From Thermus sp. 2.9 (GTDB lineage Bacteria > Deinococcota > Deinococci > Deinococcales > Thermaceae), in contig NZ_JTJB01000036.1 of the NCBI RefSeq assembly GCF_000794385.1, positions 1-64,000 of the forward strand: a stretch of DNA of 64,000 bases, read 5' to 3'. The translations under genes and the position numbers were made by a program. Positions 1-64,000 of the stretch are shown piece after piece. Within the stretch, counting starts at the first letter, position 1; the number at the start of each line of letters is the position of its first letter. The notes under the pieces are model-generated. The model was not told the DNA's origin and searched no databases. It was given only the letters and a program-made list of their open reading frames with translations.

Positions 1-3
1 ACC

Positions 4-1278
4 CTACCCTACCGCCTCGAGGACCAAGGGGCTGGGGCTTGCCGCCTCACCCAGGACGAAGGCCTCCCGCAGGTGCGCCAAGGCCTCCTCCACCCCCCGG
101 CCTCGGTGGTGGAGGAGGGCCAGGGCCTCGCTCCGCTCCACCCGGTCCCCGGGCTTCTTGAGGAGGTAGACCCCCACCCCGTGGTCAATGGGCTCGCCCT
201 TCTTGCGCCGCCCACCCCCTAAGGCCAGCACCGCCAGGCCCACCCGGTAGGCGTCCACCTCCCGCACCACCCCGGCCTCCTCGCTCCTTAGGGGAAGCTC
301 CTCCCCCAGGGGAAGGAGGGAGAAGTCCTCCACCACCTTGGGGTCGCCTCCTTGGGCCTCGAGGAAGGCGCGGAACTTCTCCAAGGCGGCCCCGCTTTCC
401 AAGGACTTCCGGGCAAGGCCTGGGTCTAAGCCCTCCAGAAGAAGCGCCTCCTCGGCAAGCCGCAAGGCTACCTCCACGAGGTCCTTCGGGCCTTCCCCCT
501 TAAGGGCCAAGATGGCCTCCCGTACTTCTATGGCGTTCCCCACCGCCCGGCCCAAGGGGGCCTCCATGCTGGTGAGGAGGGCCTTCACCCGCCTTTTTGC
601 CCCTTGGCCGATCTCCACCATGGTCCTCGCCAGGAGCCGGGCCTCCTCCAGGGTCTTCATGAAGGCCCCCTTGCCCACCTTCACGTCCAAGACGATGCTC
701 CGCGCGCCGGCGGCGAGCTTTTTGCTCATGATGGAGCTGGCGATGAGGGGAATGCTCTCCACGGTGGCGGTGGCGTCCCTTAGAGCGTAAAGCTTCCCGT
801 CCAGGGGGGCGAGGTCGGAGCTTTGCGCGGCGATGACCAGGCCAACCCTCCTGGCCCTTTCCAAAAACTCCGCCTCTGTCATCTCCCCCCGCCAGCCGGG
901 CACGGACTCCAGTTTGTCAATGGTCCCCCCGGTGTGGGCCAGGCCCCGGCCGGACATCTTGGCGAAGGTGCACCCGCTGGCCGCCAGGATGGGCCCCACC
1001 ACCAGGCTCACCTTGTCCCCCACCCCGCCCGAGGAGTGCTTGTCCACGGGGTGGGGCAGGCCCGAGAGGTCCAGGACCTTGCCCGAGTAGGCCATGGTTT
1101 CGGTGAGCCAAAGGGTCTCCTCCCGGTCCAGACCCCGGAGAAAAGCGGCCATGAGCCAGGCGGCCACCTGGTAGTCCGGGACCTCCTCCCTTAGGGAGCC
1201 GAGGAGGAAGGCCTTTAGGTCCTCTTTCCGGTGCTTGCCTCCTTCCCGCTTCTCGCGGATGAAGTGCACGGGGTTCAT
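4..1278 (-). CDS. deoA: Pyrimidine-nucleoside (thymidine) phosphorylase
   Basis: Cytosolic enzyme that splits thymidine, uridine or deoxyuridine with phosphate into the base and (deoxy)ribose-1-phosphate, for pyrimidine salvage. At 424 aa it has the usual family length and starts at an ATG. The phosphate-binding signature KHSSGGVGDK lies near residue 80, after the small helical domain, followed by SGRGLAHTGGTIDKLES and the lysine-rich SKKLAAG segment, all hallmarks of the thymidine/pyrimidine phosphorylase family. The C-terminal domain is intact. It precedes the aldolase gene on the opposite side of a 30-bp gap and is probably the last gene of a minus-strand group. I cannot tell from sequence whether it prefers thymidine (DeoA) or accepts uridine as well (Pdp), so the symbol is provisional. 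Confidence 0.93.
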   Translation of the reverse strand: MNPVHFIREKREGGKHRKEDLKAFLLGSLREEVPDYQVAAWLMAAFLRGLDREETLWLTETMAYSGKVLDLSGLPHPVDKHSSGGVGDKVSLVVGPILAASGCTFAKMSGRGLAHTGGTIDKLESVPGWRGEMTEAEFLERARRVGLVIAAQSSDLAPLDGKLYALRDATATVESIPLIASSIMSKKLAAGARSIVLDVKVGKGAFMKTLEEARLLARTMVEIGQGAKRRVKALLTSMEAPLGRAVGNAIEVREAILALKGEGPKDLVEVALRLAEEALLLEGLDPGLARKSLESGAALEKFRAFLEAQGGDPKVVEDFSLLPLGEELPLRSEEAGVVREVDAYRVGLAVLALGGGRRKKGEPIDHGVGVYLLKKPGDRVERSEALALLHHRGRGVEEALAHLREAFVLGEAASPSPLVLEAVG

Positions 1279-1308
1279 GGGCCCATGCTACGCCAAAGGC
1301 CCGGGCCT

Positions 1309-2226
1309 TTAGGCCTTGCCCACGGAGCCGAAGAGCTCCATGCGGCTTTTCACCACCTCCTTCACCGCCTCCCGGGCCGGGCCCAGGTACTTCCTGGGGT
1401 CAAACTCCTTGGGGCTTTTGCCCAGGCTTTCCCGGATGAGGGCGGTGAAGGCCAGGCGCAGGTCGGTGTCGGTGTTGATCTTGGCCACGCCCAGGGCGAT
1501 GGCCTTCTTGATGTCCTCGGGGTGGATGCCCGCCGCCTCCCCGATCTCCCCCCCGGCGGCGCGGAAGCGCTCCACGAGCTCGGGCGGCACGGCGCTCGCC
1601 CCGTGGAGGACCAGGGGGGCGGGAACGAGCCCTGCGATGCGCTCCAGGCGGGGGTGGTCAATGAAGGGGCGGCCCTTCCCCTTGTAGGCCCCGTGGCTGG
1701 TGCCGATGGCCACCGCCAGGTAGTCGGCCCCGGTGCGCTCCATGAAGATCCGGGCCTCCTCGGGGTTGGTGAGGAGGGCGTCCTTCTCGTCCACCGCCAC
1801 GTGCTCCTCAATCCCCGCCAGGCGGCCCAGTTCCGCCTCCACCGTGACCCCCACGGCGTGGGCCGCCTCCACCACCCGCTTGGTCTCCCGGACGTTGGTT
1901 TCAAAGTCCTCGTGGGACTTGTCAATCATGACGCTGGTGAAGCCTTCCCGGAGGGCCTTGAGGACGCTCTCGTAGCTGGAGCCGTGGTCCAGGTGGATGG
2001 CCACGGGCACCCGCGCCTCCTTGGCCAGGGCCACCGCCATCTGGGTGAGGGCCCGGCCCCCGTACTTCATGGCCCCCTCGGAAAGGGCCAGGATCACTGG
2101 GCTTTTGAGCTCCTCGGCGGCCTCGAGGATGGCCTGGGTGAACTCCATGTTATTGGTGTTGAAGGCCCCCACCCCGTAGCCCTCGGCCCGCGCCTTTTTG
2201 AGGATTTCCAGTCCCGTCACCAGCAT
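1309..2226 (-). CDS. fba: Fructose-bisphosphate aldolase, class II
   Basis: Zinc-dependent glycolytic/gluconeogenic aldolase interconverting fructose-1,6-bisphosphate with DHAP and glyceraldehyde-3-phosphate. The 305-aa protein has class II features in order: the zinc and catalytic motif IHLDHGSS near residue 85, DKSHEDFE, AIGTSHGAYKGKGRP, the zinc-ligand segment VLHGASAVPPELV, and the phosphate-binding KINTDTDLR. The ATG is preceded by a GGAGG ribosome site and by a TATAAT box set inside an inverted repeat (see the promoter entry). It follows pilT in the same direction with a 52-bp gap, but its own promoter suggests separate transcription. Tagatose-bisphosphate aldolases are close relatives; the short Thermus form is normally assigned to Fba. 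Confidence 0.93.
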   Translation of the reverse strand: MLVTGLEILKKARAEGYGVGAFNTNNMEFTQAILEAAEELKSPVILALSEGAMKYGGRALTQMAVALAKEARVPVAIHLDHGSSYESVLKALREGFTSVMIDKSHEDFETNVRETKRVVEAAHAVGVTVEAELGRLAGIEEHVAVDEKDALLTNPEEARIFMERTGADYLAVAIGTSHGAYKGKGRPFIDHPRLERIAGLVPAPLVLHGASAVPPELVERFRAAGGEIGEAAGIHPEDIKKAIALGVAKINTDTDLRLAFTALIRESLGKSPKEFDPRKYLGPAREAVKEVVKSRMELFGSVGKA

Positions 2227-2236
2227 AAACGCCTCC

Positions 2237-2257
2237 GCCCGGGATTATACCCCGGGC
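2237..2257 (-). promoter_or_regulatory. fba promoter: -10 box inside a perfect inverted repeat
   Basis: On the minus strand a consensus TATAAT (2249-2244) lies 17 bp downstream of a weak TTTCCA -35. The -10 sits exactly in the 7-nt centre of a perfect 7-bp inverted repeat, GCCCGGG / CCCGGGC. That placement would let a dimeric repressor block the promoter. Alternatively the repeat is the terminator stem of the upstream pilT transcript, although it lacks a following T run. The promoter is well supported; its use as an operator is inference. Confidence 0.6.
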
Positions 2258-2278
2258 GTGGAAGCGTGGAAACCAAGT

Positions 2279-3385
2279 CTAGTAGGCCTGCCCCGTGGCC
2301 TTGGTGAGGAGGAGGCGGAACTCGTGGGGGCTGGTGGCGGCGGAAAGGGCGTCCTCCAGGGAGATGAGCCCCTGGGTGTAGAGCTCCACCAGGTGCTGGT
2401 CAAAGGTGCGCATGCCGTGGATGCCCCCCTCCATCATGGCCTCCTTGATCTGCGGGGTCTTGTCCTCGTCCTTGATGAGCTCCCGCACGTACGGGGTGGC
2501 GATGAGGACCTCCAGGGCCAACACCCGCCCCTGCCCGTCCGCCCGGGGCAGGAGGCGCTGGGAAAGGATGCCGAGGAGGGACTCCGCCAGGAGGATGCGC
2601 ACCTGCTGGTGCTCGTGCAGGGGGAAGAACTCAATGATGCGGTTGATGGTGCGCCAGGCGTCTAAGGTGTGCAGGGTGGAAAGCACCAGGTGCCCGGTCT
2701 GGGCCGCCATGAGGGCGGCCTCCACCGTTTCCTTGTCCCGCATCTCCCCAATGAGGATCACGTCGGGGTCCTGGCGCATGGCGTACTTGACCCCGGAGTA
2801 GAAGCTATCGGTGTCCAGCCCCACCTCCCGCTGCACCACCAGGCTCTTTTTGTGCTTGTGCAAAAACTCTATGGGGTCCTCAATGGTGATGATGTTCTTG
2901 GCGTAGTGCAGGTTGATGTGGTCAATAAGGGCCGCCAGGGTGGTGCTTTTGCCGCTTCCCGTGGGCCCGGTGACCAGGATGAGGCCCCGTTCCTTGGCCG
3001 CCAAGCCCTCCAACACCTCCCGGGGCAGGCCCAAGGCCTCAAAGCTGGGGATGACCTCCGCCACCACCCGCATCACCAGGCCAAAGCTTCCCCGTTGCCG
3101 GAGGAGGTTGCAGCGGAAGCGGGCCACCCCGGGGATGGTGTAGGCGAAGTCCATCTCCTTGCGGTACTCCAGCTCCTCCTGCTGCTCGGGGGTGAGGAGG
3201 GCCCGCACGATGGCCTCGGTGTCCTTCGGGGTCAGGGGCCGGTTGCCAAAAGGCCTAAGCTTCCCGTCCACCCGCACCACCGGAGGGGCCCCCGCCTGCA
3301 GGTGGATATCCGAGGCCCGGGCCTGGACCATGGCCTTGAGCATCTCCAGGAGGCTTTGCTTTCCCTCTTGCAGGGCCTCGCTCAT
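2279..3385 (-). CDS. pilT: Type IV pilus retraction ATPase PilT
   Basis: Hexameric cytoplasmic ATPase that powers pilus retraction, hence twitching motility and, in Thermus, processes linked to the type IV pilus machinery. The 368-aa protein has the N-terminal PAS-like domain (ASDIHLQAGAPPVVRVDG), Walker A GPTGSGKSTT near residue 140, the Asp and Walker B region with RQDPDVILIGEMRD, the His box GHLVLSTLHT, and the PilT-specific C-terminal stretch ISLEDALSAA. It overlaps the panC stop by 4 bp (ATGA), so the two are probably translationally coupled. Thermus genomes usually carry more than one PilT; this window does not tell which copy this is. Confidence 0.92.
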   Translation of the reverse strand: MSEALQEGKQSLLEMLKAMVQARASDIHLQAGAPPVVRVDGKLRPFGNRPLTPKDTEAIVRALLTPEQQEELEYRKEMDFAYTIPGVARFRCNLLRQRGSFGLVMRVVAEVIPSFEALGLPREVLEGLAAKERGLILVTGPTGSGKSTTLAALIDHINLHYAKNIITIEDPIEFLHKHKKSLVVQREVGLDTDSFYSGVKYAMRQDPDVILIGEMRDKETVEAALMAAQTGHLVLSTLHTLDAWRTINRIIEFFPLHEHQQVRILLAESLLGILSQRLLPRADGQGRVLALEVLIATPYVRELIKDEDKTPQIKEAMMEGGIHGMRTFDQHLVELYTQGLISLEDALSAATSPHEFRLLLTKATGQAY

Positions 3386-4212
3386 GGGTAGACCTCCAGG
3401 TTGTCAATGAGCCTGGCTTCGGGAAAGCGCCCGGCCACGATGCCCCTGGCCCCCTCCACCCAGTCGGAAAGGGGCAGGAGGGTTTCCGGGTGCACCAGGG
3501 CCAAGTAGTCCTTCCTAAACTCGGGGACCTCCGCCAACACCGCTTCCCCCGCCCTCAGGGCCTCCGCCACGCTGCCCCCTTTCCCCGCCACCTCCCGCAT
3601 GGCCGCAAGGGCCCGGTAGAGCACGTTGGCCTTCTTCCGCGTTTCGGGGGAGAGGTACACGTTGCGGCTGGAAAGGGCTAAGCCGTCCTCCTCCCGCACC
3701 GTGGGCACCCCCACCACCTCCAGGGGAAAGCCCAGGTCCCGCACCATCTTGCGGATCAAGAGAAGCTGCTGGTAGTCCTTCTCGCCGAAGTAGGCCCGGC
3801 TAGGCCCCACCAGGAGGAAAAGCCGGGCCACCACCGTGGCCACCCCTTGGAAGTGGCCGGGGCGCACCGCTCCTTCCCAAAGGGCGGTGAGGGGGCCTTC
3901 CACCGACACCCGGGTAGCGAAGCCTGGGGGGTACATCTCCTCCACGCTGGGGGCGAAGAGGAGGTCCACCCCCGCTTCCTCCAGAAGCGCCCGGTCCCGC
4001 TCCAGGTCCCGGGGGTAGCGGTGGTAGTCCTCCCCCGGCCCGAACTGCAAGGGGTTGACGAAGATGGAGACCACCGTAAAGGGATTTTCCGCCCGGGCCC
4101 TTCGCACCAAGGCCAGATGGCCGGCGTGGAGGTAGCCCATGGTGGGCACGAAGCCCACCCCCTCCCGGGGCAAGGCCGCCCGGAGTTCCGCCACGGTGCG
4201 AACCACGTTCAC
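3382..4212 (-). CDS. panC: Pantothenate synthetase
   Basis: ATP-dependent condensation of pantoate and beta-alanine to pantothenate, the last step before coenzyme A synthesis. The 276-aa protein has the nucleotidyl-transferase HIGH motif (PTMGYLHAGHLAL, near residue 25), the FVNPLQFGPGEDYHRYPR pantoate-binding region, FGEKDYQQL and the KMSKS-like ALSSRNVYLS segment. It starts at GTG 7 nt downstream of a shared palindromic -10 box, so the mRNA is probably leaderless. Its 3' end overlaps pilT by 4 bp. No panB or panD is visible here. Confidence 0.94.
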   Translation of the reverse strand: MNVVRTVAELRAALPREGVGFVPTMGYLHAGHLALVRRARAENPFTVVSIFVNPLQFGPGEDYHRYPRDLERDRALLEEAGVDLLFAPSVEEMYPPGFATRVSVEGPLTALWEGAVRPGHFQGVATVVARLFLLVGPSRAYFGEKDYQQLLLIRKMVRDLGFPLEVVGVPTVREEDGLALSSRNVYLSPETRKKANVLYRALAAMREVAGKGGSVAEALRAGEAVLAEVPEFRKDYLALVHPETLLPLSDWVEGARGIVAGRFPEARLIDNLEVYP

Positions 4213-4219
4213 GGGGCCC

Positions 4220-4227
4220 AGTATACT
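4220..4227. promoter_or_regulatory. Palindromic bidirectional -10 box (panC / small membrane protein)
   Basis: AGTATACT is a perfect palindrome and gives TATACT on both strands. On the minus strand it is 7 nt from the panC GTG; on the plus strand it is 6 nt from the GTG of the small membrane protein. Both spacings fit leaderless transcription starting at or next to the start codon. No clear -35 is visible for either direction. Confidence 0.6.
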
Positions 4228-4233
4228 TTGCCC

Positions 4234-4515
4234 GTGGGCAGGAAAAAACGGGAAGAGAAGCTCAAGAAAAAGGTCCTGAAGGAGTGGGAGGCGCGCCGGC
4301 CCAAGACCTTCCGCGAAGCCCTAAAGTATTTCCCCGGGATCTTCCTCCGCACCACCCTGGTGATGCTGGGGGCGGTGGCCTTGATCCTCTTGGCCGCGGC
4401 CTTGGGGCTCAAGGTGGCGGAGAGCTTCTGGTTCCAGCTCCTGGTTTACCTGGGCTTCTACGTGGCCTTTCAGCGGTTCATCATGGGGCCCTTGGCCCCG
4501 CCCAGGATCAAGTAG
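4234..4515 (+). CDS. Small basic-headed membrane protein, unknown function
   Basis: I do not recognise this 93-aa protein. It starts at GTG 6 nt after a TATACT box; no upstream start is better placed, although the frame stays open further upstream. Residues 1-25 are strongly basic (GRKKREEKLKKKVLKEW). Two hydrophobic helices follow (FLRTTLVMLGAVALILLAAA and FWFQLLVYLGFYVAFQRFIM), so it is predicted to be a two-pass inner-membrane protein with a cytoplasmic positive N-terminus. It is divergent from panC and converges on rsfS, whose stop codon abuts its own. Ribosome or RNA association is conceivable from the charge, but that is speculation. Confidence 0.65.
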   Translation: MGRKKREEKLKKKVLKEWEARRPKTFREALKYFPGIFLRTTLVMLGAVALILLAAALGLKVAESFWFQLLVYLGFYVAFQRFIMGPLAPPRIK

Positions 4516-4857
4516 CTAGAGCCGCTCAGCGTCGGCCCAGAAGCCCTCGAGGTCGTAGTACTCCCGGGCCTCGGGGGTCATGAGGTGGACCACCACCTCC
4601 CCGTAGTCCAGCACCACCCAGCGGGGGCTCTGCCCCTCCGTGGGCCGGGGGAACAGGCCCTCCTCCTCCAGCTTCTCCTGCACGTGCCGCCCCAAGGCCT
4701 CCAGGTGGGGGGCGCTGGTGGCGCTGGCCACCACAAAGTAGTCCAGGCTCTCAGAAACGGCCCTGAGGTCCAGGGCCACCACGTTCTCCGCCTTCTTTTC
4801 CCAAAGGAGATCCTTGATGCGTCCGACGAGCTCCACCGCCTCCTTGGTCTTCACCAT
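4516..4857 (-). CDS. rsfS: Ribosome silencing factor RsfS
   Basis: Small protein that binds L14 on the 50S subunit and blocks subunit joining when nutrients are scarce. The 113-aa length is usual. Family features are DLRAVSESLDYFVVASATS, the HVQEKLEEEG segment, the RWVVLDYGEVVVHLM strand-turn-strand and the terminal REYYDLEGFWADAE. It is the last gene of the obg-nadD-yqeK-LCP-rsfS run, 6 bp after the LCP gene. The association with nadD and yqeK is common across bacteria. Confidence 0.93.
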   Translation of the reverse strand: MVKTKEAVELVGRIKDLLWEKKAENVVALDLRAVSESLDYFVVASATSAPHLEALGRHVQEKLEEEGLFPRPTEGQSPRWVVLDYGEVVVHLMTPEAREYYDLEGFWADAERL

Positions 4858-4863
4858 CTAGCC

Positions 4864-5961
4864 TCATTGTAGCAGGTCCTTCCCCAGCTCCACCAGCACG
4901 CCCGCCAGGGGCCGATGGGGGGCGAGGAGGGGCAGGTGGAAGAGCTCGGCGTAGTAGAGCCCGGCCAGGGGGTCTTGGGTGTAAACGGCGCTTTTGGCCA
5001 CCTCCGCCTCCTCCAACACCGGCCTCACCCCCTCCTTTTCCAAAAGGGCCTGCCCCCAGCGCAAAAGCGCCCCCTCCCCCCGCAGGACCACCGGGGCCTC
5101 TGGGGGTGCCGCGGGAGGGCTTGCGCCGAAGAAGGCGGCGAGGAAGCGGGCCCGGGCCTCCTCGTCCACGTAGAGGAAGGTGCCTGGGCCTTCCCGGGTG
5201 GGCAGGGTGGCCAGGGAAACCTTTAGCCCCCGAAGGGCGGGCAGGTAGCCCAGGACCTCCTCCAAGGAGAGGTCGGTGTCCAGCTCCGCCCAAGCCTCCC
5301 GCAAGGCCAGGACCAGGGCGGGCCAGGTGCGGGGGTCTTGCGCCTTGCGCAGGACCTGGACCACCACCTCCTTGATGCGGTCCAGCCGGGCGTAGTCCCC
5401 CAGGGCGTCGTGCCGGAAGCGCATGTACTTCACCGCCTCTTCCCCGTTTAGATGGAGGCGGCCTGCGGGGAAGTCTATGAAGAGCTTGGCCGCCCGGTCG
5501 GTGTAGCGCATGGGCCTTTCCAAATAGACCTCCACCCCCCCCACCGCGTCCACCACCCGGGCCACGCTCTCCAGGGTGAGGATAAGGTGCCTTTCCGCCA
5601 CCATCCCCGTGGCCTCGGCCACCGCCCGCTTCAAGAGCTCCGCCCCGCCCCGGCCGTAGGCGGCGTTCACCTTGCCCCCCACCACGGGGCTATAGAGGTC
5701 GCGGGGGATGGCCACCCCCTTGGCCTCCTGCCCCTTTAGGCGCAGGTAGAAGATGGTGTCGGTGCGGGAGCCGGGGCCGCAAGGGGTGTGGTAACCGCAG
5801 TAGTCAATGTCCCGGGCCGCCACCACCACCCCCATCTCCGGCAAGGCCCCCGCCCGCACGGGGCGCACCGCCTCCTCCTTCCCCGGCCGCGGCAGGGAAA
5901 GCACCGCCCCTAGGGCAAAGAGGGAGAGGGCCAAGAGGAGGAAGGAAACCCTAGGGCGCAT
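4864..5961 (-). CDS. LytR-CpsA-Psr (LCP) family cell-envelope protein
   Basis: Membrane-anchored enzyme of the family that transfers undecaprenyl-linked glycopolymers onto peptidoglycan or other envelope acceptors. The 365-aa protein begins with one hydrophobic segment (residues 4-23) and then has LCP signatures: SRTDTIFYLRL, VAIPRDLYSPV, KVNAAYGRGG and the Arg-rich MRFRHDALGDYARLDRIKEV segment. The C-terminal third, rich in Pro and Ala, is less conserved. It overlaps the yqeK stop by 11 bp. In Thermus a likely substrate is the secondary cell-wall polymer that anchors the SLH domains of SlpA; that link is inference. Confidence 0.85.
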   Translation of the reverse strand: MRPRVSFLLLALSLFALGAVLSLPRPGKEEAVRPVRAGALPEMGVVVAARDIDYCGYHTPCGPGSRTDTIFYLRLKGQEAKGVAIPRDLYSPVVGGKVNAAYGRGGAELLKRAVAEATGMVAERHLILTLESVARVVDAVGGVEVYLERPMRYTDRAAKLFIDFPAGRLHLNGEEAVKYMRFRHDALGDYARLDRIKEVVVQVLRKAQDPRTWPALVLALREAWAELDTDLSLEEVLGYLPALRGLKVSLATLPTREGPGTFLYVDEEARARFLAAFFGASPPAAPPEAPVVLRGEGALLRWGQALLEKEGVRPVLEEAEVAKSAVYTQDPLAGLYYAELFHLPLLAPHRPLAGVLVELGKDLLQ

Positions 5962-6508
5962 ACTGGAGCCGCTCGTACACCGCTAGGGTCTTGGGGTGGA
6001 CGGGGATGCCCTTGCTCTGGAGGTAGTTCACCTTGTTCACCACCGCCTTCCGGTAGGCCTCCAGAAGCTTCCCCGAAAGGGCGAGCTCCCGGATCTCCCC
6101 GTTCACCCCCCTCCCCGGCTCGGAAACGTCGGCCACGTAGAGGGCCATGCCCAGGGCGTTTTCAGGGAATACCCCGTACACGTGCCCTTCTATGGCCTCC
6201 AGGACCTCGAGGTCCTCCACCCCCCACGCCTCCGCAAGCCTCCGTGCCGCCCGGCCGTGGAGGGCCAAGGGGTGGGCCTTTTCCACCTCGTTCTCCGGGG
6301 GGGCCAGGCGCACAAGCTCCTCCAAGGGAAGGTCCCGGGCGGCGTCGTGGAGAAGCCCCGCCAGGTAGGCCCGCTCGGGGTCTAAGCCGTTTCGCTCGGC
6401 GATGGCCCGGGCGAGCTCCGCCACCCGCAGGATGTGCGCCCACCGCTCGGGACGCACCAAGGGCTTTACCTTCTCCACCAGCTCAGCGGTAAAGGGCGTG
6501 CTTTTCAA
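5951..6508 (-). CDS. yqeK: HD-domain Np4N hydrolase, YqeK-like
   Basis: Metal-dependent phosphohydrolase of the YqeK family, which cleaves diadenosine tetraphosphate symmetrically. The HD signature appears as WAHILRVAELARAIAERNG, then AGLLHDAARDL, then HPLALHGRAA, with Asp in MALYVADVSEPGRG near the C-terminus. I place the start at the TTG at 6508: it has a good GGAGG site 6 nt upstream and gives about 185 aa, the usual size. A GTG at 6478 is possible but lacks a ribosome site. The start overlaps the nadD 3' end by 26 bp, suggesting coupling. Confidence 0.83.
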   Translation of the reverse strand: MKSTPFTAELVEKVKPLVRPERWAHILRVAELARAIAERNGLDPERAYLAGLLHDAARDLPLEELVRLAPPENEVEKAHPLALHGRAARRLAEAWGVEDLEVLEAIEGHVYGVFPENALGMALYVADVSEPGRGVNGEIRELALSGKLLEAYRKAVVNKVNYLQSKGIPVHPKTLAVYERLQYAP

Positions 6509-7043
6509 GGTACACCTCCACGGCCCGGGGCACCCAGTAGCGCACGGAAAGCCCCTGGCGGATGCGCCGCCGGATCTCGGTGCTGGAGATGCCCACCTCC
6601 GGCACCCAAAGGGGCACCACGGGCACGGGCATGGCCTCCAAAGGATACCCCGGGCGGGCCACGGCCACCAGGGTGGCGAGCTCGGGAAGGCGGTGCCCCT
6701 CCTTCCAGGTGAGGACGTCCCGGTAGGCGTCGGCCCCGGTGATGAAGAAGAGCTCGTCCTCAGGGAAGAGCCTCCGGGCCTCCTCCAGGGTGTCCACGGT
6801 GTAGCTCGGCCCCGGGCGGTCCAGTTCCAGCCTCGAGGCCAAAAACCGCCGGTCCCCCGCCGTGGCCAGGAGGACCATCTCGTAGCGGGCCTCCGGGGGG
6901 GCCACCGGGGTCTTGTGGGGAGGACGGGCGGCCACCACGAAGAGGACCTGGTCCAGGCCCAAGGCGCTCGCCGCCTCGCTGGCGGCGATGAGGTGCCCCA
7001 GGTGAATGGGGTCAAAGGAGCCGCCGAACAGGCCGATCCGCAC
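6483..7043 (-). CDS. nadD: Nicotinate-nucleotide adenylyltransferase
   Basis: Adenylates nicotinate mononucleotide to deamido-NAD in NAD synthesis. The 186-aa protein has the family opening IGLFGGSFDPIHLGHL (HxGH nucleotide-binding motif) and the C-terminal VGISSTEIRRRIRQG (ISSTxxR). The GTG at 7043, one base after the obg stop, is the natural start because it puts the GGSFDP motif at the usual distance from the N-terminus; a longer frame would run into obg. It lies between obg and yqeK in a conserved gene order. Confidence 0.94.
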   Translation of the reverse strand: MRIGLFGGSFDPIHLGHLIAASEAASALGLDQVLFVVAARPPHKTPVAPPEARYEMVLLATAGDRRFLASRLELDRPGPSYTVDTLEEARRLFPEDELFFITGADAYRDVLTWKEGHRLPELATLVAVARPGYPLEAMPVPVVPLWVPEVGISSTEIRRRIRQGLSVRYWVPRAVEVYLEKHALYR

Positions 7044-7044
7044 C

Positions 7045-8553
<1,509 letters not shown>

Positions 8554-8556
8554 GGC

Positions 8557-8862
8557 TCACCCCTGGATCTCCTTGATGAGGATCTCGGTGTAGGGCTGGC
8601 GGTGCCCCTTCTTGCGCCGGTACTGGACCTTGGCCTTGAACTTGGAGATGGTGATCTTCTTGCCCCGGCCGTGGGCCAGCACCTCGGCCACCACCTTGGC
8701 CCCCTCCACGAAGGGGGTTCCCACCCGCACCCCCTCGCCCCCCAAGAGCAGGACGGGGAGCTCCACGTGGCTGCCGGGCTCGGCGGCCAGCTTCTCCACC
8801 TTGAGCTTAAGCCCGGGCTCCACCCGGTACTGTTTTCCACCCGTCTTGACGATCGCGAACAT
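8557..8862 (-). CDS. rplU: 50S ribosomal protein L21
   Basis: 101-aa 23S rRNA-binding protein. The ATG at 8862 gives the standard start [17 protein letters not shown] and the family length; a longer in-frame extension upstream would cover the promoter and is rejected. The C-terminal signature [17 protein letters not shown] is intact. It is first in the rplU-rpmA-obg operon and has its own promoter 44-72 bp upstream. Confidence 0.97.
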
Positions 8863-8905
8863 GGCCTTCCCCTTCCCGAAGCCCCAAAGGGCCCACCGGT
8901 CTTCC

Positions 8906-8934
8906 ACTATACCCAAGCCACGGGCTTCCCGCAA
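8906..8934 (-). promoter_or_regulatory. Promoter of the rplU-rpmA-obg operon
   Basis: On the minus strand TTGCGG (8934-8929), a 17-bp spacer and TATAGT (8911-8906) form a good sigma-A promoter about 44 bp upstream of the rplU ATG. The tRNA-Ala terminator stem lies only 7 bp upstream of the -35, so the tRNA and ribosomal-protein units appear insulated. Confidence 0.7.
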
Positions 8935-8940
8935 GCGGAA

Positions 8941-8958
8941 GCCCCCCTTGCGGGGGGC
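8941..8958 (-). terminator. Terminator after tRNA-Ala
   Basis: A 7-bp all-GC stem, GCCCCCC / GGGGGGC, with a 4-nt loop lies 5 bp downstream of the CCA end of tRNA-Ala. The following tract on the minus strand (TTCC) is poor in T. The stem is certain; its action as terminator follows from position. Confidence 0.6.
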
Positions 8959-8962
8959 TTTC

Positions 8963-9038
8963 TGGTGGAGCCGAGGGGATTCGAACCCCTGACCTCCTCA
9001 ATGCCATTGAGGCGCGCTCCCAACTGCGCCACGGCCCC
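8963..9038 (-). tRNA. tRNA-Ala (anticodon GGC)
   Basis: A complete 76-nt cloverleaf including an encoded CCA. The acceptor stem GGGGCCG / CGGCTCC contains the G3:U70 wobble pair that identifies alanine tRNA. The anticodon loop reads ATGGCAT, giving anticodon GGC (codons GCC/GCU). The T arm is AGGGG TTCGAAT CCCCT. Its own promoter is not obvious; it lies 37 bp downstream of the secG stop on the same strand and may be read from there. Confidence 0.95.
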
Positions 9039-9075
9039 AGGCAACGCCTATGGTACCGGGGGGAGGGGCCACTTG

Positions 9076-9302
9076 TCAACGGGGCCAGAGGCCGATCAAG
9101 AGGGCCAAGGCGGCGAAGACCACCCCCAGGACCACGGTGAGGCGGTAAAGGCCCCCGGTGACGCCGCGGGCGGAGAAGAGGTCGGTGGAAGCGCCCATGA
9201 GGTCCCCGGCCCCCTGCTTGGGCTCTGCACCAGGACCAGGTAGACCAAAAGCCCGGCCACGCCCAGGTAAAGGAGGATGACGAGGGTGTAAAGGAAGTCC
9301 AT
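9076..9302 (-). pseudogene. secG: Preprotein translocase subunit SecG, frameshifted
   Basis: SecG is the small two-helix subunit of the SecYEG channel. The first helix and conserved turn are in one frame (MDFLYTLVILLYLGVAGLLV, then LVLVQ), but after residue 26 the frame is wrong. Adding one G near 9224 restores QEPKQGAGDLMG, the second hydrophobic segment and a TGA at 9078-9076, for a protein of about 75 aa. The rest of the expected sequence is intact, which points to a single missing base in the read rather than decay. Its promoter lies between the gene and IS copy A. Confidence 0.8.
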
Positions 9303-9311
9303 ACCCCTACC

Positions 9312-9340
9312 ACTTTAGCGCCCTTGGGCGGGGGTGTCCA
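9312..9340 (-). promoter_or_regulatory. secG promoter
   Basis: On the minus strand TGGACA (9340-9335), a 17-bp spacer and TAAAGT (9317-9312) form a good promoter, with the -10 9 nt from the secG ATG. The IS copy A target duplication begins 1 bp upstream of the -35, so the insertion spared the core promoter. Confidence 0.6.
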
Positions 9341-9350
9341 CCCTGGCATG

Positions 9351-10494
9351 CAGACTTGACCGCTATACCGCATAGAGCCCCAGGAAGCGCAGGGCGGAGA
9401 GGGGGTTGAAGGAGAAGGCCTCCAAGGCCGCCTTCTTCTCCCTGACCCCTTGGCGGTGAAGCATGGAGACCAGAAAGGCCCGGAGGGCCGCCAAGACCTG
9501 TGCCCCCACCCCCCGCACCTGGCAGGCATCCTCGTGGAGGAGAACGTCCCGTACCCAAAAGGACCGGTTCTCTACCTCCCACCGGTAAAGGAGAAGCTCC
9601 CCAAGCCGCCTCGCCTCCGCCACCTCCGGCCCCAAGCTGGTGAGGGCGTAGCTCACCGTCCGCCGCACCTCCCCCGTCCCCTTGTGCCTCACCTCCCGCT
9701 CCATCCGCACCACCTGCCTGGCCCCAGGGAAGGCCCGCACCTCTTCCGGCAGGTAGGGGGAAGCCCAAACCCGGTAGGTCCACACCTCCCCATCCCGCAC
9801 CAGATTCCACACCGCCTCGGTCTCGCCAGGAAGCCGCCTCTCCTCCATGCCCTTGAACACCTCCAAGGCCCACTCCAAAAGTTCCCCCTGGTTAGCCTTC
9901 AGGACAAAGAGGTACGCCCCCCTTTTTGCACCACCTTCCCCGCTAACTCCGGGTACAGGTACCCCGCGTCCCCCACCACCACCTTCCCCTTGAGCCCCTC
10001 CGCCCCCAGGCGGTCCAGGAGCTCCAAAAGGGCTTGGTCCTCCCTCCCCTCCGCCCGGGCCTGGGCCAGGGTGGTATGGAGGTGCAGGGCCAGGACCTCC
10101 ACCAGCTTCACCTGGGCGCTTTTCCCCTTGCCGCTTCCCCGCAGGTGCTTCCCGTCTACCACCAGGACTTCCCCAAGGTCGGCTTCGGGGAAGACCTGGA
10201 GGAGGGCCGCTTGGAGCTTTTCAGGATCCAGGCGGTGAAGGAGAAGGGTGATGGCGGTGTGGCCTGGGGCCTTGCGCAGGCCCAGGTGGGGCAAGAGGTG
10301 GGGGTTGGCGCGGGCGAAGCGTTCCACGCCCCTCAGGGAGTCCACGCGGGAAAGAAAAGCCACCAGGATGAGGGCCAGGAGGCCCCAAAGGGGGTACTGC
10401 CGGTTGCGGGCCCGGGGGTCGGGGATCTGGGACAGGGCTTCGCGCAGGGTCATGCCCCCTCTTTACTCCAGGAGCCGCATATAGGTCAAGTCTG
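9351..10494 (-). mobile_element. ISAs1-like insertion sequence, copy A
   Basis: A 1144-bp element with 11-bp perfect terminal inverted repeats CAGACTTGACC / GGTCAAGTCTG. It is flanked by a 9-bp direct repeat CCTGGCATG (9342-9350 and 10495-10503), the target duplication. It carries one transposase region on the minus strand, split into two frames. It is inserted between secG and the threonine/serine dehydratase gene without breaking either. Internally it matches copy C. Family assignment rests on the transposase fold motifs (D, D, E and the VENRSFW region), not on a database search. Confidence 0.93.
9363..10453 (-). CDS. Transposase, ISAs1-like, two overlapping frames (copy A)
   Basis: DDE transposase read from an ATG at 10453. 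Frame 1 (9899-10453, 184 aa) holds the N-terminal DUF-like region (LREALSQIPDPRARNRQYPLW), the first Asp (VVDGKHLRG) and the second (VVGDAGYLYPELA). Frame 2 (ending 9363) holds the catalytic Glu region (RWEVENRSFWVRDVLLHEDA). The switch is at AAAAAGGGGGG, where a -1 shift joins QKGG to AYLFVLKANQG and gives about 363 aa. The promoter uses TTGACC within the inverted repeat as -35 and TAAAGA as -10, 18 bp apart. Programmed shifting is inferred from conservation of the split in three copies. Confidence 0.85.
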
Positions 10495-10511
10495 CCTGGC
10501 ATGATGGGGGC

Positions 10512-11444
10512 ATGGACCTCGCCGACCTCTACGCCGCTTTCCGGCGCATCGCCCCCTACACCCACCGCACTCCCCTACTCACCTCTAGCCTCCTGGACGC
10601 CATTTTGGGCAAGCGCCTCCTCCTTAAGGCCGAGCACTTGCAAAAGACGGGGAGCTTCAAGGCGCGGGGAGCCCTTTCCAAGGCCCTCGCCCTGGAAAAC
10701 CCCAAGGGCCTCCTGGCGGTTTCCAGCGGCAACCACGCCCAGGGCGTGGCCTACGCCGCCAGGGTGCTTGGGGTCAAGGCCCTCATCGTCATGCCCGAGG
10801 ACGCAAGCCCCTTCAAGAAGGAGGCGGCCAAAGCCTACGGGGCCGAGATCGTGGACCGGGGCGTCACGGTGGAAAACCGGGAGGAGGTGGCCCAGGCCCT
10901 CCTCCAGGAAACGGGCTACGCCTTCCTCCATCCCTTTGACGACCCCTTGGTGGTGGCGGGGCAGGGGACGGTGGGCCTGGAGCTTTTGGCCCAGGCGGCA
11001 AAAAAAGGGCTTTTCCCGGAGGCGGTCCTGGCCCCCGTGGGTGGGGGTGGGCTCCTCGCCGGGGTGGCCACGGCGGTGAAGGCCCTTTCCCCCACCACCC
11101 GGGTCTTGGGCGTGGAGCCCCTGGGGGCGGACGACGCCCGGCAAAGCCTCCTCCGCGGGGAGAGGGTGCGCCTGGAAAAGGCCCCCAAGACCCGGGCGGA
11201 CGGGGTGCGCACCCTAAGCCTGGGGCGGTTCACCTTCCCCATTCTGAAGGAAAAGGCGGACGGGGTCTTGGCCGTGAGCGAGGAGGCCATCCTCGAGGCC
11301 GAACGCCTCCTCTTCACCCGCGCCAAGCAGGTGGTGGAGCCCACGGGGGCCTTGCCCCTGGCGGCGGTGCTGGAGCACGGGGCGAGCCTGCCCAAGACCC
11401 TGGCCCTGGTGCTTTCCGGGGGAAACCGGGACTTCTCTCCCTAG
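10512..11444 (+). CDS. PLP-dependent threonine/serine dehydratase family protein
   Basis: Fold-type II PLP enzyme deaminating threonine or serine (or a hydroxyaspartate) to a 2-oxoacid. The 310-aa protein has the PLP lysine in TGSFKARGALSK near residue 50, the substrate loop SSGNHAQGVAYAARVLG, and the phosphate-binding GGGGLLAG. It has no C-terminal ACT-like regulatory domain, so it resembles catabolic TdcB or serine racemase-type enzymes more than allosteric biosynthetic IlvA. The ATG follows a GGGGG ribosome site. IS copy A ends 17 bp upstream and has separated the gene from any native promoter. It runs toward fhs with a 22-bp gap. Confidence 0.85.
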   Translation: MDLADLYAAFRRIAPYTHRTPLLTSSLLDAILGKRLLLKAEHLQKTGSFKARGALSKALALENPKGLLAVSSGNHAQGVAYAARVLGVKALIVMPEDASPFKKEAAKAYGAEIVDRGVTVENREEVAQALLQETGYAFLHPFDDPLVVAGQGTVGLELLAQAAKKGLFPEAVLAPVGGGGLLAGVATAVKALSPTTRVLGVEPLGADDARQSLLRGERVRLEKAPKTRADGVRTLSLGRFTFPILKEKADGVLAVSEEAILEAERLLFTRAKQVVEPTGALPLAAVLEHGASLPKTLALVLSGGNRDFSP

Positions 11445-11466
11445 AGGGAAGGGGTAAGCTTACGCC

Positions 11467-13098
11467 GTGATCGTCAAGGAAGCGCTCTTACCCATTGAGG
11501 AGGTGGCGGCCAAGCTGGGCCTGGGCCGCGAGCGGCTTTACCTCTACGGCCCCCACATGGCCAAGGTCCTGGGCGACCCCCCCAAGGCCAAGGGGCGCCT
11601 CATCCTGGTCACCGCCATCACCCCCACCCCGGCGGGGGAAGGCAAAACCACCACGGCCATCGGCCTGGTGGACGGCTTGTGGCGGCTGGGCAAGCGGGCG
11701 GCCTTGGCCCTGCGGGAGCCCTCCTTGGGCCCGGTCTTCGGGGTGAAGGGCGGGGCCACGGGGGGCGGGAAGGCCCGCATTGAGCCCCGGCACGAGATCA
11801 ACCTCCACTTCACCGGGGATTTCCACGCCGTGACCTCGGCGGTAAACCTGCTCAACGCCCTCTTGGACAACCACCTGCACCAAGGGAACGAGCTGGGGAT
11901 TGACCCGAGGCGCGTGGAGCTCAAGCGGGCCATTGACATGAACGACCGGGCCCTGCGCCACATCGTCTTGGGCCTGGGGGGAAAGGCCCACGGCGTGCCC
12001 CGGGAAGGGGGGTTTGAGCTCACCGTGGCCAGCGAGGTCATGGCCCTCATGAGCCTGGCCCGGGACTTCAAGGACCTGAAGCGGCGTCTGGGGGAGATCC
12101 GCCTGGGCTTCACCCTCGAGGGCAAGCCGGTCTACGCCAAGGACCTGGGGGCGGTGGGGGCCATGGCCGCCCTCCTGCGCCAGGCCTTCTGGCCCAACCT
12201 GGTGCAGACGGCGGAGGGGAACCCCGCCTTCGTCCACATGGGGCCCTTTGGCAACATCGCCCACGGCACCAACTCCGTGCGGGCAAGCCTCTTCGCCCTG
12301 GGCCTGGCGGACTACGTGGTCCAGGAGGCGGGCTTCGCCACGGATTTGGGCATGGAGAAGTTCATGAACGTGGTGGCCCGCACCACAGGGCTCGTCCCCG
12401 AGGCGGTGGTCCTGGTGGCCACCATCCGGGCCCTGCGCTACCACGGGGGGCAGGACGCCTACGAGATGCCCGACCTCAAAGCGGTGAAGGCGGGCCTGGC
12501 CAACCTGGAAAAGCACGTGGAAAACGTGCGGCTTTTCGGCTACACCCCGGTTTTGGCCCTGAACCGCTTCCCCACGGACCTCCCGGAGGAGATCGCCCTG
12601 GTGCGGGACTTCGCCCGGGAGCAGGGCCTGCCCTTCGCCTTGAGCGAGGTGTACGCCAAGGGGGGCGAAGGGGGCCTGGAGCTGGCGGAGAAGGTGCTGG
12701 AAGCCCTCTCCCTTCCCCACGCCTACCGCCCCCTCTACCCCTTGGAAGCCCCCTTGGAGGAAAAGGTGGCGGCCATCGCCCAAAAGGTCTACGGGGCCCA
12801 GGGGGTGGAGTGGAGCGAGGAGGCCAAGCGGGCCCTTAAGGCCGCCAAGAAGGAAGGGTGCGAGGCCTTGCCCGTGGTCATGGCCAAGGCCGCCACCTCC
12901 TTGTCCGATAACCCCAAGCTCCGGGGCAGGCCCACGGGCTTCACCGTGCGGGTCACGGACCTAAAGTGCCGCTTCGGGGCGGGCTTCGTGGTGGTCTACA
13001 TGGGCGGGATTGAAACCCTCCCCGGCCTGCCCAAGGTGCCCCAAGCCCTGCGGATTGACGTGGACGAGGAGGGGAACATCCGGGGCATGGACTACTAG
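11467..13098 (+). CDS. fhs: Formate-tetrahydrofolate ligase
   Basis: ATP-dependent activation of formate to 10-formyl-THF for one-carbon metabolism. The 543-aa protein starts at a GTG, near the usual 550-560 aa. Motifs are the P-loop [16 protein letters not shown] near residue 60, [18 protein letters not shown], the [13 protein letters not shown] segment and the C-terminal [24 protein letters not shown]. It follows the dehydratase by 22 bp and ends overlapping carA (convergent) by 4 bp. Link between the two upstream genes is plausible through serine/glycine one-carbon metabolism, but that is inference. Confidence 0.95.
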
Positions 13099-14270
13099 AC
13101 CCCGTGCCGGTCGGGGCGGCTTTTCTCCACGGGGAGGCCCGTGGCCCCGTGGAAGGCCTCCACCTCCTCCAAGAAGCGGCGGAAGAGGTAGAGGGCGTCG
13201 TGGGGCCCGGGGGCGGCCTCGGGGTGGTACTGCACGGAGAAGACGGGGTAGCGGGCGTGGGCCATGCCCTCGAGGGTCCCATCGTTCAGGTTGATGTGGG
13301 TGGGGCGGAACTCCTTGAGGGAGTCTATGTCCACGGCGTAGCCGTGGTTTTGGCTGGTGATCTCCACCTTGCCCGTGAGGAGGTTCTTCACCGGGTGGTT
13401 GGCCCCCCGGTGGCCGAACTTCATCTTGTAGGTGCGCCCCCCCGCCGCCAAGGCCAGAAGCTGGTGCCCCAGGCAAATGCCAAAGGTGGGCAGAAGCCCC
13501 ATAAGCTTCCAGATGGTCTCGTGGGCGTAGCGGGGCATGGAGGGGTCGCCGGGGCCATTGCTGATGAGGAGGCCATGGGGCTCCAGGGCCATGATCTGGC
13601 TCGCCGGGGTCTTGCCGGGGACCACGATCACCTCAAAGCCCAAGGCGGCCAGGTTCTCCACGATGGCGTGCTTGATGCCAAAGTCCATGACCACGATGCG
13701 CCGCCCCGACTTCAAGGTGGGCCAGGCGTAGGGCAGGGGGGTGGAGACCTCAGGGGTCATGTCCCGCCCGTCAATGTCCGTCCAGGCCTTGGCCTCCTGG
13801 CGAAGGGCTTCCAGCTCCTCCTCGGTGAAGGCGTGGTCGGGGGTGCCGTAGAGGCTTGCGTGGGCGATCACCCCCTTCAAGACCCCCCCTTCCCGGATCT
13901 TGCGCACCAGGGCCCGGGTGTCTATGCCCTCAATCCCCACCACCCCGTAGAACTCCATGAACTCCCCGATGGTCTGCTGGGCCCGGGGGTTGGAGGCCAC
14001 CCGGCTGAACTCCTTGGCCGCGAAGCCCCGCACCCAGGGGCGGTTGGACTGCATGTCATAGACGTTGACCCCGTAGTTGCCCTGGTGGGGGTAGGTCATG
14101 ACCACGATCTGCCCGTGGTAGCTGGGGTCGGTCATGATCTCCTGGTAGCCCGTCTGGGCGGTGTTAAAGACCACCTCCCCCACCGTCTTCCCCCGGGCGC
14201 CGAAGGCGTAGCCGCGGTAGACGGTGCCGTCTTCCAGGACCAAAACGGCGCGCTCCTTTACTCCCGCCAT
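13095..14270 (-). CDS. carA: Carbamoyl-phosphate synthase small (glutaminase) subunit
   Basis: Hydrolyses glutamine and passes ammonia to CarB for carbamoyl phosphate, the precursor of arginine and pyrimidines. The 391-aa protein has the small-subunit N-terminal domain ([18 protein letters not shown]) and a class I glutaminase domain with ISNGPGDPS, the nucleophile elbow GICLGHQLL and the [10 protein letters not shown] catalytic His/Glu. It lies 21 bp downstream of the GNAT gene in the argG-argH-GNAT-carA run, so it is probably under arginine control. carB is not in the window. Confidence 0.95.
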
Positions 14271-14291
14271 TCCCCCTCCATCCCAGCCATT

Positions 14292-14825
14292 CTAGCCCCC
14301 GAAGGCTCCGGGAGAAAGGTGCTTGATGACGGCGATCTCCCGGCAGTTCTCGTAAAAGGGGCAGGCGTTGCACTCGCTCCAGACCTTCGGGGGAAGCGCC
14401 TCCCGGCTCGTCACCTGGTAGCCCAGGTTGCGGAAGAAGTTCACCTGAAGCGTCCAGGCGAAGACCCGGGGAAGCCCCAGGTCGCGGGCCTCCCGCTCCG
14501 CCCCGAGGACGAGCCAGCGCCCAAGCCCCTGGCCTTGCCGGGCCGGGTGGACGGCGAGGCCCCGGATCTCCGCCAGGTCCCGCCAGAGGACGTGGAGGGC
14601 CACGGTGCCCACGATGTGGCCGTCCTCGTCCTCCAGGACCTGGAAGTCGCGGATGTTCTCGTAGAGATGGCTGTGGTTGCGCACCAGCATCAGGCCCTTC
14701 TCCGCCCAGTAGCGGATGAGCCAGTAGATGGCATCCACATCGCTCAGGCGCGCCTTTCTCAGCTCCACCCCCACCTGCGGGCGCACCTCGGGCAGGGCTG
14801 CCGTGGGAAGCTCCAGTTCAAGCAA
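14292..14825 (-). CDS. GNAT N-acetyltransferase, probable short-type N-acetylglutamate synthase
   Basis: A 177-aa GNAT protein. The acetyl-CoA loop is seen in [20 protein letters not shown], and a C-terminal Cys pair occurs in [12 protein letters not shown]. Its place directly after argH resembles the ArgA-like acetyltransferases found beside or fused to argininosuccinate lyase, which make N-acetylglutamate for arginine synthesis. I choose the TTG at 14825, which has a GGAGG site upstream and overlaps the argH stop by 8 bp; the longer upstream frame lies inside argH. The function is inferred from family and neighbours. Confidence 0.78.
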
Positions 14826-16206
14826 GACCCACCTCCTTCTTGGCCTCCAGGATCCTTTCCCGCACCGCCTCCGGGGCCGTGCCTCCAAAGGAGCGGCGGC
14901 GGTGGATGGCGGTCTCCAGACGCAAAATGGGCAAAACGTCCTCGGCGAAGAGGGGGTGGTGGGCCTTGAGCTCCCCCAGGGTCAGGTCCTTCAGGCTCCG
15001 GCCCTCCTCCACAAGCCGCCGCACCAGCCGCCCCACCACGTGGTGGGCCTCCCGGAAGGGTAGGCCCTTTTCCGCCAGGTAGTCGGCGAGCTCCGTGGCC
15101 AGGGAAAACCCCTCCTCCGCCGCCCGCCACATCCGCTCCCGGCGCCACCTAAGCCCGGGCAGGAGGGCGGCGAGGAGCTTGAGGCTATCCCGGTAGGTGG
15201 CGAGGGCGTCCAATAAGGGCTCTTTGTCCTCCTGCAGGTCCTTGTTGTAGGCCAGGGGAAGCCCCTTCACCACGGCGGAAAGCCCCACCAAAGCCCCCAG
15301 GACCCTCCCCGCCTTGGCCCGGATGAGCTCCAGGATGTCCGGGTTCTTCTTCTGGGGCATGATGGAGGAGCCGGTGGCGAAGGCGTCGGGAACCTCCACG
15401 AAGCCGAACTCCTCCGCGCTGTAGAGGATGAGCTCCTCCGCCAGGCGGGAGAGGTGGAGCATGCCGATATTTAGGGCGGAGAGGACCTCCAAGACGAAGT
15501 CCCGGCTGCCCACGGCGTCCAGGGAGTTGCGCATGGGGCGGGCGAAGCCAAGCTCCTTGGCGGTGAAGTGGCGGTCTATGGGAAACCCCGTCCCCGCCAG
15601 GGCGGCGGCCCCCAAAGGGCTTTCGTTGAGGCGCTCCCGGGCGTCCTGAAGCCTGCCCGCATCCCGGGTGAGCATCTCGTAATAGGCCAAAAACCAGTGG
15701 GAAAGGAGGATGGGCTGGGCCCGCTGCAGGTGGGTGTAGCCGGGAAGGACGAAGAGGGGTTCCAGGTGCTTTTCCGCCTCCTGGACGAGGACCCGGCGCA
15801 CCTGCAAAAGGAGGGCCAAAAGCTCGTCTATGGCCGCCCGCAGGAAAAGCCTAAGGTCCGTGGCCACCTGATCGTTGCGGCTGCGGGCGGTGTGGAGCTT
15901 GCCCCCCGGGGGGCCGATGAGCTCCATGAGGCGGGCCTCGAGGTTCATGTGGACGTCCTCGAGGTCCTCCCGCCAGGGGAAGGTGCCCGCCTCTATTTCC
16001 TCCTCTATTTGGTCAAGTCCCTTCAGGATGGCCTTTAGCTCCGCCTCCGAAAGGAGGCCCACGGCCTGGAGCATGCGGGCGTGGACCCGGTTCTGCCAAA
16101 GATCCTCCCGCCAAAGGGCCCGGTCAAAGGCCAAGGAGGCGTTGAACCGGGCGGCCAGGGCGTCGGGCCCCTCTTGGAAGCGCCCTCCCCAGGTCCTATG
16201 CCCCAC
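14818..16206 (-). CDS. argH: Argininosuccinate lyase
   Basis: Last step of arginine synthesis: argininosuccinate to arginine and fumarate. The 462-aa protein starts at a GTG overlapping the argG stop by 11 bp. Family signatures are [20 protein letters not shown] at the N-terminus, [19 protein letters not shown] (catalytic His), [16 protein letters not shown] and the fumarase-superfamily loop [12 protein letters not shown]. It is 3' to argG and 5' to the acetyltransferase, as in other Thermus. The open frame continues upstream through argG, but that part is out-of-frame shadow. Confidence 0.95.
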
Positions 16207-17397
16207 GCCGCCCCTCCACCATGGCCCGCACCCGCAGGCGCAGGGCGTTGATCTTGATGAACCCCTCGGCGTCCTTCTGGTCGTAGCCGCCCAGCTCGTC
16301 AAAGGACACCAGGTCCTTCTGGTAGAGACTCTTTTCCGCCTTGCGCCCCACCACGTAGACGTTCCCCTTGTAGAGCTTGAGCCGGGCCACCCCGGTGACG
16401 CTCTTGGCCACGTGGTCAAAGTAGGCCTGGAGGGCCTCCCTTTCAGGGGCGTACCAGAAGCCGTAGTAGACGAGCTCGGCGTACTTGGGGGAAAGCTGGT
16501 CCCGCTGGTGCAGGACCTCCCGGTCCAGGGTGAGGCTCTCCACCGCCCGCCGGGCGTGGTAGAGGATGGTCCCCCCCGGGGTTTCGTAGACGCCCCGGGA
16601 CTTCATACCCACAAAGCGGTTTTCCACTAGGTCCACCCGCCCCACCCCGTGCCGGCCGCCCATCTCGTTGAGCCTCTGGAGGAGGGCGGCGGGGGAAAGG
16701 CGCTCCCCGTTCACCGCCACCGGGTCGCCTTCAAAGAACTCCACCTCCACGTACTCGGGGGTGTCGGGGGCTTCCTCGGGGTCCACGGTCATGCGGAACA
16801 TCCCCTTGGGGGGCTCGGCCCAGGGGTCCTCCAGGACCCCCCCCTTCGTAGGAAATATGCAGGAGGTTGGCGTCCATGGAGTAAGGCTTTTCCTGGGTCA
16901 CGGGCACGGGGATGCCGTGGGCCTGGGCGTAGGCGATCATCTCCTGCCGCCCCTTGAAGCTCCACTCCCGCCCACGGGGCGATCACCTTGATCCCAGGCT
17001 TTAGGGCGTAGGCGGTGAGCTCAAAGCGCACCTGGTCGTTGCCCTTGCCCGTGGCCCCGTGGGAGACCGCCTCCGCCCCCTCTTCCTCGGCGATCTTCAC
17101 CAGGTACTTGGCGATTAAAGGCCGGGCGATGGAGGTGCCCAAGAGGTAGTACCCCTCGTAAAGGGGAAGGGCGCGGAACATGGGGAAGACGAAGTCCCGC
17201 ACGAACTCCTCTTTGAGGTCCAAGGCGATGGCCTTGGAGGCCCCCGTGGCCAGGGCCTTCCGCCTAGCCTCCTCCACCTCCTCCCCCTGGCCGATGTCCG
17301 CCGTGAAGGCGATGACCTCGGCGCCGTAGGTCTCCTTGAGCCACTTGAGGATGATGCTGGTGTCCAGCCCGCCGGAGTATGCCAAGACGATCTTCAT
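16196..17397 (-). pseudogene. argG: Argininosuccinate synthase, two frameshifts
   Basis: ArgG joins citrulline and aspartate with ATP. The N-terminal part (ATG 17397; [23 protein letters not shown] loop through VIAPW) and the C-terminal part ([13 protein letters not shown] to the stop at 16196) are separated by two breaks. One is an extra C near 16971-16973, where PWREWSFKG is expected; the other is a run of eight C at 16837-16844, where seven would keep [11 protein letters not shown]. Removing one base at each gives a 400-aa protein of normal length. The middle frame ([16 protein letters not shown]) is intact between the two breaks. Sequencing insertions are more likely than decay, because argH and carA downstream are intact. 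Confidence 0.9.
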
Positions 17398-17411
17398 GCC
17401 AACTCCCAGTC

Positions 17412-17442
17412 TACCCCCAGGTGGGGGTATGCATAAGTATAC
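17412..17442 (-). promoter_or_regulatory. argG upstream inverted repeats, possible arginine-repressor site
   Basis: Two inverted repeats lie 15-45 bp upstream of the argG ATG: TACCCCC-AGGT-GGGGGTA (17412-17429) and the imperfect, AT-rich palindrome GTATGCATAAGTATAC (17427-17442). The second stands out in a GC-rich genome and is the size of an ArgR half-operator pair, also offering TATACT as a -10 box. The first would form a hairpin next to the ribosome site. Binding by ArgR is a guess from context. Confidence 0.4.
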
Positions 17443-17447
17443 AAAAC

Positions 17448-17472
17448 GCCGAGGTGCTCCCCGCACCTCGGC
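17448..17472 (-). terminator. Terminator after the sucA-sucB-lpd operon
   Basis: A perfect 10-bp stem GCCGAGGTGC / GCACCTCGGC with a 5-nt loop lies 17 bp after the lpd stop. On the minus strand it is followed by GTTTTGT, a short T tract. It separates the sucA operon from argG, which is transcribed in the same direction. Confidence 0.75.
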
Positions 17473-17489
17473 CCGAAAGCCCTCCCTGC

Positions 17490-18857
17490 CTACAGGTGAA
17501 TCGGCTTCTCCCACGCCGCCAGGGCCGCCTCCTTGAGGATTTCCGAAAGGGAGGGGTGGGCGTGAGGAGCGCGGCCCAGGTCCTCGGCGCTCGCCTTGAA
17601 GAAAATGGCCAAGGCGGCCTCGGCCAGCACGTCCCCCACCCGGGCCCCGATGCCGTGGACCCCCAGGATGCGGTCCGTCTTGGCGTGGGCCAGAACCTTG
17701 ACAAACCCTTCCGTTTCGCCCATGGCCCGGGCGCGGCCGCTGGCGGAGTAGGGGAACTTCCCCACCTTATAGGGAATGCCCCGTTCCCTTAGCTCCTCCT
17801 CCGTGTAGCCCACCCCCGCCACCTCGGGGTGGGTGTAGACCACGCTGGGGATGGCCTGGTAGTCCACGTGGCCAAACCCCGTGGCCATGTGCTCCACGGC
17901 GGCGATCCCCTCCTCGCTCGCCTTGTGGGCGAGCATGGGCCCCCTTATGACGTCCCCAATGGCGTAGATGTGGGGCACACGGGTCCTCAAGTGCTCGTCC
18001 ACAGGTATCCTCCCCCGCTCGTCCGTGGAAAGCCCGGCGTTTTCCAGGGAAAGCCCCTCGGTGTAGGGCCTGCGGCCCACGGCCACGAGGACCCGGTCCG
18101 CCTCGAGGACCTCCCCCCCCTCAAGCTCCACCCGGGCCCCCTTGCTCTCGGGCACCACGGCGGTAACCCGCACCCCGGTGCGGATCTTCAGGCCCTCCTT
18201 TTTGAAGACCCGCTCCGCCGCCCGGGAAAGCTCGGCGTCCATGGTGGGGAGGATGCGGTCCATGTACTCCAAGACGGTGACCTCCGCCCCCAGGCGGTGC
18301 CAGACCACCCCGAGCTCCAGCCCGATCACCCCGCCCCCCACCACGACGAGGCGCCCCGGCACCTCGGGGAAGGAAAGGGCCTCGGTGGAGGTCACCACCC
18401 TTTCCCCGTCCACCTGGGCCCACGGGGGGATGAGGGGGGCGGAACCGGTGGCGATGAGGATGTAGCGGGCGGACAACTCCTCCCCCGTTTCCTCCACCAA
18501 GACCTTGCGGTCGGAGAGGAAGCGGGCCGTGCCCTGGTGGCGGGCGACGCCGTTTTTCTTGAAGAGGAACTCAATCCCTTGGGTGTTGGCCTGGACCACC
18601 TTGTCCTTGTGGGCGAGGAGGGCGGGAAGGTCCAGGGAAAGGCCCTCCACCTTGGCCCCCAGGAGGCCCTTCTTCACCTCGTAAATGCGCTCCGTGGTCT
18701 CCAAAAGGGCCTTGGAGGGGATGCACCCCACCCTGAGGCAGGTCCCTCCCAGGGCCTTCTCCTTCTCCACCACCCCCACCGTCAGGCCCAGCTGCGCCGC
18801 CCGGATGGCGGCCACGTACCCCCCGGGGCCCGCCCCGATGACCAAGAGATCGTACAC
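17490..18857 (-). CDS. lpdA: Dihydrolipoyl dehydrogenase (E3) of the 2-oxoglutarate dehydrogenase cluster
   Basis: FAD disulfide oxidoreductase that reoxidises E2 dihydrolipoamide and makes NADH. The 455-aa protein has the N-terminal FAD loop [19 protein letters not shown], the redox disulfide [16 protein letters not shown], the NAD loop [12 protein letters not shown], the second FAD motif [20 protein letters not shown] and the dimer-interface catalytic His in [10 protein letters not shown]. It starts at a GTG 1 bp after the sucB stop. A second, distinct E3 is encoded at 42735 with the branched-chain complex. Confidence 0.94.
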
Positions 18858-18858
18858 G

Positions 18859-20070
<1,212 letters not shown>

Positions 20071-20081
20071 CTTTTACCTCC

Positions 20082-22764
20082 TCACTTGAAGGCCTCTTCC
20101 AAAAGGGCTTCCTGCTCCAGCCGGTGGACCTTGGACGAGCCCACGGCGGGGCTTGGGGACTCGGGCCGGGCCACCACGCTGAAGGGGTGGCCGAAGATCT
20201 CCCCGCAGAAGCGGGCGGAAAGGTACCACCAGGCCCCCTGGTTGACGGGTTCCTCCTGCACGTACACCACGGGGGTCTTCTTGGGGTAAGGAGCGAGGGC
20301 TTCCTTAAGCTCCTCCTCCGGGAAGGGGTAAAGAAGTTCCAGGCGAAGGATGGCCACGTCCTCCGCCCCCAGCTCCCGCCTCTTGGCCAAAAGCTCGTAG
20401 TAGACCTTGCCCGAGGTGAGGAGGACCTTCCTCGCCCCCTTCACCCGCTCGGGGATCACCTTCTGGAAGCGGCCTTGGGCGAGCTCCTCCAGGCTGGACA
20501 CCACCTCGGGGTGGCGGAGGAGGCTTTTGGGGGTCATGACCACCAAGGGTTTGCGGATGGGGCGCTTCACCTGGCGGCGCAGGAGGTGGAAGAACTGGGC
20601 GGGGGTGGTGGGGTAGGCCACCTGGAGGTTGTCCTTGGCCCCAAGTTGCAAGAAGCGCTCCAGCCGGGCGGAGGAGTGCTCGGGGCCTTGGCCCTCCAGG
20701 CCGTGGGGCAGGAGGAGGACGAGGCCGGAAAGCCGCCCCCACTTGGCCTCGGCGCTGGCCAGGAACTGGTCAATGTAGACCTGGGCCACGTTGGCGAAGT
20801 CCCCGAACTGGGCCTCCCAGAGGATGAGCCCCTCGGGGTAGTCCAGGCTGTAGCCGTACTCAAAGCCCAAGACCCCGGCCTCGGAGAGGGGGGAGTTGTG
20901 GATCTCCACGGGGGCCTGACCCTCCGCCAGGTGCTCCAGGGGGATGTAGCGCTCCCCGGTGCGGTAGTCGTAAAGGGCGGCGTGGCGCTGGGTGAAGGTG
21001 CCCCTTAGGGCGTCTTGCCCCGTGAGGCGCACCCGGTGCCCTTCCGCCGCCAGGGTGGCGAAGGCCAGGGCCTCCGCCGCCGCCCAGTCCAGGGGCCGCT
21101 TTTCCTCCGCCATCTCCAGGCGGGCCTCGAGGAAGCGCTTAAGCTTGGGGTGCACCTGGAAGCCCTCGGGCAGGGTGGCGAGCCGCACCAGCAGGTTGCG
21201 CAAGGCCTCCTTGGCCACCCCGGTCTCCACCTCGGGCACCAGGTGGTCCGGCCCCCCCACGTATCCCTGCCAGAGGCCGGAAAGCCCATGGGGCACCACG
21301 GGGCCGGGCTCCGCCTTCACCCGGGCGAACTCGCTTTCCAGCCGCTCCAGGTAGGCCGCCTCCAGGGCCTTGAGCTCCTCCTTCCGCACCACCCCTTCCG
21401 CCTCGAGCCTTTCGGCGTAGACCTTCCACGGCTCGGGCCTTTGGGCGATGCGGGCGTACAGGGTGGGCTGGGTGAAGGTGGGCTCGTCCGTCTCGTTGTG
21501 CCCCCGGCGGCGGTAGCCCACCAGGTCAATGACCACGTCCTTGCCGAAGCGGCTCCGGTACTCCAGGGCCAGGCGCAGGACGAACCAGAGCTCGTCCACC
21601 GCCTCGGCGTTCACGTGGAAGACGGGGGCCCCCACCATCTTGGCGATGTCCGTGGGGTAGCGGCAGGAGGTGTACTCGGAGGGAAGGGTGGTGAAGCCCA
21701 GTTGGTTGTTGGCCACCACGTGCAGGGTCCCCCCCACCCGGTAGCCGGGAAGCTGGGAAAGGTTTAGGGTTTCCTGCACGATCCCCTCGCCGATGAAGGC
21801 GGAGTCCCCGTGGACCAGGATGGCCAGGCCCCGCCGCCGCTCCCGGTCCCCGAAGCGGTCCTGCTTGGCGCGAAGCCGCCCCAGGGTCACGGGGTTCACG
21901 AACTCCAGGTGGCTTGGGTTGAAGTTCAAGGAAACGTGGACCTTGCCGTAAGGGGTTTCCTGGTCGCTGGAGAAGCCCAGGTGGTACTTCACGTCCCCGC
22001 TGTAGCCCTCGGGGAAGATCTCCTCAAACTCGCGGAAGATGCGCTCAAAGGGCTTCCCCGCCACGTGGGCCAGGACGTTGAGCCGGCCCCGGTGGGCCAT
22101 GCCCAAGACCACCTCCTTGACCCCGTGCCGGGCCGCCTCCACCACCGCCTCCTTGAGGAGGGGGATGAGGCTTTCCAAGCCCTCGGCGCTGAAGGTCTTG
22201 GCCCCCAGGTACTTCCGCTGCAAGAAGGCCTCAAAGAGGCTCGCCTGCATCAAGGCCCCCAGCATGCGGCGGCGCACCTCGGGGGAGGGGCTTTCCCAAG
22301 GAGCCTCAATGCGGGCGAGGAGCCACTCCCTTTCCTCGGGCTCCACGTGGGCCACCTCAAAGCCCACGGGACCCAGGTAAGTGGCCTCTAGCCGCTCCAG
22401 GAGGGCCCCCAAGGTGGGGGCGCCAAAAAGGGGGGGAAGGGGCCGGGAAAGGTCTTTTTGGGACAGGCCCTGGGCCTCCAGGGCGAGGGCCTTGGGCCTG
22501 GGCCTTTCCCCGCCCAAGGGGTCTATCCGGGCCGCCAGGTGCCCGAGCTCCCGGTAGGCCTGGACCAGGCGCTCCACCTTAAGGAGGAAGCCTAGGTCCA
22601 CCGCCTCCGCCACGGGGACGTTGGGGGCAGGCGTTCTCGTCGCCCGTCCTCGAGGGTCAGGCGGTGAAGTAGCGCCGCCACTCCTCCGGCAGGGAAAAAG
22701 GGTCCTCCAGGTACGCCCGGTAGAGGGCCTCCAGATAGCCTTGGCTTTCCAGCGTGAGCTCCAT
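20082..22764 (-). pseudogene. sucA: 2-oxoglutarate dehydrogenase E1, frameshift near the N-terminus
   Basis: Thiamine-diphosphate-dependent decarboxylase of the TCA cycle. A long frame (843 aa, 20082-22613) carries all catalytic parts, including GMAHRGRLNVLAHVAG and GDSAFIGEGIVQETLNLSQL. The authentic start is very likely the ATG at 22764. It has a GGAGG site, and its first 35 codons give the typical E1 opening (SQGYLEALYRAYLEDPFSLP, then EEWRRYF) before a stop at 22657. A single-base indel near 22657-22670 would join it to PDPRGRATR and then the main frame, giving about 893 aa. Sequencing error is likely, since translation could otherwise start only internally, at the GTG at 22613. Confidence 0.88.
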
Positions 22765-22781
22765 CCTGCCTCCTCAAGGGG

Positions 22782-22824
22782 CGGTATACCCCCTTCATCT
22801 ACGCTACACCAAAAGCCGGTGTAG
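22782..22824. promoter_or_regulatory. Divergent sucA / enoyl-CoA hydratase control region with inverted repeat
   Basis: The inverted repeat CTACACC-N7-GGTGTAG occupies 22804-22824. On the minus strand it overlaps the TTGGTG that lies 18 bp before TATACC (22787-22782) ahead of sucA. On the plus strand it covers the -35 zone of the TACAAT box (22838-22843) that precedes the hydratase ATG by 6 nt. A dimeric regulator bound here, for example a TetR-type acyl-CoA sensor, could control both directions. The repeat is seen; the regulator is inferred. Confidence 0.5.
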
Positions 22825-22849
22825 GTGCGCCATCCCTTACAATGGGACC

Positions 22850-23614
22850 ATGGTCCTGAAGGAGCAAAGCGACGGCGTTCTCCTCCTCACCCTGAACCGG
22901 CCCGAGAAACTCAACGCCCTCACCGGCGCCCTCCTGGAGGAGCTTCACCGAACCCTAGCCGAGGCGAACCGGGACCCCGGGGTGCGGGCCGTCCTCCTCA
23001 CGGGGGCGGGGCGGGCCTTCTCCGCCGGGCAGGACCTCACGGAGTTCGGCGAGGAAAAGCCCGACTACGAGGCCCACCTCCGCCGCTACAACCGCGTGGT
23101 GGAGGCCTTGAGCGGCCTGGAAAAGCCCCTGGTGGTGGCGGTGAACGGGCCGGCGGCGGGGGCGGGGATGAGCCTCGCCCTTTGGGGGGACTTACGCCTG
23201 GCCGCCGCCGGGGCCACCTTCACCACCGCCTTCGTCCGGATCGGGCTGGTGCCGGACTCGGGGATGAGCTTCCTCCTACCCCGGCTCGTGGGGCTCGCCA
23301 AGGCCCAGGAGCTCCTCTTCCTCTCCCCGCGCCTTTCCGCCGAGGACGCCTTGGCCCTGGGCCTCGTCCACCGGGTGGTGCCGGCGGAAAGGCTCATGGA
23401 GGAGGCCCTGGCCCTGGCCCGGGAACTGGCCCAAGGCCCCACCCGGGCCTACGTCCTCACGCGGAAGCTCCTCCTGGAAACCTATCGGCTTTCCTTGGAG
23501 GAGGCCTTGGGCCTCGAGGCCATACTGCAAGGGGAGGCGGGCCGCACCCTGGACCACGAGGAAGGGGTGAGGGCCTTTAGGGAAAAGCGCCCACCCCGCT
23601 TCCAAGGCCGATGA
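22850..23614 (+). CDS. Enoyl-CoA hydratase/isomerase family protein
   Basis: A 254-aa crotonase-fold enzyme acting on acyl-CoA substrates. The oxyanion-hole motifs are GAGRAFSAGQDL and NGPAAGAGMSLALWGDLRLA, followed by VRIGLVPDSGMSFLLPRLVG. The Asp at the end of VPDSG, rather than a second glutamate, resembles PaaG-type 2-(1,2-epoxy)phenylacetyl-CoA isomerases, though phenylacetate genes are not visible around it. The ATG at 22850, with a TACAAT box 6 nt upstream, gives a leaderless message and the usual length; a longer upstream frame crosses the promoter. It overlaps ruvA by 4 bp. Confidence 0.85.
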   Translation: MVLKEQSDGVLLLTLNRPEKLNALTGALLEELHRTLAEANRDPGVRAVLLTGAGRAFSAGQDLTEFGEEKPDYEAHLRRYNRVVEALSGLEKPLVVAVNGPAAGAGMSLALWGDLRLAAAGATFTTAFVRIGLVPDSGMSFLLPRLVGLAKAQELLFLSPRLSAEDALALGLVHRVVPAERLMEEALALARELAQGPTRAYVLTRKLLLETYRLSLEEALGLEAILQGEAGRTLDHEEGVRAFREKRPPRFQGR

Positions 23615-24186
23615 TCCGCTACCTCCAGGGGAAGGTCCTCAAGAAGGAGGAGGGGGGCTTCCTCCTCCTGGTGGGCGGGGTTGGGTTTTTCGTCCAAGCC
23701 CCAGGCCCCTTCCTGGCAAGCCTGCGGGAGGGCCAGGAGGTGGCGGTCCACACCCACCTCCAGCTCAAGGAGGAGGGCCTCGCCCTCTTCGGCTTCCCCG
23801 AGGAGGAAAGCCTCGCCCTCTTTGAACTCCTCCTCTCCGTGAGCGGGGTGGGGCCCAAGGTGGCCCTCTCCCTCCTCTCCGCCCTTACCCCCAAGCTCCT
23901 GGCCCGGGCCCTAATGGAAGGGGACCTAAGGCTCCTCACCGCGGCAAGCGGCGTGGGGCGGCGGCTTGCCGAGCGCCTGGCCCTGGAGCTCAAGGGCAAG
24001 GTCCCCCCAAGCCTCCTCACCGGGGAAAAGGTGGAAAGCGAGGCGGCGGAGGAAGCGGTGTTGGCCCTGGCCGCCTTGGGCTTCAAGGAGGGGCAGGCGC
24101 GGAGCGTGGTCCTGGACCTCCTGGCCCAAAACCCCAAGGCCAAGGCGCAAGAGCTCATCAAGGAGGCCCTAAAGCGCCTGCGCTAA
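23611..24186 (+). CDS. ruvA: Holliday junction DNA helicase subunit RuvA
   Basis: Tetrameric junction-binding subunit that loads RuvB for branch migration. The 191-aa protein has the OB-fold N-terminal domain (MIRYLQGKVLKKEEGGFLLL), two helix-hairpin-helix motifs (LLLSVSGVGPKVALSLLSAL and LLTAASGVGRRLAERLALEL), an acidic linker and the C-terminal RuvB-binding helices ending in LIKEALKRLR. It starts 4 bp inside the hydratase gene, an ATGA overlap, and converges on the histidine kinase gene with a 4-bp overlap. ruvB is not adjacent. Confidence 0.95.
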   Translation: MIRYLQGKVLKKEEGGFLLLVGGVGFFVQAPGPFLASLREGQEVAVHTHLQLKEEGLALFGFPEEESLALFELLLSVSGVGPKVALSLLSALTPKLLARALMEGDLRLLTAASGVGRRLAERLALELKGKVPPSLLTGEKVESEAAEEAVLALAALGFKEGQARSVVLDLLAQNPKAKAQELIKEALKRLR

Positions 24187-25384
24187 GCCTCGGCCAGGGG
24201 CAAGACCAGCCGGGCCACCAGGCCAGAGGGGGCGTTGGGAAGAAGTTCCAACCTCCCCCCGTGGGCCTCCGCCACCTTCTTGGCCACGGACAGGCCAAGC
24301 CCCTCCCCGGGAGCCCTCGAGGCCCTAAAGAAGGGGCGGCCCGCCTCCTTCAAGGCTTCTTCCGGCATCCCCGGGCCCTGGTCCAGGACCGATAAGGTGG
24401 CCTCCTTCCCCGCCACCTCCAAGACCACCCGCACCCCCTTCCCTTCCCCGTGGAGGAGGGCGTTTTGCAGGAGGTTCCTCAGGGCCTGGGTCAGGAGGAG
24501 GGGATCGCCCTGGAAGGGAAGGGTCTGAGGCCCCTGGTAGGGCACGCCGAAGGCCGCCGCCTCCCTTTGGGCCAGTGCGGCCAGGTCCAGGTCCGCCCGC
24601 TCCACCCTTCCCTCCCGGGCCAGGAGCAAAAGGGCCTCCACCAGCCGCTTCATGCGGAGAAGCTCCTCCTTGGCGGCGGAAAGGGCCTCCTCCTGGGAGA
24701 GGTAGCCCCGCTCCGCCGCCTCCACCTGGGCGAGGGCGGCGGCCACCGGGGTCCTCAGCTCGTGGGCGGCGTCCCGGGTGAAGCGCCGCTCCCTTTCCCA
24801 AAAGGCCTCCAAGCGCTCCAGCATGTGGTTGAAGGCCCCGGCCAAGGCCCTAAGCTCCCCCCCGCCCTCCGGAGGCACGCGCAGGGACAGGTCCTGGGAG
24901 TCCGCCACCCTTCGCGCCACCTCCGTGAGGCGGGAAAGGGGCCTGAGGGCGGCCCCCGCCAGGCGCCCGGCAAGGAGGGCGAAGAGGAGGGTCAGCACCC
25001 CCCCCACCCCGAAAAGGGTCAGGCGGAAGCGGCTTAGGGCGAAGGCGGCCCCGGGGTCGTACCGGGCCACGCTCAAGGTTCCCCCCGGCACCTCCAGGAC
25101 CAAAACCCGCCACCCCTCCCGCCAGTAGGCCCCCGGGGGTAGATCAGCGAGCTCGGGGAAGTTGGCGCTCTGCTGCCTCGCCTCCCCCTGCACCAAGCGG
25201 AAGGCGAACTCGCCCCTAGGGGGCCTCCGCCCCTCGGCCAGGGCCTGAACGTAAAAGAGAAGGGAGCGGTCCAGGTCCGCCTCCACCAGGCGCTTAAGGG
25301 CCACGTAGCTCAAGGCCCCCTGGAAGAGGAGGGCAAGCCCGATGGCCAGGGCAAAAAAAGGGCCAGGCGGGTCCTAAGGCTCAT
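24183..25384 (-). pseudogene. Sensor histidine kinase, frameshifted in the first membrane segment
   Basis: Membrane-bound HisKA kinase. A good frame (24183-25313 and a little beyond) has a periplasmic segment, a second membrane helix (LTLFGVGGVLTLLFALLAG), a HAMP linker, the phosphorylatable His in AAHELRTPVAAAL, the N box LLQNALLHGEG, G1 LDQGPGMPEEAL and G2 GLGLSVAKKVAEAHGG. The expected start is the ATG at 25384 (MSLRTRLAL...), overlapping the regulator stop by 11 bp. A run of seven A at 25353-25359, where eight are needed, throws the first helix out of frame. Partner of the response regulator upstream. Confidence 0.85.
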
Positions 25385-26033
25385 CCCCAAGCCGGTACCC
25401 CCCGGGCACGGTGCGCACCACCTGGGGGTGGAGCTTCTGCCTGAGGTAGTGCACGTACACCTTCACCGCCCCCACCCTCTCCCCGTCCCCGAAGACCTTC
25501 TCCGCCACCTCCTCGGGGGAGAAAACCCGCTCCGGGTGGAGGACGAAAAGCTCCAAAAGGGCAAACTCCCTTAAGGAGAGGTCCACCCGCTTTCCCCCCA
25601 CATAGACCGCCCGCGCCGCCAGGTCCACCTCCAAAGCCCCAAGGCGCACCCGGCTTTCCTTGACCGCGGAGGCCCGGCGCAAGAGGGCCCGCACCCGGGC
25701 CAGGAGCTCCTCCAGGTGGAAGGGCTTCACCAGATAGTCGTCCCCGCCCAGGTCCAGGCCCAAAACGCGGTCCTCCAAGGCGTCCCGGGCGGTGAGGAAG
25801 AGGATGGGCCCCTGGTAGCCCGCCTCCCGCACCTCCTGGGCGAAGCGGAAGCCCCCGTCCGGGTCCTCGGGCAGGCGCACGTCCAGGATCATGAGGTCGG
25901 GCTCCCCTTCCAAAAAGGCCTCCCGGGCCGCCTCGAGGCCCTGGGCCCAGCGCACCCCGTACCCCTGGGCCGCCAGCGCCCCCGCCACCGCCCGGCCCAG
26001 GCGGGGCTCGTCCTCCAAGAGGAACACCTGCAC
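25374..26033 (-). CDS. OmpR/PhoB-family response regulator
   Basis: Two-domain DNA-binding regulator of 219 aa. The receiver has the acidic pair E7/D8, the phospho-acceptor Asp51 in LMILDVRLP, Thr in FLTARD and Lys in YLVKPFH. The winged-helix output domain (LREFALLELFVLHPERVFSP, VKVYVHYLRQKL) is complete. It starts at a GTG and is divergent from the ApbE gene across an 83-bp region with phased repeats, so it probably controls both its own operon and the electron-transfer module. The stimulus cannot be told from sequence. Confidence 0.92.
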   Translation of the reverse strand: MQVFLLEDEPRLGRAVAGALAAQGYGVRWAQGLEAAREAFLEGEPDLMILDVRLPEDPDGGFRFAQEVREAGYQGPILFLTARDALEDRVLGLDLGGDDYLVKPFHLEELLARVRALLRRASAVKESRVRLGALEVDLAARAVYVGGKRVDLSLREFALLELFVLHPERVFSPEEVAEKVFGDGERVGAVKVYVHYLRQKLHPQVVRTVPGGYRLGDEP

Positions 26034-26053
26034 GCTTCCAGTATGCGCCGGGC

Positions 26054-26094
26054 GGGTTAGCCGGGGGTTATGGCCCGCTAACGCCCGCCTAACC
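26054..26094. promoter_or_regulatory. Phased repeats between the response regulator and apbE
   Basis: Two copies of GGGTTA start 11 bp apart (26054, 26065) and two copies of CTAAC start 11 bp apart (26078, 26089). The second pair is the inverted counterpart of the first. OmpR-type regulators bind direct repeats with about 10-11 bp spacing, so this is a likely operator for the adjacent regulator. A CATACT box precedes the regulator GTG on the minus strand (26046-26041). Confidence 0.5.
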
Positions 26095-26116
26095 GCCCTA
26101 CCCTACCCTTTAGGGC

Positions 26117-26871
26117 ATGGGCCGGCACGGGGCCAGGTGGGAAGGCGTCCTGGGAAGCTTCCTGGAGGTGGAGGTGGAAGCGCCCTGGGGCCGGGGGCCA
26201 AAGGTCCTCGCGGCCGCTTTAGAAGAGGTGCGCCGCCTGGAGGGCGTCTTCAGTCGCCACCGGGAAAGCGAGCTCACCCACCTGGTGCGCCAAGGCGGGG
26301 GAAGGCCGGGCCCGGAGCTTATGGAGGTCCTCCGCCTGGCCCTAAGCCTCCAGGAGGCCACGGGCGGGGCCTTCCACCCCGCCCCCCGCCATGGGGGTGA
26401 GGCCTTGCGCTTCCAGGGGGAAGAGGTGGCCATCCTCGCCCCCCTGGACCTGGACGGCCTGGCCAAAGGGCTACATCGCCGACAAGGCGGTGGCGGCCGC
26501 CCTAAGGGCGGGGGCCCGGGCCGCCTTGGTGAACCTGGGCGGGACCTGGCCCGGCAGGGCCCAGGGGAGGCGGAGTCCTGGTGGAAGACCCCCTGGGTCC
26601 CGATAACGCCCCCCCCGCCTTCCGCCTCCGCCTCGGCCAAGGGGGGGTGGCCACCAGCGGGGTGCGCCACAAGGGGGCCCACCTCCTGGACCCCCGCACC
26701 CTAAGGCCCGCTCCCGGGCTCCAGGCCACGGTCCTGGCCCCTTCCGCCTGCCTGGCGGATGGCCTCACCAAGGCCCTTTTCGTCTTGGGACGGGAGGCTT
26801 TTCCAGTCCTCGCCCGCTTCCGGGCCCAAGGGGTGCTCTTCACCCCCCAAGGCCCCGTGGCCGGCCCATAG
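26117..26871 (+). pseudogene. apbE: FAD:protein FMN transferase (ApbE), frame broken in three places
   Basis: ApbE attaches FMN covalently to Thr residues of exported flavoproteins. All domains are recognisable but spread over three frames: SFLEVEVEAPWG and GGAFHPAP first, then DGLAKGYIADKAV and VNLGG, then ATSGVRHKGAHLLDPRTLRP and CLADGLTKALFVLG. The breaks lie near 26467-26470 (extra G), 26541-26543 (missing G) and about 26568-26573. Three indels in about 110 bp make true decay possible, though the same kind of error occurs throughout the window. No lipobox or signal peptide is seen. It is followed by DUF2271 and PepSY genes. Confidence 0.82.
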
Positions 26872-26880
26872 GAGGGGAGA

Positions 26881-27420
26881 ATGCTCAAGCGCTACTACAG
26901 CCGGAGGAGCTTTTTCAGGCGGGTTTTGGGCGGGGTTTTGGCCTTAGGGATGGCCCGGGCCCAGGGGAAGCCCTGGCCCCAAGGGATGGAACTCCAGGTG
27001 AGCTTCGCCTATGAGGGCGGGGGCTTCCGCTACCGCGCCCCCTACGTGGCGGTGTACGTGGAGGACGAGCGGGGCAACCTGGTGCGCACCCTGGGCCTTT
27101 TCCTCATGCCGGGGAAAGGGGAAAGGTGGTGGAACGAGCTGAGGCGCTACTTCGCCCTGGGGGACCTGGCCCGCATGCGGGCCCTCTCCGGCCCCACCCG
27201 GCCCCCGGGGCGCTACACCCTGGCCTGGGACGGCAAGGACGAAGGGGGGCGCACCGTGGCCCAAGGGAACTACCACGTGTGCGTGGAGTACGCCCGGGAG
27301 CACGGGCCCTACGAGCTCTTCCGCGAGAAGGTGGAAATCGGGGAAAAGCCCTTCCAAAAGACCTACGCCCTGAAGGGGGAACTCCAGGAGGTGCGCCTTG
27401 ACTACGGCCGGAAGGCCTAG
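26881..27420 (+). CDS. DUF2271 domain protein, exported (Tat-like signal)
   Basis: A 179-aa protein starting with a twin-arginine-like leader (SRRSFFRRVLGGVLALGMARAQ), so probably exported folded. The remainder (LQVSFAYEGGGFRYRAPYVA, VYVEDERGNLVRTL, TLAWDGKDEGGR) matches my recollection of DUF2271, a FlgD-like immunoglobulin fold often found beside ApbE and PepSY genes. It begins 9 bp after the apbE stop. I see no Thr-Gly flavinylation motif of the FMN-binding type. Role in periplasmic electron transfer is by association. Confidence 0.78.
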   Translation: MLKRYYSRRSFFRRVLGGVLALGMARAQGKPWPQGMELQVSFAYEGGGFRYRAPYVAVYVEDERGNLVRTLGLFLMPGKGERWWNELRRYFALGDLARMRALSGPTRPPGRYTLAWDGKDEGGRTVAQGNYHVCVEYAREHGPYELFREKVEIGEKPFQKTYALKGELQEVRLDYGRKA

Positions 27421-27436
27421 GGGCGGGACGAGCTCC

Positions 27437-28012
27437 TTGCGGGCCAAGCTTTACGCCTGGGCCCGGACCCTGCACCTTTACCTCTCCCTGGTGGCCTTTC
27501 TCTCCATCCTCTTCTTCGCCGTGACAGGCCTCACCCTGAACCACCCCGAGTGGTTCGGGGAAGGGAAGGTGGGGAAGCTCTCCGGCACCCTCCCCCATGC
27601 GCCCTACCTAGAGGGGGAAAGCGTGGACTGGCTCGCCTTGGCGGAGGACCTGAGGGCCTTGGGGCTCAGGGGACGGGTGGCAGACCGGGGGCAAAGCGGC
27701 GACCAAGCCTGGCTTTCCTTCCGCGCCCCCGGCTACGGGGCCGACGCCCAGGTGGACCTCAAGACGGGGGCCTACACCCTAACCCTCACGGAGGCGGGCC
27801 TGGTGGCGGTTCTGAACGACCTGCACAAGGGTCGGGACACCCCTTCGGGGTGGCGGTGGGTCCTGGACCTCTCCGCCCTCTTCCTGGCTCTGGTGAGCCT
27901 CACGGGGCTTCTCCTGAGCCTCCTCTTCCGCAAGACGCGGAAGGCGGCCCTCCTCACCCTCCTTTCGGGCCTCCTCCTCTTCGGGGGCCTGGCCCTTTGG
28001 GCCGCCTTATAG
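27437..28012 (+). CDS. PepSY-associated membrane protein
   Basis: A 191-aa protein with an N-terminal membrane helix (LYLSLVAFLSILFFAVTGLT), a periplasmic PepSY-like part, and two C-terminal helices (LSALFLALVSLTGLLLSLLF and LLTLLSGLLLFGGLALW). This is the layout of PepSY_TM proteins that accompany flavinylated ferric reductases and related complexes. I use the TTG at 27437, just before LRAKLYAWART; the frame is open back to a TTG at 27398 inside the previous gene, so the start is uncertain. Last gene of the apbE module. Confidence 0.75.
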   Translation: MRAKLYAWARTLHLYLSLVAFLSILFFAVTGLTLNHPEWFGEGKVGKLSGTLPHAPYLEGESVDWLALAEDLRALGLRGRVADRGQSGDQAWLSFRAPGYGADAQVDLKTGAYTLTLTEAGLVAVLNDLHKGRDTPSGWRWVLDLSALFLALVSLTGLLLSLLFRKTRKAALLTLLSGLLLFGGLALWAAL

Positions 28013-28492
28013 CTCGTCCAAGACCTCCCTGGGCGCGCGCTGCACGCCCAGGTACCCCCCTTCCTTCAGGATGAGGGGGAAAAGGGCCTCCAAAGGCCCC
28101 TCCAGGGCCAAAAGGGTCTCCCCGCGCAAGGCCCTTAGCCCCTCGGGGATGGGGGCCTCGAGGCCATAGGGGAAAAGGGCCAAGGCCCCTTCCCCCGGCG
28201 TCCCCTCCCCTCGGTCCAGGTGGAGGGCCACGGGCTCCAAAAAGCCCAGGAAGCGGGTGCGGTTCGCCTCGCGGCGGAAGGCCTGGAGGGCCTTTGGGCT
28301 TTCCGCCCCCTGCCAAAGAAGGAGGTCCGCCTCCCCGGAAAACCCCACCAGGCTGTACACGGCCAAGAACCCCTCCCGCCCCTGCCAGCGGGCGAGGAAC
28401 TGGGCGAAATCCTCCTTCAGGTGCTCCTGCTGCTCCGCCTCGAGGCGGCGGAACTCGGGGAGGAGGCGGAAGAGGGCGAAGCTAAAAATCAT
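28007..28492 (-). CDS. Half-size chlorite-dismutase-like protein
   Basis: A 161-aa protein directly following the coproheme decarboxylase gene (the stop-to-start gap is nil). Several segments line up with the N-terminal half of that protein: the F-rich start, GFLAVYSLVGF, DLLLW (compare DLLFL) and ANRTRFLGF (compare NKSRFARHL). It lacks the second ferredoxin-like domain region containing the heme-ligand His (KAHGETGRKY). So it probably has one ferredoxin-like alpha-beta barrel half without heme ligand and may be a partner or regulator of the enzyme. The relationship is by eye and not tested. Confidence 0.6.
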   Translation of the reverse strand: MIFSFALFRLLPEFRRLEAEQQEHLKEDFAQFLARWQGREGFLAVYSLVGFSGEADLLLWQGAESPKALQAFRREANRTRFLGFLEPVALHLDRGEGTPGEGALALFPYGLEAPIPEGLRALRGETLLALEGPLEALFPLILKEGGYLGVQRAPREVLDEL

Positions 28493-29245
28493 CTAGCCCA
28501 CCCCCAGGAAGCGGGCCAAACCCTCCTCGGAAAGGTACTTCCCCACGTAGAAGGGCCCAAACTCGCCAAAGCGGGCGGAGACCTCGTCAAAGCGCATCTC
28601 GTAGACGATCTTCTTGAACTGGATGGGGTCCTCGCTGAAGAGGTCCACCCCCCACTCCCAGTCGTCCAGGCCCTGGGCCCCGCTGATGACCTGCATCACC
28701 TTCCCCTGGTACTTCCTCCCCGTCTCCCCGTGGGCCTTCATGAGGAGGGCCCTCTCCTTTGCGGGGAGCAGGTACCAGTTGTCCGGCCCCTGGCGGCGCT
28801 TGTTCATGGGGTAGAAGCAGACGTAGCCCCCCTTGGGCACCCGGGGGGTGAGGCGGGGCTTCACGTAGGGGGCCTCGGGGTCCAGGGGGCCCGCCTGGCT
28901 TCCCAGCTCCACCACGGAGTAAAAGCCGTAGGCGGGCCGGAGGTGGCGGGCGAAGCGGCTCTTGTTGAGCCGCTCCTCCACGGCCAAAAGGGCGTCCAGG
29001 CCTTCCCTGAGGTTGAGGAAAAGGAGGTCGGCCTTCTGGGTCACCACCTGGTAGACGCCAAAGGAGCCCTCTCCCTTGGCCTCCGCCTCCTGCCACTCGG
29101 CCAGGATGGCCCGTAGCTCCTCCCAGGCGGCGCGCCGCTCCTCCTCGGGGGCAGCGAGCCAGGCCCCAAAGTCCAGGCGGCGGAAATCGTGGAGGACGTG
29201 CCAGCCCTCGAGGGTAAAGGTGGGCTCGGGTGCGTGGCCTTCCAT
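28493..29245 (-). CDS. chdC: Coproheme decarboxylase (HemQ/ChdC)
   Basis: Chlorite-dismutase-fold enzyme that converts coproheme III to heme b in the coproporphyrin-dependent pathway. The 250-aa protein carries the proximal His in MKAHGETGRKYQG, the conserved PMNKRRQGPDNWYLL loop, and WGVDLFSEDPIQFKKIVYEM. The ATG at 29245 is favoured because TATAGT lies 7 nt upstream (leaderless) and it matches the Thermus homologue start I recall; a GTG at 29254 is possible. It is followed by a half-size paralogue and is divergent from the mscS gene. Confidence 0.9.
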   Translation of the reverse strand: MEGHAPEPTFTLEGWHVLHDFRRLDFGAWLAAPEEERRAAWEELRAILAEWQEAEAKGEGSFGVYQVVTQKADLLFLNLREGLDALLAVEERLNKSRFARHLRPAYGFYSVVELGSQAGPLDPEAPYVKPRLTPRVPKGGYVCFYPMNKRRQGPDNWYLLPAKERALLMKAHGETGRKYQGKVMQVISGAQGLDDWEWGVDLFSEDPIQFKKIVYEMRFDEVSARFGEFGPFYVGKYLSEEGLARFLGVG

Positions 29246-29252
29246 GCTCCTC

Positions 29253-29260
29253 ACTATACC
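29253..29260. promoter_or_regulatory. Shared -10 box (chdC / mscS-like gene)
   Basis: ACTATACC gives TATACC on the plus strand, 8 nt before the MscS-like ATG, and TATAGT on the minus strand, 7 nt before the chdC ATG. Both starts are therefore placed for leaderless transcription from one symmetric element. Confidence 0.6.
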
Positions 29261-29268
29261 CTTGGGGT

Positions 29269-30336
29269 ATGGTCCTCTACATGAGCCTGGTTCAGACCGC
29301 CTTGGTCTTGCTGGTGGTGGTGGTTTTAGGCCGCCTGGGGGGAAGGTTTTTCGCCGCCTTGGCCCAGGCGGTGCCCGGGGAGCGGGACGACGCTTTTTTC
29401 CGCCTCTTGGGCTTCCTCTGGTGGGGGTTTTTGGCCGTGGCGGGGGCTTCTTACCTGGTCCACGCCCTGGGGCTCCCCCACGAGCCCTTCCGCACCTGGG
29501 GGGAAAGCCTGGTGCGCTGGGCCGGGGCCAAGGGGGTGGCGGCCCTAGGTGCCCTGGCCCTGACCTATTTGGGCTATCGCCTCACCCCTTTCCTCCTCGG
29601 CCGGCTCCCCGTGCCGGAAACGGGGGAGCACACCCGGGAGGCGGTCCGGCGGAAAACCCTCAGGGCCGTGGCCGAATCCGCCTTGCGGGTGGGCATCCTG
29701 GTCTTGGGAGGGCTCTTCTTTCTCTCCAACCTGGGCCTCAACGTCACCGCCCTCCTGGCGGGGGCCGGGGTGGCGGGGCTTGCGGTGAGCTTCGCGGCGC
29801 AGAACCTGATCCGCGACTTCATCAACGGCTTCTTCATCCTCCTGGAGGACCAGTACGGGGTGGGGGATATCGTCCAGATCGGGAATGTTGGCGGGCAGGT
29901 GGAGCGCTTCACCCTACGGATCACCGTCTTGAGGGACCTCGAGGGCCGGGTCCACTTCTTCCCCAACTCCGAGGTGCGCCAGGTCACCGTCCTCACCCAG
30001 GAGTGGAGCCGGGCGGTGGTGGACGTGGGCGTGGCCTACAAGGAGGACATTGACCGGGTCCTGGAGGTCTTCCGGGACGAGGTGGCGCGCTTCCACCAGG
30101 ACCCCGAGTGGCGGGAGCGCTTCACCGAGCCCCCCGAGGTCCTGGGAGTCCAGGCCCTGGGGGACTCCTCCGTGGTGATTCGGGTTCTCTTCAACACCAA
30201 GCCCGCCCAGCAGTGGGCGGTGGCCCGGGAGTTCCGCCGCCGGATCAAAAAGCGCCTGGACCAGGAGGGCATAGAGATCCCCTTCCCCCACCAGAAGCTC
30301 TACTTCGGGGAGCCCTTGCGGCTGGAAAGGGTGTAG
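29269..30336 (+). CDS. Small-conductance mechanosensitive channel (MscS family)
   Basis: Membrane channel opening on turgor. The 355-aa protein has about four N-terminal hydrophobic segments and then the pore helix and vestibule signature LLAGAGVAGLAVSFAAQNLI, RDFINGFFILLED, VGDIVQIGNVGG and FPNSEVRQVTV. The C-terminal alpha/beta domain is complete. Start is the ATG at 29269 beside the shared -10; an in-frame ATG at 29281 would also work. It ends 10 bp before the 750-aa coiled-coil gene, so they may be cotranscribed. Confidence 0.88.
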   Translation: MVLYMSLVQTALVLLVVVVLGRLGGRFFAALAQAVPGERDDAFFRLLGFLWWGFLAVAGASYLVHALGLPHEPFRTWGESLVRWAGAKGVAALGALALTYLGYRLTPFLLGRLPVPETGEHTREAVRRKTLRAVAESALRVGILVLGGLFFLSNLGLNVTALLAGAGVAGLAVSFAAQNLIRDFINGFFILLEDQYGVGDIVQIGNVGGQVERFTLRITVLRDLEGRVHFFPNSEVRQVTVLTQEWSRAVVDVGVAYKEDIDRVLEVFRDEVARFHQDPEWRERFTEPPEVLGVQALGDSSVVIRVLFNTKPAQQWAVAREFRRRIKKRLDQEGIEIPFPHQKLYFGEPLRLERV

Positions 30337-30346
30337 GCTAAAGGGG

Positions 30347-32599
30347 ATGCCGGAAGTGTACCAGGAGATCCTAAAGGCGCTCCAACCCCACTTGGGCCCC
30401 AGGGCCGAGGTGGTGCTGGACGAAGGCCTTAAGCGCCTGGGCAAGCGCCCGAACGAGCTCACCCCCAAGGACGGGGAGTTCCTCCTAAAGGGCTTGGTCT
30501 TCCGCGAGCTGCAAGCTCGGCTGCCCGCGGAACAAGCCCGGCGGGTGGTGGAGGAAACTTTAGAACGCATACAGGACGCTCCTTTAGCCCTGGAGGACCT
30601 GGAGCGGGGCCTCAAGCGCTTCGGCCTCTACGTGGACTGGCCGGAGGTGGCCCGGCTCCGGGCCCTGACCAACCGCCTGCGCCAGGGCAAAGAACCCGCC
30701 CTCCTCGCCGAGGCCAAGGCCCTTCTGGAGGCCTTGGAGGAGAAGGCGGAGGAGGCCCTTTTGCGCCAGGCTAAGGACCTGGCCCACCTGGAGGAAAGCT
30801 TAGAGCGGGTGCGCCACCTGGGCGGCCCCAAGGTGCGACGCCTGGAAGGCCTCCTGGATACCATCCGTCAGGCCCACGGGGAAGGGCTTTTGGCCCAAGC
30901 GGAGGTGGAGCGGGCGAGGGCGCTGGCCCTGGAGCTCCGCAAGTTCCTGGAGTCCAGCGCCGTGCGGGCCCCCACCTTGCCCGAGATGGTCTTTGAAACC
31001 CAAGAAAGCCCCCCCGAAACGCCCAGGCACCCCACGGACGTCTTCCTCACGGTGGAAGAGGCGGCCGAGCTGGAAGGGGAACTGGTCATTGACCTGGGCC
31101 CCCTCTCCGAGGAGGCAAGCCAGCGCATCCAGGCCCTGGAGGTGGAGGAAGAGCGGCGCCGGCTGGAAGCCCTCCTCGCCCGCCACGCCCACCTTCTAGA
31201 AAGGGCCACGGTGAGCCCCCTCCTGGCCGAGGTCCAAGCCCTCTTGGAAGCGGGGACGCCCGCCGGGGAAAGGCTCAAAGCCCTGGAAGAAGCCTTGGCC
31301 GAGGCGGAGAAAAACTTCCGGGCGGAAAAGCGGGCCCGCCTCATCCAGCTGGAGGAGGCCCTCCGGGCTCTTCCCCTTCCCGAGGAGGCCAAGGCGCCTT
31401 TGGAAAGCGCCTTGCGCTTGGCGGAGGAAACCCTCGAGGAGGGAGGCTATCCGGACCTCTCCCCCTTGGAAGAAAGCCTAAGGCGCCTAGAGGAAGAGGC
31501 CAAGCGGAAGAAGGAGGAAGAAGTCCGCCTGGAAGAGGAGCGGAAAGGGCTCCTGGCGGAGCTTTCCACCAAAGGCGAGGCCTTCGCCCCCTTGGCCGAG
31601 GCGCTTAAAGCCCTTCCCAAGGAGCGCTTAGCGGAGGCCCTCCCCGAGCTTCGCGCCCGCTACGCCGAGCTCCTTAAGGCCAAGGGGGAAGAGGAAGCCC
31701 TCAAGGCCAAGCTGGAGGAGGCCAGACGGGCGCTCCTCGCCCTCAAGCCGGAGGCGGAGGCCCTGGGCCTCGGGGAGGAGGTGCAAAGGGTAGAAGAGGC
31801 CCTAGCCCAGGGGGAGCTTCCCGACCTCGAGGCCCTCCGCCAAAAGATGGCCCAGGCCCGTGGCGAGGCCCGGGAACGGGCCTTGCAAGAGCTCGCTCGC
31901 CTCCAGGTGCTGGCGGAACGCTTCGTGGGCTTCGGCGGCGAGGCGGTCCTAAAGGCCATAGAGGAGGAAAAGCGCAAACCCCTCCCCGACCCCACCCCCA
32001 CCGCCCGGGCCCTGCAGGCCCTGAAGCGCAAGCTGGAGGCCAAGCGGGAGGAGCTCACCACCCGCCTCACCGCCTTCTTCCAGGCGGAGGCGCGCTTAAG
32101 CGGCTTTGAAAGCGAAACCCGGCGCCGCCTAAAACCCCTCCTGGCCTTCCTGCAAAGCGCCAAAGAACGGCTTCCCCTCCTGGGCCCCAAAGGGCTTTTG
32201 CAAGTGGAAAAGACCCTGGGTGAGGCGGAAGGCCTCCTAAGGGAGCTGGAGCGGGAAAAGGAGGCGGCCCAGGCGGTGCTCAAGGAGATCGGGCAGGAAA
32301 ACCTCGAGGCCCTCCTCGGGGCCTTGGTGCCCGGGGAAGACCCCCTGACCCGGCTCCGGCTACCTGGGGTAGAGGCCTTGGGCTTCCTGGAAGACCCCTT
32401 GCCCCTTCCCAAAGAAGCCCTCCTGAACCTAAAGGAAGCCCTAGACCGCCTGGACCAAAGCCTGGGGCAAAGGCGGGGGCCCGTGGCGGTGCTCTTTGGG
32501 GAAAAGGCCCTGGTGCTGGCCCCCAAGGAGGGGCGGAGCCTGGTGGCCCTCCTGGAGCGGCCAAGCCTTTCCGCCTTCCTCCTGGAGCTATCCGCCTAG
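30347..32599 (+). CDS. Large coiled-coil protein of unknown function
   Basis: I do not recognise this 750-aa protein. It has no signal peptide and no membrane helix. The N-terminal 85 residues look globular (LTPKDGEFLLKGLVFRELQA). From about 90 to 640 it is almost continuous Ala/Glu/Leu/Lys/Arg helix, broken by a Pro-rich segment near residues 212-235 (SPPETPRHPTD). The C-terminal 40 residues (GPVAVLFGEKALVLAPKEGR) look like a small beta domain. It lies between an MscS channel and relA. An SMC-, scaffold- or polarity-type role would fit the shape, but there is no P-loop and no evidence for function. Confidence 0.72.
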   Translation: MPEVYQEILKALQPHLGPRAEVVLDEGLKRLGKRPNELTPKDGEFLLKGLVFRELQARLPAEQARRVVEETLERIQDAPLALEDLERGLKRFGLYVDWPEVARLRALTNRLRQGKEPALLAEAKALLEALEEKAEEALLRQAKDLAHLEESLERVRHLGGPKVRRLEGLLDTIRQAHGEGLLAQAEVERARALALELRKFLESSAVRAPTLPEMVFETQESPPETPRHPTDVFLTVEEAAELEGELVIDLGPLSEEASQRIQALEVEEERRRLEALLARHAHLLERATVSPLLAEVQALLEAGTPAGERLKALEEALAEAEKNFRAEKRARLIQLEEALRALPLPEEAKAPLESALRLAEETLEEGGYPDLSPLEESLRRLEEEAKRKKEEEVRLEEERKGLLAELSTKGEAFAPLAEALKALPKERLAEALPELRARYAELLKAKGEEEALKAKLEEARRALLALKPEAEALGLGEEVQRVEEALAQGELPDLEALRQKMAQARGEARERALQELARLQVLAERFVGFGGEAVLKAIEEEKRKPLPDPTPTARALQALKRKLEAKREELTTRLTAFFQAEARLSGFESETRRRLKPLLAFLQSAKERLPLLGPKGLLQVEKTLGEAEGLLRELEREKEAAQAVLKEIGQENLEALLGALVPGEDPLTRLRLPGVEALGFLEDPLPLPKEALLNLKEALDRLDQSLGQRRGPVAVLFGEKALVLAPKEGRSLVALLERPSLSAFLLELSA

Positions 32600-32620
32600 G
32601 GGGGTGCTAGACTAAAAATA

Positions 32621-34801
32621 GTGGTCCGCGCGCCCGCCCTTTGGGAAAAGCTGGAGCCCCACCTAGAATACCTCTCCCCGGAGGAACGGGAGAAGGTGAG
32701 GGAGGCTTACCTTTTCGCCGAGGAGGCCCACCGGGGGCAGGTGCGCAAGAGCGGGGAGCCCTACATCACCCACCCGGTGGCGGTGGCGGAGATCCTCGCC
32801 TCCTTGCGCATGGACGCCGACACCGTGGCGGCGGGGCTCCTGCACGACACCCTGGAGGACTGCGGCGTGGCCGCGGAGGAGCTGGAAAGGCGCTTCGGCC
32901 CGGCGGTGCGCCGCATCGTGGAGGGGGAGACCAAGGTCAGCAAGCTCTACAAGCTGGCCAACCTCGAGGGGGAGGAGAAGCGGGCCGAGGACCTCCGCCA
33001 GATGTTCATCGCCATGGCGGAGGACGTGCGCATCATCATCGTGAAGCTGGCGGACCGCCTGCACAACCTGCGCACCCTGGAGTTCATGCCCCCCGAGAAG
33101 CAAAAGCGCATCGCCCAGGAAACCCTGGAGATCTACGCCCCCCTGGCCCACCGCCTGGGGATGGGGCAGCTGAAGTGGGAGCTGGAGGACCTCTCCTTCC
33201 GCTACCTCCACCCCGAGGCCTACCAGGCCCTCCTCTCCCGCATCCAGGAAACCCAAGAGGCCCGGGAGCGCCTGGTGAAAAAGGCCATGGCCGCCCTGGA
33301 GGAGGCCCTAAAGCGGGACGAGCTCCTCCAGGCCCAGCTCCAGGGCTTTGAGGTCACGGGCCGGCCCAAGCACCTCTACTCCATCTGGAAGAAGATGGAG
33401 CGGGAGAAAAAGGCCCTGGAGCAGATCTACGACCTCCTGGCGGTGCGGGTCATCCTGGACCCCAAGCCAAGCCCCACGGAGGAGGGCCGGGCCCTAAGGG
33501 AAAAGCAGGTTTGCTACCACGTCCTGGGCCTGGTCCACGCCCTTTGGCAGCCCATTCCCGGCCGGGTCAAGGACTACATCGCCGTGCCCAAGCCGAACGG
33601 CTACCAAAGCCTCCACACCACGGTCATCGCCCTGGAAGGCCTCCCCCTGGAGGTGCAGATCCGCACCCGGGAGATGCACCGCATCGCCGAGTACGGCATC
33701 GCCGCCCACTGGCTTTACAAGGAGGGCCTCACCGACCCCGAGGAGATCAAGCGCCGGGTTTCCTGGCTCAAGAGCATCCAGGAGTGGCAGCAGGAGTTTT
33801 CCAGCTCCCGGGAGTTCGTGGAGGCGGTGACCCGGGACCTTTTGGGGGGGCGGGTCTTCGTCTTCACCCCCAAGGGGCGGATCATCAACCTGCCCAAGGG
33901 GGCCACCCCGGTGGACTTCGCCTACCACATCCACACCGAGGTGGGGCACCACATGGTGGGGGCCAAGGTGAACGGGCGCATCGTCCCCCTCTCCTACGAG
34001 CTGCAAAACGGGGACATGGTGGAAATCCTCACCGCCAAAAACGCCCACCCCTCCAAGGGCTGGCTGGAGTTCGCCAAAACCCGGAGCGCCAAGAGCAAGA
34101 TCCGGCAGTACTTCCGCGCCCAGGAGCGCCAGGAAACCCTGGAAACGGGCCAAGGCCTCTTGGAGCGCTACCTGAAGCGCAAAGGGCTTCCCAAACCCAC
34201 GGACAGCCAGCTGGAGGAGGCGGCCAAGCGCCTGGGCCTTCCCCCTTCCCCCGAGGAGCTCTACCTGGCCCTGGCCCTAAACCGCCTCACCCCCAAGCAG
34301 GTGGCGGAAAAACTCTACCCAAAGGCCCTCCTCAAGCCGGAAAAGCCCAAGCCCGCGCCCAAGAACGAGTGGGGCATACGCCTGGAGCAAGACCTCCACG
34401 CCCCCATCCGCCTCGCCTCCTGCTGCGAGCCCATGAAGGGAGACGCCATCCTGGGCTTCGTCACCCGGGGCCGGGGGGTCACGGTCCACCGGGCGGACTG
34501 CCCCAACCTGCGGCGCATCCTCCAGGGGCCGGAGGCGGACCGGGTGATTGGGGCCTACTGGGAGGGGGTGGGGGGAAAGGTGGCCACCCTCGAGGTCCTG
34601 GCCCAGGACCGGGCAGGCCTCCTCCGGGACGTGATGCAGGTGGTGACGGAGGCGGGAAAAAGCGCCCTGGGCTCGGAAACCCGCATCCTGGGCCCCATGG
34701 CCCGCATACGGCTTCGCCTCACCGTGCAGGACGGGGAGCGGGAAGCCCTCCTGGAAGCCATCCGGGGGGTGAAGAGCGTGCAGGAGGTGCGCTGGGTCTA
34801 A
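32621..34801 (+). CDS. Bifunctional (p)ppGpp synthetase/hydrolase (RSH)
   Basis: Stringent-response enzyme of 726 aa. It has the HD hydrolase (LLHDTLEDCG and VKLADRLHNLRTLEF), the synthetase (EVTGRPKHLYSIWKKM, RVKDYIAVPKPNGYQSLHTT, EVQIRT), a TGS domain (VFVFTPKGRIINLPKGATPV), a zinc-finger-like Cys segment (LASCCEPMKGDAILG) and a C-terminal ACT. The RxKD motif in the synthetase is the type seen in bifunctional enzymes. It starts at a GTG 7 nt after TAGACT, so it is probably leaderless. It converges on the YjbQ gene with a 4-bp overlap. Confidence 0.94.
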   Translation: MVRAPALWEKLEPHLEYLSPEEREKVREAYLFAEEAHRGQVRKSGEPYITHPVAVAEILASLRMDADTVAAGLLHDTLEDCGVAAEELERRFGPAVRRIVEGETKVSKLYKLANLEGEEKRAEDLRQMFIAMAEDVRIIIVKLADRLHNLRTLEFMPPEKQKRIAQETLEIYAPLAHRLGMGQLKWELEDLSFRYLHPEAYQALLSRIQETQEARERLVKKAMAALEEALKRDELLQAQLQGFEVTGRPKHLYSIWKKMEREKKALEQIYDLLAVRVILDPKPSPTEEGRALREKQVCYHVLGLVHALWQPIPGRVKDYIAVPKPNGYQSLHTTVIALEGLPLEVQIRTREMHRIAEYGIAAHWLYKEGLTDPEEIKRRVSWLKSIQEWQQEFSSSREFVEAVTRDLLGGRVFVFTPKGRIINLPKGATPVDFAYHIHTEVGHHMVGAKVNGRIVPLSYELQNGDMVEILTAKNAHPSKGWLEFAKTRSAKSKIRQYFRAQERQETLETGQGLLERYLKRKGLPKPTDSQLEEAAKRLGLPPSPEELYLALALNRLTPKQVAEKLYPKALLKPEKPKPAPKNEWGIRLEQDLHAPIRLASCCEPMKGDAILGFVTRGRGVTVHRADCPNLRRILQGPEADRVIGAYWEGVGGKVATLEVLAQDRAGLLRDVMQVVTEAGKSALGSETRILGPMARIRLRLTVQDGEREALLEAIRGVKSVQEVRWV

Positions 34802-35178
34802 AGGGGCCGCACCCACACCTCCCGGGTCCTCGGCCCGTCAAACTCCGCCAGGAAGACCTGCTGCCAGCGGCCCAGCTTAAGCCTACCCCCCTCGGCGAAG
34901 AGGAGCAGGTGGACCCCGGTGAGGAGGGTTTTCAGGTGGGCGTGGGTGTTGCCCTCCGCGTGGCGGTCCTTGGGGTGGAAGCGGGGGGCGAGCTCCTCCA
35001 GGCGGGCCAGGAGGTCGTGGGCCACGTCGGGGTCGGCCCCCTCCTGGAGCAAGAGGCCGCAGGTGGTGTGGGGCACGAAGAGGTAGACGAGGCCCGTATG
35101 CCCCTCTAAGGCCCCCTCCACGAGCCCCGTGATGTTCACCAGGCCCTCTTGGGGCGTGCGCACGGTAAGCCTTCGCAT
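34798..35178 (-). CDS. YjbQ/UPF0047 family protein
   Basis: A 126-aa protein of the YjbQ family, small trimeric beta-proteins with a metal-binding site; some members show weak thiamine-phosphate-synthase activity. The family core is VPHTTCGLLLQEGADPDVAHD, then RHAEGNTHAHLKTLL, with conserved His, Cys, Glu and Asp. It lies 13 bp downstream of the methyltransferase gene, in the same direction. True physiological role is unknown. Confidence 0.85.
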   Translation of the reverse strand: MRRLTVRTPQEGLVNITGLVEGALEGHTGLVYLFVPHTTCGLLLQEGADPDVAHDLLARLEELAPRFHPKDRHAEGNTHAHLKTLLTGVHLLLFAEGGRLKLGRWQQVFLAEFDGPRTREVWVRPL

Positions 35179-35191
35179 AGGGCCAGGATAC

Positions 35192-35995
35192 CTAGCCCAG
35201 GCGGGTCACCCGCAGGAAAAAGCTCTTTTGCAGAGTGAAGGAGCGGTCTAGCCCGCCAAACTCCGCCTCGGCCCAGGCCCTGAGCCTTGGCATCACCTTG
35301 GCGTGCACCGCCTCGGGCACGGCCTGGGTGAAGGAGTAGAGGCGCTCATCCAGGGCCTCCAAAGCCTCCCGCACCGTGCGCTCCTCCCGCCAGACCACCA
35401 CCTGGCGGGCCTTGGGCCTAAGGCCAAGCCGCTTCAGGGCTTCCTCCACCTCGGCGAGGCGCCTTTGGTGCAGGCCCCTTTCCACCCGCACGCCGTCCTC
35501 CGCCACCAAGGCCCGCCAGCGCTCCTGCAGGGCCCACTCCTCCGCCGCTTCCACCTGGTCCCACCCCTCCAGGAGGGCCCCCCCAGGCTTGAGCACCCTT
35601 AGGGCCTCGGCCAAGGCCTTGGGCCAGTCGGGAAGGAGGTGCCAGAGGTGGACCACGATGACCCCGTGGACGCTCTCCCCCGGCAGGGGGATGGCCCGGG
35701 CGTCCGCCTCCAAAAGCCGCACCTTGCGCATCACCCCCGCCGCCTTCTGGCGGAAGACCTCCAGCATGGCGGGGTTCACGTCCAAGGCGATGTAGGGAAA
35801 GCCGCGGGCGATGAGGGGCAGGGCGATGCGCCCCGTGCCCACCCCGAGCTCCAAAAGGACGGGCTCCTCCCCCCGGCCGGAGACCGCGTTGGCCATGGCG
35901 GTGGCGATGCGGCCCGCCACCTCGGGCGGGTAGGCCCGGAGGCGATCGTAGGCGTAGGCCACCCGGGTGAGGGCGCTGGACATGTCCAACTCCAT
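35192..35995 (-). CDS. Class I SAM-dependent methyltransferase
   Basis: A 267-aa methyltransferase. The SAM-binding motif I is LLELGVGTGRIALPL, motif II is YIALDVNPAML, and motif IV/V follow (VHGVIVVHLWHLLPDWPKAL, EALRVLKPGGALL). The C-terminal third is family-specific and gives no substrate clue. I choose the ATG at 35995 because TATACC lies 7 nt upstream; an open frame further upstream runs into the divergent gene. Substrate unknown (small molecule or quinone precursor are both possible). Confidence 0.82.
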   Translation of the reverse strand: MELDMSSALTRVAYAYDRLRAYPPEVAGRIATAMANAVSGRGEEPVLLELGVGTGRIALPLIARGFPYIALDVNPAMLEVFRQKAAGVMRKVRLLEADARAIPLPGESVHGVIVVHLWHLLPDWPKALAEALRVLKPGGALLEGWDQVEAAEEWALQERWRALVAEDGVRVERGLHQRRLAEVEEALKRLGLRPKARQVVVWREERTVREALEALDERLYSFTQAVPEAVHAKVMPRLRAWAEAEFGGLDRSFTLQKSFFLRVTRLG

Positions 35996-36002
35996 TGTAC
36001 GA

Positions 36003-36010
36003 GGTATACT
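36003..36010. promoter_or_regulatory. Shared -10 box (methyltransferase / nucleotidyltransferase)
   Basis: GGTATACT gives TATACT on the plus strand and TATACC on the minus strand. Each lies exactly 7 nt from the ATG on its side (36018 plus, 35995 minus). Both messages would be leaderless. Confidence 0.62.
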
Positions 36011-36017
36011 TCGGCCC

Positions 36018-37064
36018 ATGAAGGGGCTCATCCTGGCCGCCGGGCGGGGCACGCGGCTCCGCCCCCTCACCCACACCCGTCCCAAGCCGGTGATCCGGGT
36101 GGCGGGCCGGCCCATCATCCACTACGCCGTGGAAAACCTGCGGGAAGCGGGGGTGGACGAAATTGGGGTGGTGGTCTCCCCGGAAACGGAAAAGGACATC
36201 CGCGAGGCCCTATCGGGATACCCCGTGCGCTACGTCCTCCAGGAGGAGCCCCAGGGCCTGGCCCACGCCGTGGCGGTGGCCCGGGGCTTCCTGGGGGATA
36301 GCCCCTTTGTCCTCTACCTGGGGGATAACCTCTTCCAAAAGGGGATCCGATGCTTCCTTCAGGCCTTCCAGGAGGGGGTGAGCGCGGTGATCGCCCTGGT
36401 GCGGGTGGAAGACCCCAGGCAGTTCGGGGTGGCGGTGCTGGAAGGAGACCGGGTGGTGCGCCTTTTGGAAAAGCCCAAAGACCCCCCCTCGGACCTGGCG
36501 GTGGCTGGGGTGTACGTCTTCACCCCCGAGGTCTTGGAGGTCATCCAGGACCTCAAGCCCTCGGCCCGGGGGGAGTACGAGATCACCGACGCCATCCAGG
36601 GCCTCATTGACCGGGGCCGGCGGGTGGTGGGGGTGGAGGTCACGGGCTGGTGGAAGGACACGGGCCGCCCCAAGGACCTCCTGGACGCCAACCGCCTCCT
36701 CCTGGAGGAGCTTTCCCCCAGGGTGGAGGGCGAGGTGGAGGGTAGCGAGCTCACGGGCCGGGTGGTGGTGGAGAAGGGGGCGAGGGTGGTCCGGAGCACC
36801 GTCATCGGCCCCGCCTTTATCGGGGAAGGGGCGGTGGTGGAGGAGGCCTACGTGGGGCCCTTCACCTCCTTGGGGCCGGGGGCACGGGTGGTGCGCTCGG
36901 AGGTGGAGTACTCCATCCTCGAGGACCACGCCGCCCTAGAGGACGTGGCCCTGCGCCTCCAGGAGAGCATCCTGGGCGTGGGGGCCAGGGTGCAAAGCCG
37001 TAACGGCCTTCCCCGGGCCCACCGCCTCATCCTTGGGGACCTCTCCCAGGTGGAACTGGCCTAG
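36018..37064 (+). CDS. Sugar-1-phosphate nucleotidyltransferase (long RmlA/StrD type)
   Basis: A 348-aa enzyme that activates a sugar-1-phosphate with NTP, most likely dTDP-glucose formation. The nucleotidyl motif LILAAGRGTRLRPLTHTRPK opens the protein, followed by YLGDNLF, LLEKPKDPPSDLAVAGVYVF, GEYEITDAIQGLID and GWWKDTGRPKDLL. A left-handed beta-helix follows (residues 250-335: VVVEKGARVVRSTVIGPAFI). This is the long form seen in StrD-type enzymes, not short RmlA. It ends one codon from birA. No other sugar-nucleotide genes are nearby. Confidence 0.87.
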   Translation: MKGLILAAGRGTRLRPLTHTRPKPVIRVAGRPIIHYAVENLREAGVDEIGVVVSPETEKDIREALSGYPVRYVLQEEPQGLAHAVAVARGFLGDSPFVLYLGDNLFQKGIRCFLQAFQEGVSAVIALVRVEDPRQFGVAVLEGDRVVRLLEKPKDPPSDLAVAGVYVFTPEVLEVIQDLKPSARGEYEITDAIQGLIDRGRRVVGVEVTGWWKDTGRPKDLLDANRLLLEELSPRVEGEVEGSELTGRVVVEKGARVVRSTVIGPAFIGEGAVVEEAYVGPFTSLGPGARVVRSEVEYSILEDHAALEDVALRLQESILGVGARVQSRNGLPRAHRLILGDLSQVELA

Positions 37065-37949
37065 ATGCCGGCGCTCCTTTCCCTTCTCACGGAGGAGTTC
37101 CAAAGCGGCGAGGCCCTGGCCCGGCGCCTGGGGGTGAGCCGGGCCGCCATCTCCAAGGAGGCGCACCGGCTTTTGGAAGAGGGTTTCCCCCTGGAGGTGG
37201 GCCGGCAGGGCTACCGCATCCTCCCCGGCACCCCTCTCCCCCACCTCTTCCACCCCCCGGGGCGGCTCGGGAGGCCCTACCGCTACCTGGGCCGGGTGGG
37301 GAGCACCCAGGACGCCCTCCGGGCCTGGGCCGAGGCGGGGGCCCTCGAGGGGGCCTTGGTCCTGGCGGAAGTCCAGGAAAGGGGCCGGGGCAGGCGGGGA
37401 AGGACGTGGGAAAGCCGCCCCGGGGTAAGCCTCACCTTTTCCCTCCTCCTAAGGCCCCGCCTCCCCCTCCCCGCCCTAGGGCTTCTCCCGCTCCTCGCGG
37501 GCCTCGCCCTCTATGAGGCGGTGGGGGTGGGGGGGCTCAAGTGGCCCAACGACCTCCTGAGCCCCGACGGCCGCAAGCTGGCCGGGGTGCTCCTCGAGGC
37601 CAAGGCGGAGGGAGAGGAGGTGGCCCACGCCCTCTTGGGGGTGGGGGTGAACGTGGCCTGGGCCCCGGAAGGGGCGGCCTTTTTGCAGGAGTTCACCCCC
37701 CTTTCCCGGCGGGAGGTCCTGGAAAGGTTCCTGGCCCGCCTCGAGGCCCTCCTCCCCCTTTTGGAAGACCCGGAAGCCTTCCTCCCCCGCTACGCCCAGG
37801 CCTCCTACACCCTGGGGCGCCGGGTGCGGGTGGAAACCTCCAAGGGCCCCGTGGAGGGGGTGGCGGAGGCCGTCCTCCCCGACGGGAGCCTCATGGTGGG
37901 GGGGGTGCGGGTGGGGGCGGGGGAGGTGGTCCTCCTGGACCTTGAGTGA
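37065..37949 (+). CDS. birA: Biotin-[acetyl-CoA carboxylase] ligase / biotin operon repressor BirA
   Basis: Bifunctional protein of 294 aa. The N-terminal winged helix (SLLTEEFQSGEALARRLGVS) precedes the ligase domain with the glycine-rich biotinyl-AMP loop ERGRGRRGRTWES, GGLKWPNDLLSPDGRKLAGV and a C-terminal SH3-like barrel (LGRRVRVETSKG, VEGVAEAVLPDGSLMV). The helix-turn-helix suggests it also represses biotin genes, though none is in the window. Its ATG directly follows the upstream stop codon, so the two are coupled. Confidence 0.92.
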   Translation: MPALLSLLTEEFQSGEALARRLGVSRAAISKEAHRLLEEGFPLEVGRQGYRILPGTPLPHLFHPPGRLGRPYRYLGRVGSTQDALRAWAEAGALEGALVLAEVQERGRGRRGRTWESRPGVSLTFSLLLRPRLPLPALGLLPLLAGLALYEAVGVGGLKWPNDLLSPDGRKLAGVLLEAKAEGEEVAHALLGVGVNVAWAPEGAAFLQEFTPLSRREVLERFLARLEALLPLLEDPEAFLPRYAQASYTLGRRVRVETSKGPVEGVAEAVLPDGSLMVGGVRVGAGEVVLLDLE

Positions 37950-37996
37950 GCCACGCTTAGATTTTCCTCACATCTTGTGCTAGGATTAGGGCAGGT

Positions 37997-38422
37997 ATGT
38001 TCGCCCGCATCTTCACCAAGGAAGAGGCGGACGCCCTCCTGCCCGAGATCCGCCGGGTTTTGGCCCAGATGCGCAAGGCCCGGACCGAACTCCAGGAGGT
38101 TCAGAGCCAACTCCCCGAGGCCCGGGGGCTAAAGCGGCGGGCCCTGGAGGAGGAAGCCCGCTTCCTCCTGGGCTCCCTGGAAGCGGACGCCCGCCACCTG
38201 GCCTCCTTAGGCGTCCTCCTCAAGGACCTGGACCGGGGCCTGGTGGACTTCCCCGCCCGGGTAGGGGGCGAGGTGGTCTTCCTCTGCTGGCAGGAGGGGG
38301 AGCCGGAGGTGGCCCACTACCACCCCCTTTCCGGGGGCTTCGCCGAGCGGCGGCCCCTGGGGGAGGCCCCTAGCCTCCTTCCCCCCGAGGCCCGCCCCGG
38401 CGAAAGGCGTCCAGGCGCCTGA
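37997..38422 (+). CDS. DUF2203 family protein
   Basis: A 141-aa protein of unknown function. Recognisable DUF2203 features are RIFTKEEADALLPEIRRVLA at the start, a long helical middle, then LKDLDRGLVDFPARVGGEVV, FLCWQEGEPEVAHYHPL. Its ATG is 10 nt after TAGGAT in an unusually AT-rich 47-bp gap (TAGATTTTCCTCACATCTTG). It converges on the zincin gene with a 53-bp overlap. No function can be assigned. Confidence 0.8.
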   Translation: MFARIFTKEEADALLPEIRRVLAQMRKARTELQEVQSQLPEARGLKRRALEEEARFLLGSLEADARHLASLGVLLKDLDRGLVDFPARVGGEVVFLCWQEGEPEVAHYHPLSGGFAERRPLGEAPSLLPPEARPGERRPGA

Positions 38423-38761
38423 GGTCCTCCCGCACCAGGTCCTCCCGCCCCGCCAAGGACTCCAGGTGGTGGCGGAGTTCGTGGAGGAGGGTTTCCCACA
38501 CCTCCCCTTCCCAGTCAAACCCCGGCCCCGCCACCGCCCGAAAAGAGCCGTAATAGAGGGCGATGTGCCGCCCGAGGCCCTCAAAGCCGCCCAAGGCGCT
38601 AGGAGGCCCGGGGTCCAGGTATTCCCCAAGCCGCCACACCCCGGGAAGCCCGGGCTCGGGCTTGGCCTCAGGGAAAACGTGCACCCCCTGGAGGCCCCGC
38701 TTGAACTCAGGCGGGATCTCCTCCCAAAGCCCCTCCACAAGCCGCACGAAGGCCTCGTAGG

Positions 38762-38765
<4 letters not shown>
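38370..38765 (-). CDS. Minimal-zincin-type metallopeptidase family protein
   Basis: A 131-aa protein with the zinc signature LLHELRHHLESLAG (HExxH variant, here HELRHH) near residue 98. The N-terminal part (MTYEAFVRLVEGLWEEIP) and the length match the single-domain zincin family once called DUF1025. The ATG at 38765 overlaps the rlmH stop by 4 bp; the longer open frame upstream is rlmH shadow. Substrate unknown. It converges on and overlaps the 3' end of the DUF2203 gene. Confidence 0.75.
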
Positions 38766-40405
<1,640 letters not shown>

Positions 40406-40413
40406 GAGGCGGC

Positions 40414-41388
<975 letters not shown>

Positions 41389-41397
41389 AGGAGACCT

Positions 41398-42725
41398 ATG
41401 CCCAAAGAGATCCTCATGCCCGAGCTCGCCGAAAGCGTGGTGGAAGGCGAGATCCTCAAGTGGTTGGTGGAGGAAGGGGACTACCTCAAAAAGGACCAGC
41501 CCTTCGTGGAGGTGATGACGGACAAGGTCACGGTGGAACTTCCCTCCCCCTACGAGGGAGTCCTCATCAAAAAGCTGGCCAAGGAGGGGGAGGTGGTGAA
41601 GGTCCACGCCCCCATCGCCCTCGTCGCCGAACCCCACGAGGCGGCGGCCCCGGTGCAGGCGGTGGAGGAGCGCTCCATCGTGGAGCCGGGGCTTCCGACC
41701 CCAGAGGAGAGGGAAGACCTCTCCCTCTTCAAGCCCGACCCCACGCAGGTGGCGGTGAAAAACCCCTTCCTGAGCCAGGCCAAGCCCCAGGAGGAGGCCA
41801 GGCCCCAAGGCCGGATCCTGGCCGTGCCCGCCGCCAGGAAACTGGCGCGGGAGCTGGGCATCCCCATTGAGGAGGTGCCGGGCTCGGGGCCCTTGGGGCG
41901 GGTGCGGGTGGAGGACGTGCGGGCCTACGCGGCCAAGAAGGCGGCCCCCACTCCCCAGGAAGCCCCCTCCCCCACCCCCTTCCCCCACCCCCCCGCTACG
42001 CCCCGCCCAAGGGCTACGAGCACCTGGAGGAGCGCGCGCCCTTAAGGGGCGTGCGCCGGGCCATCGCCCAGGGGCTTTGGCAAAGCCACCTCTACACCGT
42101 GCGCACCCTCAACGTGGACGAGGCGGACCTCACGGAGCTGGTGGCCTTAAGGGAGCGCCTCAAGCCCGAGGCGGAGGCCCAAGGGGTCAAGCTCACCTAC
42201 CTGCCCTTCATCGTCAAGGCGGTGGTGCGGGCCCTGAAGAAGTACCCCATGCTCAACACCAGCCTGGACGAGGAAAGGCAGGAAATCGTCTACAAGCGCT
42301 ACTACCACATCGGCCTGGCGGTGGCCACGGAGCGGGGCCTGGTGGTGCCCGTGGTGCGGGACGCCGACCGCAAGAGCGTCCTGGAACTGGCCCAGGCCAT
42401 CGCTGAGCTCTCCGCCAAGGCCCGGGAAGGGCGCCTAAGCCCCGAGGAGGTGTCGGGCTCCAGCTTCACCATCACCAACATCGGCTCCGTGGGGGCCACC
42501 TTGAGCTTCCCCATCATCAACCTGCCGGACGCCGCCATCCTGGGCGTCCACTCCATCCGCAAGCGGCCTTGGGTTATGCCGGATGGCTCCATCCAGGCGC
42601 GGGACATCATGTTCCTCTCCCTCTCCTTTGACCACCGCCTGGTGGACGGGGCCGAGGCGGCCCTCTTCACCCGGGAAGTGATCCGGCTTTTGGAAAACCC
42701 CGACCTCCTCCTTCTGGAAATGTAG
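41398..42725 (+). pseudogene. bkdB: Branched-chain 2-oxoacid dehydrogenase E2, frameshifted in the linker
   Basis: Lipoyl acyltransferase core. The first 190 or so codons give the lipoyl domain (MPELAESVVEGEILKWLV, lipoyl Lys in VMTDKVTVELPSP), a linker and the subunit-binding domain (VPAARKLARELGIPIEEVPG). The catalytic domain (RAIAQGLWQSHLYTVRTL to the stop, with SFDHRLVDGAEAALF) is in another frame. The break is a run of seven C at 41988-41994, in the Pro-rich linker; eight would give HPPRYAPPKGYEHLEERAP and a protein of about 442 aa. A homopolymer read error is the simplest cause. Confidence 0.88.
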
Positions 42726-42734
42726 GATAGCGCC

Positions 42735-44120
42735 ATGGATGCTTACGACCTCATCGTCATCGGCACGGGACCAGGGGGTTACCACGCCGCCATCAGGGGA
42801 GCGCAGCTCGGCCTGAAGGTCCTGGCGGTGGAGGCCGCCGAGGTGGGGGGGGTGTGCCTGAATGTGGGCTGCATTCCCACCAAGGCCCTCCTCCACGCCG
42901 CGGAAACCCTGCACCACCTCAAGGTGGGGGAGGGCTTCGGCCTAAAGGCGGCCCCGGAGCTAGACCTTAAAAAGCTCGGCTCCTGGCGGGAAAGCGTGGT
43001 GAAGAAGCTCACCGGGGGGGTGGCCACCCTCCTCAAGGGGAACAAGGTGGAGCTTGTGCGGGGCTTCGCCCGCTTTGCCGGGCCCAAGGAAATAGAGGTG
43101 AACGGGGAACGCTACGGGGCCAAAAGCGTCATCCTGGCCACGGGGAGCGAGCCCGCAAGCCTCCCGGGTTTTCCCTTTGGCGAGGACGTCTGGGACTCCA
43201 CCCGGGCCCTGCGGGTGGAGGAGGGGATCCCTGGGCGCCTCCTCGTGATCGGGGGCGGGGCGGTGGGGCTGGAGCTCGGCCAGGTCTACCACCGCCTAGG
43301 GGCCCAGGTGACCCTCATTGAATACATGCCAGAGATCCTCCCCGCGGGCGACCCGGAAACCGCGGCCCTCCTCCGCCGGGCCCTGGAGAAGGAGGGCATC
43401 CGGGTGCGCACGGGCACCAAGGCCGTGGGCTACGAGAAGAAGAAGGACGGCCTCCACGTGCGCCTCGAGGCCGCCCAGGGAGGCGGGGGGGAAGAGATCG
43501 TGGTGGACAAGATCCTGGTGGCGGTGGGCCGCAAGCCCCGCACCGAGGGCCTGAACCTGGAAAAAGCGGGCGTGGCCCTGGACGCCAAGGGCTTCGTCCA
43601 GGTGAACGCCAGGATGGAAACCACCGCCCCCGGGGTCTACGCCATCGGGGACGTGGCCCGGCCCCCCCTCCTCGCCCACAAGGCCATGAAGGAGGGGCTG
43701 GTGGCCGCGGAGAACGCCGCCGGCAAGGACGCCGCCTTTGATTACCAAATCCCCAGCGTGGTCTACACCTCCCCCGAGTGGGCGGGGGTGGGCCTCACGG
43801 AGGAGGAGGCCAAGCGGGCGGGCTACCGGGTGAGGGTGGGCAAGTTCCCCTTTTCCGCCAGCGGCCGGGCCCTCACCCTGGGGGCCACGGAGGGGCTCAT
43901 CAAGGTGGTGGGGGACGAGGAAACGGACCTCCTCCTTGGCGTCTTCATCGTGGGCCCCCAGGCGGGGGAGCTCATCGCCGAGGCCACCTTGGCCCTGGAG
44001 ATGGCGGCCACGGTCTCCGACCTGGCCCTCACCGTCCACGCCCACCCCACGCTTTCCGAAGGGCTCATGGAGGCGGCGGAGGCCTTCCACAAAGAGGCCA
44101 TCCACATCCTGAACCGCTAG
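42735..44120 (+). CDS. lpd: Dihydrolipoyl dehydrogenase (E3) of the branched-chain complex
   Basis: 461-aa FAD disulfide oxidoreductase. Motifs: [19 protein letters not shown] (FAD), the redox disulfide [38 protein letters not shown] (NAD), [20 protein letters not shown] and [19 protein letters not shown]. It differs clearly from the E3 at 17490, so each complex has its own. It lies 9 bp after E2 and is the last gene of the plus-strand operon. Confidence 0.94.
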
Positions 44121-44122
44121 CC

Positions 44123-44989
44123 TTAGCGGATCTCCACCCCGGCCCAACGCTCCAGGAGCCTTAAGGCCTCCACATGGTCCGCCTCGGGGGAAAGCTCCCG
44201 CTTGGCCATCTCGTAGACCTCCCGGGTGAGGCGGAGAAGGGGGCTTGGGTCCCTGGCCCCCTCCAGCACCCCCATGGCGATGCCCAGGTCCTTCACCAAA
44301 AGCCCCAGGGCGAAGGTCTTGGGGAAGGCCCGGGTGAGGACCCTCTCCGGGATGAGGTTCTCCGTGGCGTTGGAGCGGCCGCTGGAGGCGTTGATCACCT
44401 CTAACGCCTTTTCCGCGGAAACCCCCTGCCGCACCAGGGCCACGAGCCCCTCCCCCGCCGCCCAGAGGTTCACCGCCAAAAGGGCGTTGTTGATGGCCTT
44501 CACCGCGTGCCCCGCCCCCACGGGGCCCACGTGGACCACCTTGCCGGCGTAGGCCAAAAAGGGCTTCACCCGCTCCACGCTCCTTGGGGCCTCCCATCAT
44601 CACCGTGAGGGTACCCGCTCCGCCCCCGCCGTGCCCCCGGAGACGGGGGCGTCCAGGTAAGTGACCCCCCTTTCCCCAAGCCGCTCCGCCAGGCGTCGGC
44701 TCCCTTCGGGCTCGCCGCTGGTGGCGTCCACCCAGTAGGCGCCGGGCCTGAGGTGGGGCAGGAGGGCCTCCGCCACCTCCGCCACCTCCTTGGTGGTGGG
44801 CAGGCAGGTGAAGATCACCTTCGCCTCCGCCACCCGCTCCAAGGGCACGGCCTCGGAGCCGAACTCCTCCTGGTGCCGCAGGGCCTTGGCGAAGGTCCGG
44901 TTCCAGACCAGGGTGGGAAAGCGCTTGGCCAGATGCCCCGCCATGGGGTAGCCCATGGCCCCAAGCCCGAGGAAGGCCACCTTCTCCAT
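44123..44989 (-). pseudogene. 3-hydroxyisobutyrate dehydrogenase family, frameshifted
   Basis: NAD-dependent beta-hydroxyacid dehydrogenase, in valine breakdown oxidising 3-hydroxyisobutyrate. The N-terminal Rossmann domain ([18 protein letters not shown]) and the substrate loop [14 protein letters not shown] are in one frame; the C-terminal helical domain from [12 protein letters not shown], with the catalytic Lys in [15 protein letters not shown], is in another. The breaks are at about 44617-44620 (one missing base) and 44577-44583 (two missing), between which [10 protein letters not shown] is recognisable. It faces the branched-chain operon, which fits valine catabolism. Possible alternatives are tartronate-semialdehyde or glyoxylate reductases. 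Confidence 0.82.
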
Positions 44990-44998
44990 GCCCCTTTT

Positions 44999-45361
44999 TT
45001 ACCAGAGCCTGAGGAGCTTGGCGAGGCCTCGGAGGAGGAGGAGGAAGATGAGGCTAAAGGCCATGGCCACCCCCAGGAAGACGAAAAACCCCAGCCCGAA
45101 GCTCCCCCCAAGGACCATCTGCCGAAGCCATAGCCCGCTGGGGAAGGCGAGGAGCCAGGTGAGGAGGAGGTTGCGCCAGCTGGGCCTCCGGTAGGTGCCG
45201 AGGAAGGGGGAAAGGAGCATCCAGACGAAAAGCACCGGGAGGACGTTGCGGGCAAGGCCCGCCAGGGTCACCGCCTGGCCGTGGGAAAGAAGCCCCAAGG
45301 CGGCGAAGAGGAGGAGGGCCAGAAGGTCCAGGAGGAAGAGGTAGGGGGAAGGCTTTTCCAC
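44999..45361 (-). CDS. DUF3054-type membrane protein
   Basis: 120-aa protein with about four hydrophobic helices (YLFLLDLLALLLFAALGLLS; LPVLFVWMLLSPFLG; NLLLTWLLAFPSGLWL; FFVFLGVAMAFSLIFLLLLR). The size and the order of helices match DUF3054, small integral membrane proteins of unknown role found in actinobacteria and Deinococcus-Thermus. It lies 9 bp after lipA and 9 bp before the dehydrogenase start in the same direction, so it may be in the lipB-lipA transcript. No function is known. Confidence 0.72.
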   Translation of the reverse strand: MEKPSPYLFLLDLLALLLFAALGLLSHGQAVTLAGLARNVLPVLFVWMLLSPFLGTYRRPSWRNLLLTWLLAFPSGLWLRQMVLGGSFGLGFFVFLGVAMAFSLIFLLLLRGLAKLLRLW

Positions 45362-45370
45362 GGCGGGATT

Positions 45371-47841
<2,471 letters not shown>

Positions 47842-48983
47842 CAACTTGACCGCTATACCGCATAGAGCCCCAGGAAGCGCAGGGCGGAGAGGGGGTTGAA
47901 GGAGAAGGCCTCCAAGGCCGCCTTCTTCTCCCTGACCCCTTGGCGGTGAAGCATGGAGACCAGAAAGGCCCGGAGGGCCGCCAAGACCTGTGCCCCCACC
48001 CCCCGCACCTGGCAGGCATCCTCGTGGAGGAGAACGTCCCGTACCCAAAAGGACCGGTTCTCTACCTCCCACCGGTAAAGGAGAAGCTCCCCAAGCCGCC
48101 TCGCCTCCGCCACCTCCGGCCCCAAGCTGGTGAGGGCGTAGCTCACCGTCCGCCGCACCTCCCCCGTCCCCTTGTGCCTCACCTCCCGCTCCATCCGCAC
48201 CACCTGCCTGGCCCCAGGGAAGGCCCGCACCTCTTCCGGCAGGTAGGGGGAAGCCCAAACCCGGTAGGTCCACACCTCCCCATCCCGCACCAGATTCCAC
48301 ACCGCCTCGGTCTCGCCAGGAAGCCGCCTCTCCTCCATGCCCTTGAACACCTCCAAGGCCCACTCCAAAAGTTCCCCCTGGTTAGCCTTCAGGACAAAGA
48401 GGTACGCCCCCCTTTTTGCACCACCTTCCCCGCTAACTCCGGGTACAGGTACCCCGCGTCCCCCACCACCACCTTCCCCTTGAGCCCCTCCGCCCCCAGG
48501 CGGTCCAGGAGCTCCAAAAGGGCTTGGTCCTCCCTCCCCTCCGCCCGGGCTGGGCCAGGGTGGTATGGAGGTGCAGGGCCAGGACCTCCACCAGCTTCAC
48601 CTGGGCGCTTTTCCCCTTGCCGCTTCCCCGCAGGTGCTTCCCGTCTACCACCAGGACTTCCCCAAGGTCGGCTTCGGGGAAGACCTGGAGGAGGGCCGCT
48701 TGGAGCTTTTCAGGATCCAGGCGGTGAAGGAGAAGGGTGATGGCGGTGTGGCCTGGGGCCTTGCGCAGGCCCAGGTGGGGCAAGAGGTGGGGGTTGGCGC
48801 GGGCGAAGCGTTCCACGCCCCTCAGGGAGTCCACGCGGGAAAGAAAAGCCACCAGGATGAGGGCCAGGAGGCCCCAAAGGGGGTACTGCCGGTTGCGGGC
48901 CCGGGGGTCGGGGATCTGGGACAGGGCTTCGCGCAGGGTCATGCCCCCTCTTTACTCCAGGAGCCGCATATAGGTCAAGTCTG
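47842..48983 (-). mobile_element. ISAs1-like insertion sequence, copy B
   Basis: Same element as copies A and C but 1142 bp. One base is missing in the left terminal repeat (CAACTTGACC instead of CAGACTTGACC) and one C is missing near 48550 inside the transposase. It is flanked by CGCCCGGTG (47833-47841) and CGCCCCGGTG (48984-48993), the target duplication apart from one C. It lies within codons 9-11 of an SDR gene. It has the same strand as copy A, 37 kb away. Confidence 0.93.
47853..48942 (-). pseudogene. Transposase, ISAs1-like (copy B), with an additional frameshift
   Basis: Equivalent to the copy A and C transposase, starting at the ATG at 48942 and keeping the same A5G6 switch and the frame-2 part (47853-48368). 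One base is missing near 48550, after TTLAQ, which truncates frame 1 at codon 169. If real, the deletion inactivates this copy; if a read error, copy B is identical in structure to the others. Confidence 0.82.
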
Positions 48984-49012
48984 CGCCCCGGTGATGAGCA
49001 CTTGCCTTCCAT
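48984..49012 (-). pseudogene. Short-chain dehydrogenase, 5' fragment beyond IS copy B
   Basis: ATG at 49012 begins MEGK and, with one base added, VLITGA, the opening of the coenzyme-binding fold. It ends in the target duplication of IS copy B; the rest of the gene is at 47042-47841. TATACT lies 7 nt upstream on the minus strand, so the intact gene would have been leaderless. Confidence 0.65.
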
Positions 49013-49019
49013 TGGACGG

Positions 49020-49027
49020 AGTATAAT
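49020..49027. promoter_or_regulatory. Shared -10 box (SDR / hydroxy-acid oxidase)
   Basis: AGTATAAT gives TATAAT on the plus strand, 12 nt before the oxidase ATG, and TATACT on the minus strand, 7 nt before the SDR ATG. A TTGCCT 14 bp upstream on the plus strand is a weak -35 candidate. Confidence 0.55.
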
Positions 49028-49039
49028 CCGGGCAAACCC

Positions 49040-50295
49040 ATGTGGGGAAGAAGCGTGCAACAGGCCATCTACCTGCGGGGCTTCCTGGGGGAAAGGCCGC
49101 CTTTGCCCCTGCACCCCGAGGCCCTGGAGGAGGCGGCGAAAAAGCGCATGTCCCCCGAGGCCTTCGCCTACGTGGCGGGCGGGGCGGGCGCGGAGGCCAC
49201 CATGGTGCAAAACCGAAAGGCCTTCACCGAGATCGCCCTCTGGCCCAGGATGCTCCGGGGGGTCCCGCCCCCGGACCTCAAAACCATCCTTTGGCACAAG
49301 ACCTGGTCCGCCCCCCTCTTCCTCGCCCCCATCGGCGTTTTGGAACTCGCCCACCCCCAGGCGGAGCTGGCGGCGGCACGGGCCGCGGCCCGGAGGGGAA
49401 TCCCCCTCATGGTCTCCAACCAGGCCTCCCACCCTTGGAGCGGGTGGTGGAAGCCGCCAAAGGGGTGAACCCCGAGGCCCTGGTCTTCTTCCAGCTCTAC
49501 CACTCCACCGACCCCCGGGTGGTGGAAAGCTTCCTCCGGCGGGCGGAGCAAGCAGGGTGCGCCGGGGTGGTCCTCACCGTGGACACGGTGCAGCTCGGCT
49601 GGCGCCCTAGGGACCTCGCCCTAGGCCACCTCCCCTTCCTCAAGGGGCAGGGCCTGGCCATCTACCTCACCGACCCCGCCTTCCTAAGGGCCTTGGAAGA
49701 ACCCCTGGAGGGGCCTGCCCTGCGCCCCAGGCCCACCTTGGCCCTCCTCAAGAACCTCCTCGCCCTCCGGCGGACGGGGAGGCGCTTCGGCCTAAGCCTC
49801 ACCCAGATGCAAAAGGCGGTGCGCCGCTTCGTGGCCACCTACTCCTTCCCCGAGCTCTCCTGGGAGGAGGTGCGCCGGGTGCGGGAGGCCACTTCCCTTC
49901 CCCTCCTCCTCAAGGGCCTCCTCCACCCCGAGGACGTGGCCAAGGCGGTGGCCCTCGGGGTGGACGGGGTCTACGTCTCAAACCACGGAGGGCGGCAGGT
50001 GGACGGGAGCATAGCCGCCCTAAAGGCCCTTCCCCTGGCGGTGGAAGCGGCCGAGGGCAAGGTCCCCGTTCTGATGGATAGCGGCGTCCGCACCGGGGCG
50101 GACGCGGTCAAAGCCCTGGCCCTGGGGGCCAAGGCGGTGGGGCTGGGGCGGCCCTACGTCTACGCCCTGGCCCTGAAGGGGGAGGAAGGGGTGGGGGCCC
50201 TCTTGGACCACTTCCTGGCGGAGGTGGAGCTCACCTTGGCCCTCATGGGGGTGGCCCGCCTCGAGGAGCTCGGCCCAGCCTGGCTACAAAGCTAA
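49040..50295 (+). pseudogene. FMN-dependent alpha-hydroxy-acid dehydrogenase/oxidase, frameshifted
   Basis: TIM-barrel flavoenzyme of the lactate/glycolate/mandelate oxidase family. Frame 1 (ATG 49040) has FAYVAGGAGAEATMVQNRKA and APLFLAPIGVLELAHP; after SNQAS near 49426-49434 the frame shifts by one base, and LERVVEAAKG continues to the end. The second part has TVDTVQLGWRPRD, KGLLHPEDVAKAV, the active-site His/Gly stretch VSNHGGRQVDG, and DSGVRTGADAVKALALGAKA, which binds the FMN phosphate. Corrected length is about 418 aa. Closest in feel to lactate 2-monooxygenase-type proteins, but the substrate cannot be told. Confidence 0.85.
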
Positions 50296-50296
50296 A

Positions 50297-50316
50297 GGGC
50301 GGGGCTTCCCCCGCCC
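50297..50316 (+). terminator. Terminator between oxidase gene and rplI
   Basis: GGGCGGGG / CCCCGCCC, an 8-bp GC stem with a 4-nt loop, right after the oxidase stop. It is preceded by AAA on the plus strand, which would give a short TTT tract for the convergent rplI transcript, so it may serve both directions. Confidence 0.6.
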
Positions 50317-50338
50317 TGCGGCCTGCCGGGCTTCGCCC

Positions 50339-50782
50339 CTACTGGGCCACCACGCTCACCTTGAGCTGGATGGGCACCTCGGGGTGGGGCTTGTAGGTGA
50401 GGACATACTCCCCGAGTTCCTTGATGGGCCGCTCCAGGGCGAGGCGCTTGGGGTCAATGGTGATGCCGTGCTGGCGGGCCAGGGCCTCGGCGATGTCCTT
50501 GGCGGTCACGGAGCCGTAGATCTTGTTCTCCCCCGCCCGCACCGGGATGGTGAGGGTGAGGTTTTCCAGGATCTCCTTAAGCCGCTCCGCTTCCGCCTTG
50601 CGCTCCGCCAGGCGCTTGGCCTGGGCGCGGATCTTGGCCTCCAGGGCCTTCAGGTTGCTCTCCGTGGCCAAGACCGCCAGGCCCCGGGGAAGGAGGTAGT
50701 TCTTGGCGTAGCCGGGCTTGACGTTCACCACCTGGCCCACGTCGCCCAGGTTCTCCAGGGGTTCCAGCAGGATGACCTTCAT
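50339..50782 (-). CDS. rplI: 50S ribosomal protein L9
   Basis: Elongated 23S rRNA-binding protein, 147 aa. The start MKVILLEPLENLGDVGQVV and PGYAKNYLLPRGLAVLATE are the family N-terminal domain; a long helix (RAQAKRLAERKAEAERLKEI) joins it to the C-terminal domain. The ATG at 50782 gives the standard N-terminus; a GTG two codons upstream is also possible. It is last in rpsF-ssb-rpsR-rplI, a conserved order. Confidence 0.96.
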   Translation of the reverse strand: MKVILLEPLENLGDVGQVVNVKPGYAKNYLLPRGLAVLATESNLKALEAKIRAQAKRLAERKAEAERLKEILENLTLTIPVRAGENKIYGSVTAKDIAEALARQHGITIDPKRLALERPIKELGEYVLTYKPHPEVPIQLKVSVVAQ

Positions 50783-50791
50783 CTCCACCCC

Positions 50792-51061
50792 CTACTTGCG
50801 CACCAGCTTCTCCGTGAAGGGAAGAAGCCCCAGGATCCTGGCCCGCTTGATGGTCTTGGCCAGGATCCGCTGCTCCTTGGCGGAAAGCCCCGTGCGGCGG
50901 CGGGGAAGGATCTTCCCCGTCTCCGACAGGAACCGCTTCAGAACCTCCACGTTCCGGTAGTCCTTCAGGTCAAACTCTCCCAGGGTGGCCTTCACCTTGG
51001 CCTTCCGGGAGGGGCGCCGCTGCGCCTCCTTCTTGGTGGGTTTAGCGTTCTTCGTGCTCAA
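50792..51061 (-). CDS. rpsR: 30S ribosomal protein S18
   Basis: 89-aa small-subunit protein that pairs with S6. The basic N-terminal tail is followed by [40 protein letters not shown] and [19 protein letters not shown], all conserved. It starts at TTG, overlapping the ssb stop by 4 bp, and lies 3 bp ahead of rplI. Confidence 0.96.
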
Positions 51062-51858
51062 AACGGCAGATCCTCCTCCGGCGGGAAGTCCTCGAGTCCC
51101 TCGTCAATGTCCACCCCACCCGTCTGGACCGGTTGGGGCCTGCTTCCGCCGGTCTGGGCAGGCCCACGGGTGGGTCGCTCCAAGCGGAGGGCTTCCACGC
51201 GGGTCTGGAAGCGCCTTTCCCCGCTGGAGCTCGTCCAGGAGTCGTTCACCAAACGGCCGATCACCAAAAGCCCGTCGCCCTTCCTGAGCTCCCCGGCCCA
51301 CTCGGCCAGTTCGCGCCAGGCCTGAACCTCTATGAAATGGGTTTTTTCCTCCTCGGCCCCCGGCCCCCGGCGGCGCTCGTTCACCGCCAGGCCCAGCCGG
51401 GCCACCGCCGTCCCCTGGGGGGTGTAGCGGAGCTCGGCGTCGCGGGTGAGGTTGCCCATGAGGACCACCTGGTTCAGGGCGTGGCGGAGCCTGGGCTGGT
51501 TGCGGGCGTCCTCCTGGGTTTCCCGCCCGCGGGCGTCCAAGGGGTCAATGAAGTCGGCCCGCACCTGGAGCTCGCTCCGCTTCTCCCCGTCCCGCTCCCA
51601 CTGGCGGTATTCCAGCCTTCCCTCCACGAAGAGGAGCTGGCCCTTCTCCAAAACATCCCCCCACATCTCCGCCTGGCGGCCCAGAAGCCGCACCCGGTGG
51701 TACCAGGGGAGTTCCCGCTCCTGGCCGGACTCGTCCCAAAGGGTGTCCTGCCCGGCCAGGTTGAGCTCCAGGATGGCGAGCCCCCCCGGGGTGTAGCGCA
51801 TGTCGGGCCGGGAGGTGAGGGAGCCGATGAGGTATACGCGGTTCAGGCCTCTTGCCAT
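51058..51858 (-). CDS. ssb: Single-stranded DNA-binding protein with two OB folds
   Basis: 266-aa SSB of the Deinococcus-Thermus type, a homodimer with two OB folds per chain instead of four in a tetramer. The first fold starts [20 protein letters not shown], and the second, near residue 125, starts [20 protein letters not shown]. The C-terminal acidic tip ([14 protein letters not shown]) binds partner proteins. It is 9 bp after rpsF. Confidence 0.96.
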
Positions 51859-51867
51859 GTCAAAAGT

Positions 51868-52173
51868 TTACGCCTTGCTAAGGAGGGGCTCCTGGGCCTT
51901 AACCACCATGACCCGGCGCACGTTGTCGCGGATGCGGAGTTCCCGGGCTAGGTCGTTCACCCGGTCCTCGGGCATCTCCACCTGGTAGAAGAGGAAATAC
52001 CCTTGGGGGTCCTTGGCGATGGGGTAGGCCAGGCGCCGCACCCCCCATTCCTCCACCTTCAGCACCTGCGCCCCAAAGGCCTCGAGGGCCCTCCCGATGA
52101 TCTCCTTCTCCAGGGCGAGCTGGCTTTGGTCCAGGCTGGGGTTAAGGATGATGTTCACCTCGTACCTGCGCAT
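51868..52173 (-). CDS. rpsF: 30S ribosomal protein S6
   Basis: 101-aa ferredoxin-like protein of the small-subunit platform, S18 partner. The sequence MRRYEVNIILNPSLDQSQLA and VRRLAYPIAKDPQGYFLFYQ is typical. The ATG at 52173 has an excellent AAAGGAGGTG site; the longer upstream frame is not needed. It opens the rpsF-ssb-rpsR-rplI operon, whose -10 (TATAAT) is at 52220-52215. Confidence 0.96.
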   Translation of the reverse strand: MRRYEVNIILNPSLDQSQLALEKEIIGRALEAFGAQVLKVEEWGVRRLAYPIAKDPQGYFLFYQVEMPEDRVNDLARELRIRDNVRRVMVVKAQEPLLSKA

Positions 52174-52214
52174 CTTCACCTCCTTTCCGGGCCCGGCAGG
52201 CCGCACGAGGGAAG

Positions 52215-52243
52215 ATTATACCCCCTCCTCTCCCCAAATAAAA
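52215..52243 (-). promoter_or_regulatory. Promoter of the rpsF-ssb-rpsR-rplI operon
   Basis: Perfect -10 TATAAT on the minus strand (52220-52215), 41 bp upstream of the rpsF ATG. At 17 bp further upstream is TTTTAT, a poor -35 that is itself the T tract of the preceding tRNA terminator. The leader contains the strong ribosome site. Confidence 0.6.
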
Positions 52244-52249
52244 GACCCA

Positions 52250-52267
52250 GGGGGCCCGAAGGCCCCC
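52250..52267 (-). terminator. Terminator after tRNA-Asn (UUCG loop)
   Basis: On the minus strand GGGGGCC-TTCG-GGCCCCC, a 7-bp stem closed by a stable UUCG tetraloop, followed by TGGGTCTTTT. It starts 3 bp after the tRNA CCA end. Confidence 0.85.
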
Positions 52268-52270
52268 ACC

Positions 52271-52346
52271 TGGCTCCGCGGGCAGGACTCGAACCTGCGA
52301 CCAACCGGTTAACAGCCGGCCGCTCTACCAGCTGAGCTACCGCGGA
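52271..52346 (-). tRNA. tRNA-Asn (anticodon GTT)
   Basis: Complete 76-nt cloverleaf with encoded CCA. Acceptor TCCGCGG / CCGCGGA, D arm with AGCTGGTAGAGC, anticodon stem-loop CCGGC-TGTTAAC-CGG region giving anticodon GTT, and T arm GCAGG TTCGAGT CCTGC. It has its own promoter and terminator. Confidence 0.96.
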
Positions 52347-52361
52347 CCGGCCGCAAGGAGC

Positions 52362-52390
52362 ACTATACCAGGCTCCCCCCTAAGCGTCAA
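52362..52390 (-). promoter_or_regulatory. tRNA-Asn promoter overlapping the uvrB stop codon
   Basis: On the minus strand TTGACG (52390-52385), 17-bp spacer, TATAGT (52367-52362), 15 nt before the mature tRNA 5' end: near consensus. The TGA inside the -35 hexamer is the uvrB stop codon. Confidence 0.82.
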
Positions 52391-54387
52391 GGGCGCCGCC
52401 TACGCCGCTTTTTCCCCGGCACCGGCTCAGGGGTCCTGAGGCCCTGGAGGCGGGCCTCGAGGGCCCGAAGCTCATCCCTAAGCCGGGCCGCCCGCTCAAA
52501 GTCCAGGCTCTCCGCCGCCTGCCACATGGCGAGCTCCAGCTCGGCGATGCGCTCCTTAAGGTCCTCCGCCGGAAGCCCTTCCTCCAGGGGGGCCTCCTCG
52601 TACCCCTCGGGGCGGATCACCGCCCGCACCTCCTTCCGCACCGTTTGGGGCACGATGCCGTGCTCCCGGTTGTAGGCCTCCTGGATGGCCCGCCTGCGGT
52701 TGGTCTCGGCGATGGCCCTTTCCATGGCCTCGGACACCTGGTCGGCGTAGAGCCAGACCTCCCCTCGGGCGTTCCGCGCCGCCCGGCCGATGGTCTGGAT
52801 GAGGCTTCGCTCGCTCCTTAGGAAGCCCGTCTTGTCGGCGTCCAGGATGGCCACCAAGGAGACCTCGGGGATATCCAGCCCCTCCCTCAGAAGGTTGATC
52901 CCCACCAGGCAGTCGTAGTGGCCTAGCCGGAGGTCGCGGACCAGGGCCTGGCGCTCAAAGGCGTCCAGCTCGTGGTGGAGGTAGCGGGCGCGGATGCCGT
53001 GCTCCACCAGAAAGCTCGTGAGCTCCTCCGCCATGCGCACCGTGAGCACCGTGACCAGGGTGCGCTCGCCCCTTTGCGCCCGTTCCCGGATGCCCTCCAT
53101 GAGGTCCAGGATCTGGTTCTCCGTGGGCTTCACCACCACCAAGGGGTCCAGGAGCCCCGTGGGACGGATGATCTGCTCCACCACGCGGCCCGAATGTTCT
53201 AGCTCAAAGGGCCCCGGGGTGGCGGAGACGAAAACCACCTGGGAAACCCGTTCCAAGAACTCCTCAAAGCGCAAGGGGCGGTTGTCCAGGGCGCTGGGCA
53301 GGCGGAAGCCGTAGTCCACCAGGGTTTTCTTGCGGGCGTAGTCCCCCCGGTACATGCCCTGGAGCTGGGGCACGGTGACGTGGGACTCGTCCAGGAAGAC
53401 CAGAAAGTCCTCGGGGAAGTAGTCCAAAAGGGTGTAAGGGGGCTCCCCCGGGGCCTTGCCCGTGAAGTAGCGGGCGTAGTTCTCCACCCCCGGGCAGGTG
53501 CCCATGACCCGGAGCATCTCCAGGTCGTAAAGGGTGCGCTCCTTGAGGCGCTGGGCGTAGAGGGGCTCTCCCCGCTCCTCAAAGTAGCGGACCCTTTCCC
53601 AGAGCTCCTTTTCTATTTCCTTCAGGATCTCCTCGAGGCCCTCCGGGGAGAGGTAGTGGGTGGCGGGGAAAAGCACGAAGCCGGGAAGATCCCGAAGCCT
53701 TTCCCCGGTGACGGGGTGGACCTGGCTGATGCGCTCCACCTCGTCGCCCCATAGCTCCACCCGGATGGGCTCGGTGTCATAGGCGGGGAAGATCTCCAGG
53801 ATCTCCCCCTTGGCCCGAAAGCGCCCGGGGGCAAGGTCTATATCGTTCCGCTGGTAGCCCAGCTCTAAGAGGCGCTCCAAGAGCGCCTCCCGCGGGTAGA
53901 CCGCCCCCCGCTCCACCACCAGGTTCCGCGCCCGGTACTCCCTGGGATCCCCCAGGCCGTAAATGGCGGAAACCGAGGCCACCACGATCACGTCCCGCCG
54001 GGTGAGGAGGCTTCGGGTGGTGGAGTGCCTTAAGCGCTCAATCTCGGGGTTGATGCTGGCGTCCTTCTCTATGTAGAGGTCCTTCCCCGGCACGTAGGCC
54101 TCGGGCTGGTAGTAGTCGTAGTAGCTGATGAAGTACTCCACGGCGTTCTCCGGGAAAAGCTCCCGGAACTCCGCGGCGAGCTGCGCCGCCAGGATCTTGT
54201 TGGGGGCGAGGACCAAGGCGGGGCGGCCCAGGGCCTCTATGACCTTGGCCATGGTCACCGTCTTCCCCGTGCCCGTGGCCCCGAGGAGGGTCAGGTAGCG
54301 CTCTCCATCTCTTAAAGCTGCCACCAGCTCCCCGATGGCCTTGGGCTGGTCCCCCTTGGGTTCGGGACCCCGGTAGCGGAAGGTCAT
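52387..54387 (-). CDS. uvrB: Excinuclease ABC subunit B
   Basis: Damage-verification helicase of nucleotide excision repair. The 666-aa protein has Walker [15 protein letters not shown], the DNA-inserting beta-hairpin ([20 protein letters not shown]), [10 protein letters not shown] (DEAD-like box), [20 protein letters not shown], the QTIGRAARN helicase motif VI and a C-terminal UVR domain ([20 protein letters not shown]). It starts at an ATG 6 nt after TAAACT and ends in a basic RRRRRP tail. The slpA terminator lies upstream. Confidence 0.96.
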
Positions 54388-54412
54388 CCCCTTAGTTTAG
54401 GGCAAAGGAAAA

Positions 54413-54434
54413 CCCCCCGCCCAGGGGCGGGGGG
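54413..54434 (-). terminator. slpA terminator
   Basis: On the minus strand CCCCCCGCC / GGCGGGGGG, a 9-bp stem with a 4-nt loop, followed by TTTTCC. It lies 18 bp after the slpA stop and just before the uvrB promoter. Confidence 0.85.
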
Positions 54435-54451
54435 AAGGGCCCAAGGAGCCC

Positions 54452-57310
54452 TTAGAACTTCACGGTGTAGCTCACACGGAAGGCCTTGGCCACGGTGTCC
54501 ACCGTGCCCCCGAAGGGGGAGTTGGCCTGGCCCTGGCGGAGGCGGAAGTAACCGCCCGCCACAGAGAGGTCGTAGTACTTAAGCTCCCCGTAGAGGCCTT
54601 CCACAGAGCCCGAGTTGCTGCCGAAGGAAGCCGTGGGAGCACCCGTGCCACCCGGGCTGGCGAAGAGGCGGTCGCGGTCGTAGGAGAAGGCGTTCTCCCC
54701 AGCGCCCACGGTGATGAGACCCCCCGCACCCTGGGCCACGTTCCAAGCCCCGTAGATGGCCCCCGCCACGGTGAAGCTGAGGCCAGGAGCGAAGAGCTCA
54801 TTCAGGGTGAGCCCAGCCCGGCCGTAGACCTCGCCCGCGCGGGCACCGCCGCCAAAGCGGGTGGAGCGGTAAGCAGCGTCGGCGCTCAAGCTTGGCTTGA
54901 AGGGCAGGGCCAAGGGGTCGGTGCTGAGCCGCACGCCCGCCTTAAGGGCGCTGTAGTCCAGGTTGCCGCCGCCAGTACCATCGTCAAAGTAGTGGAAGCG
55001 GACCCCAGGCTGAGCCTTGATGGGGCCAAGGGCCATGGGCTGGGCGAAGAAGGCGGCCACCTGGAAGTCGTTGTGGTTGCTCACGGTGAAGCGGGTGTAC
55101 TGGGCCACCACGGAAAGCCCCTTGATCAGGGCATCCTCGGCGTCGGCCTTGTGCTCCAAGCGGGCGCCGAAGCTGGAGGAGTAGCGCTGGGTAGGGTTGT
55201 TGAGGAAGTAATCCGAGCCAGAATTCAAGAAGTCCCTCTGGGTACCGCCCGTGCAGCCGAAGGCGGTGGGGCTGGTGGCGTTGTCGCAAGCCCGGTTGAA
55301 GTAGCCCGTGAGGCTGAAGCCGCGGAAGAGGGAAACCTTGGCCGCAAGGCCGAAGGCGATGTCGTTGGTATTGGAGTTGGCAGCGTCGTTGTAGCCCCGG
55401 GCGCTGTCCAGGTAAGCCTCCACCCCCACCGGGCCCACGCTGGCCTTGGCCTCCACGCCGAAGCCCCGGGTGTCGTAGCCGTAGGGGACCGTGGAGATAT
55501 TCTCGCCGTAGTAGTTGGCGTCCTCGTTCTCGGACATGCTGGCCTGGCCGTCGGCGTACTCGGTGTCCACGGCCCGGTAGTTGGCGGAGAGGTTCACGGA
55601 GCCCAGGTTCACCTCGGCCTCGCCGTAGTAGGCCCAGCTGGAGCGGTTCCTGTCAAAGTAGGCGGTGAAGGGTTCGCCGAGGCCCAGGGTCTTGGAGCTC
55701 ACCCAGAGCCCGGAGAGCTTGGCAGGGCCAAGCTCCAGGCTGGCATCGGCCCCAATGGCGGAGCGGATACCCACGTTGAGGGCGTAGTTCAGGCCAAGGC
55801 TTGCGCCCTGGAGGGGCTTGAGCACCGTGCGAATGCCGAAGTAGTTGCCGTTGATGGCAGGCGCTGCGTCCGCCGGAGAGCCCGGCCCCGCCACACCCCC
55901 CACGAGGGTGACTTCAGGGCTAAAGGGCAGGTTGGTGCCCGAGAAGGTGGCCACCACGCCCTGGCGGTAGTGGGCAACACCGCCCTCGGCGTCGTTGGCG
56001 AAGAGGTAGTCGTTGAACTTGAACTTGCTCGCCACCCGGCTATAGGCCACGCTGAAGGGCTGGCCGTCCACCTCACCCTTCACGCTCACCGCATCCAGAC
56101 GCACGGTAGGGGTAGGAACGAGGCTCGTGTCGTAGACCCGCACCCCAAAGGCGGCAGAAGCCTCGCTCACCGCCACACCGGTAGCGGCGGGAGTGTTGTT
56201 CTTCACCCCTAGGGTCAGCGTGGCATTCCCGCGGAAGAGGTTGTCAGCCCCTTCCTCCAAAGCAACCCTGCTAGAAGCGTAAGAGGCACTGCCGAACTGC
56301 CCCGTGGAGAAGACGCTCCCCGGGAAGAGACGGTCCCAGTCAAAGGCCGTGCTACCCTGGGTGAAGTACCGCAAGCCCGCCGTGGCGGTAAGGCTGCCGG
56401 AGATGGAGTACTGCACCTTGGAGAGTTCTTTGAGTTGCCCCTCGAGGCCGGAAACCCGCTCGGTGAGGGCCCCCACCTTCTCGGAAAGCCCCACCAGGTC
56501 AGAGCGGAGGGCGGCGGCGAACTCCTGGACAGCGGCCACGTCCTCCTTGGAGGCAAACTGTTCAACATCAGCCCCCTGGAGGTCGGCCAGGCCCTTCTCC
56601 AGGGCGGTGACCCGGTCCTGAAGGGCCAGCACGTCCTGGTTGAGGAGGACGGCGAGCTCGTTCAGGGCCTGGATGGCCTGGGCGTTGGCCTCCACCTGGG
56701 TTTGAAGGGCGGCCACGTCGCCCTTCACGCCCTCCACGTCCTTGGCCAAGGCGTCCAGTTGCTCGGCCAGCTGCTGGGCCTGGGCCAGGGCGGTGTCGGC
56801 GGCGATGGAGGCGGCCTCCACCCGGTCGGCCAGGTCCTGGAGGGCGGCCTGGTCCATGCCGGGCTCAGGGGCCGGCTGGGCCTTGAGCTCCTCAATCATG
56901 GCCTCGAGGCGGGCGATGTCCTCCTTGGTGGCGGCGCTGTCCTCGAGGGCGGAAACCCGCACGCCCAAGGCGGCGAGCTCAGCGGCGAGCTCCTGCACAG
57001 CGTTCTTCAGGGCCTCCAGGTCCTCGGAGGACATGGCCTCCATGGTGGGGGACTCGCCCTTGGTCTTCAGCTCCTCCTCAATCTGCTGCAGGAGGCGGTA
57101 GATGATGAGGGCGGCCTGGTAGCGGGTGAGCGTTTCGTTCCCCCGGTAGGTGCCGTCAGGGAAGCCCACGATGATGCCCTTGGCCGCTAGGCTCTCCACG
57201 GCCTCCTTGGCCCAGTGCCCAGCGGGCACGTCGGAGAACTGGGCCAGACCGAAGCCCATGGAGAGCACGGTCAAAAGCCCTGCCAGAAGTACCACTAGCC
57301 TTTTCTTCAT
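54452..57310 (-). CDS. slpA: S-layer protein SlpA (SLH domain plus outer-membrane barrel)
   Basis: Main surface protein of Thermus, joining the outer layer to the cell wall. The 952-aa protein has a signal peptide (residues 1-24, KKRLVVLLAGLLTVLSMGFG), an SLH domain (25-80, FSDVPAGHWAKEAVESLAAK and GFPDGTYRGNETLTRYQAAL), about 220 residues of coiled coil (QELAAELAALGVRVSALEDS and similar), then a long region of alternating beta-strands that ends in VSYTVKF. The final Phe is a classic outer-membrane barrel sorting signal. Start at the ATG at 57310, after a 130-nt leader. Two Cys flank CDNATSPTAFGC. Its base and codon use is less extreme than its neighbours. Confidence 0.93.
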   Translation of the reverse strand: MKKRLVVLLAGLLTVLSMGFGLAQFSDVPAGHWAKEAVESLAAKGIIVGFPDGTYRGNETLTRYQAALIIYRLLQQIEEELKTKGESPTMEAMSSEDLEALKNAVQELAAELAALGVRVSALEDSAATKEDIARLEAMIEELKAQPAPEPGMDQAALQDLADRVEAASIAADTALAQAQQLAEQLDALAKDVEGVKGDVAALQTQVEANAQAIQALNELAVLLNQDVLALQDRVTALEKGLADLQGADVEQFASKEDVAAVQEFAAALRSDLVGLSEKVGALTERVSGLEGQLKELSKVQYSISGSLTATAGLRYFTQGSTAFDWDRLFPGSVFSTGQFGSASYASSRVALEEGADNLFRGNATLTLGVKNNTPAATGVAVSEASAAFGVRVYDTSLVPTPTVRLDAVSVKGEVDGQPFSVAYSRVASKFKFNDYLFANDAEGGVAHYRQGVVATFSGTNLPFSPEVTLVGGVAGPGSPADAAPAINGNYFGIRTVLKPLQGASLGLNYALNVGIRSAIGADASLELGPAKLSGLWVSSKTLGLGEPFTAYFDRNRSSWAYYGEAEVNLGSVNLSANYRAVDTEYADGQASMSENEDANYYGENISTVPYGYDTRGFGVEAKASVGPVGVEAYLDSARGYNDAANSNTNDIAFGLAAKVSLFRGFSLTGYFNRACDNATSPTAFGCTGGTQRDFLNSGSDYFLNNPTQRYSSSFGARLEHKADAEDALIKGLSVVAQYTRFTVSNHNDFQVAAFFAQPMALGPIKAQPGVRFHYFDDGTGGGNLDYSALKAGVRLSTDPLALPFKPSLSADAAYRSTRFGGGARAGEVYGRAGLTLNELFAPGLSFTVAGAIYGAWNVAQGAGGLITVGAGENAFSYDRDRLFASPGGTGAPTASFGSNSGSVEGLYGELKYYDLSVAGGYFRLRQGQANSPFGGTVDTVAKAFRVSYTVKF

Positions 57311-57444
57311 ATTCCCGTACACCCCCTTCAGGGTTTTCGGGGAAGGCGGGGCGGGCGAGTTTCCGCGTTTCCTCTCCGAACCGCCTTTCCCCTAGATGCA
57401 GGGCTTAAGCTCTAGAAGAGCCGGTTTTCCCCGCATCCGCAGGT

Positions 57445-57474
57445 ATCATAAAAGCCTCACACAAACCCTGTCAA
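57445..57474 (-). promoter_or_regulatory. slpA promoter
   Basis: On the minus strand perfect -35 TTGACA (57474-57469), 18-bp spacer, -10 TATGAT (57450-57445). The start of transcription near 57438 leaves a leader of about 128 nt. The T. thermophilus slpA gene is known to have a strong promoter and a long leader used in regulation, and this arrangement fits. Confidence 0.82.
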
Positions 57475-57496
57475 GCCCTGGCGCCTTTAGGTTTGC

Positions 57497-57502
57497 TATA
57501 CT
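57497..57502 (+). promoter_or_regulatory. glmS promoter -10
   Basis: TATACT on the plus strand, with transcription expected near 57509, ahead of the ribozyme. No convincing -35 at 16-18 bp. It is divergent from the slpA promoter, 47 bp away. Confidence 0.5.
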
Positions 57503-57508
57503 CCCGCG

Positions 57509-57765
57509 AAGGGAGGTGGGAGCCTGGCGTGAAATGGGTCTTGGGAAGGCGGGAAGCGCAGGGGGTTCGGAAGAACCTCACGAGGTGGCGGACCCCGCAA
57601 GGGGATTACCGGCAAGGGCCGGGAAAGATCGAGGGATCCGCGGATGCCGCCCGGGGTGTGCCCGCCCCGCCCGCCTGAGCAAAGCCTTCCGGGAAAGCCG
57701 CCCCCGTGAGGGGGGGACAACCGGGGGGCAGGGCGCAAGGAAGTCGCCTAGGGGGTAAACCAGCC
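57509..57765 (+). ncRNA. glmS ribozyme, Deinococcus-Thermus variant
   Basis: The 280-nt leader of glmS has the conserved core of the glucosamine-6-phosphate-activated self-cleaving ribozyme. AGCGC is at 57555-57559 with the expected cleavage between 57555 and 57556; then a hairpin GGGTTC-GGAA-GAACCT, ACGAGGTGG at 57580-57588, ATCGAG at 57628-57633 and CGGATG at 57641-57646. Between the ACGAGG and ATCGAG blocks, which are only a few nt apart in the usual ribozyme, lies an insertion of about 36 nt with two small hairpins (CCCC-GCAA-GGGG and CCGG-N6-CCGG). Variants with extra stems in the core have been reported in this phylum. 3' boundary approximate. It should lower GlmS when the sugar phosphate is plentiful. 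Confidence 0.82.
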
Positions 57766-57791
57766 CCTTTGCCCATAGGTTAAGGAGCCTC

Positions 57792-59606
<1,815 letters not shown>

Positions 59607-59607
59607 T

Positions 59608-60588
59608 CTAGATTATCTCCACAAACTTCGCCACCACTTCCGGGTCCAGGCCCTTCCCCGCCTGGGCCCGAAGCTCTTCTAAAGCCTCCTCCTTGCTCCA
59701 GGCCCGCTTGTAGGGGCGTTCCGAGATAAGGGCATCGTAAACGTCCACCACGGCGAAGATGCGGGCCTCGAGGGGAATGGCCTCCCCCTTCAGGCCAAAG
59801 GGGTAACCCGAGCCGTCAAAGCGCTCGTGGTGGTAGAGGACCACGTTCAAAGCGGTCTGGGGCAAAAAGGGCAAGTTTCGCAAGATTTCCAAGCCCACCT
59901 CGGGGTGGGTTTTCACCACCTTCCACTCCCCCGTGGAAAGGGCGGTGGGCTTGCGCAGGATCTCGTCGGGCAAGGCCAGCTTGCCCAGGTCGTGGAAGTA
60001 GGCCCCCAGGCGGAGGCCCTCGAGGTCGGAAAACCCCAAAGCCTGGCCCAAGCGCAAGGAGAGCTCCGCCACCCGCTCCGTGTGCCCTTGGGTTTCCAGG
60101 TCCCGGTACTCCAGCACCCGGGAAAGGGCCCGCAGGGCCGCCTCACGGGTGCTCTTGAGGACCCGGAGGTGGAAAAGCCGCTCTAAAGCCTCCTCCAACC
60201 GCTTGGCCACCACCCGCAAAACCGCCTCGTCCTCCCGGCGGTGGGGCACCTTTTCCCCAAACGAGCCCAAGGCCAGCACCCCGTACCGCCGCCCTTCGGG
60301 TTTTAGGGGAACCAAGAGGGCTGAACGCAACCCCGCTTCTACATAGGGCCTCAGGGCCCCAGGAAAGGTGGCGTAATCCTCCACGTAAATGGGGCCTTCC
60401 CACAGCCGGGGGTGGCCCAGGAGCCCCTCGCCAAAGCGGATAGGATGCTCCACGTAAAGCCTGGAGAAACCCGAGGGGTAACGGCCCGCCATCACCGCCG
60501 GCCGCACCCGCCCCCCCTGGAAGAGGTAAAGGGCCCCCCCATGATATGGGGTTAGCCTTAGCAGGGTTTCCAGGGCCTCTTGCGCCAT
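59608..60588 (-). pseudogene. GAF/HD-GYP protein, 3' part, split by IS copy C
   Basis: Probable cyclic-di-GMP phosphodiesterase. This part keeps a GAF domain (LTPYHGGALYLFQGGRVRPA through YGVLALGSFG) and the whole HD-GYP domain: GHTERVAELSLRLGQALG, the metal motif YFHDLGKLALPDEI, HHERFDGSGYPFGLKG and VVDVYDALISERPYKR. It begins at an ATG within the target duplication (MAQEALETLL), so it might still be translated if transcribed from inside the IS. Together with the 5' part at 61735 it would be a GAF-GAF-HD-GYP protein of about 530 aa. Confidence 0.88.
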
Positions 60589-60590
60589 CC

Positions 60591-61734
60591 CAGACTTGAC
60601 CTATATGCGGCTCCTGGAGTAAAGAGGGGGCATGACCCTGCGCGAAGCCCTGTCCCAGATCCCCGACCCCCGGGCCCGCAACCGGCAGTACCCCCTTTGG
60701 GGCCTCCTGGCCCTCATCCTGGTGGCTTTTCTTTCCCGCGTGGACTCCCTGAGGGGCGTGGAACGCTTCGCCCGCGCCAACCCCCACCTCTTGCCCCACC
60801 TGGGCCTGCGCAAGGCCCCAGGCCACACCGCCATCACCCTTCTCCTTCACCGCCTGGATCCTGAAAAGCTCCAAGCGGCCCTCCTCCAGGTCTTCCCCGA
60901 AGCCGACCTTGGGGAAGTCCTGGTGGTAGACGGGAAGCACCTGCGGGGAAGCGGCAAGGGGAAAAGCGCCCAGGTGAAGCTGGTGGAGGTCCTGGCCCTG
61001 CACCTCCATACCACCCTGGCCCAGGCCCGGGCGGAGGGGAGGGAGGACCAAGCCCTTTTGGAGCTCCTGGACCGCCTGGGGGCGGAGGGGCTCAAGGGGA
61101 AGGTGGTGGTGGGGGACGCGGGGTACCTGTACCCGGAGTTAGCGGGGAAGGTGGTGCAAAAAGGGGGGCGTACCTCTTTGTCCTGAAGGCTAACCAGGGG
61201 GAACTTTTGGAGTGGGCCTTGGAGGTGTTCAAGGGCATGGAGGAGAGGCGGCTTCCTGGCGAGACCGAGGCGGTGTGGAATCTGGTGCGGGATGGGGAGG
61301 TGTGGACCTACCGGGTTTGGGCTTCCCCCTACCTGCCGGAAGAGGTGCGGGCCTTCCCTGGGGCCAGGCAGGTGGTGCGGATGGAGCGGGAGGTGAGGCA
61401 CAAGGGGACGGGGGAGGTGCGGCGGACGGTGAGCTACGCCCTCACCAGCTTGGGGCCGGAGGTGGCGGAGGCGAGGCGGCTTGGGGAGCTTCTCCTTTAC
61501 CGGTGGGAGGTAGAGAACCGGTCCTTTTGGGTACGGGACGTTCTCCTCCACGAGGATGCCTGCCAGGTGCGGGGGGTGGGGGCACAGGTCTTGGCGGCCC
61601 TCCGGGCCTTTCTGGTCTCCATGCTTCACCGCCAAGGGGTCAGGGAGAAGAAGGCGGCCTTGGAGGCCTTCTCCTTCAACCCCCTCTCCGCCCTGCGCTT
61701 CCTGGGGCTCTATGCGGTATAGCGGTCAAGTCTG
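60591..61734 (+). mobile_element. ISAs1-like insertion sequence, copy C
   Basis: 1144 bp, same as copy A in the opposite orientation. Ends CAGACTTGACC / GGTCAAGTCTG. A perfect 10-bp target duplication TGCGCCATCC flanks it (60581-60590 and 61735-61744). It interrupts a GAF/HD-GYP gene in the opposite direction. The matching duplication and identity to copy A suggest recent transposition. Confidence 0.95.
60632..61722 (+). CDS. Transposase, ISAs1-like, two overlapping frames (copy C)
   Basis: Same organisation as copy A on the plus strand. Frame 1 runs from the ATG at 60632 to a TGA at 61184-61186. The switch is A5G6 at 61158-61168: slipping back one base on the last GGG gives GCG TAC CTC and continues to the TAG at 61720. 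Full product about 363 aa with catalytic Asp, Asp, Glu. The promoter is TTGACC at 60596-60601, 18 bp, TAAAGA at 60620-60625; ribosome site GGGGG. This copy and A are the best candidates for active elements. Confidence 0.87.
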
Positions 61735-62342
61735 TGCGCCATCCCTAAAGGCTCGCGGGCGCTCTCCAGGGAAAGGGAAAGCTCCAAGAGCGCTCGGGTG
61801 CGCTCCGCCTCCTCCCGGGCTTTCTCCAAAGCCTCTATGCGGCCCAAGACCATCCCCGCCGCCTCCGCCAGGGCCTGAAGCCAGAACCGCTCCTCAGGGA
61901 GGATCTCCCCCACCCCCCCAGCGGTGTCCATGGAAAGCACTCCCAAGACCTTCCCCCGCGGATCCCGAAGGGGGACACCCAGGTAAACCCCAGGCTGCGG
62001 CTGGCCTGTTAGGAAAACCACCCGGGGATCTTGGGAAACATCAGGTACGAAAAGGGGCTCCCCGCTTTCCAACACCACCCAAGAAACCCCTTTACCACGG
62101 GGTAGGCGAAAGCCCACACGCTCCCGAGAAAGACCCTCCGCCGCCACCAGCTCCAAGGCGTCCTCCTCCGGGCGGTAGAGGAAAAGAAGGACCGAGACCG
62201 CCCGGGTTTGGGCCTTGGCCGCCTGCACCACCTGGCGGAAGACCTCCTCCCGCCGGTCTAAAGGTGCGAGGAGACGCCACGCGCGGACCAGGGCCTCCAG
62301 GCGTTTTAGCTCCAGCACCCCTGAGGCCATGACGCCCTTCAC
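61735..62342 (-). pseudogene. GAF/HD-GYP protein, 5' part, upstream of IS copy C
   Basis: N-terminal GAF sensor domain of the split gene: an initial helix (LELKRLEALVRAWRLLAPL), then VSVLLFLYRPEEDALELVAA, RGKGVSWVVLESGEPLFVPD and YLGVPLRDPRGKVLGVLSMD, and a linking helix that ends in LSLESAREPLGMA in the target duplication. The frame then runs 8 codons into the IS and stops. Start at the GTG at 62342 overlapping the DUF4127 stop, or the ATG four codons later. A truncated GAF protein may be made. Confidence 0.83.
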
Positions 62343-63556
62343 TCTACCAGGTGAACCGGGGAAGGCAGGGGGACGAGGCTTAACCGAGCCTCAGCCTCAA
62401 AGGAGCGGTGCCAGGGAAAAGCGAGGGCCTTAAGGTCTACCCGGTACCCTTCCCACGCCACGTAGGGCCAAAGGGAGGCCACCCCAAGCGCCTCCTCCCC
62501 CAAGGGCTCGGGAAAACGGCCCCGCACCCAAGGCCTCCCCACCTCCCCCCACCAGTAGGCGAAGTAGGCCTCGGCCAAGCGCTGAAGGCGCCCTTCCCGG
62601 TCCCTTAGAAAAAGCCCCCCTTGGGCCAGGGCGCTCCCCAGGTTGTTGGCCGGGGTGCCCCAAGCGGCGTAGGCGGCGAGCCGGCCGTAAAGCCCCAGGG
62701 CCTGGAGGTAGCCCATGAGCCCCGCATCCCCCCGGTTCACCCGGGAAAGGTCCGCCAAAGCCACGGGGTATTGGGCCATCAGGCGGAGGAGGTCTTGGGT
62801 GGCTCCTCTAGGGCTTTTGCCCCCGTAAACGTAAAGGACCAGGTCCGGAATATTCTCCAGGGCCACCTCCTCCGCCCCGGCGCTTCGCAAAAGCCTCCTT
62901 ACCGTCTCCTCTAGGGGCAAGGCCTCATACGGGGTGGTGCGCTCCGCTAAGGCCGCTTCCTCGTGGACCACCGCCACCCTAAGCCCCGGGGAAAGGGCCC
63001 TAAGGAGGAGGACCTGCCCCGCCTCGTCCGCCCCCGGGCGGCTGGGGTAGGGCAGGGCCCGGGCCTCCTTGGGGGCGGGCGAACCCCTTAGGGCATCGTC
63101 CCATACCGCTTCCAGGTAAAGCCCCTTTAGCGCAGCCCACGGGGCAAGGGCGTGGAGCACCTTTAGGTTTCGCTCCCTCCGAGTGGCGTCCCAGCGGGGC
63201 ACCACGCCGAAGAGGAAGACCTCCCCGCCATACCGCGCCTTCCAGGCCAAAAGGGGCCCAAGCCGGGCCAAAGCGTCCTCGGCGGGGAGGTCAAGGTGGC
63301 GGCTTTGCAGGAGCCCGCCATAGGCGAGGGCGTCCAGGCTGGCCACCAACCCCTTCCCCGGGGTGGAAAGAAGCCAGGCCCTAAGGAGGGGGAGGTCCGC
63401 CCCCTCCGGGCCTCGGTAAACCTCCCGGGGAGGACAGCGCACCCCCTCCCAGCCGCACGGGGCCCAGTTGGGCGGGCGGTCGTCCAGGGGGAGGTACAAA
63501 ACCCCCGCCCCCAGGGCCAACCCCCAAAGGAGGGCGAGGAACCCAAGCCTAGCCAC
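62339..63556 (-). CDS. DUF4127 family exported protein
   Basis: 405-aa protein with an N-terminal signal (LGFLALLWGLALGAGVLYLP). DUF4127 features are YLPLDDRPPNW right after the signal, SLDALAYGGLLQSRH, VVPRWDATRRERN, VALADLSRVNRGD and AAWGTPANNLGSALAQGGLF. The family is of unknown function and occurs in Firmicutes and other envelope-bearing bacteria. It lies between trxB (6 bp) and the HD-GYP gene (4-bp overlap), so the three are probably one operon. Confidence 0.82.
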   Translation of the reverse strand: MARLGFLALLWGLALGAGVLYLPLDDRPPNWAPCGWEGVRCPPREVYRGPEGADLPLLRAWLLSTPGKGLVASLDALAYGGLLQSRHLDLPAEDALARLGPLLAWKARYGGEVFLFGVVPRWDATRRERNLKVLHALAPWAALKGLYLEAVWDDALRGSPAPKEARALPYPSRPGADEAGQVLLLRALSPGLRVAVVHEEAALAERTTPYEALPLEETVRRLLRSAGAEEVALENIPDLVLYVYGGKSPRGATQDLLRLMAQYPVALADLSRVNRGDAGLMGYLQALGLYGRLAAYAAWGTPANNLGSALAQGGLFLRDREGRLQRLAEAYFAYWWGEVGRPWVRGRFPEPLGEEALGVASLWPYVAWEGYRVDLKALAFPWHRSFEAEARLSLVPLPSPVHLVE

Positions 63557-63562
63557 GCCTCC

Positions 63563-64000
63563 TTAAGGCTTGGCGGCTTCCTCGTGGGGTTTGGCTTCTT
63601 GTTCCGCCAGGTACTTCTCCGCGGTCATGGCCGCCCGGGTGCCCGCCCCCACGCTGGTGGTGAGCTGGCGGTAGATGGGGTCGGCCACGTCCCCGGCGGC
63701 GAAGATCCCCGGCACCGAGGTGTAGACCTCGTCCCGCACGGCCACGTAGCCATCGGGCCTGAGCTCCACCACCCCCTTAAGGAAGCCGGTGTTGGGCTCG
63801 TGGCCGATGAAGACGAAGACCCCGTCCGTGGGGTAGACGTACTCCTCTCCCGTCTTCAGGTTCTTGAGCCGCACCCCCGTCACCTGGTCCTCGCCCAGGA
63901 TTTCCGTGACCACGTGGGAGAAGAGGAAGTGCATCTTGGGGTTTTGAAAGGCCCGGGCCTGGGCCAGCTTGTTGGCCCTAAGCTCATCCCGGCGGTGGAC
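63563..64000 (-). CDS. trxB: Thioredoxin reductase, C-terminal part (cut by window end)
   Basis: The last 145 codons of an FAD/NADPH disulfide reductase; the gene continues beyond 64000. The visible part starts in the NADPH domain at [18 protein letters not shown] and keeps [40 protein letters not shown] and the FAD motif [20 protein letters not shown]. The redox CxxC lies outside the window. The 3' tail ([13 protein letters not shown]) is charged and probably flexible. Confidence 0.92.

Follow-up and report, generated by a model that had tools for sequence, protein, structure and literature searches.

The glmS leader of Thermus sp. 2.9 as a probable variant glmS ribozyme with additional stems in its core

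The glmS leader and its conserved core

The window, i.e., the whole 64,000-nt stretch of Thermus sp. 2.9 contig NZ_JTJB01000036.1 that was analysed, carries on its + strand a glmS coding sequence of 604 aa (57792..59606), which is single copy in the genome. Two adjacent ORFs lying 3' of glmS (60632-61722, +) resemble one transposase-like gene with a frame break. An SLH-type porin-like gene (54452-57322) diverges from glmS and is faced by a promoter-like site, TTGACA-18-TATGAT, at 57445-57474 (-). A probable -10 element of the glmS leader promoter, TATACT (57497..57502, +), was picked out from the sequence only, and TATACT also occurs upstream in other Thermus leaders. A generic sigma-70 scan reported no + strand promoter for the leader, only a minus-strand one, and our literature search found no published Thermus glmS leader transcripts.

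An earlier, sequence-only reading had proposed that four blocks stand in glmS ribozyme order directly upstream of this gene. We confirm all four on the + strand and in that order, namely AGCGC (57555-57559), ACGAGGTGG (57580-57588), ATCGAG (57628-57633) and CGGATG (57641-57646), with the glmS ATG downstream at 57792 on the same strand. The region it had delimited (57509-57765) does contain the ribozyme, although the ribozyme proper is narrower (57547-57736) and ends 55 nt before the ATG. The conserved core, A|GCGC, ACGAGG, AUCGA and GCGGAUG, is thus present in full and in order. Single blocks are not significant, being common in a GC-rich window where ACGAGGWGG alone occurs nine times.

The predicted cleavage site lies between A(-1) and G1 (57555..57556), placed there because AGCGC is homologous to the Rfam glmS consensus, and on this basis the new 5' end that had been predicted, 57556, is correct. 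The 5' strand of the P2.2 pseudoknot (CGC, 57557..57559) pairs with 57640-57642 and is followed by the P1 hairpin (57562..57579), the core block ACGAGGTGG, recognised by sequence and conservation, and the 5' strand of P2 (GGCGG, 57587..57591), whose partner is CCGCC at 57647..57651. Between them, the J2/2.1 joint measures 39 nt (57589-57627) versus about 6 in the RF00234 consensus, leaving about 33 extra nucleotides rather than the 36 or so first counted; the two hairpins reported there are present. These are PX1 (CCCC-GCAA-GGGG, 57593..57604) and PX2 (CCGGC-AAGG-GCCGG, 57609..57622), separated by the linker AUUA (57605..57608; AUAA in most relatives), which is near-invariant across Thermaceae and the neighbouring family f4. 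A second linker, GAAAG (57623..57627), of which AAAG is invariant in our alignment A2, joins PX2 to the block AUCGAG (57628..57633), identified by sequence and conservation as the pocket strand and 5' side of P2.1. The insertion of PX1 and PX2 falls at the P2/P2.1 junction and places them just 5' of the AUCGA pocket strand. The segment UCCGCGGAUG (57637..57646), invariant in alignment A2, supplies the 3' side of P2.1, the 3' strand of P2.2 and the GCGGAUG block. Further downstream are the P3 hairpin (57652..57669; loop GUGCCC, 57658-57663), P4 with its A-rich internal loop together with P4.1 (57684..57729; P4.1 at 57701-57714, closed by a GUGA tetraloop), and the P3.1 pseudoknot 3' strand (GGGCGC, 57731..57736), which pairs with the P3 loop. 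The P4 internal loop (AAA/ACAA) and the GUGA loop follow the Rfam consensus. The double-pseudoknot core (P2, P2.2) is therefore in place, as are P3/P3.1 and P4 with a GNRA loop.

Detection, covariation and the probable helix P0

The Rfam glmS model (RF00234), which the sequence-only reading had named as a check, gave no match at the window, either at the gathering score or at E values up to 10; the scan returned only tRNAs and chance matches, and no separate Deinococcus-Thermus glmS model appeared among those scanned. The RF00234 gathering cut-off, below which the window falls, is 37 bits and represents a detection rule rather than a biochemical trait. Across the phylum, insert-less relatives score 33-49 bits at glmS and insert-bearing ones at most 32, including significant but sub-threshold matches in genomes G007 (31.7 bits, E = 2e-5) and G027 (28.8 bits, E = 8e-5). 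On this gradient, it is the inserts that seem to keep RF00234 from recognising the RNA, and automatic annotation relying on that model misses the ribozyme across the whole Thermus genus. We built a Thermus-free covariance model from 13 Meiothermus and f4-family training sequences, which recovered 57553-57651 at 99 bits (E = 2.2e-21 genome-wide; runner-up 22.6 bits). The ordered, structured combination of blocks is far above chance. A variant-type model likewise gave a single strong match per genome, at glmS, in genera g1-g5 and family f4, except for a duplicated contig in G018.

The single-sequence fold was unremarkable (z-score -1.6), and the minimum-energy fold prefers a shifted P2 register with low P2 and P2.2 probabilities, pseudoknots being outside the folding model. 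We rejected the competing register, GGUGGCG/UGCCGCC, given that GGCGG/CCGCC is paired in 100% of leaders, with 12 compensatory branches, and in 34-51% when slid.

Matches to GlmS were found in 104 of the 111 genomes of the phylum; 93 glmS leaders were fetched, and 64, the window included, were parsed on the core blocks. AGCGCA is present in every one of these 64. Family f1 denotes Thermaceae, including g1 (taken as Thermus) and g4 (Meiothermus), and f5 is Truepera-like. The same RNA lies at glmS in all Thermus genomes searched, in Meiothermus and in f4, so the extra stems, which had rightly been read as a variant, are not peculiar to this sequence. Both PX1 and PX2 occur in all parsed g1, g2, g3, g4 and f4 leaders and in the g5 genome G071. 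Within f3, G007 has both and G005, G006 and G008 have neither; the f2 genomes likewise lack both. The f5 leaders that were read carry both hairpins along with further core changes.

Several departures were seen in individual lineages. In f5 (L183, L179, L185, L191 and others), a P0-like helix is kept, P2 is longer, P2.1 bears an additional hairpin, and the leaders show CUGCGGGCCCCUCC, with no AUG of GCGGAUG. Two g3 leaders (L157, L162) have ACGCGG for ACGAGG and AGCGA for AUCGA, with the helices kept, and single species (L149, L159, L160, L143, L144) have as much as about 110 nt added at the tips of PX1 or PX2. A suspected loss of the ribozyme in G071 was rejected: the RNA is there, its P1 having grown by about 130 nt of AAGCGGTGAAGTGG-like repeats (L212:2840-3170), and an ORF resembling a four-helix bundle lies between the ribozyme and glmS.

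Covariation was counted on a tree of glmS coding sequences from 70 genomes, with five f5 genomes as outgroup, which is independent of the leader. We counted a branch as compensatory if the two sides of a pair both changed along it without loss of pairing. Because loop lengths differ among genera, the MAFFT alignment A1 misregisters P3 and P0 between them, and we used anchored parsing instead, with P2 and P0 anchored on fixed positions and PX1 and PX2 on their linkers. Compensatory branches numbered 32 for P1, 12 for P2, 13 for PX1, 15 for PX2, 18 for P3 and 15 for P3.1 (e.g., GAACCC/GGGUUC in Meiothermus), compared with 0-5 when strands were slid by one or two positions (0-5 for PX1 and 0-1 for PX2). 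The P3 and P3.1 counts are biased upward, since for these two helices the best-fitting partner was taken in each sequence. A pair count on alignment A2 agrees, with 97.8% of cells paired versus 49-57% when slid by one. The three base pairs of P2.2 are possible in all leaders (100% paired) and yet invariant, providing no covariation either way. With 13 and 15 compensatory changes, respectively, the PX1 and PX2 hairpins are real, and their covariation extends over Thermaceae, f4 and one f3 genome. The earlier proposal of a structurally variant glmS ribozyme with two added core hairpins is thereby supported.

That proposal made no mention of a third additional helix, P0, which has 7 bp here and joins RNA upstream of the cleavage site (AGGCGGG, 57547..57553, positions -9 to -3) to the strand directly 3' of P3 (CCCGCCU, 57670..57676, abutting P3). 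It seems, from its position, to clamp the RNA just before the cut. The RF00234 consensus has a 4-nt joint after P3 where the Thermus ribozyme has the 7-nt P0 strand, which leaves no room for P0 in the standard model; in Rfam alignments of f3 members, an unmodelled CCCGAAC-like insertion falls exactly at the place of this strand. With the register fixed, the helix changes to AGCGGA/UCCGCU in g2, ACGGG/CCCGU in g3, UCGGG/CCCGA in f4 and UUCGGG/CCCGAA in G007. Six compensatory branches were counted without, and nine with, the Meiothermus bulge, versus 0-1 for slid partners. P0 is also group-specific, averaging 5.0 bp within genomes versus 3.6 when 3' strands were swapped between groups; in 20,000 permutations over nine groups, a mean as high as that observed never arose. 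Several f2, f3, g4 and f4 members have a weak form of it (2-4 bp), and it is visible by eye in the f5 leaders.

Relatives in Chloroflexota and the glnA-linked copies

Among 400 Chloroflexota genomes, RF00234 matched 125 and the Thermus-type model 28. Those read comprise one set with neither insert nor P0, a second with PX1-CUAA-PX2-GAAAAUCGA and P0, and a third with PX1-PX2-GAACAUCGA, mostly without P0; an Anaerolineales MAG (L063) has PX1, PX2 and P0 all present. The UAA of the PX1/PX2 linker is common to the Chloroflexota CUAA. The occurrence of PX1 and PX2 here shows that the extra stems extend beyond Deinococcus-Thermus. A GlmS scan of viral contigs yielded nothing useful.

In six Chloroflexota genomes (G186, G469, G425, G282, G218, G314), an insert-type copy precedes a type I glutamine synthetase gene, glnA, by 150-500 nt (loci L341, L343, L348, L359, L360, L361; A at position 55). 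The glutamine synthetase call rests on TIGR00653 scores of 521-523 bits for the two genes tested. At the cleavage site, these copies have AGCGGCUG or AGCGACUG instead of AGCGCCUG, and the C4-G pair of P2.2 is broken. In G425 and G469, the copies at glmS have AGCGCC, and some of the genomes with a glnA copy also have a normal copy at glmS. Three more AGCGGC-type Chloroflexota copies (L353, L367, L368) lie away from glnA; two of them, in G362 and G451, are followed by a gene for an Ada-like AraC/methyltransferase protein. We found no report of glnA-linked glmS ribozymes, in a literature search that was incomplete.

These relatives point to joint control, by one RNA class, of glutamine supply (glnA) and glutamine use (glmS). 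A broader proposal stands, in our judgement, at even odds: that PX1, PX2 and the P0 clamp define an unrecognised second class of GlcN6P ribozyme in Deinococcota and Chloroflexota, that a Chloroflexota duplication of it controls glnA, and that AGCGRC as opposed to AGCGCC may mean an altered ligand or lost cleavage.

Proposed mechanism, alternatives and comparison with known systems

The core departs from the Rfam consensus at two places. The C-G pair of P2.1 is a C57630.C57639 mismatch, and residue 5 is A instead of C; both features are invariant in 57 of 57 Thermaceae and f4-family leaders. In f2 and f3, residues 5 and 55 are A/U. Residue 5 and the residue before GCGGAUG covary by clade (C/G, A/C, A/U, A/A), for which standard pairing offers no explanation. 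A triple that takes part in GlcN6P recognition by the B. subtilis ribozyme is formed by the pair C38-G55 (PMC11602151), and we take this pair to be the one that deviates here. The ligand pocket may be built differently from that of the standard type.

We place a probability of roughly 0.92 on a glmS leader ribozyme that is cleaved with GlcN6P, with PX1 and PX2 bracing the pocket, P0 acting as a clamp and RNase J carrying out decay. GlcN6P, the product of GlmS, would bind the pocket formed by AUCGA (57628-57632), GCGGAUG (57640-57646) and the cleavage-site strand, and the RNA would then cleave itself between A57555 and G57556. RNase J would then digest the downstream fragment, which bears a 5'-OH and the glmS coding sequence, in the 5' to 3' direction, and GlmS levels would fall. 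RNase J is the decay enzyme for cleaved glmS mRNA in B. subtilis, and the genome has one clear homologue (TIGR00649, 518 bits). We infer the ligand, the cut at 57555/57556 and the decay route by analogy with the glmS ribozyme family; the roles of the added stems are hypotheses drawn from their placement. PX1 and PX2 probably support the pocket strand by way of the conserved linkers AUAA and GAAAG, as their position and the near-invariance of AUAA/AUUA and GAAAG suggest A-rich packing against the core. P0, lying against P3 along one strand and ending two nucleotides before the scissile bond, plausibly steadies the substrate strand at high growth temperature and plausibly retains the 5' product.

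It could be argued that the junction simply tolerates PX1 and PX2 as neutral inserts that contribute nothing to folding or catalysis, and the drift of their loops, tip expansions of 40-110 nt (G009, G023, G042, G043) and the absence of both hairpins from three of the four f3 genomes and from three f2 genomes would suit such a view. We nevertheless consider it unlikely, because neutral inserts would decay. Every Thermaceae and f4 sequence read has the two hairpins together, as do the f5 leaders that were read and many Chloroflexota; their linkers are conserved, and 28 compensatory branches were counted in total. An equally improbable alternative concerns P0, which might be a chance GC-rich complementarity that does not form: it is almost invariant in Thermus, which alone yields no covariation, requires a bulged C to exceed 3-4 bp in many Meiothermus, spans mostly 3-4 bp in f2/f3, and often reaches just p 0.1-0.3 in single-sequence shuffles of Chloroflexota. 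Against chance stand the fixed register (-3 versus the first nucleotide after P3) with compensatory changes at several positions, the recurrence of the helix at the equivalent position in f5 and in CUAA-type ribozymes of Chloroflexota, at up to 9-10 bp, and the lack of P0 in Chloroflexota ribozymes without inserts, whose mean score equals the null.

Least probable of all, and by a clear step, is a glmS-like RNA that recognises a ligand, whether GlcN6P or another, but has lost cleavage and serves as an ordinary riboswitch. The C.C mismatch and A5, invariant in 57 leaders, could be signs of it, as could the missing Rfam match, and P2.2 mutations in the glmS core strongly reduce cleavage (PMC7125110). 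However, A(-1)GCGC, ACGAGG, AUCGA and GCGGAUG are kept, i.e., conservation extends to the residues near the cleavage chemistry, for which a pure aptamer would have no need. Moreover, C.U replaces the C-G pair in relatives that pass the Rfam model (L175, L176, L180, L173), which makes C.C compatible with family membership.

A self-cleaving ribozyme with added stems would provide a natural test of how a rigid core accommodates two stems beside its ligand pocket. If P0 is real, it contradicts the current view that sequence 5' of the glmS cleavage site is irrelevant, and it predicts a bound 5' product.

Compared with the Firmicutes type described by RF00234 (B. subtilis, B. anthracis, T. tengcongensis), the Thermus ribozyme shares the position 5' of glmS, the cleavage-site strand, ACGAGG, AUCGA and GCGGAUG, as well as P1, P2, P2.1, P2.2, P3, the P3.1 pseudoknot, the A-rich internal loop of P4 and the GUGA loop. 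It differs in the roughly 33 nt with two hairpins in J2/2.1, in P0, in the C.C of P2.1 and in A5. We file it as a variant because its J2/2.1 is 39 nt long and stem-bearing and C57630.C57639 replaces a pair, whereas the Firmicutes type has a short, stemless J2/2.1 and a C-G pair in P2.1. McCown, Roth and Breaker reportedly described, in 2011, additional catalytic-core stems in Deinococcus-Thermus glmS ribozymes, i.e., in the same phylum; the leader is very probably a variant glmS ribozyme of that type. The insert-type ribozymes of Chloroflexota (e.g., L337, L345, L349, L362) resemble it in PX1, a UAA-containing linker, PX2 and GAAAAUCGA, and in P0 for the CUAA type, but their linker is CUAA instead of AUAA, C5/G55 is kept as in Rfam, and P0 is often more AU-rich. 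The RNA in the window would thus be a further member of a variant type already reported, while P0, the spread into Chloroflexota and the glnA-linked copies may be new.
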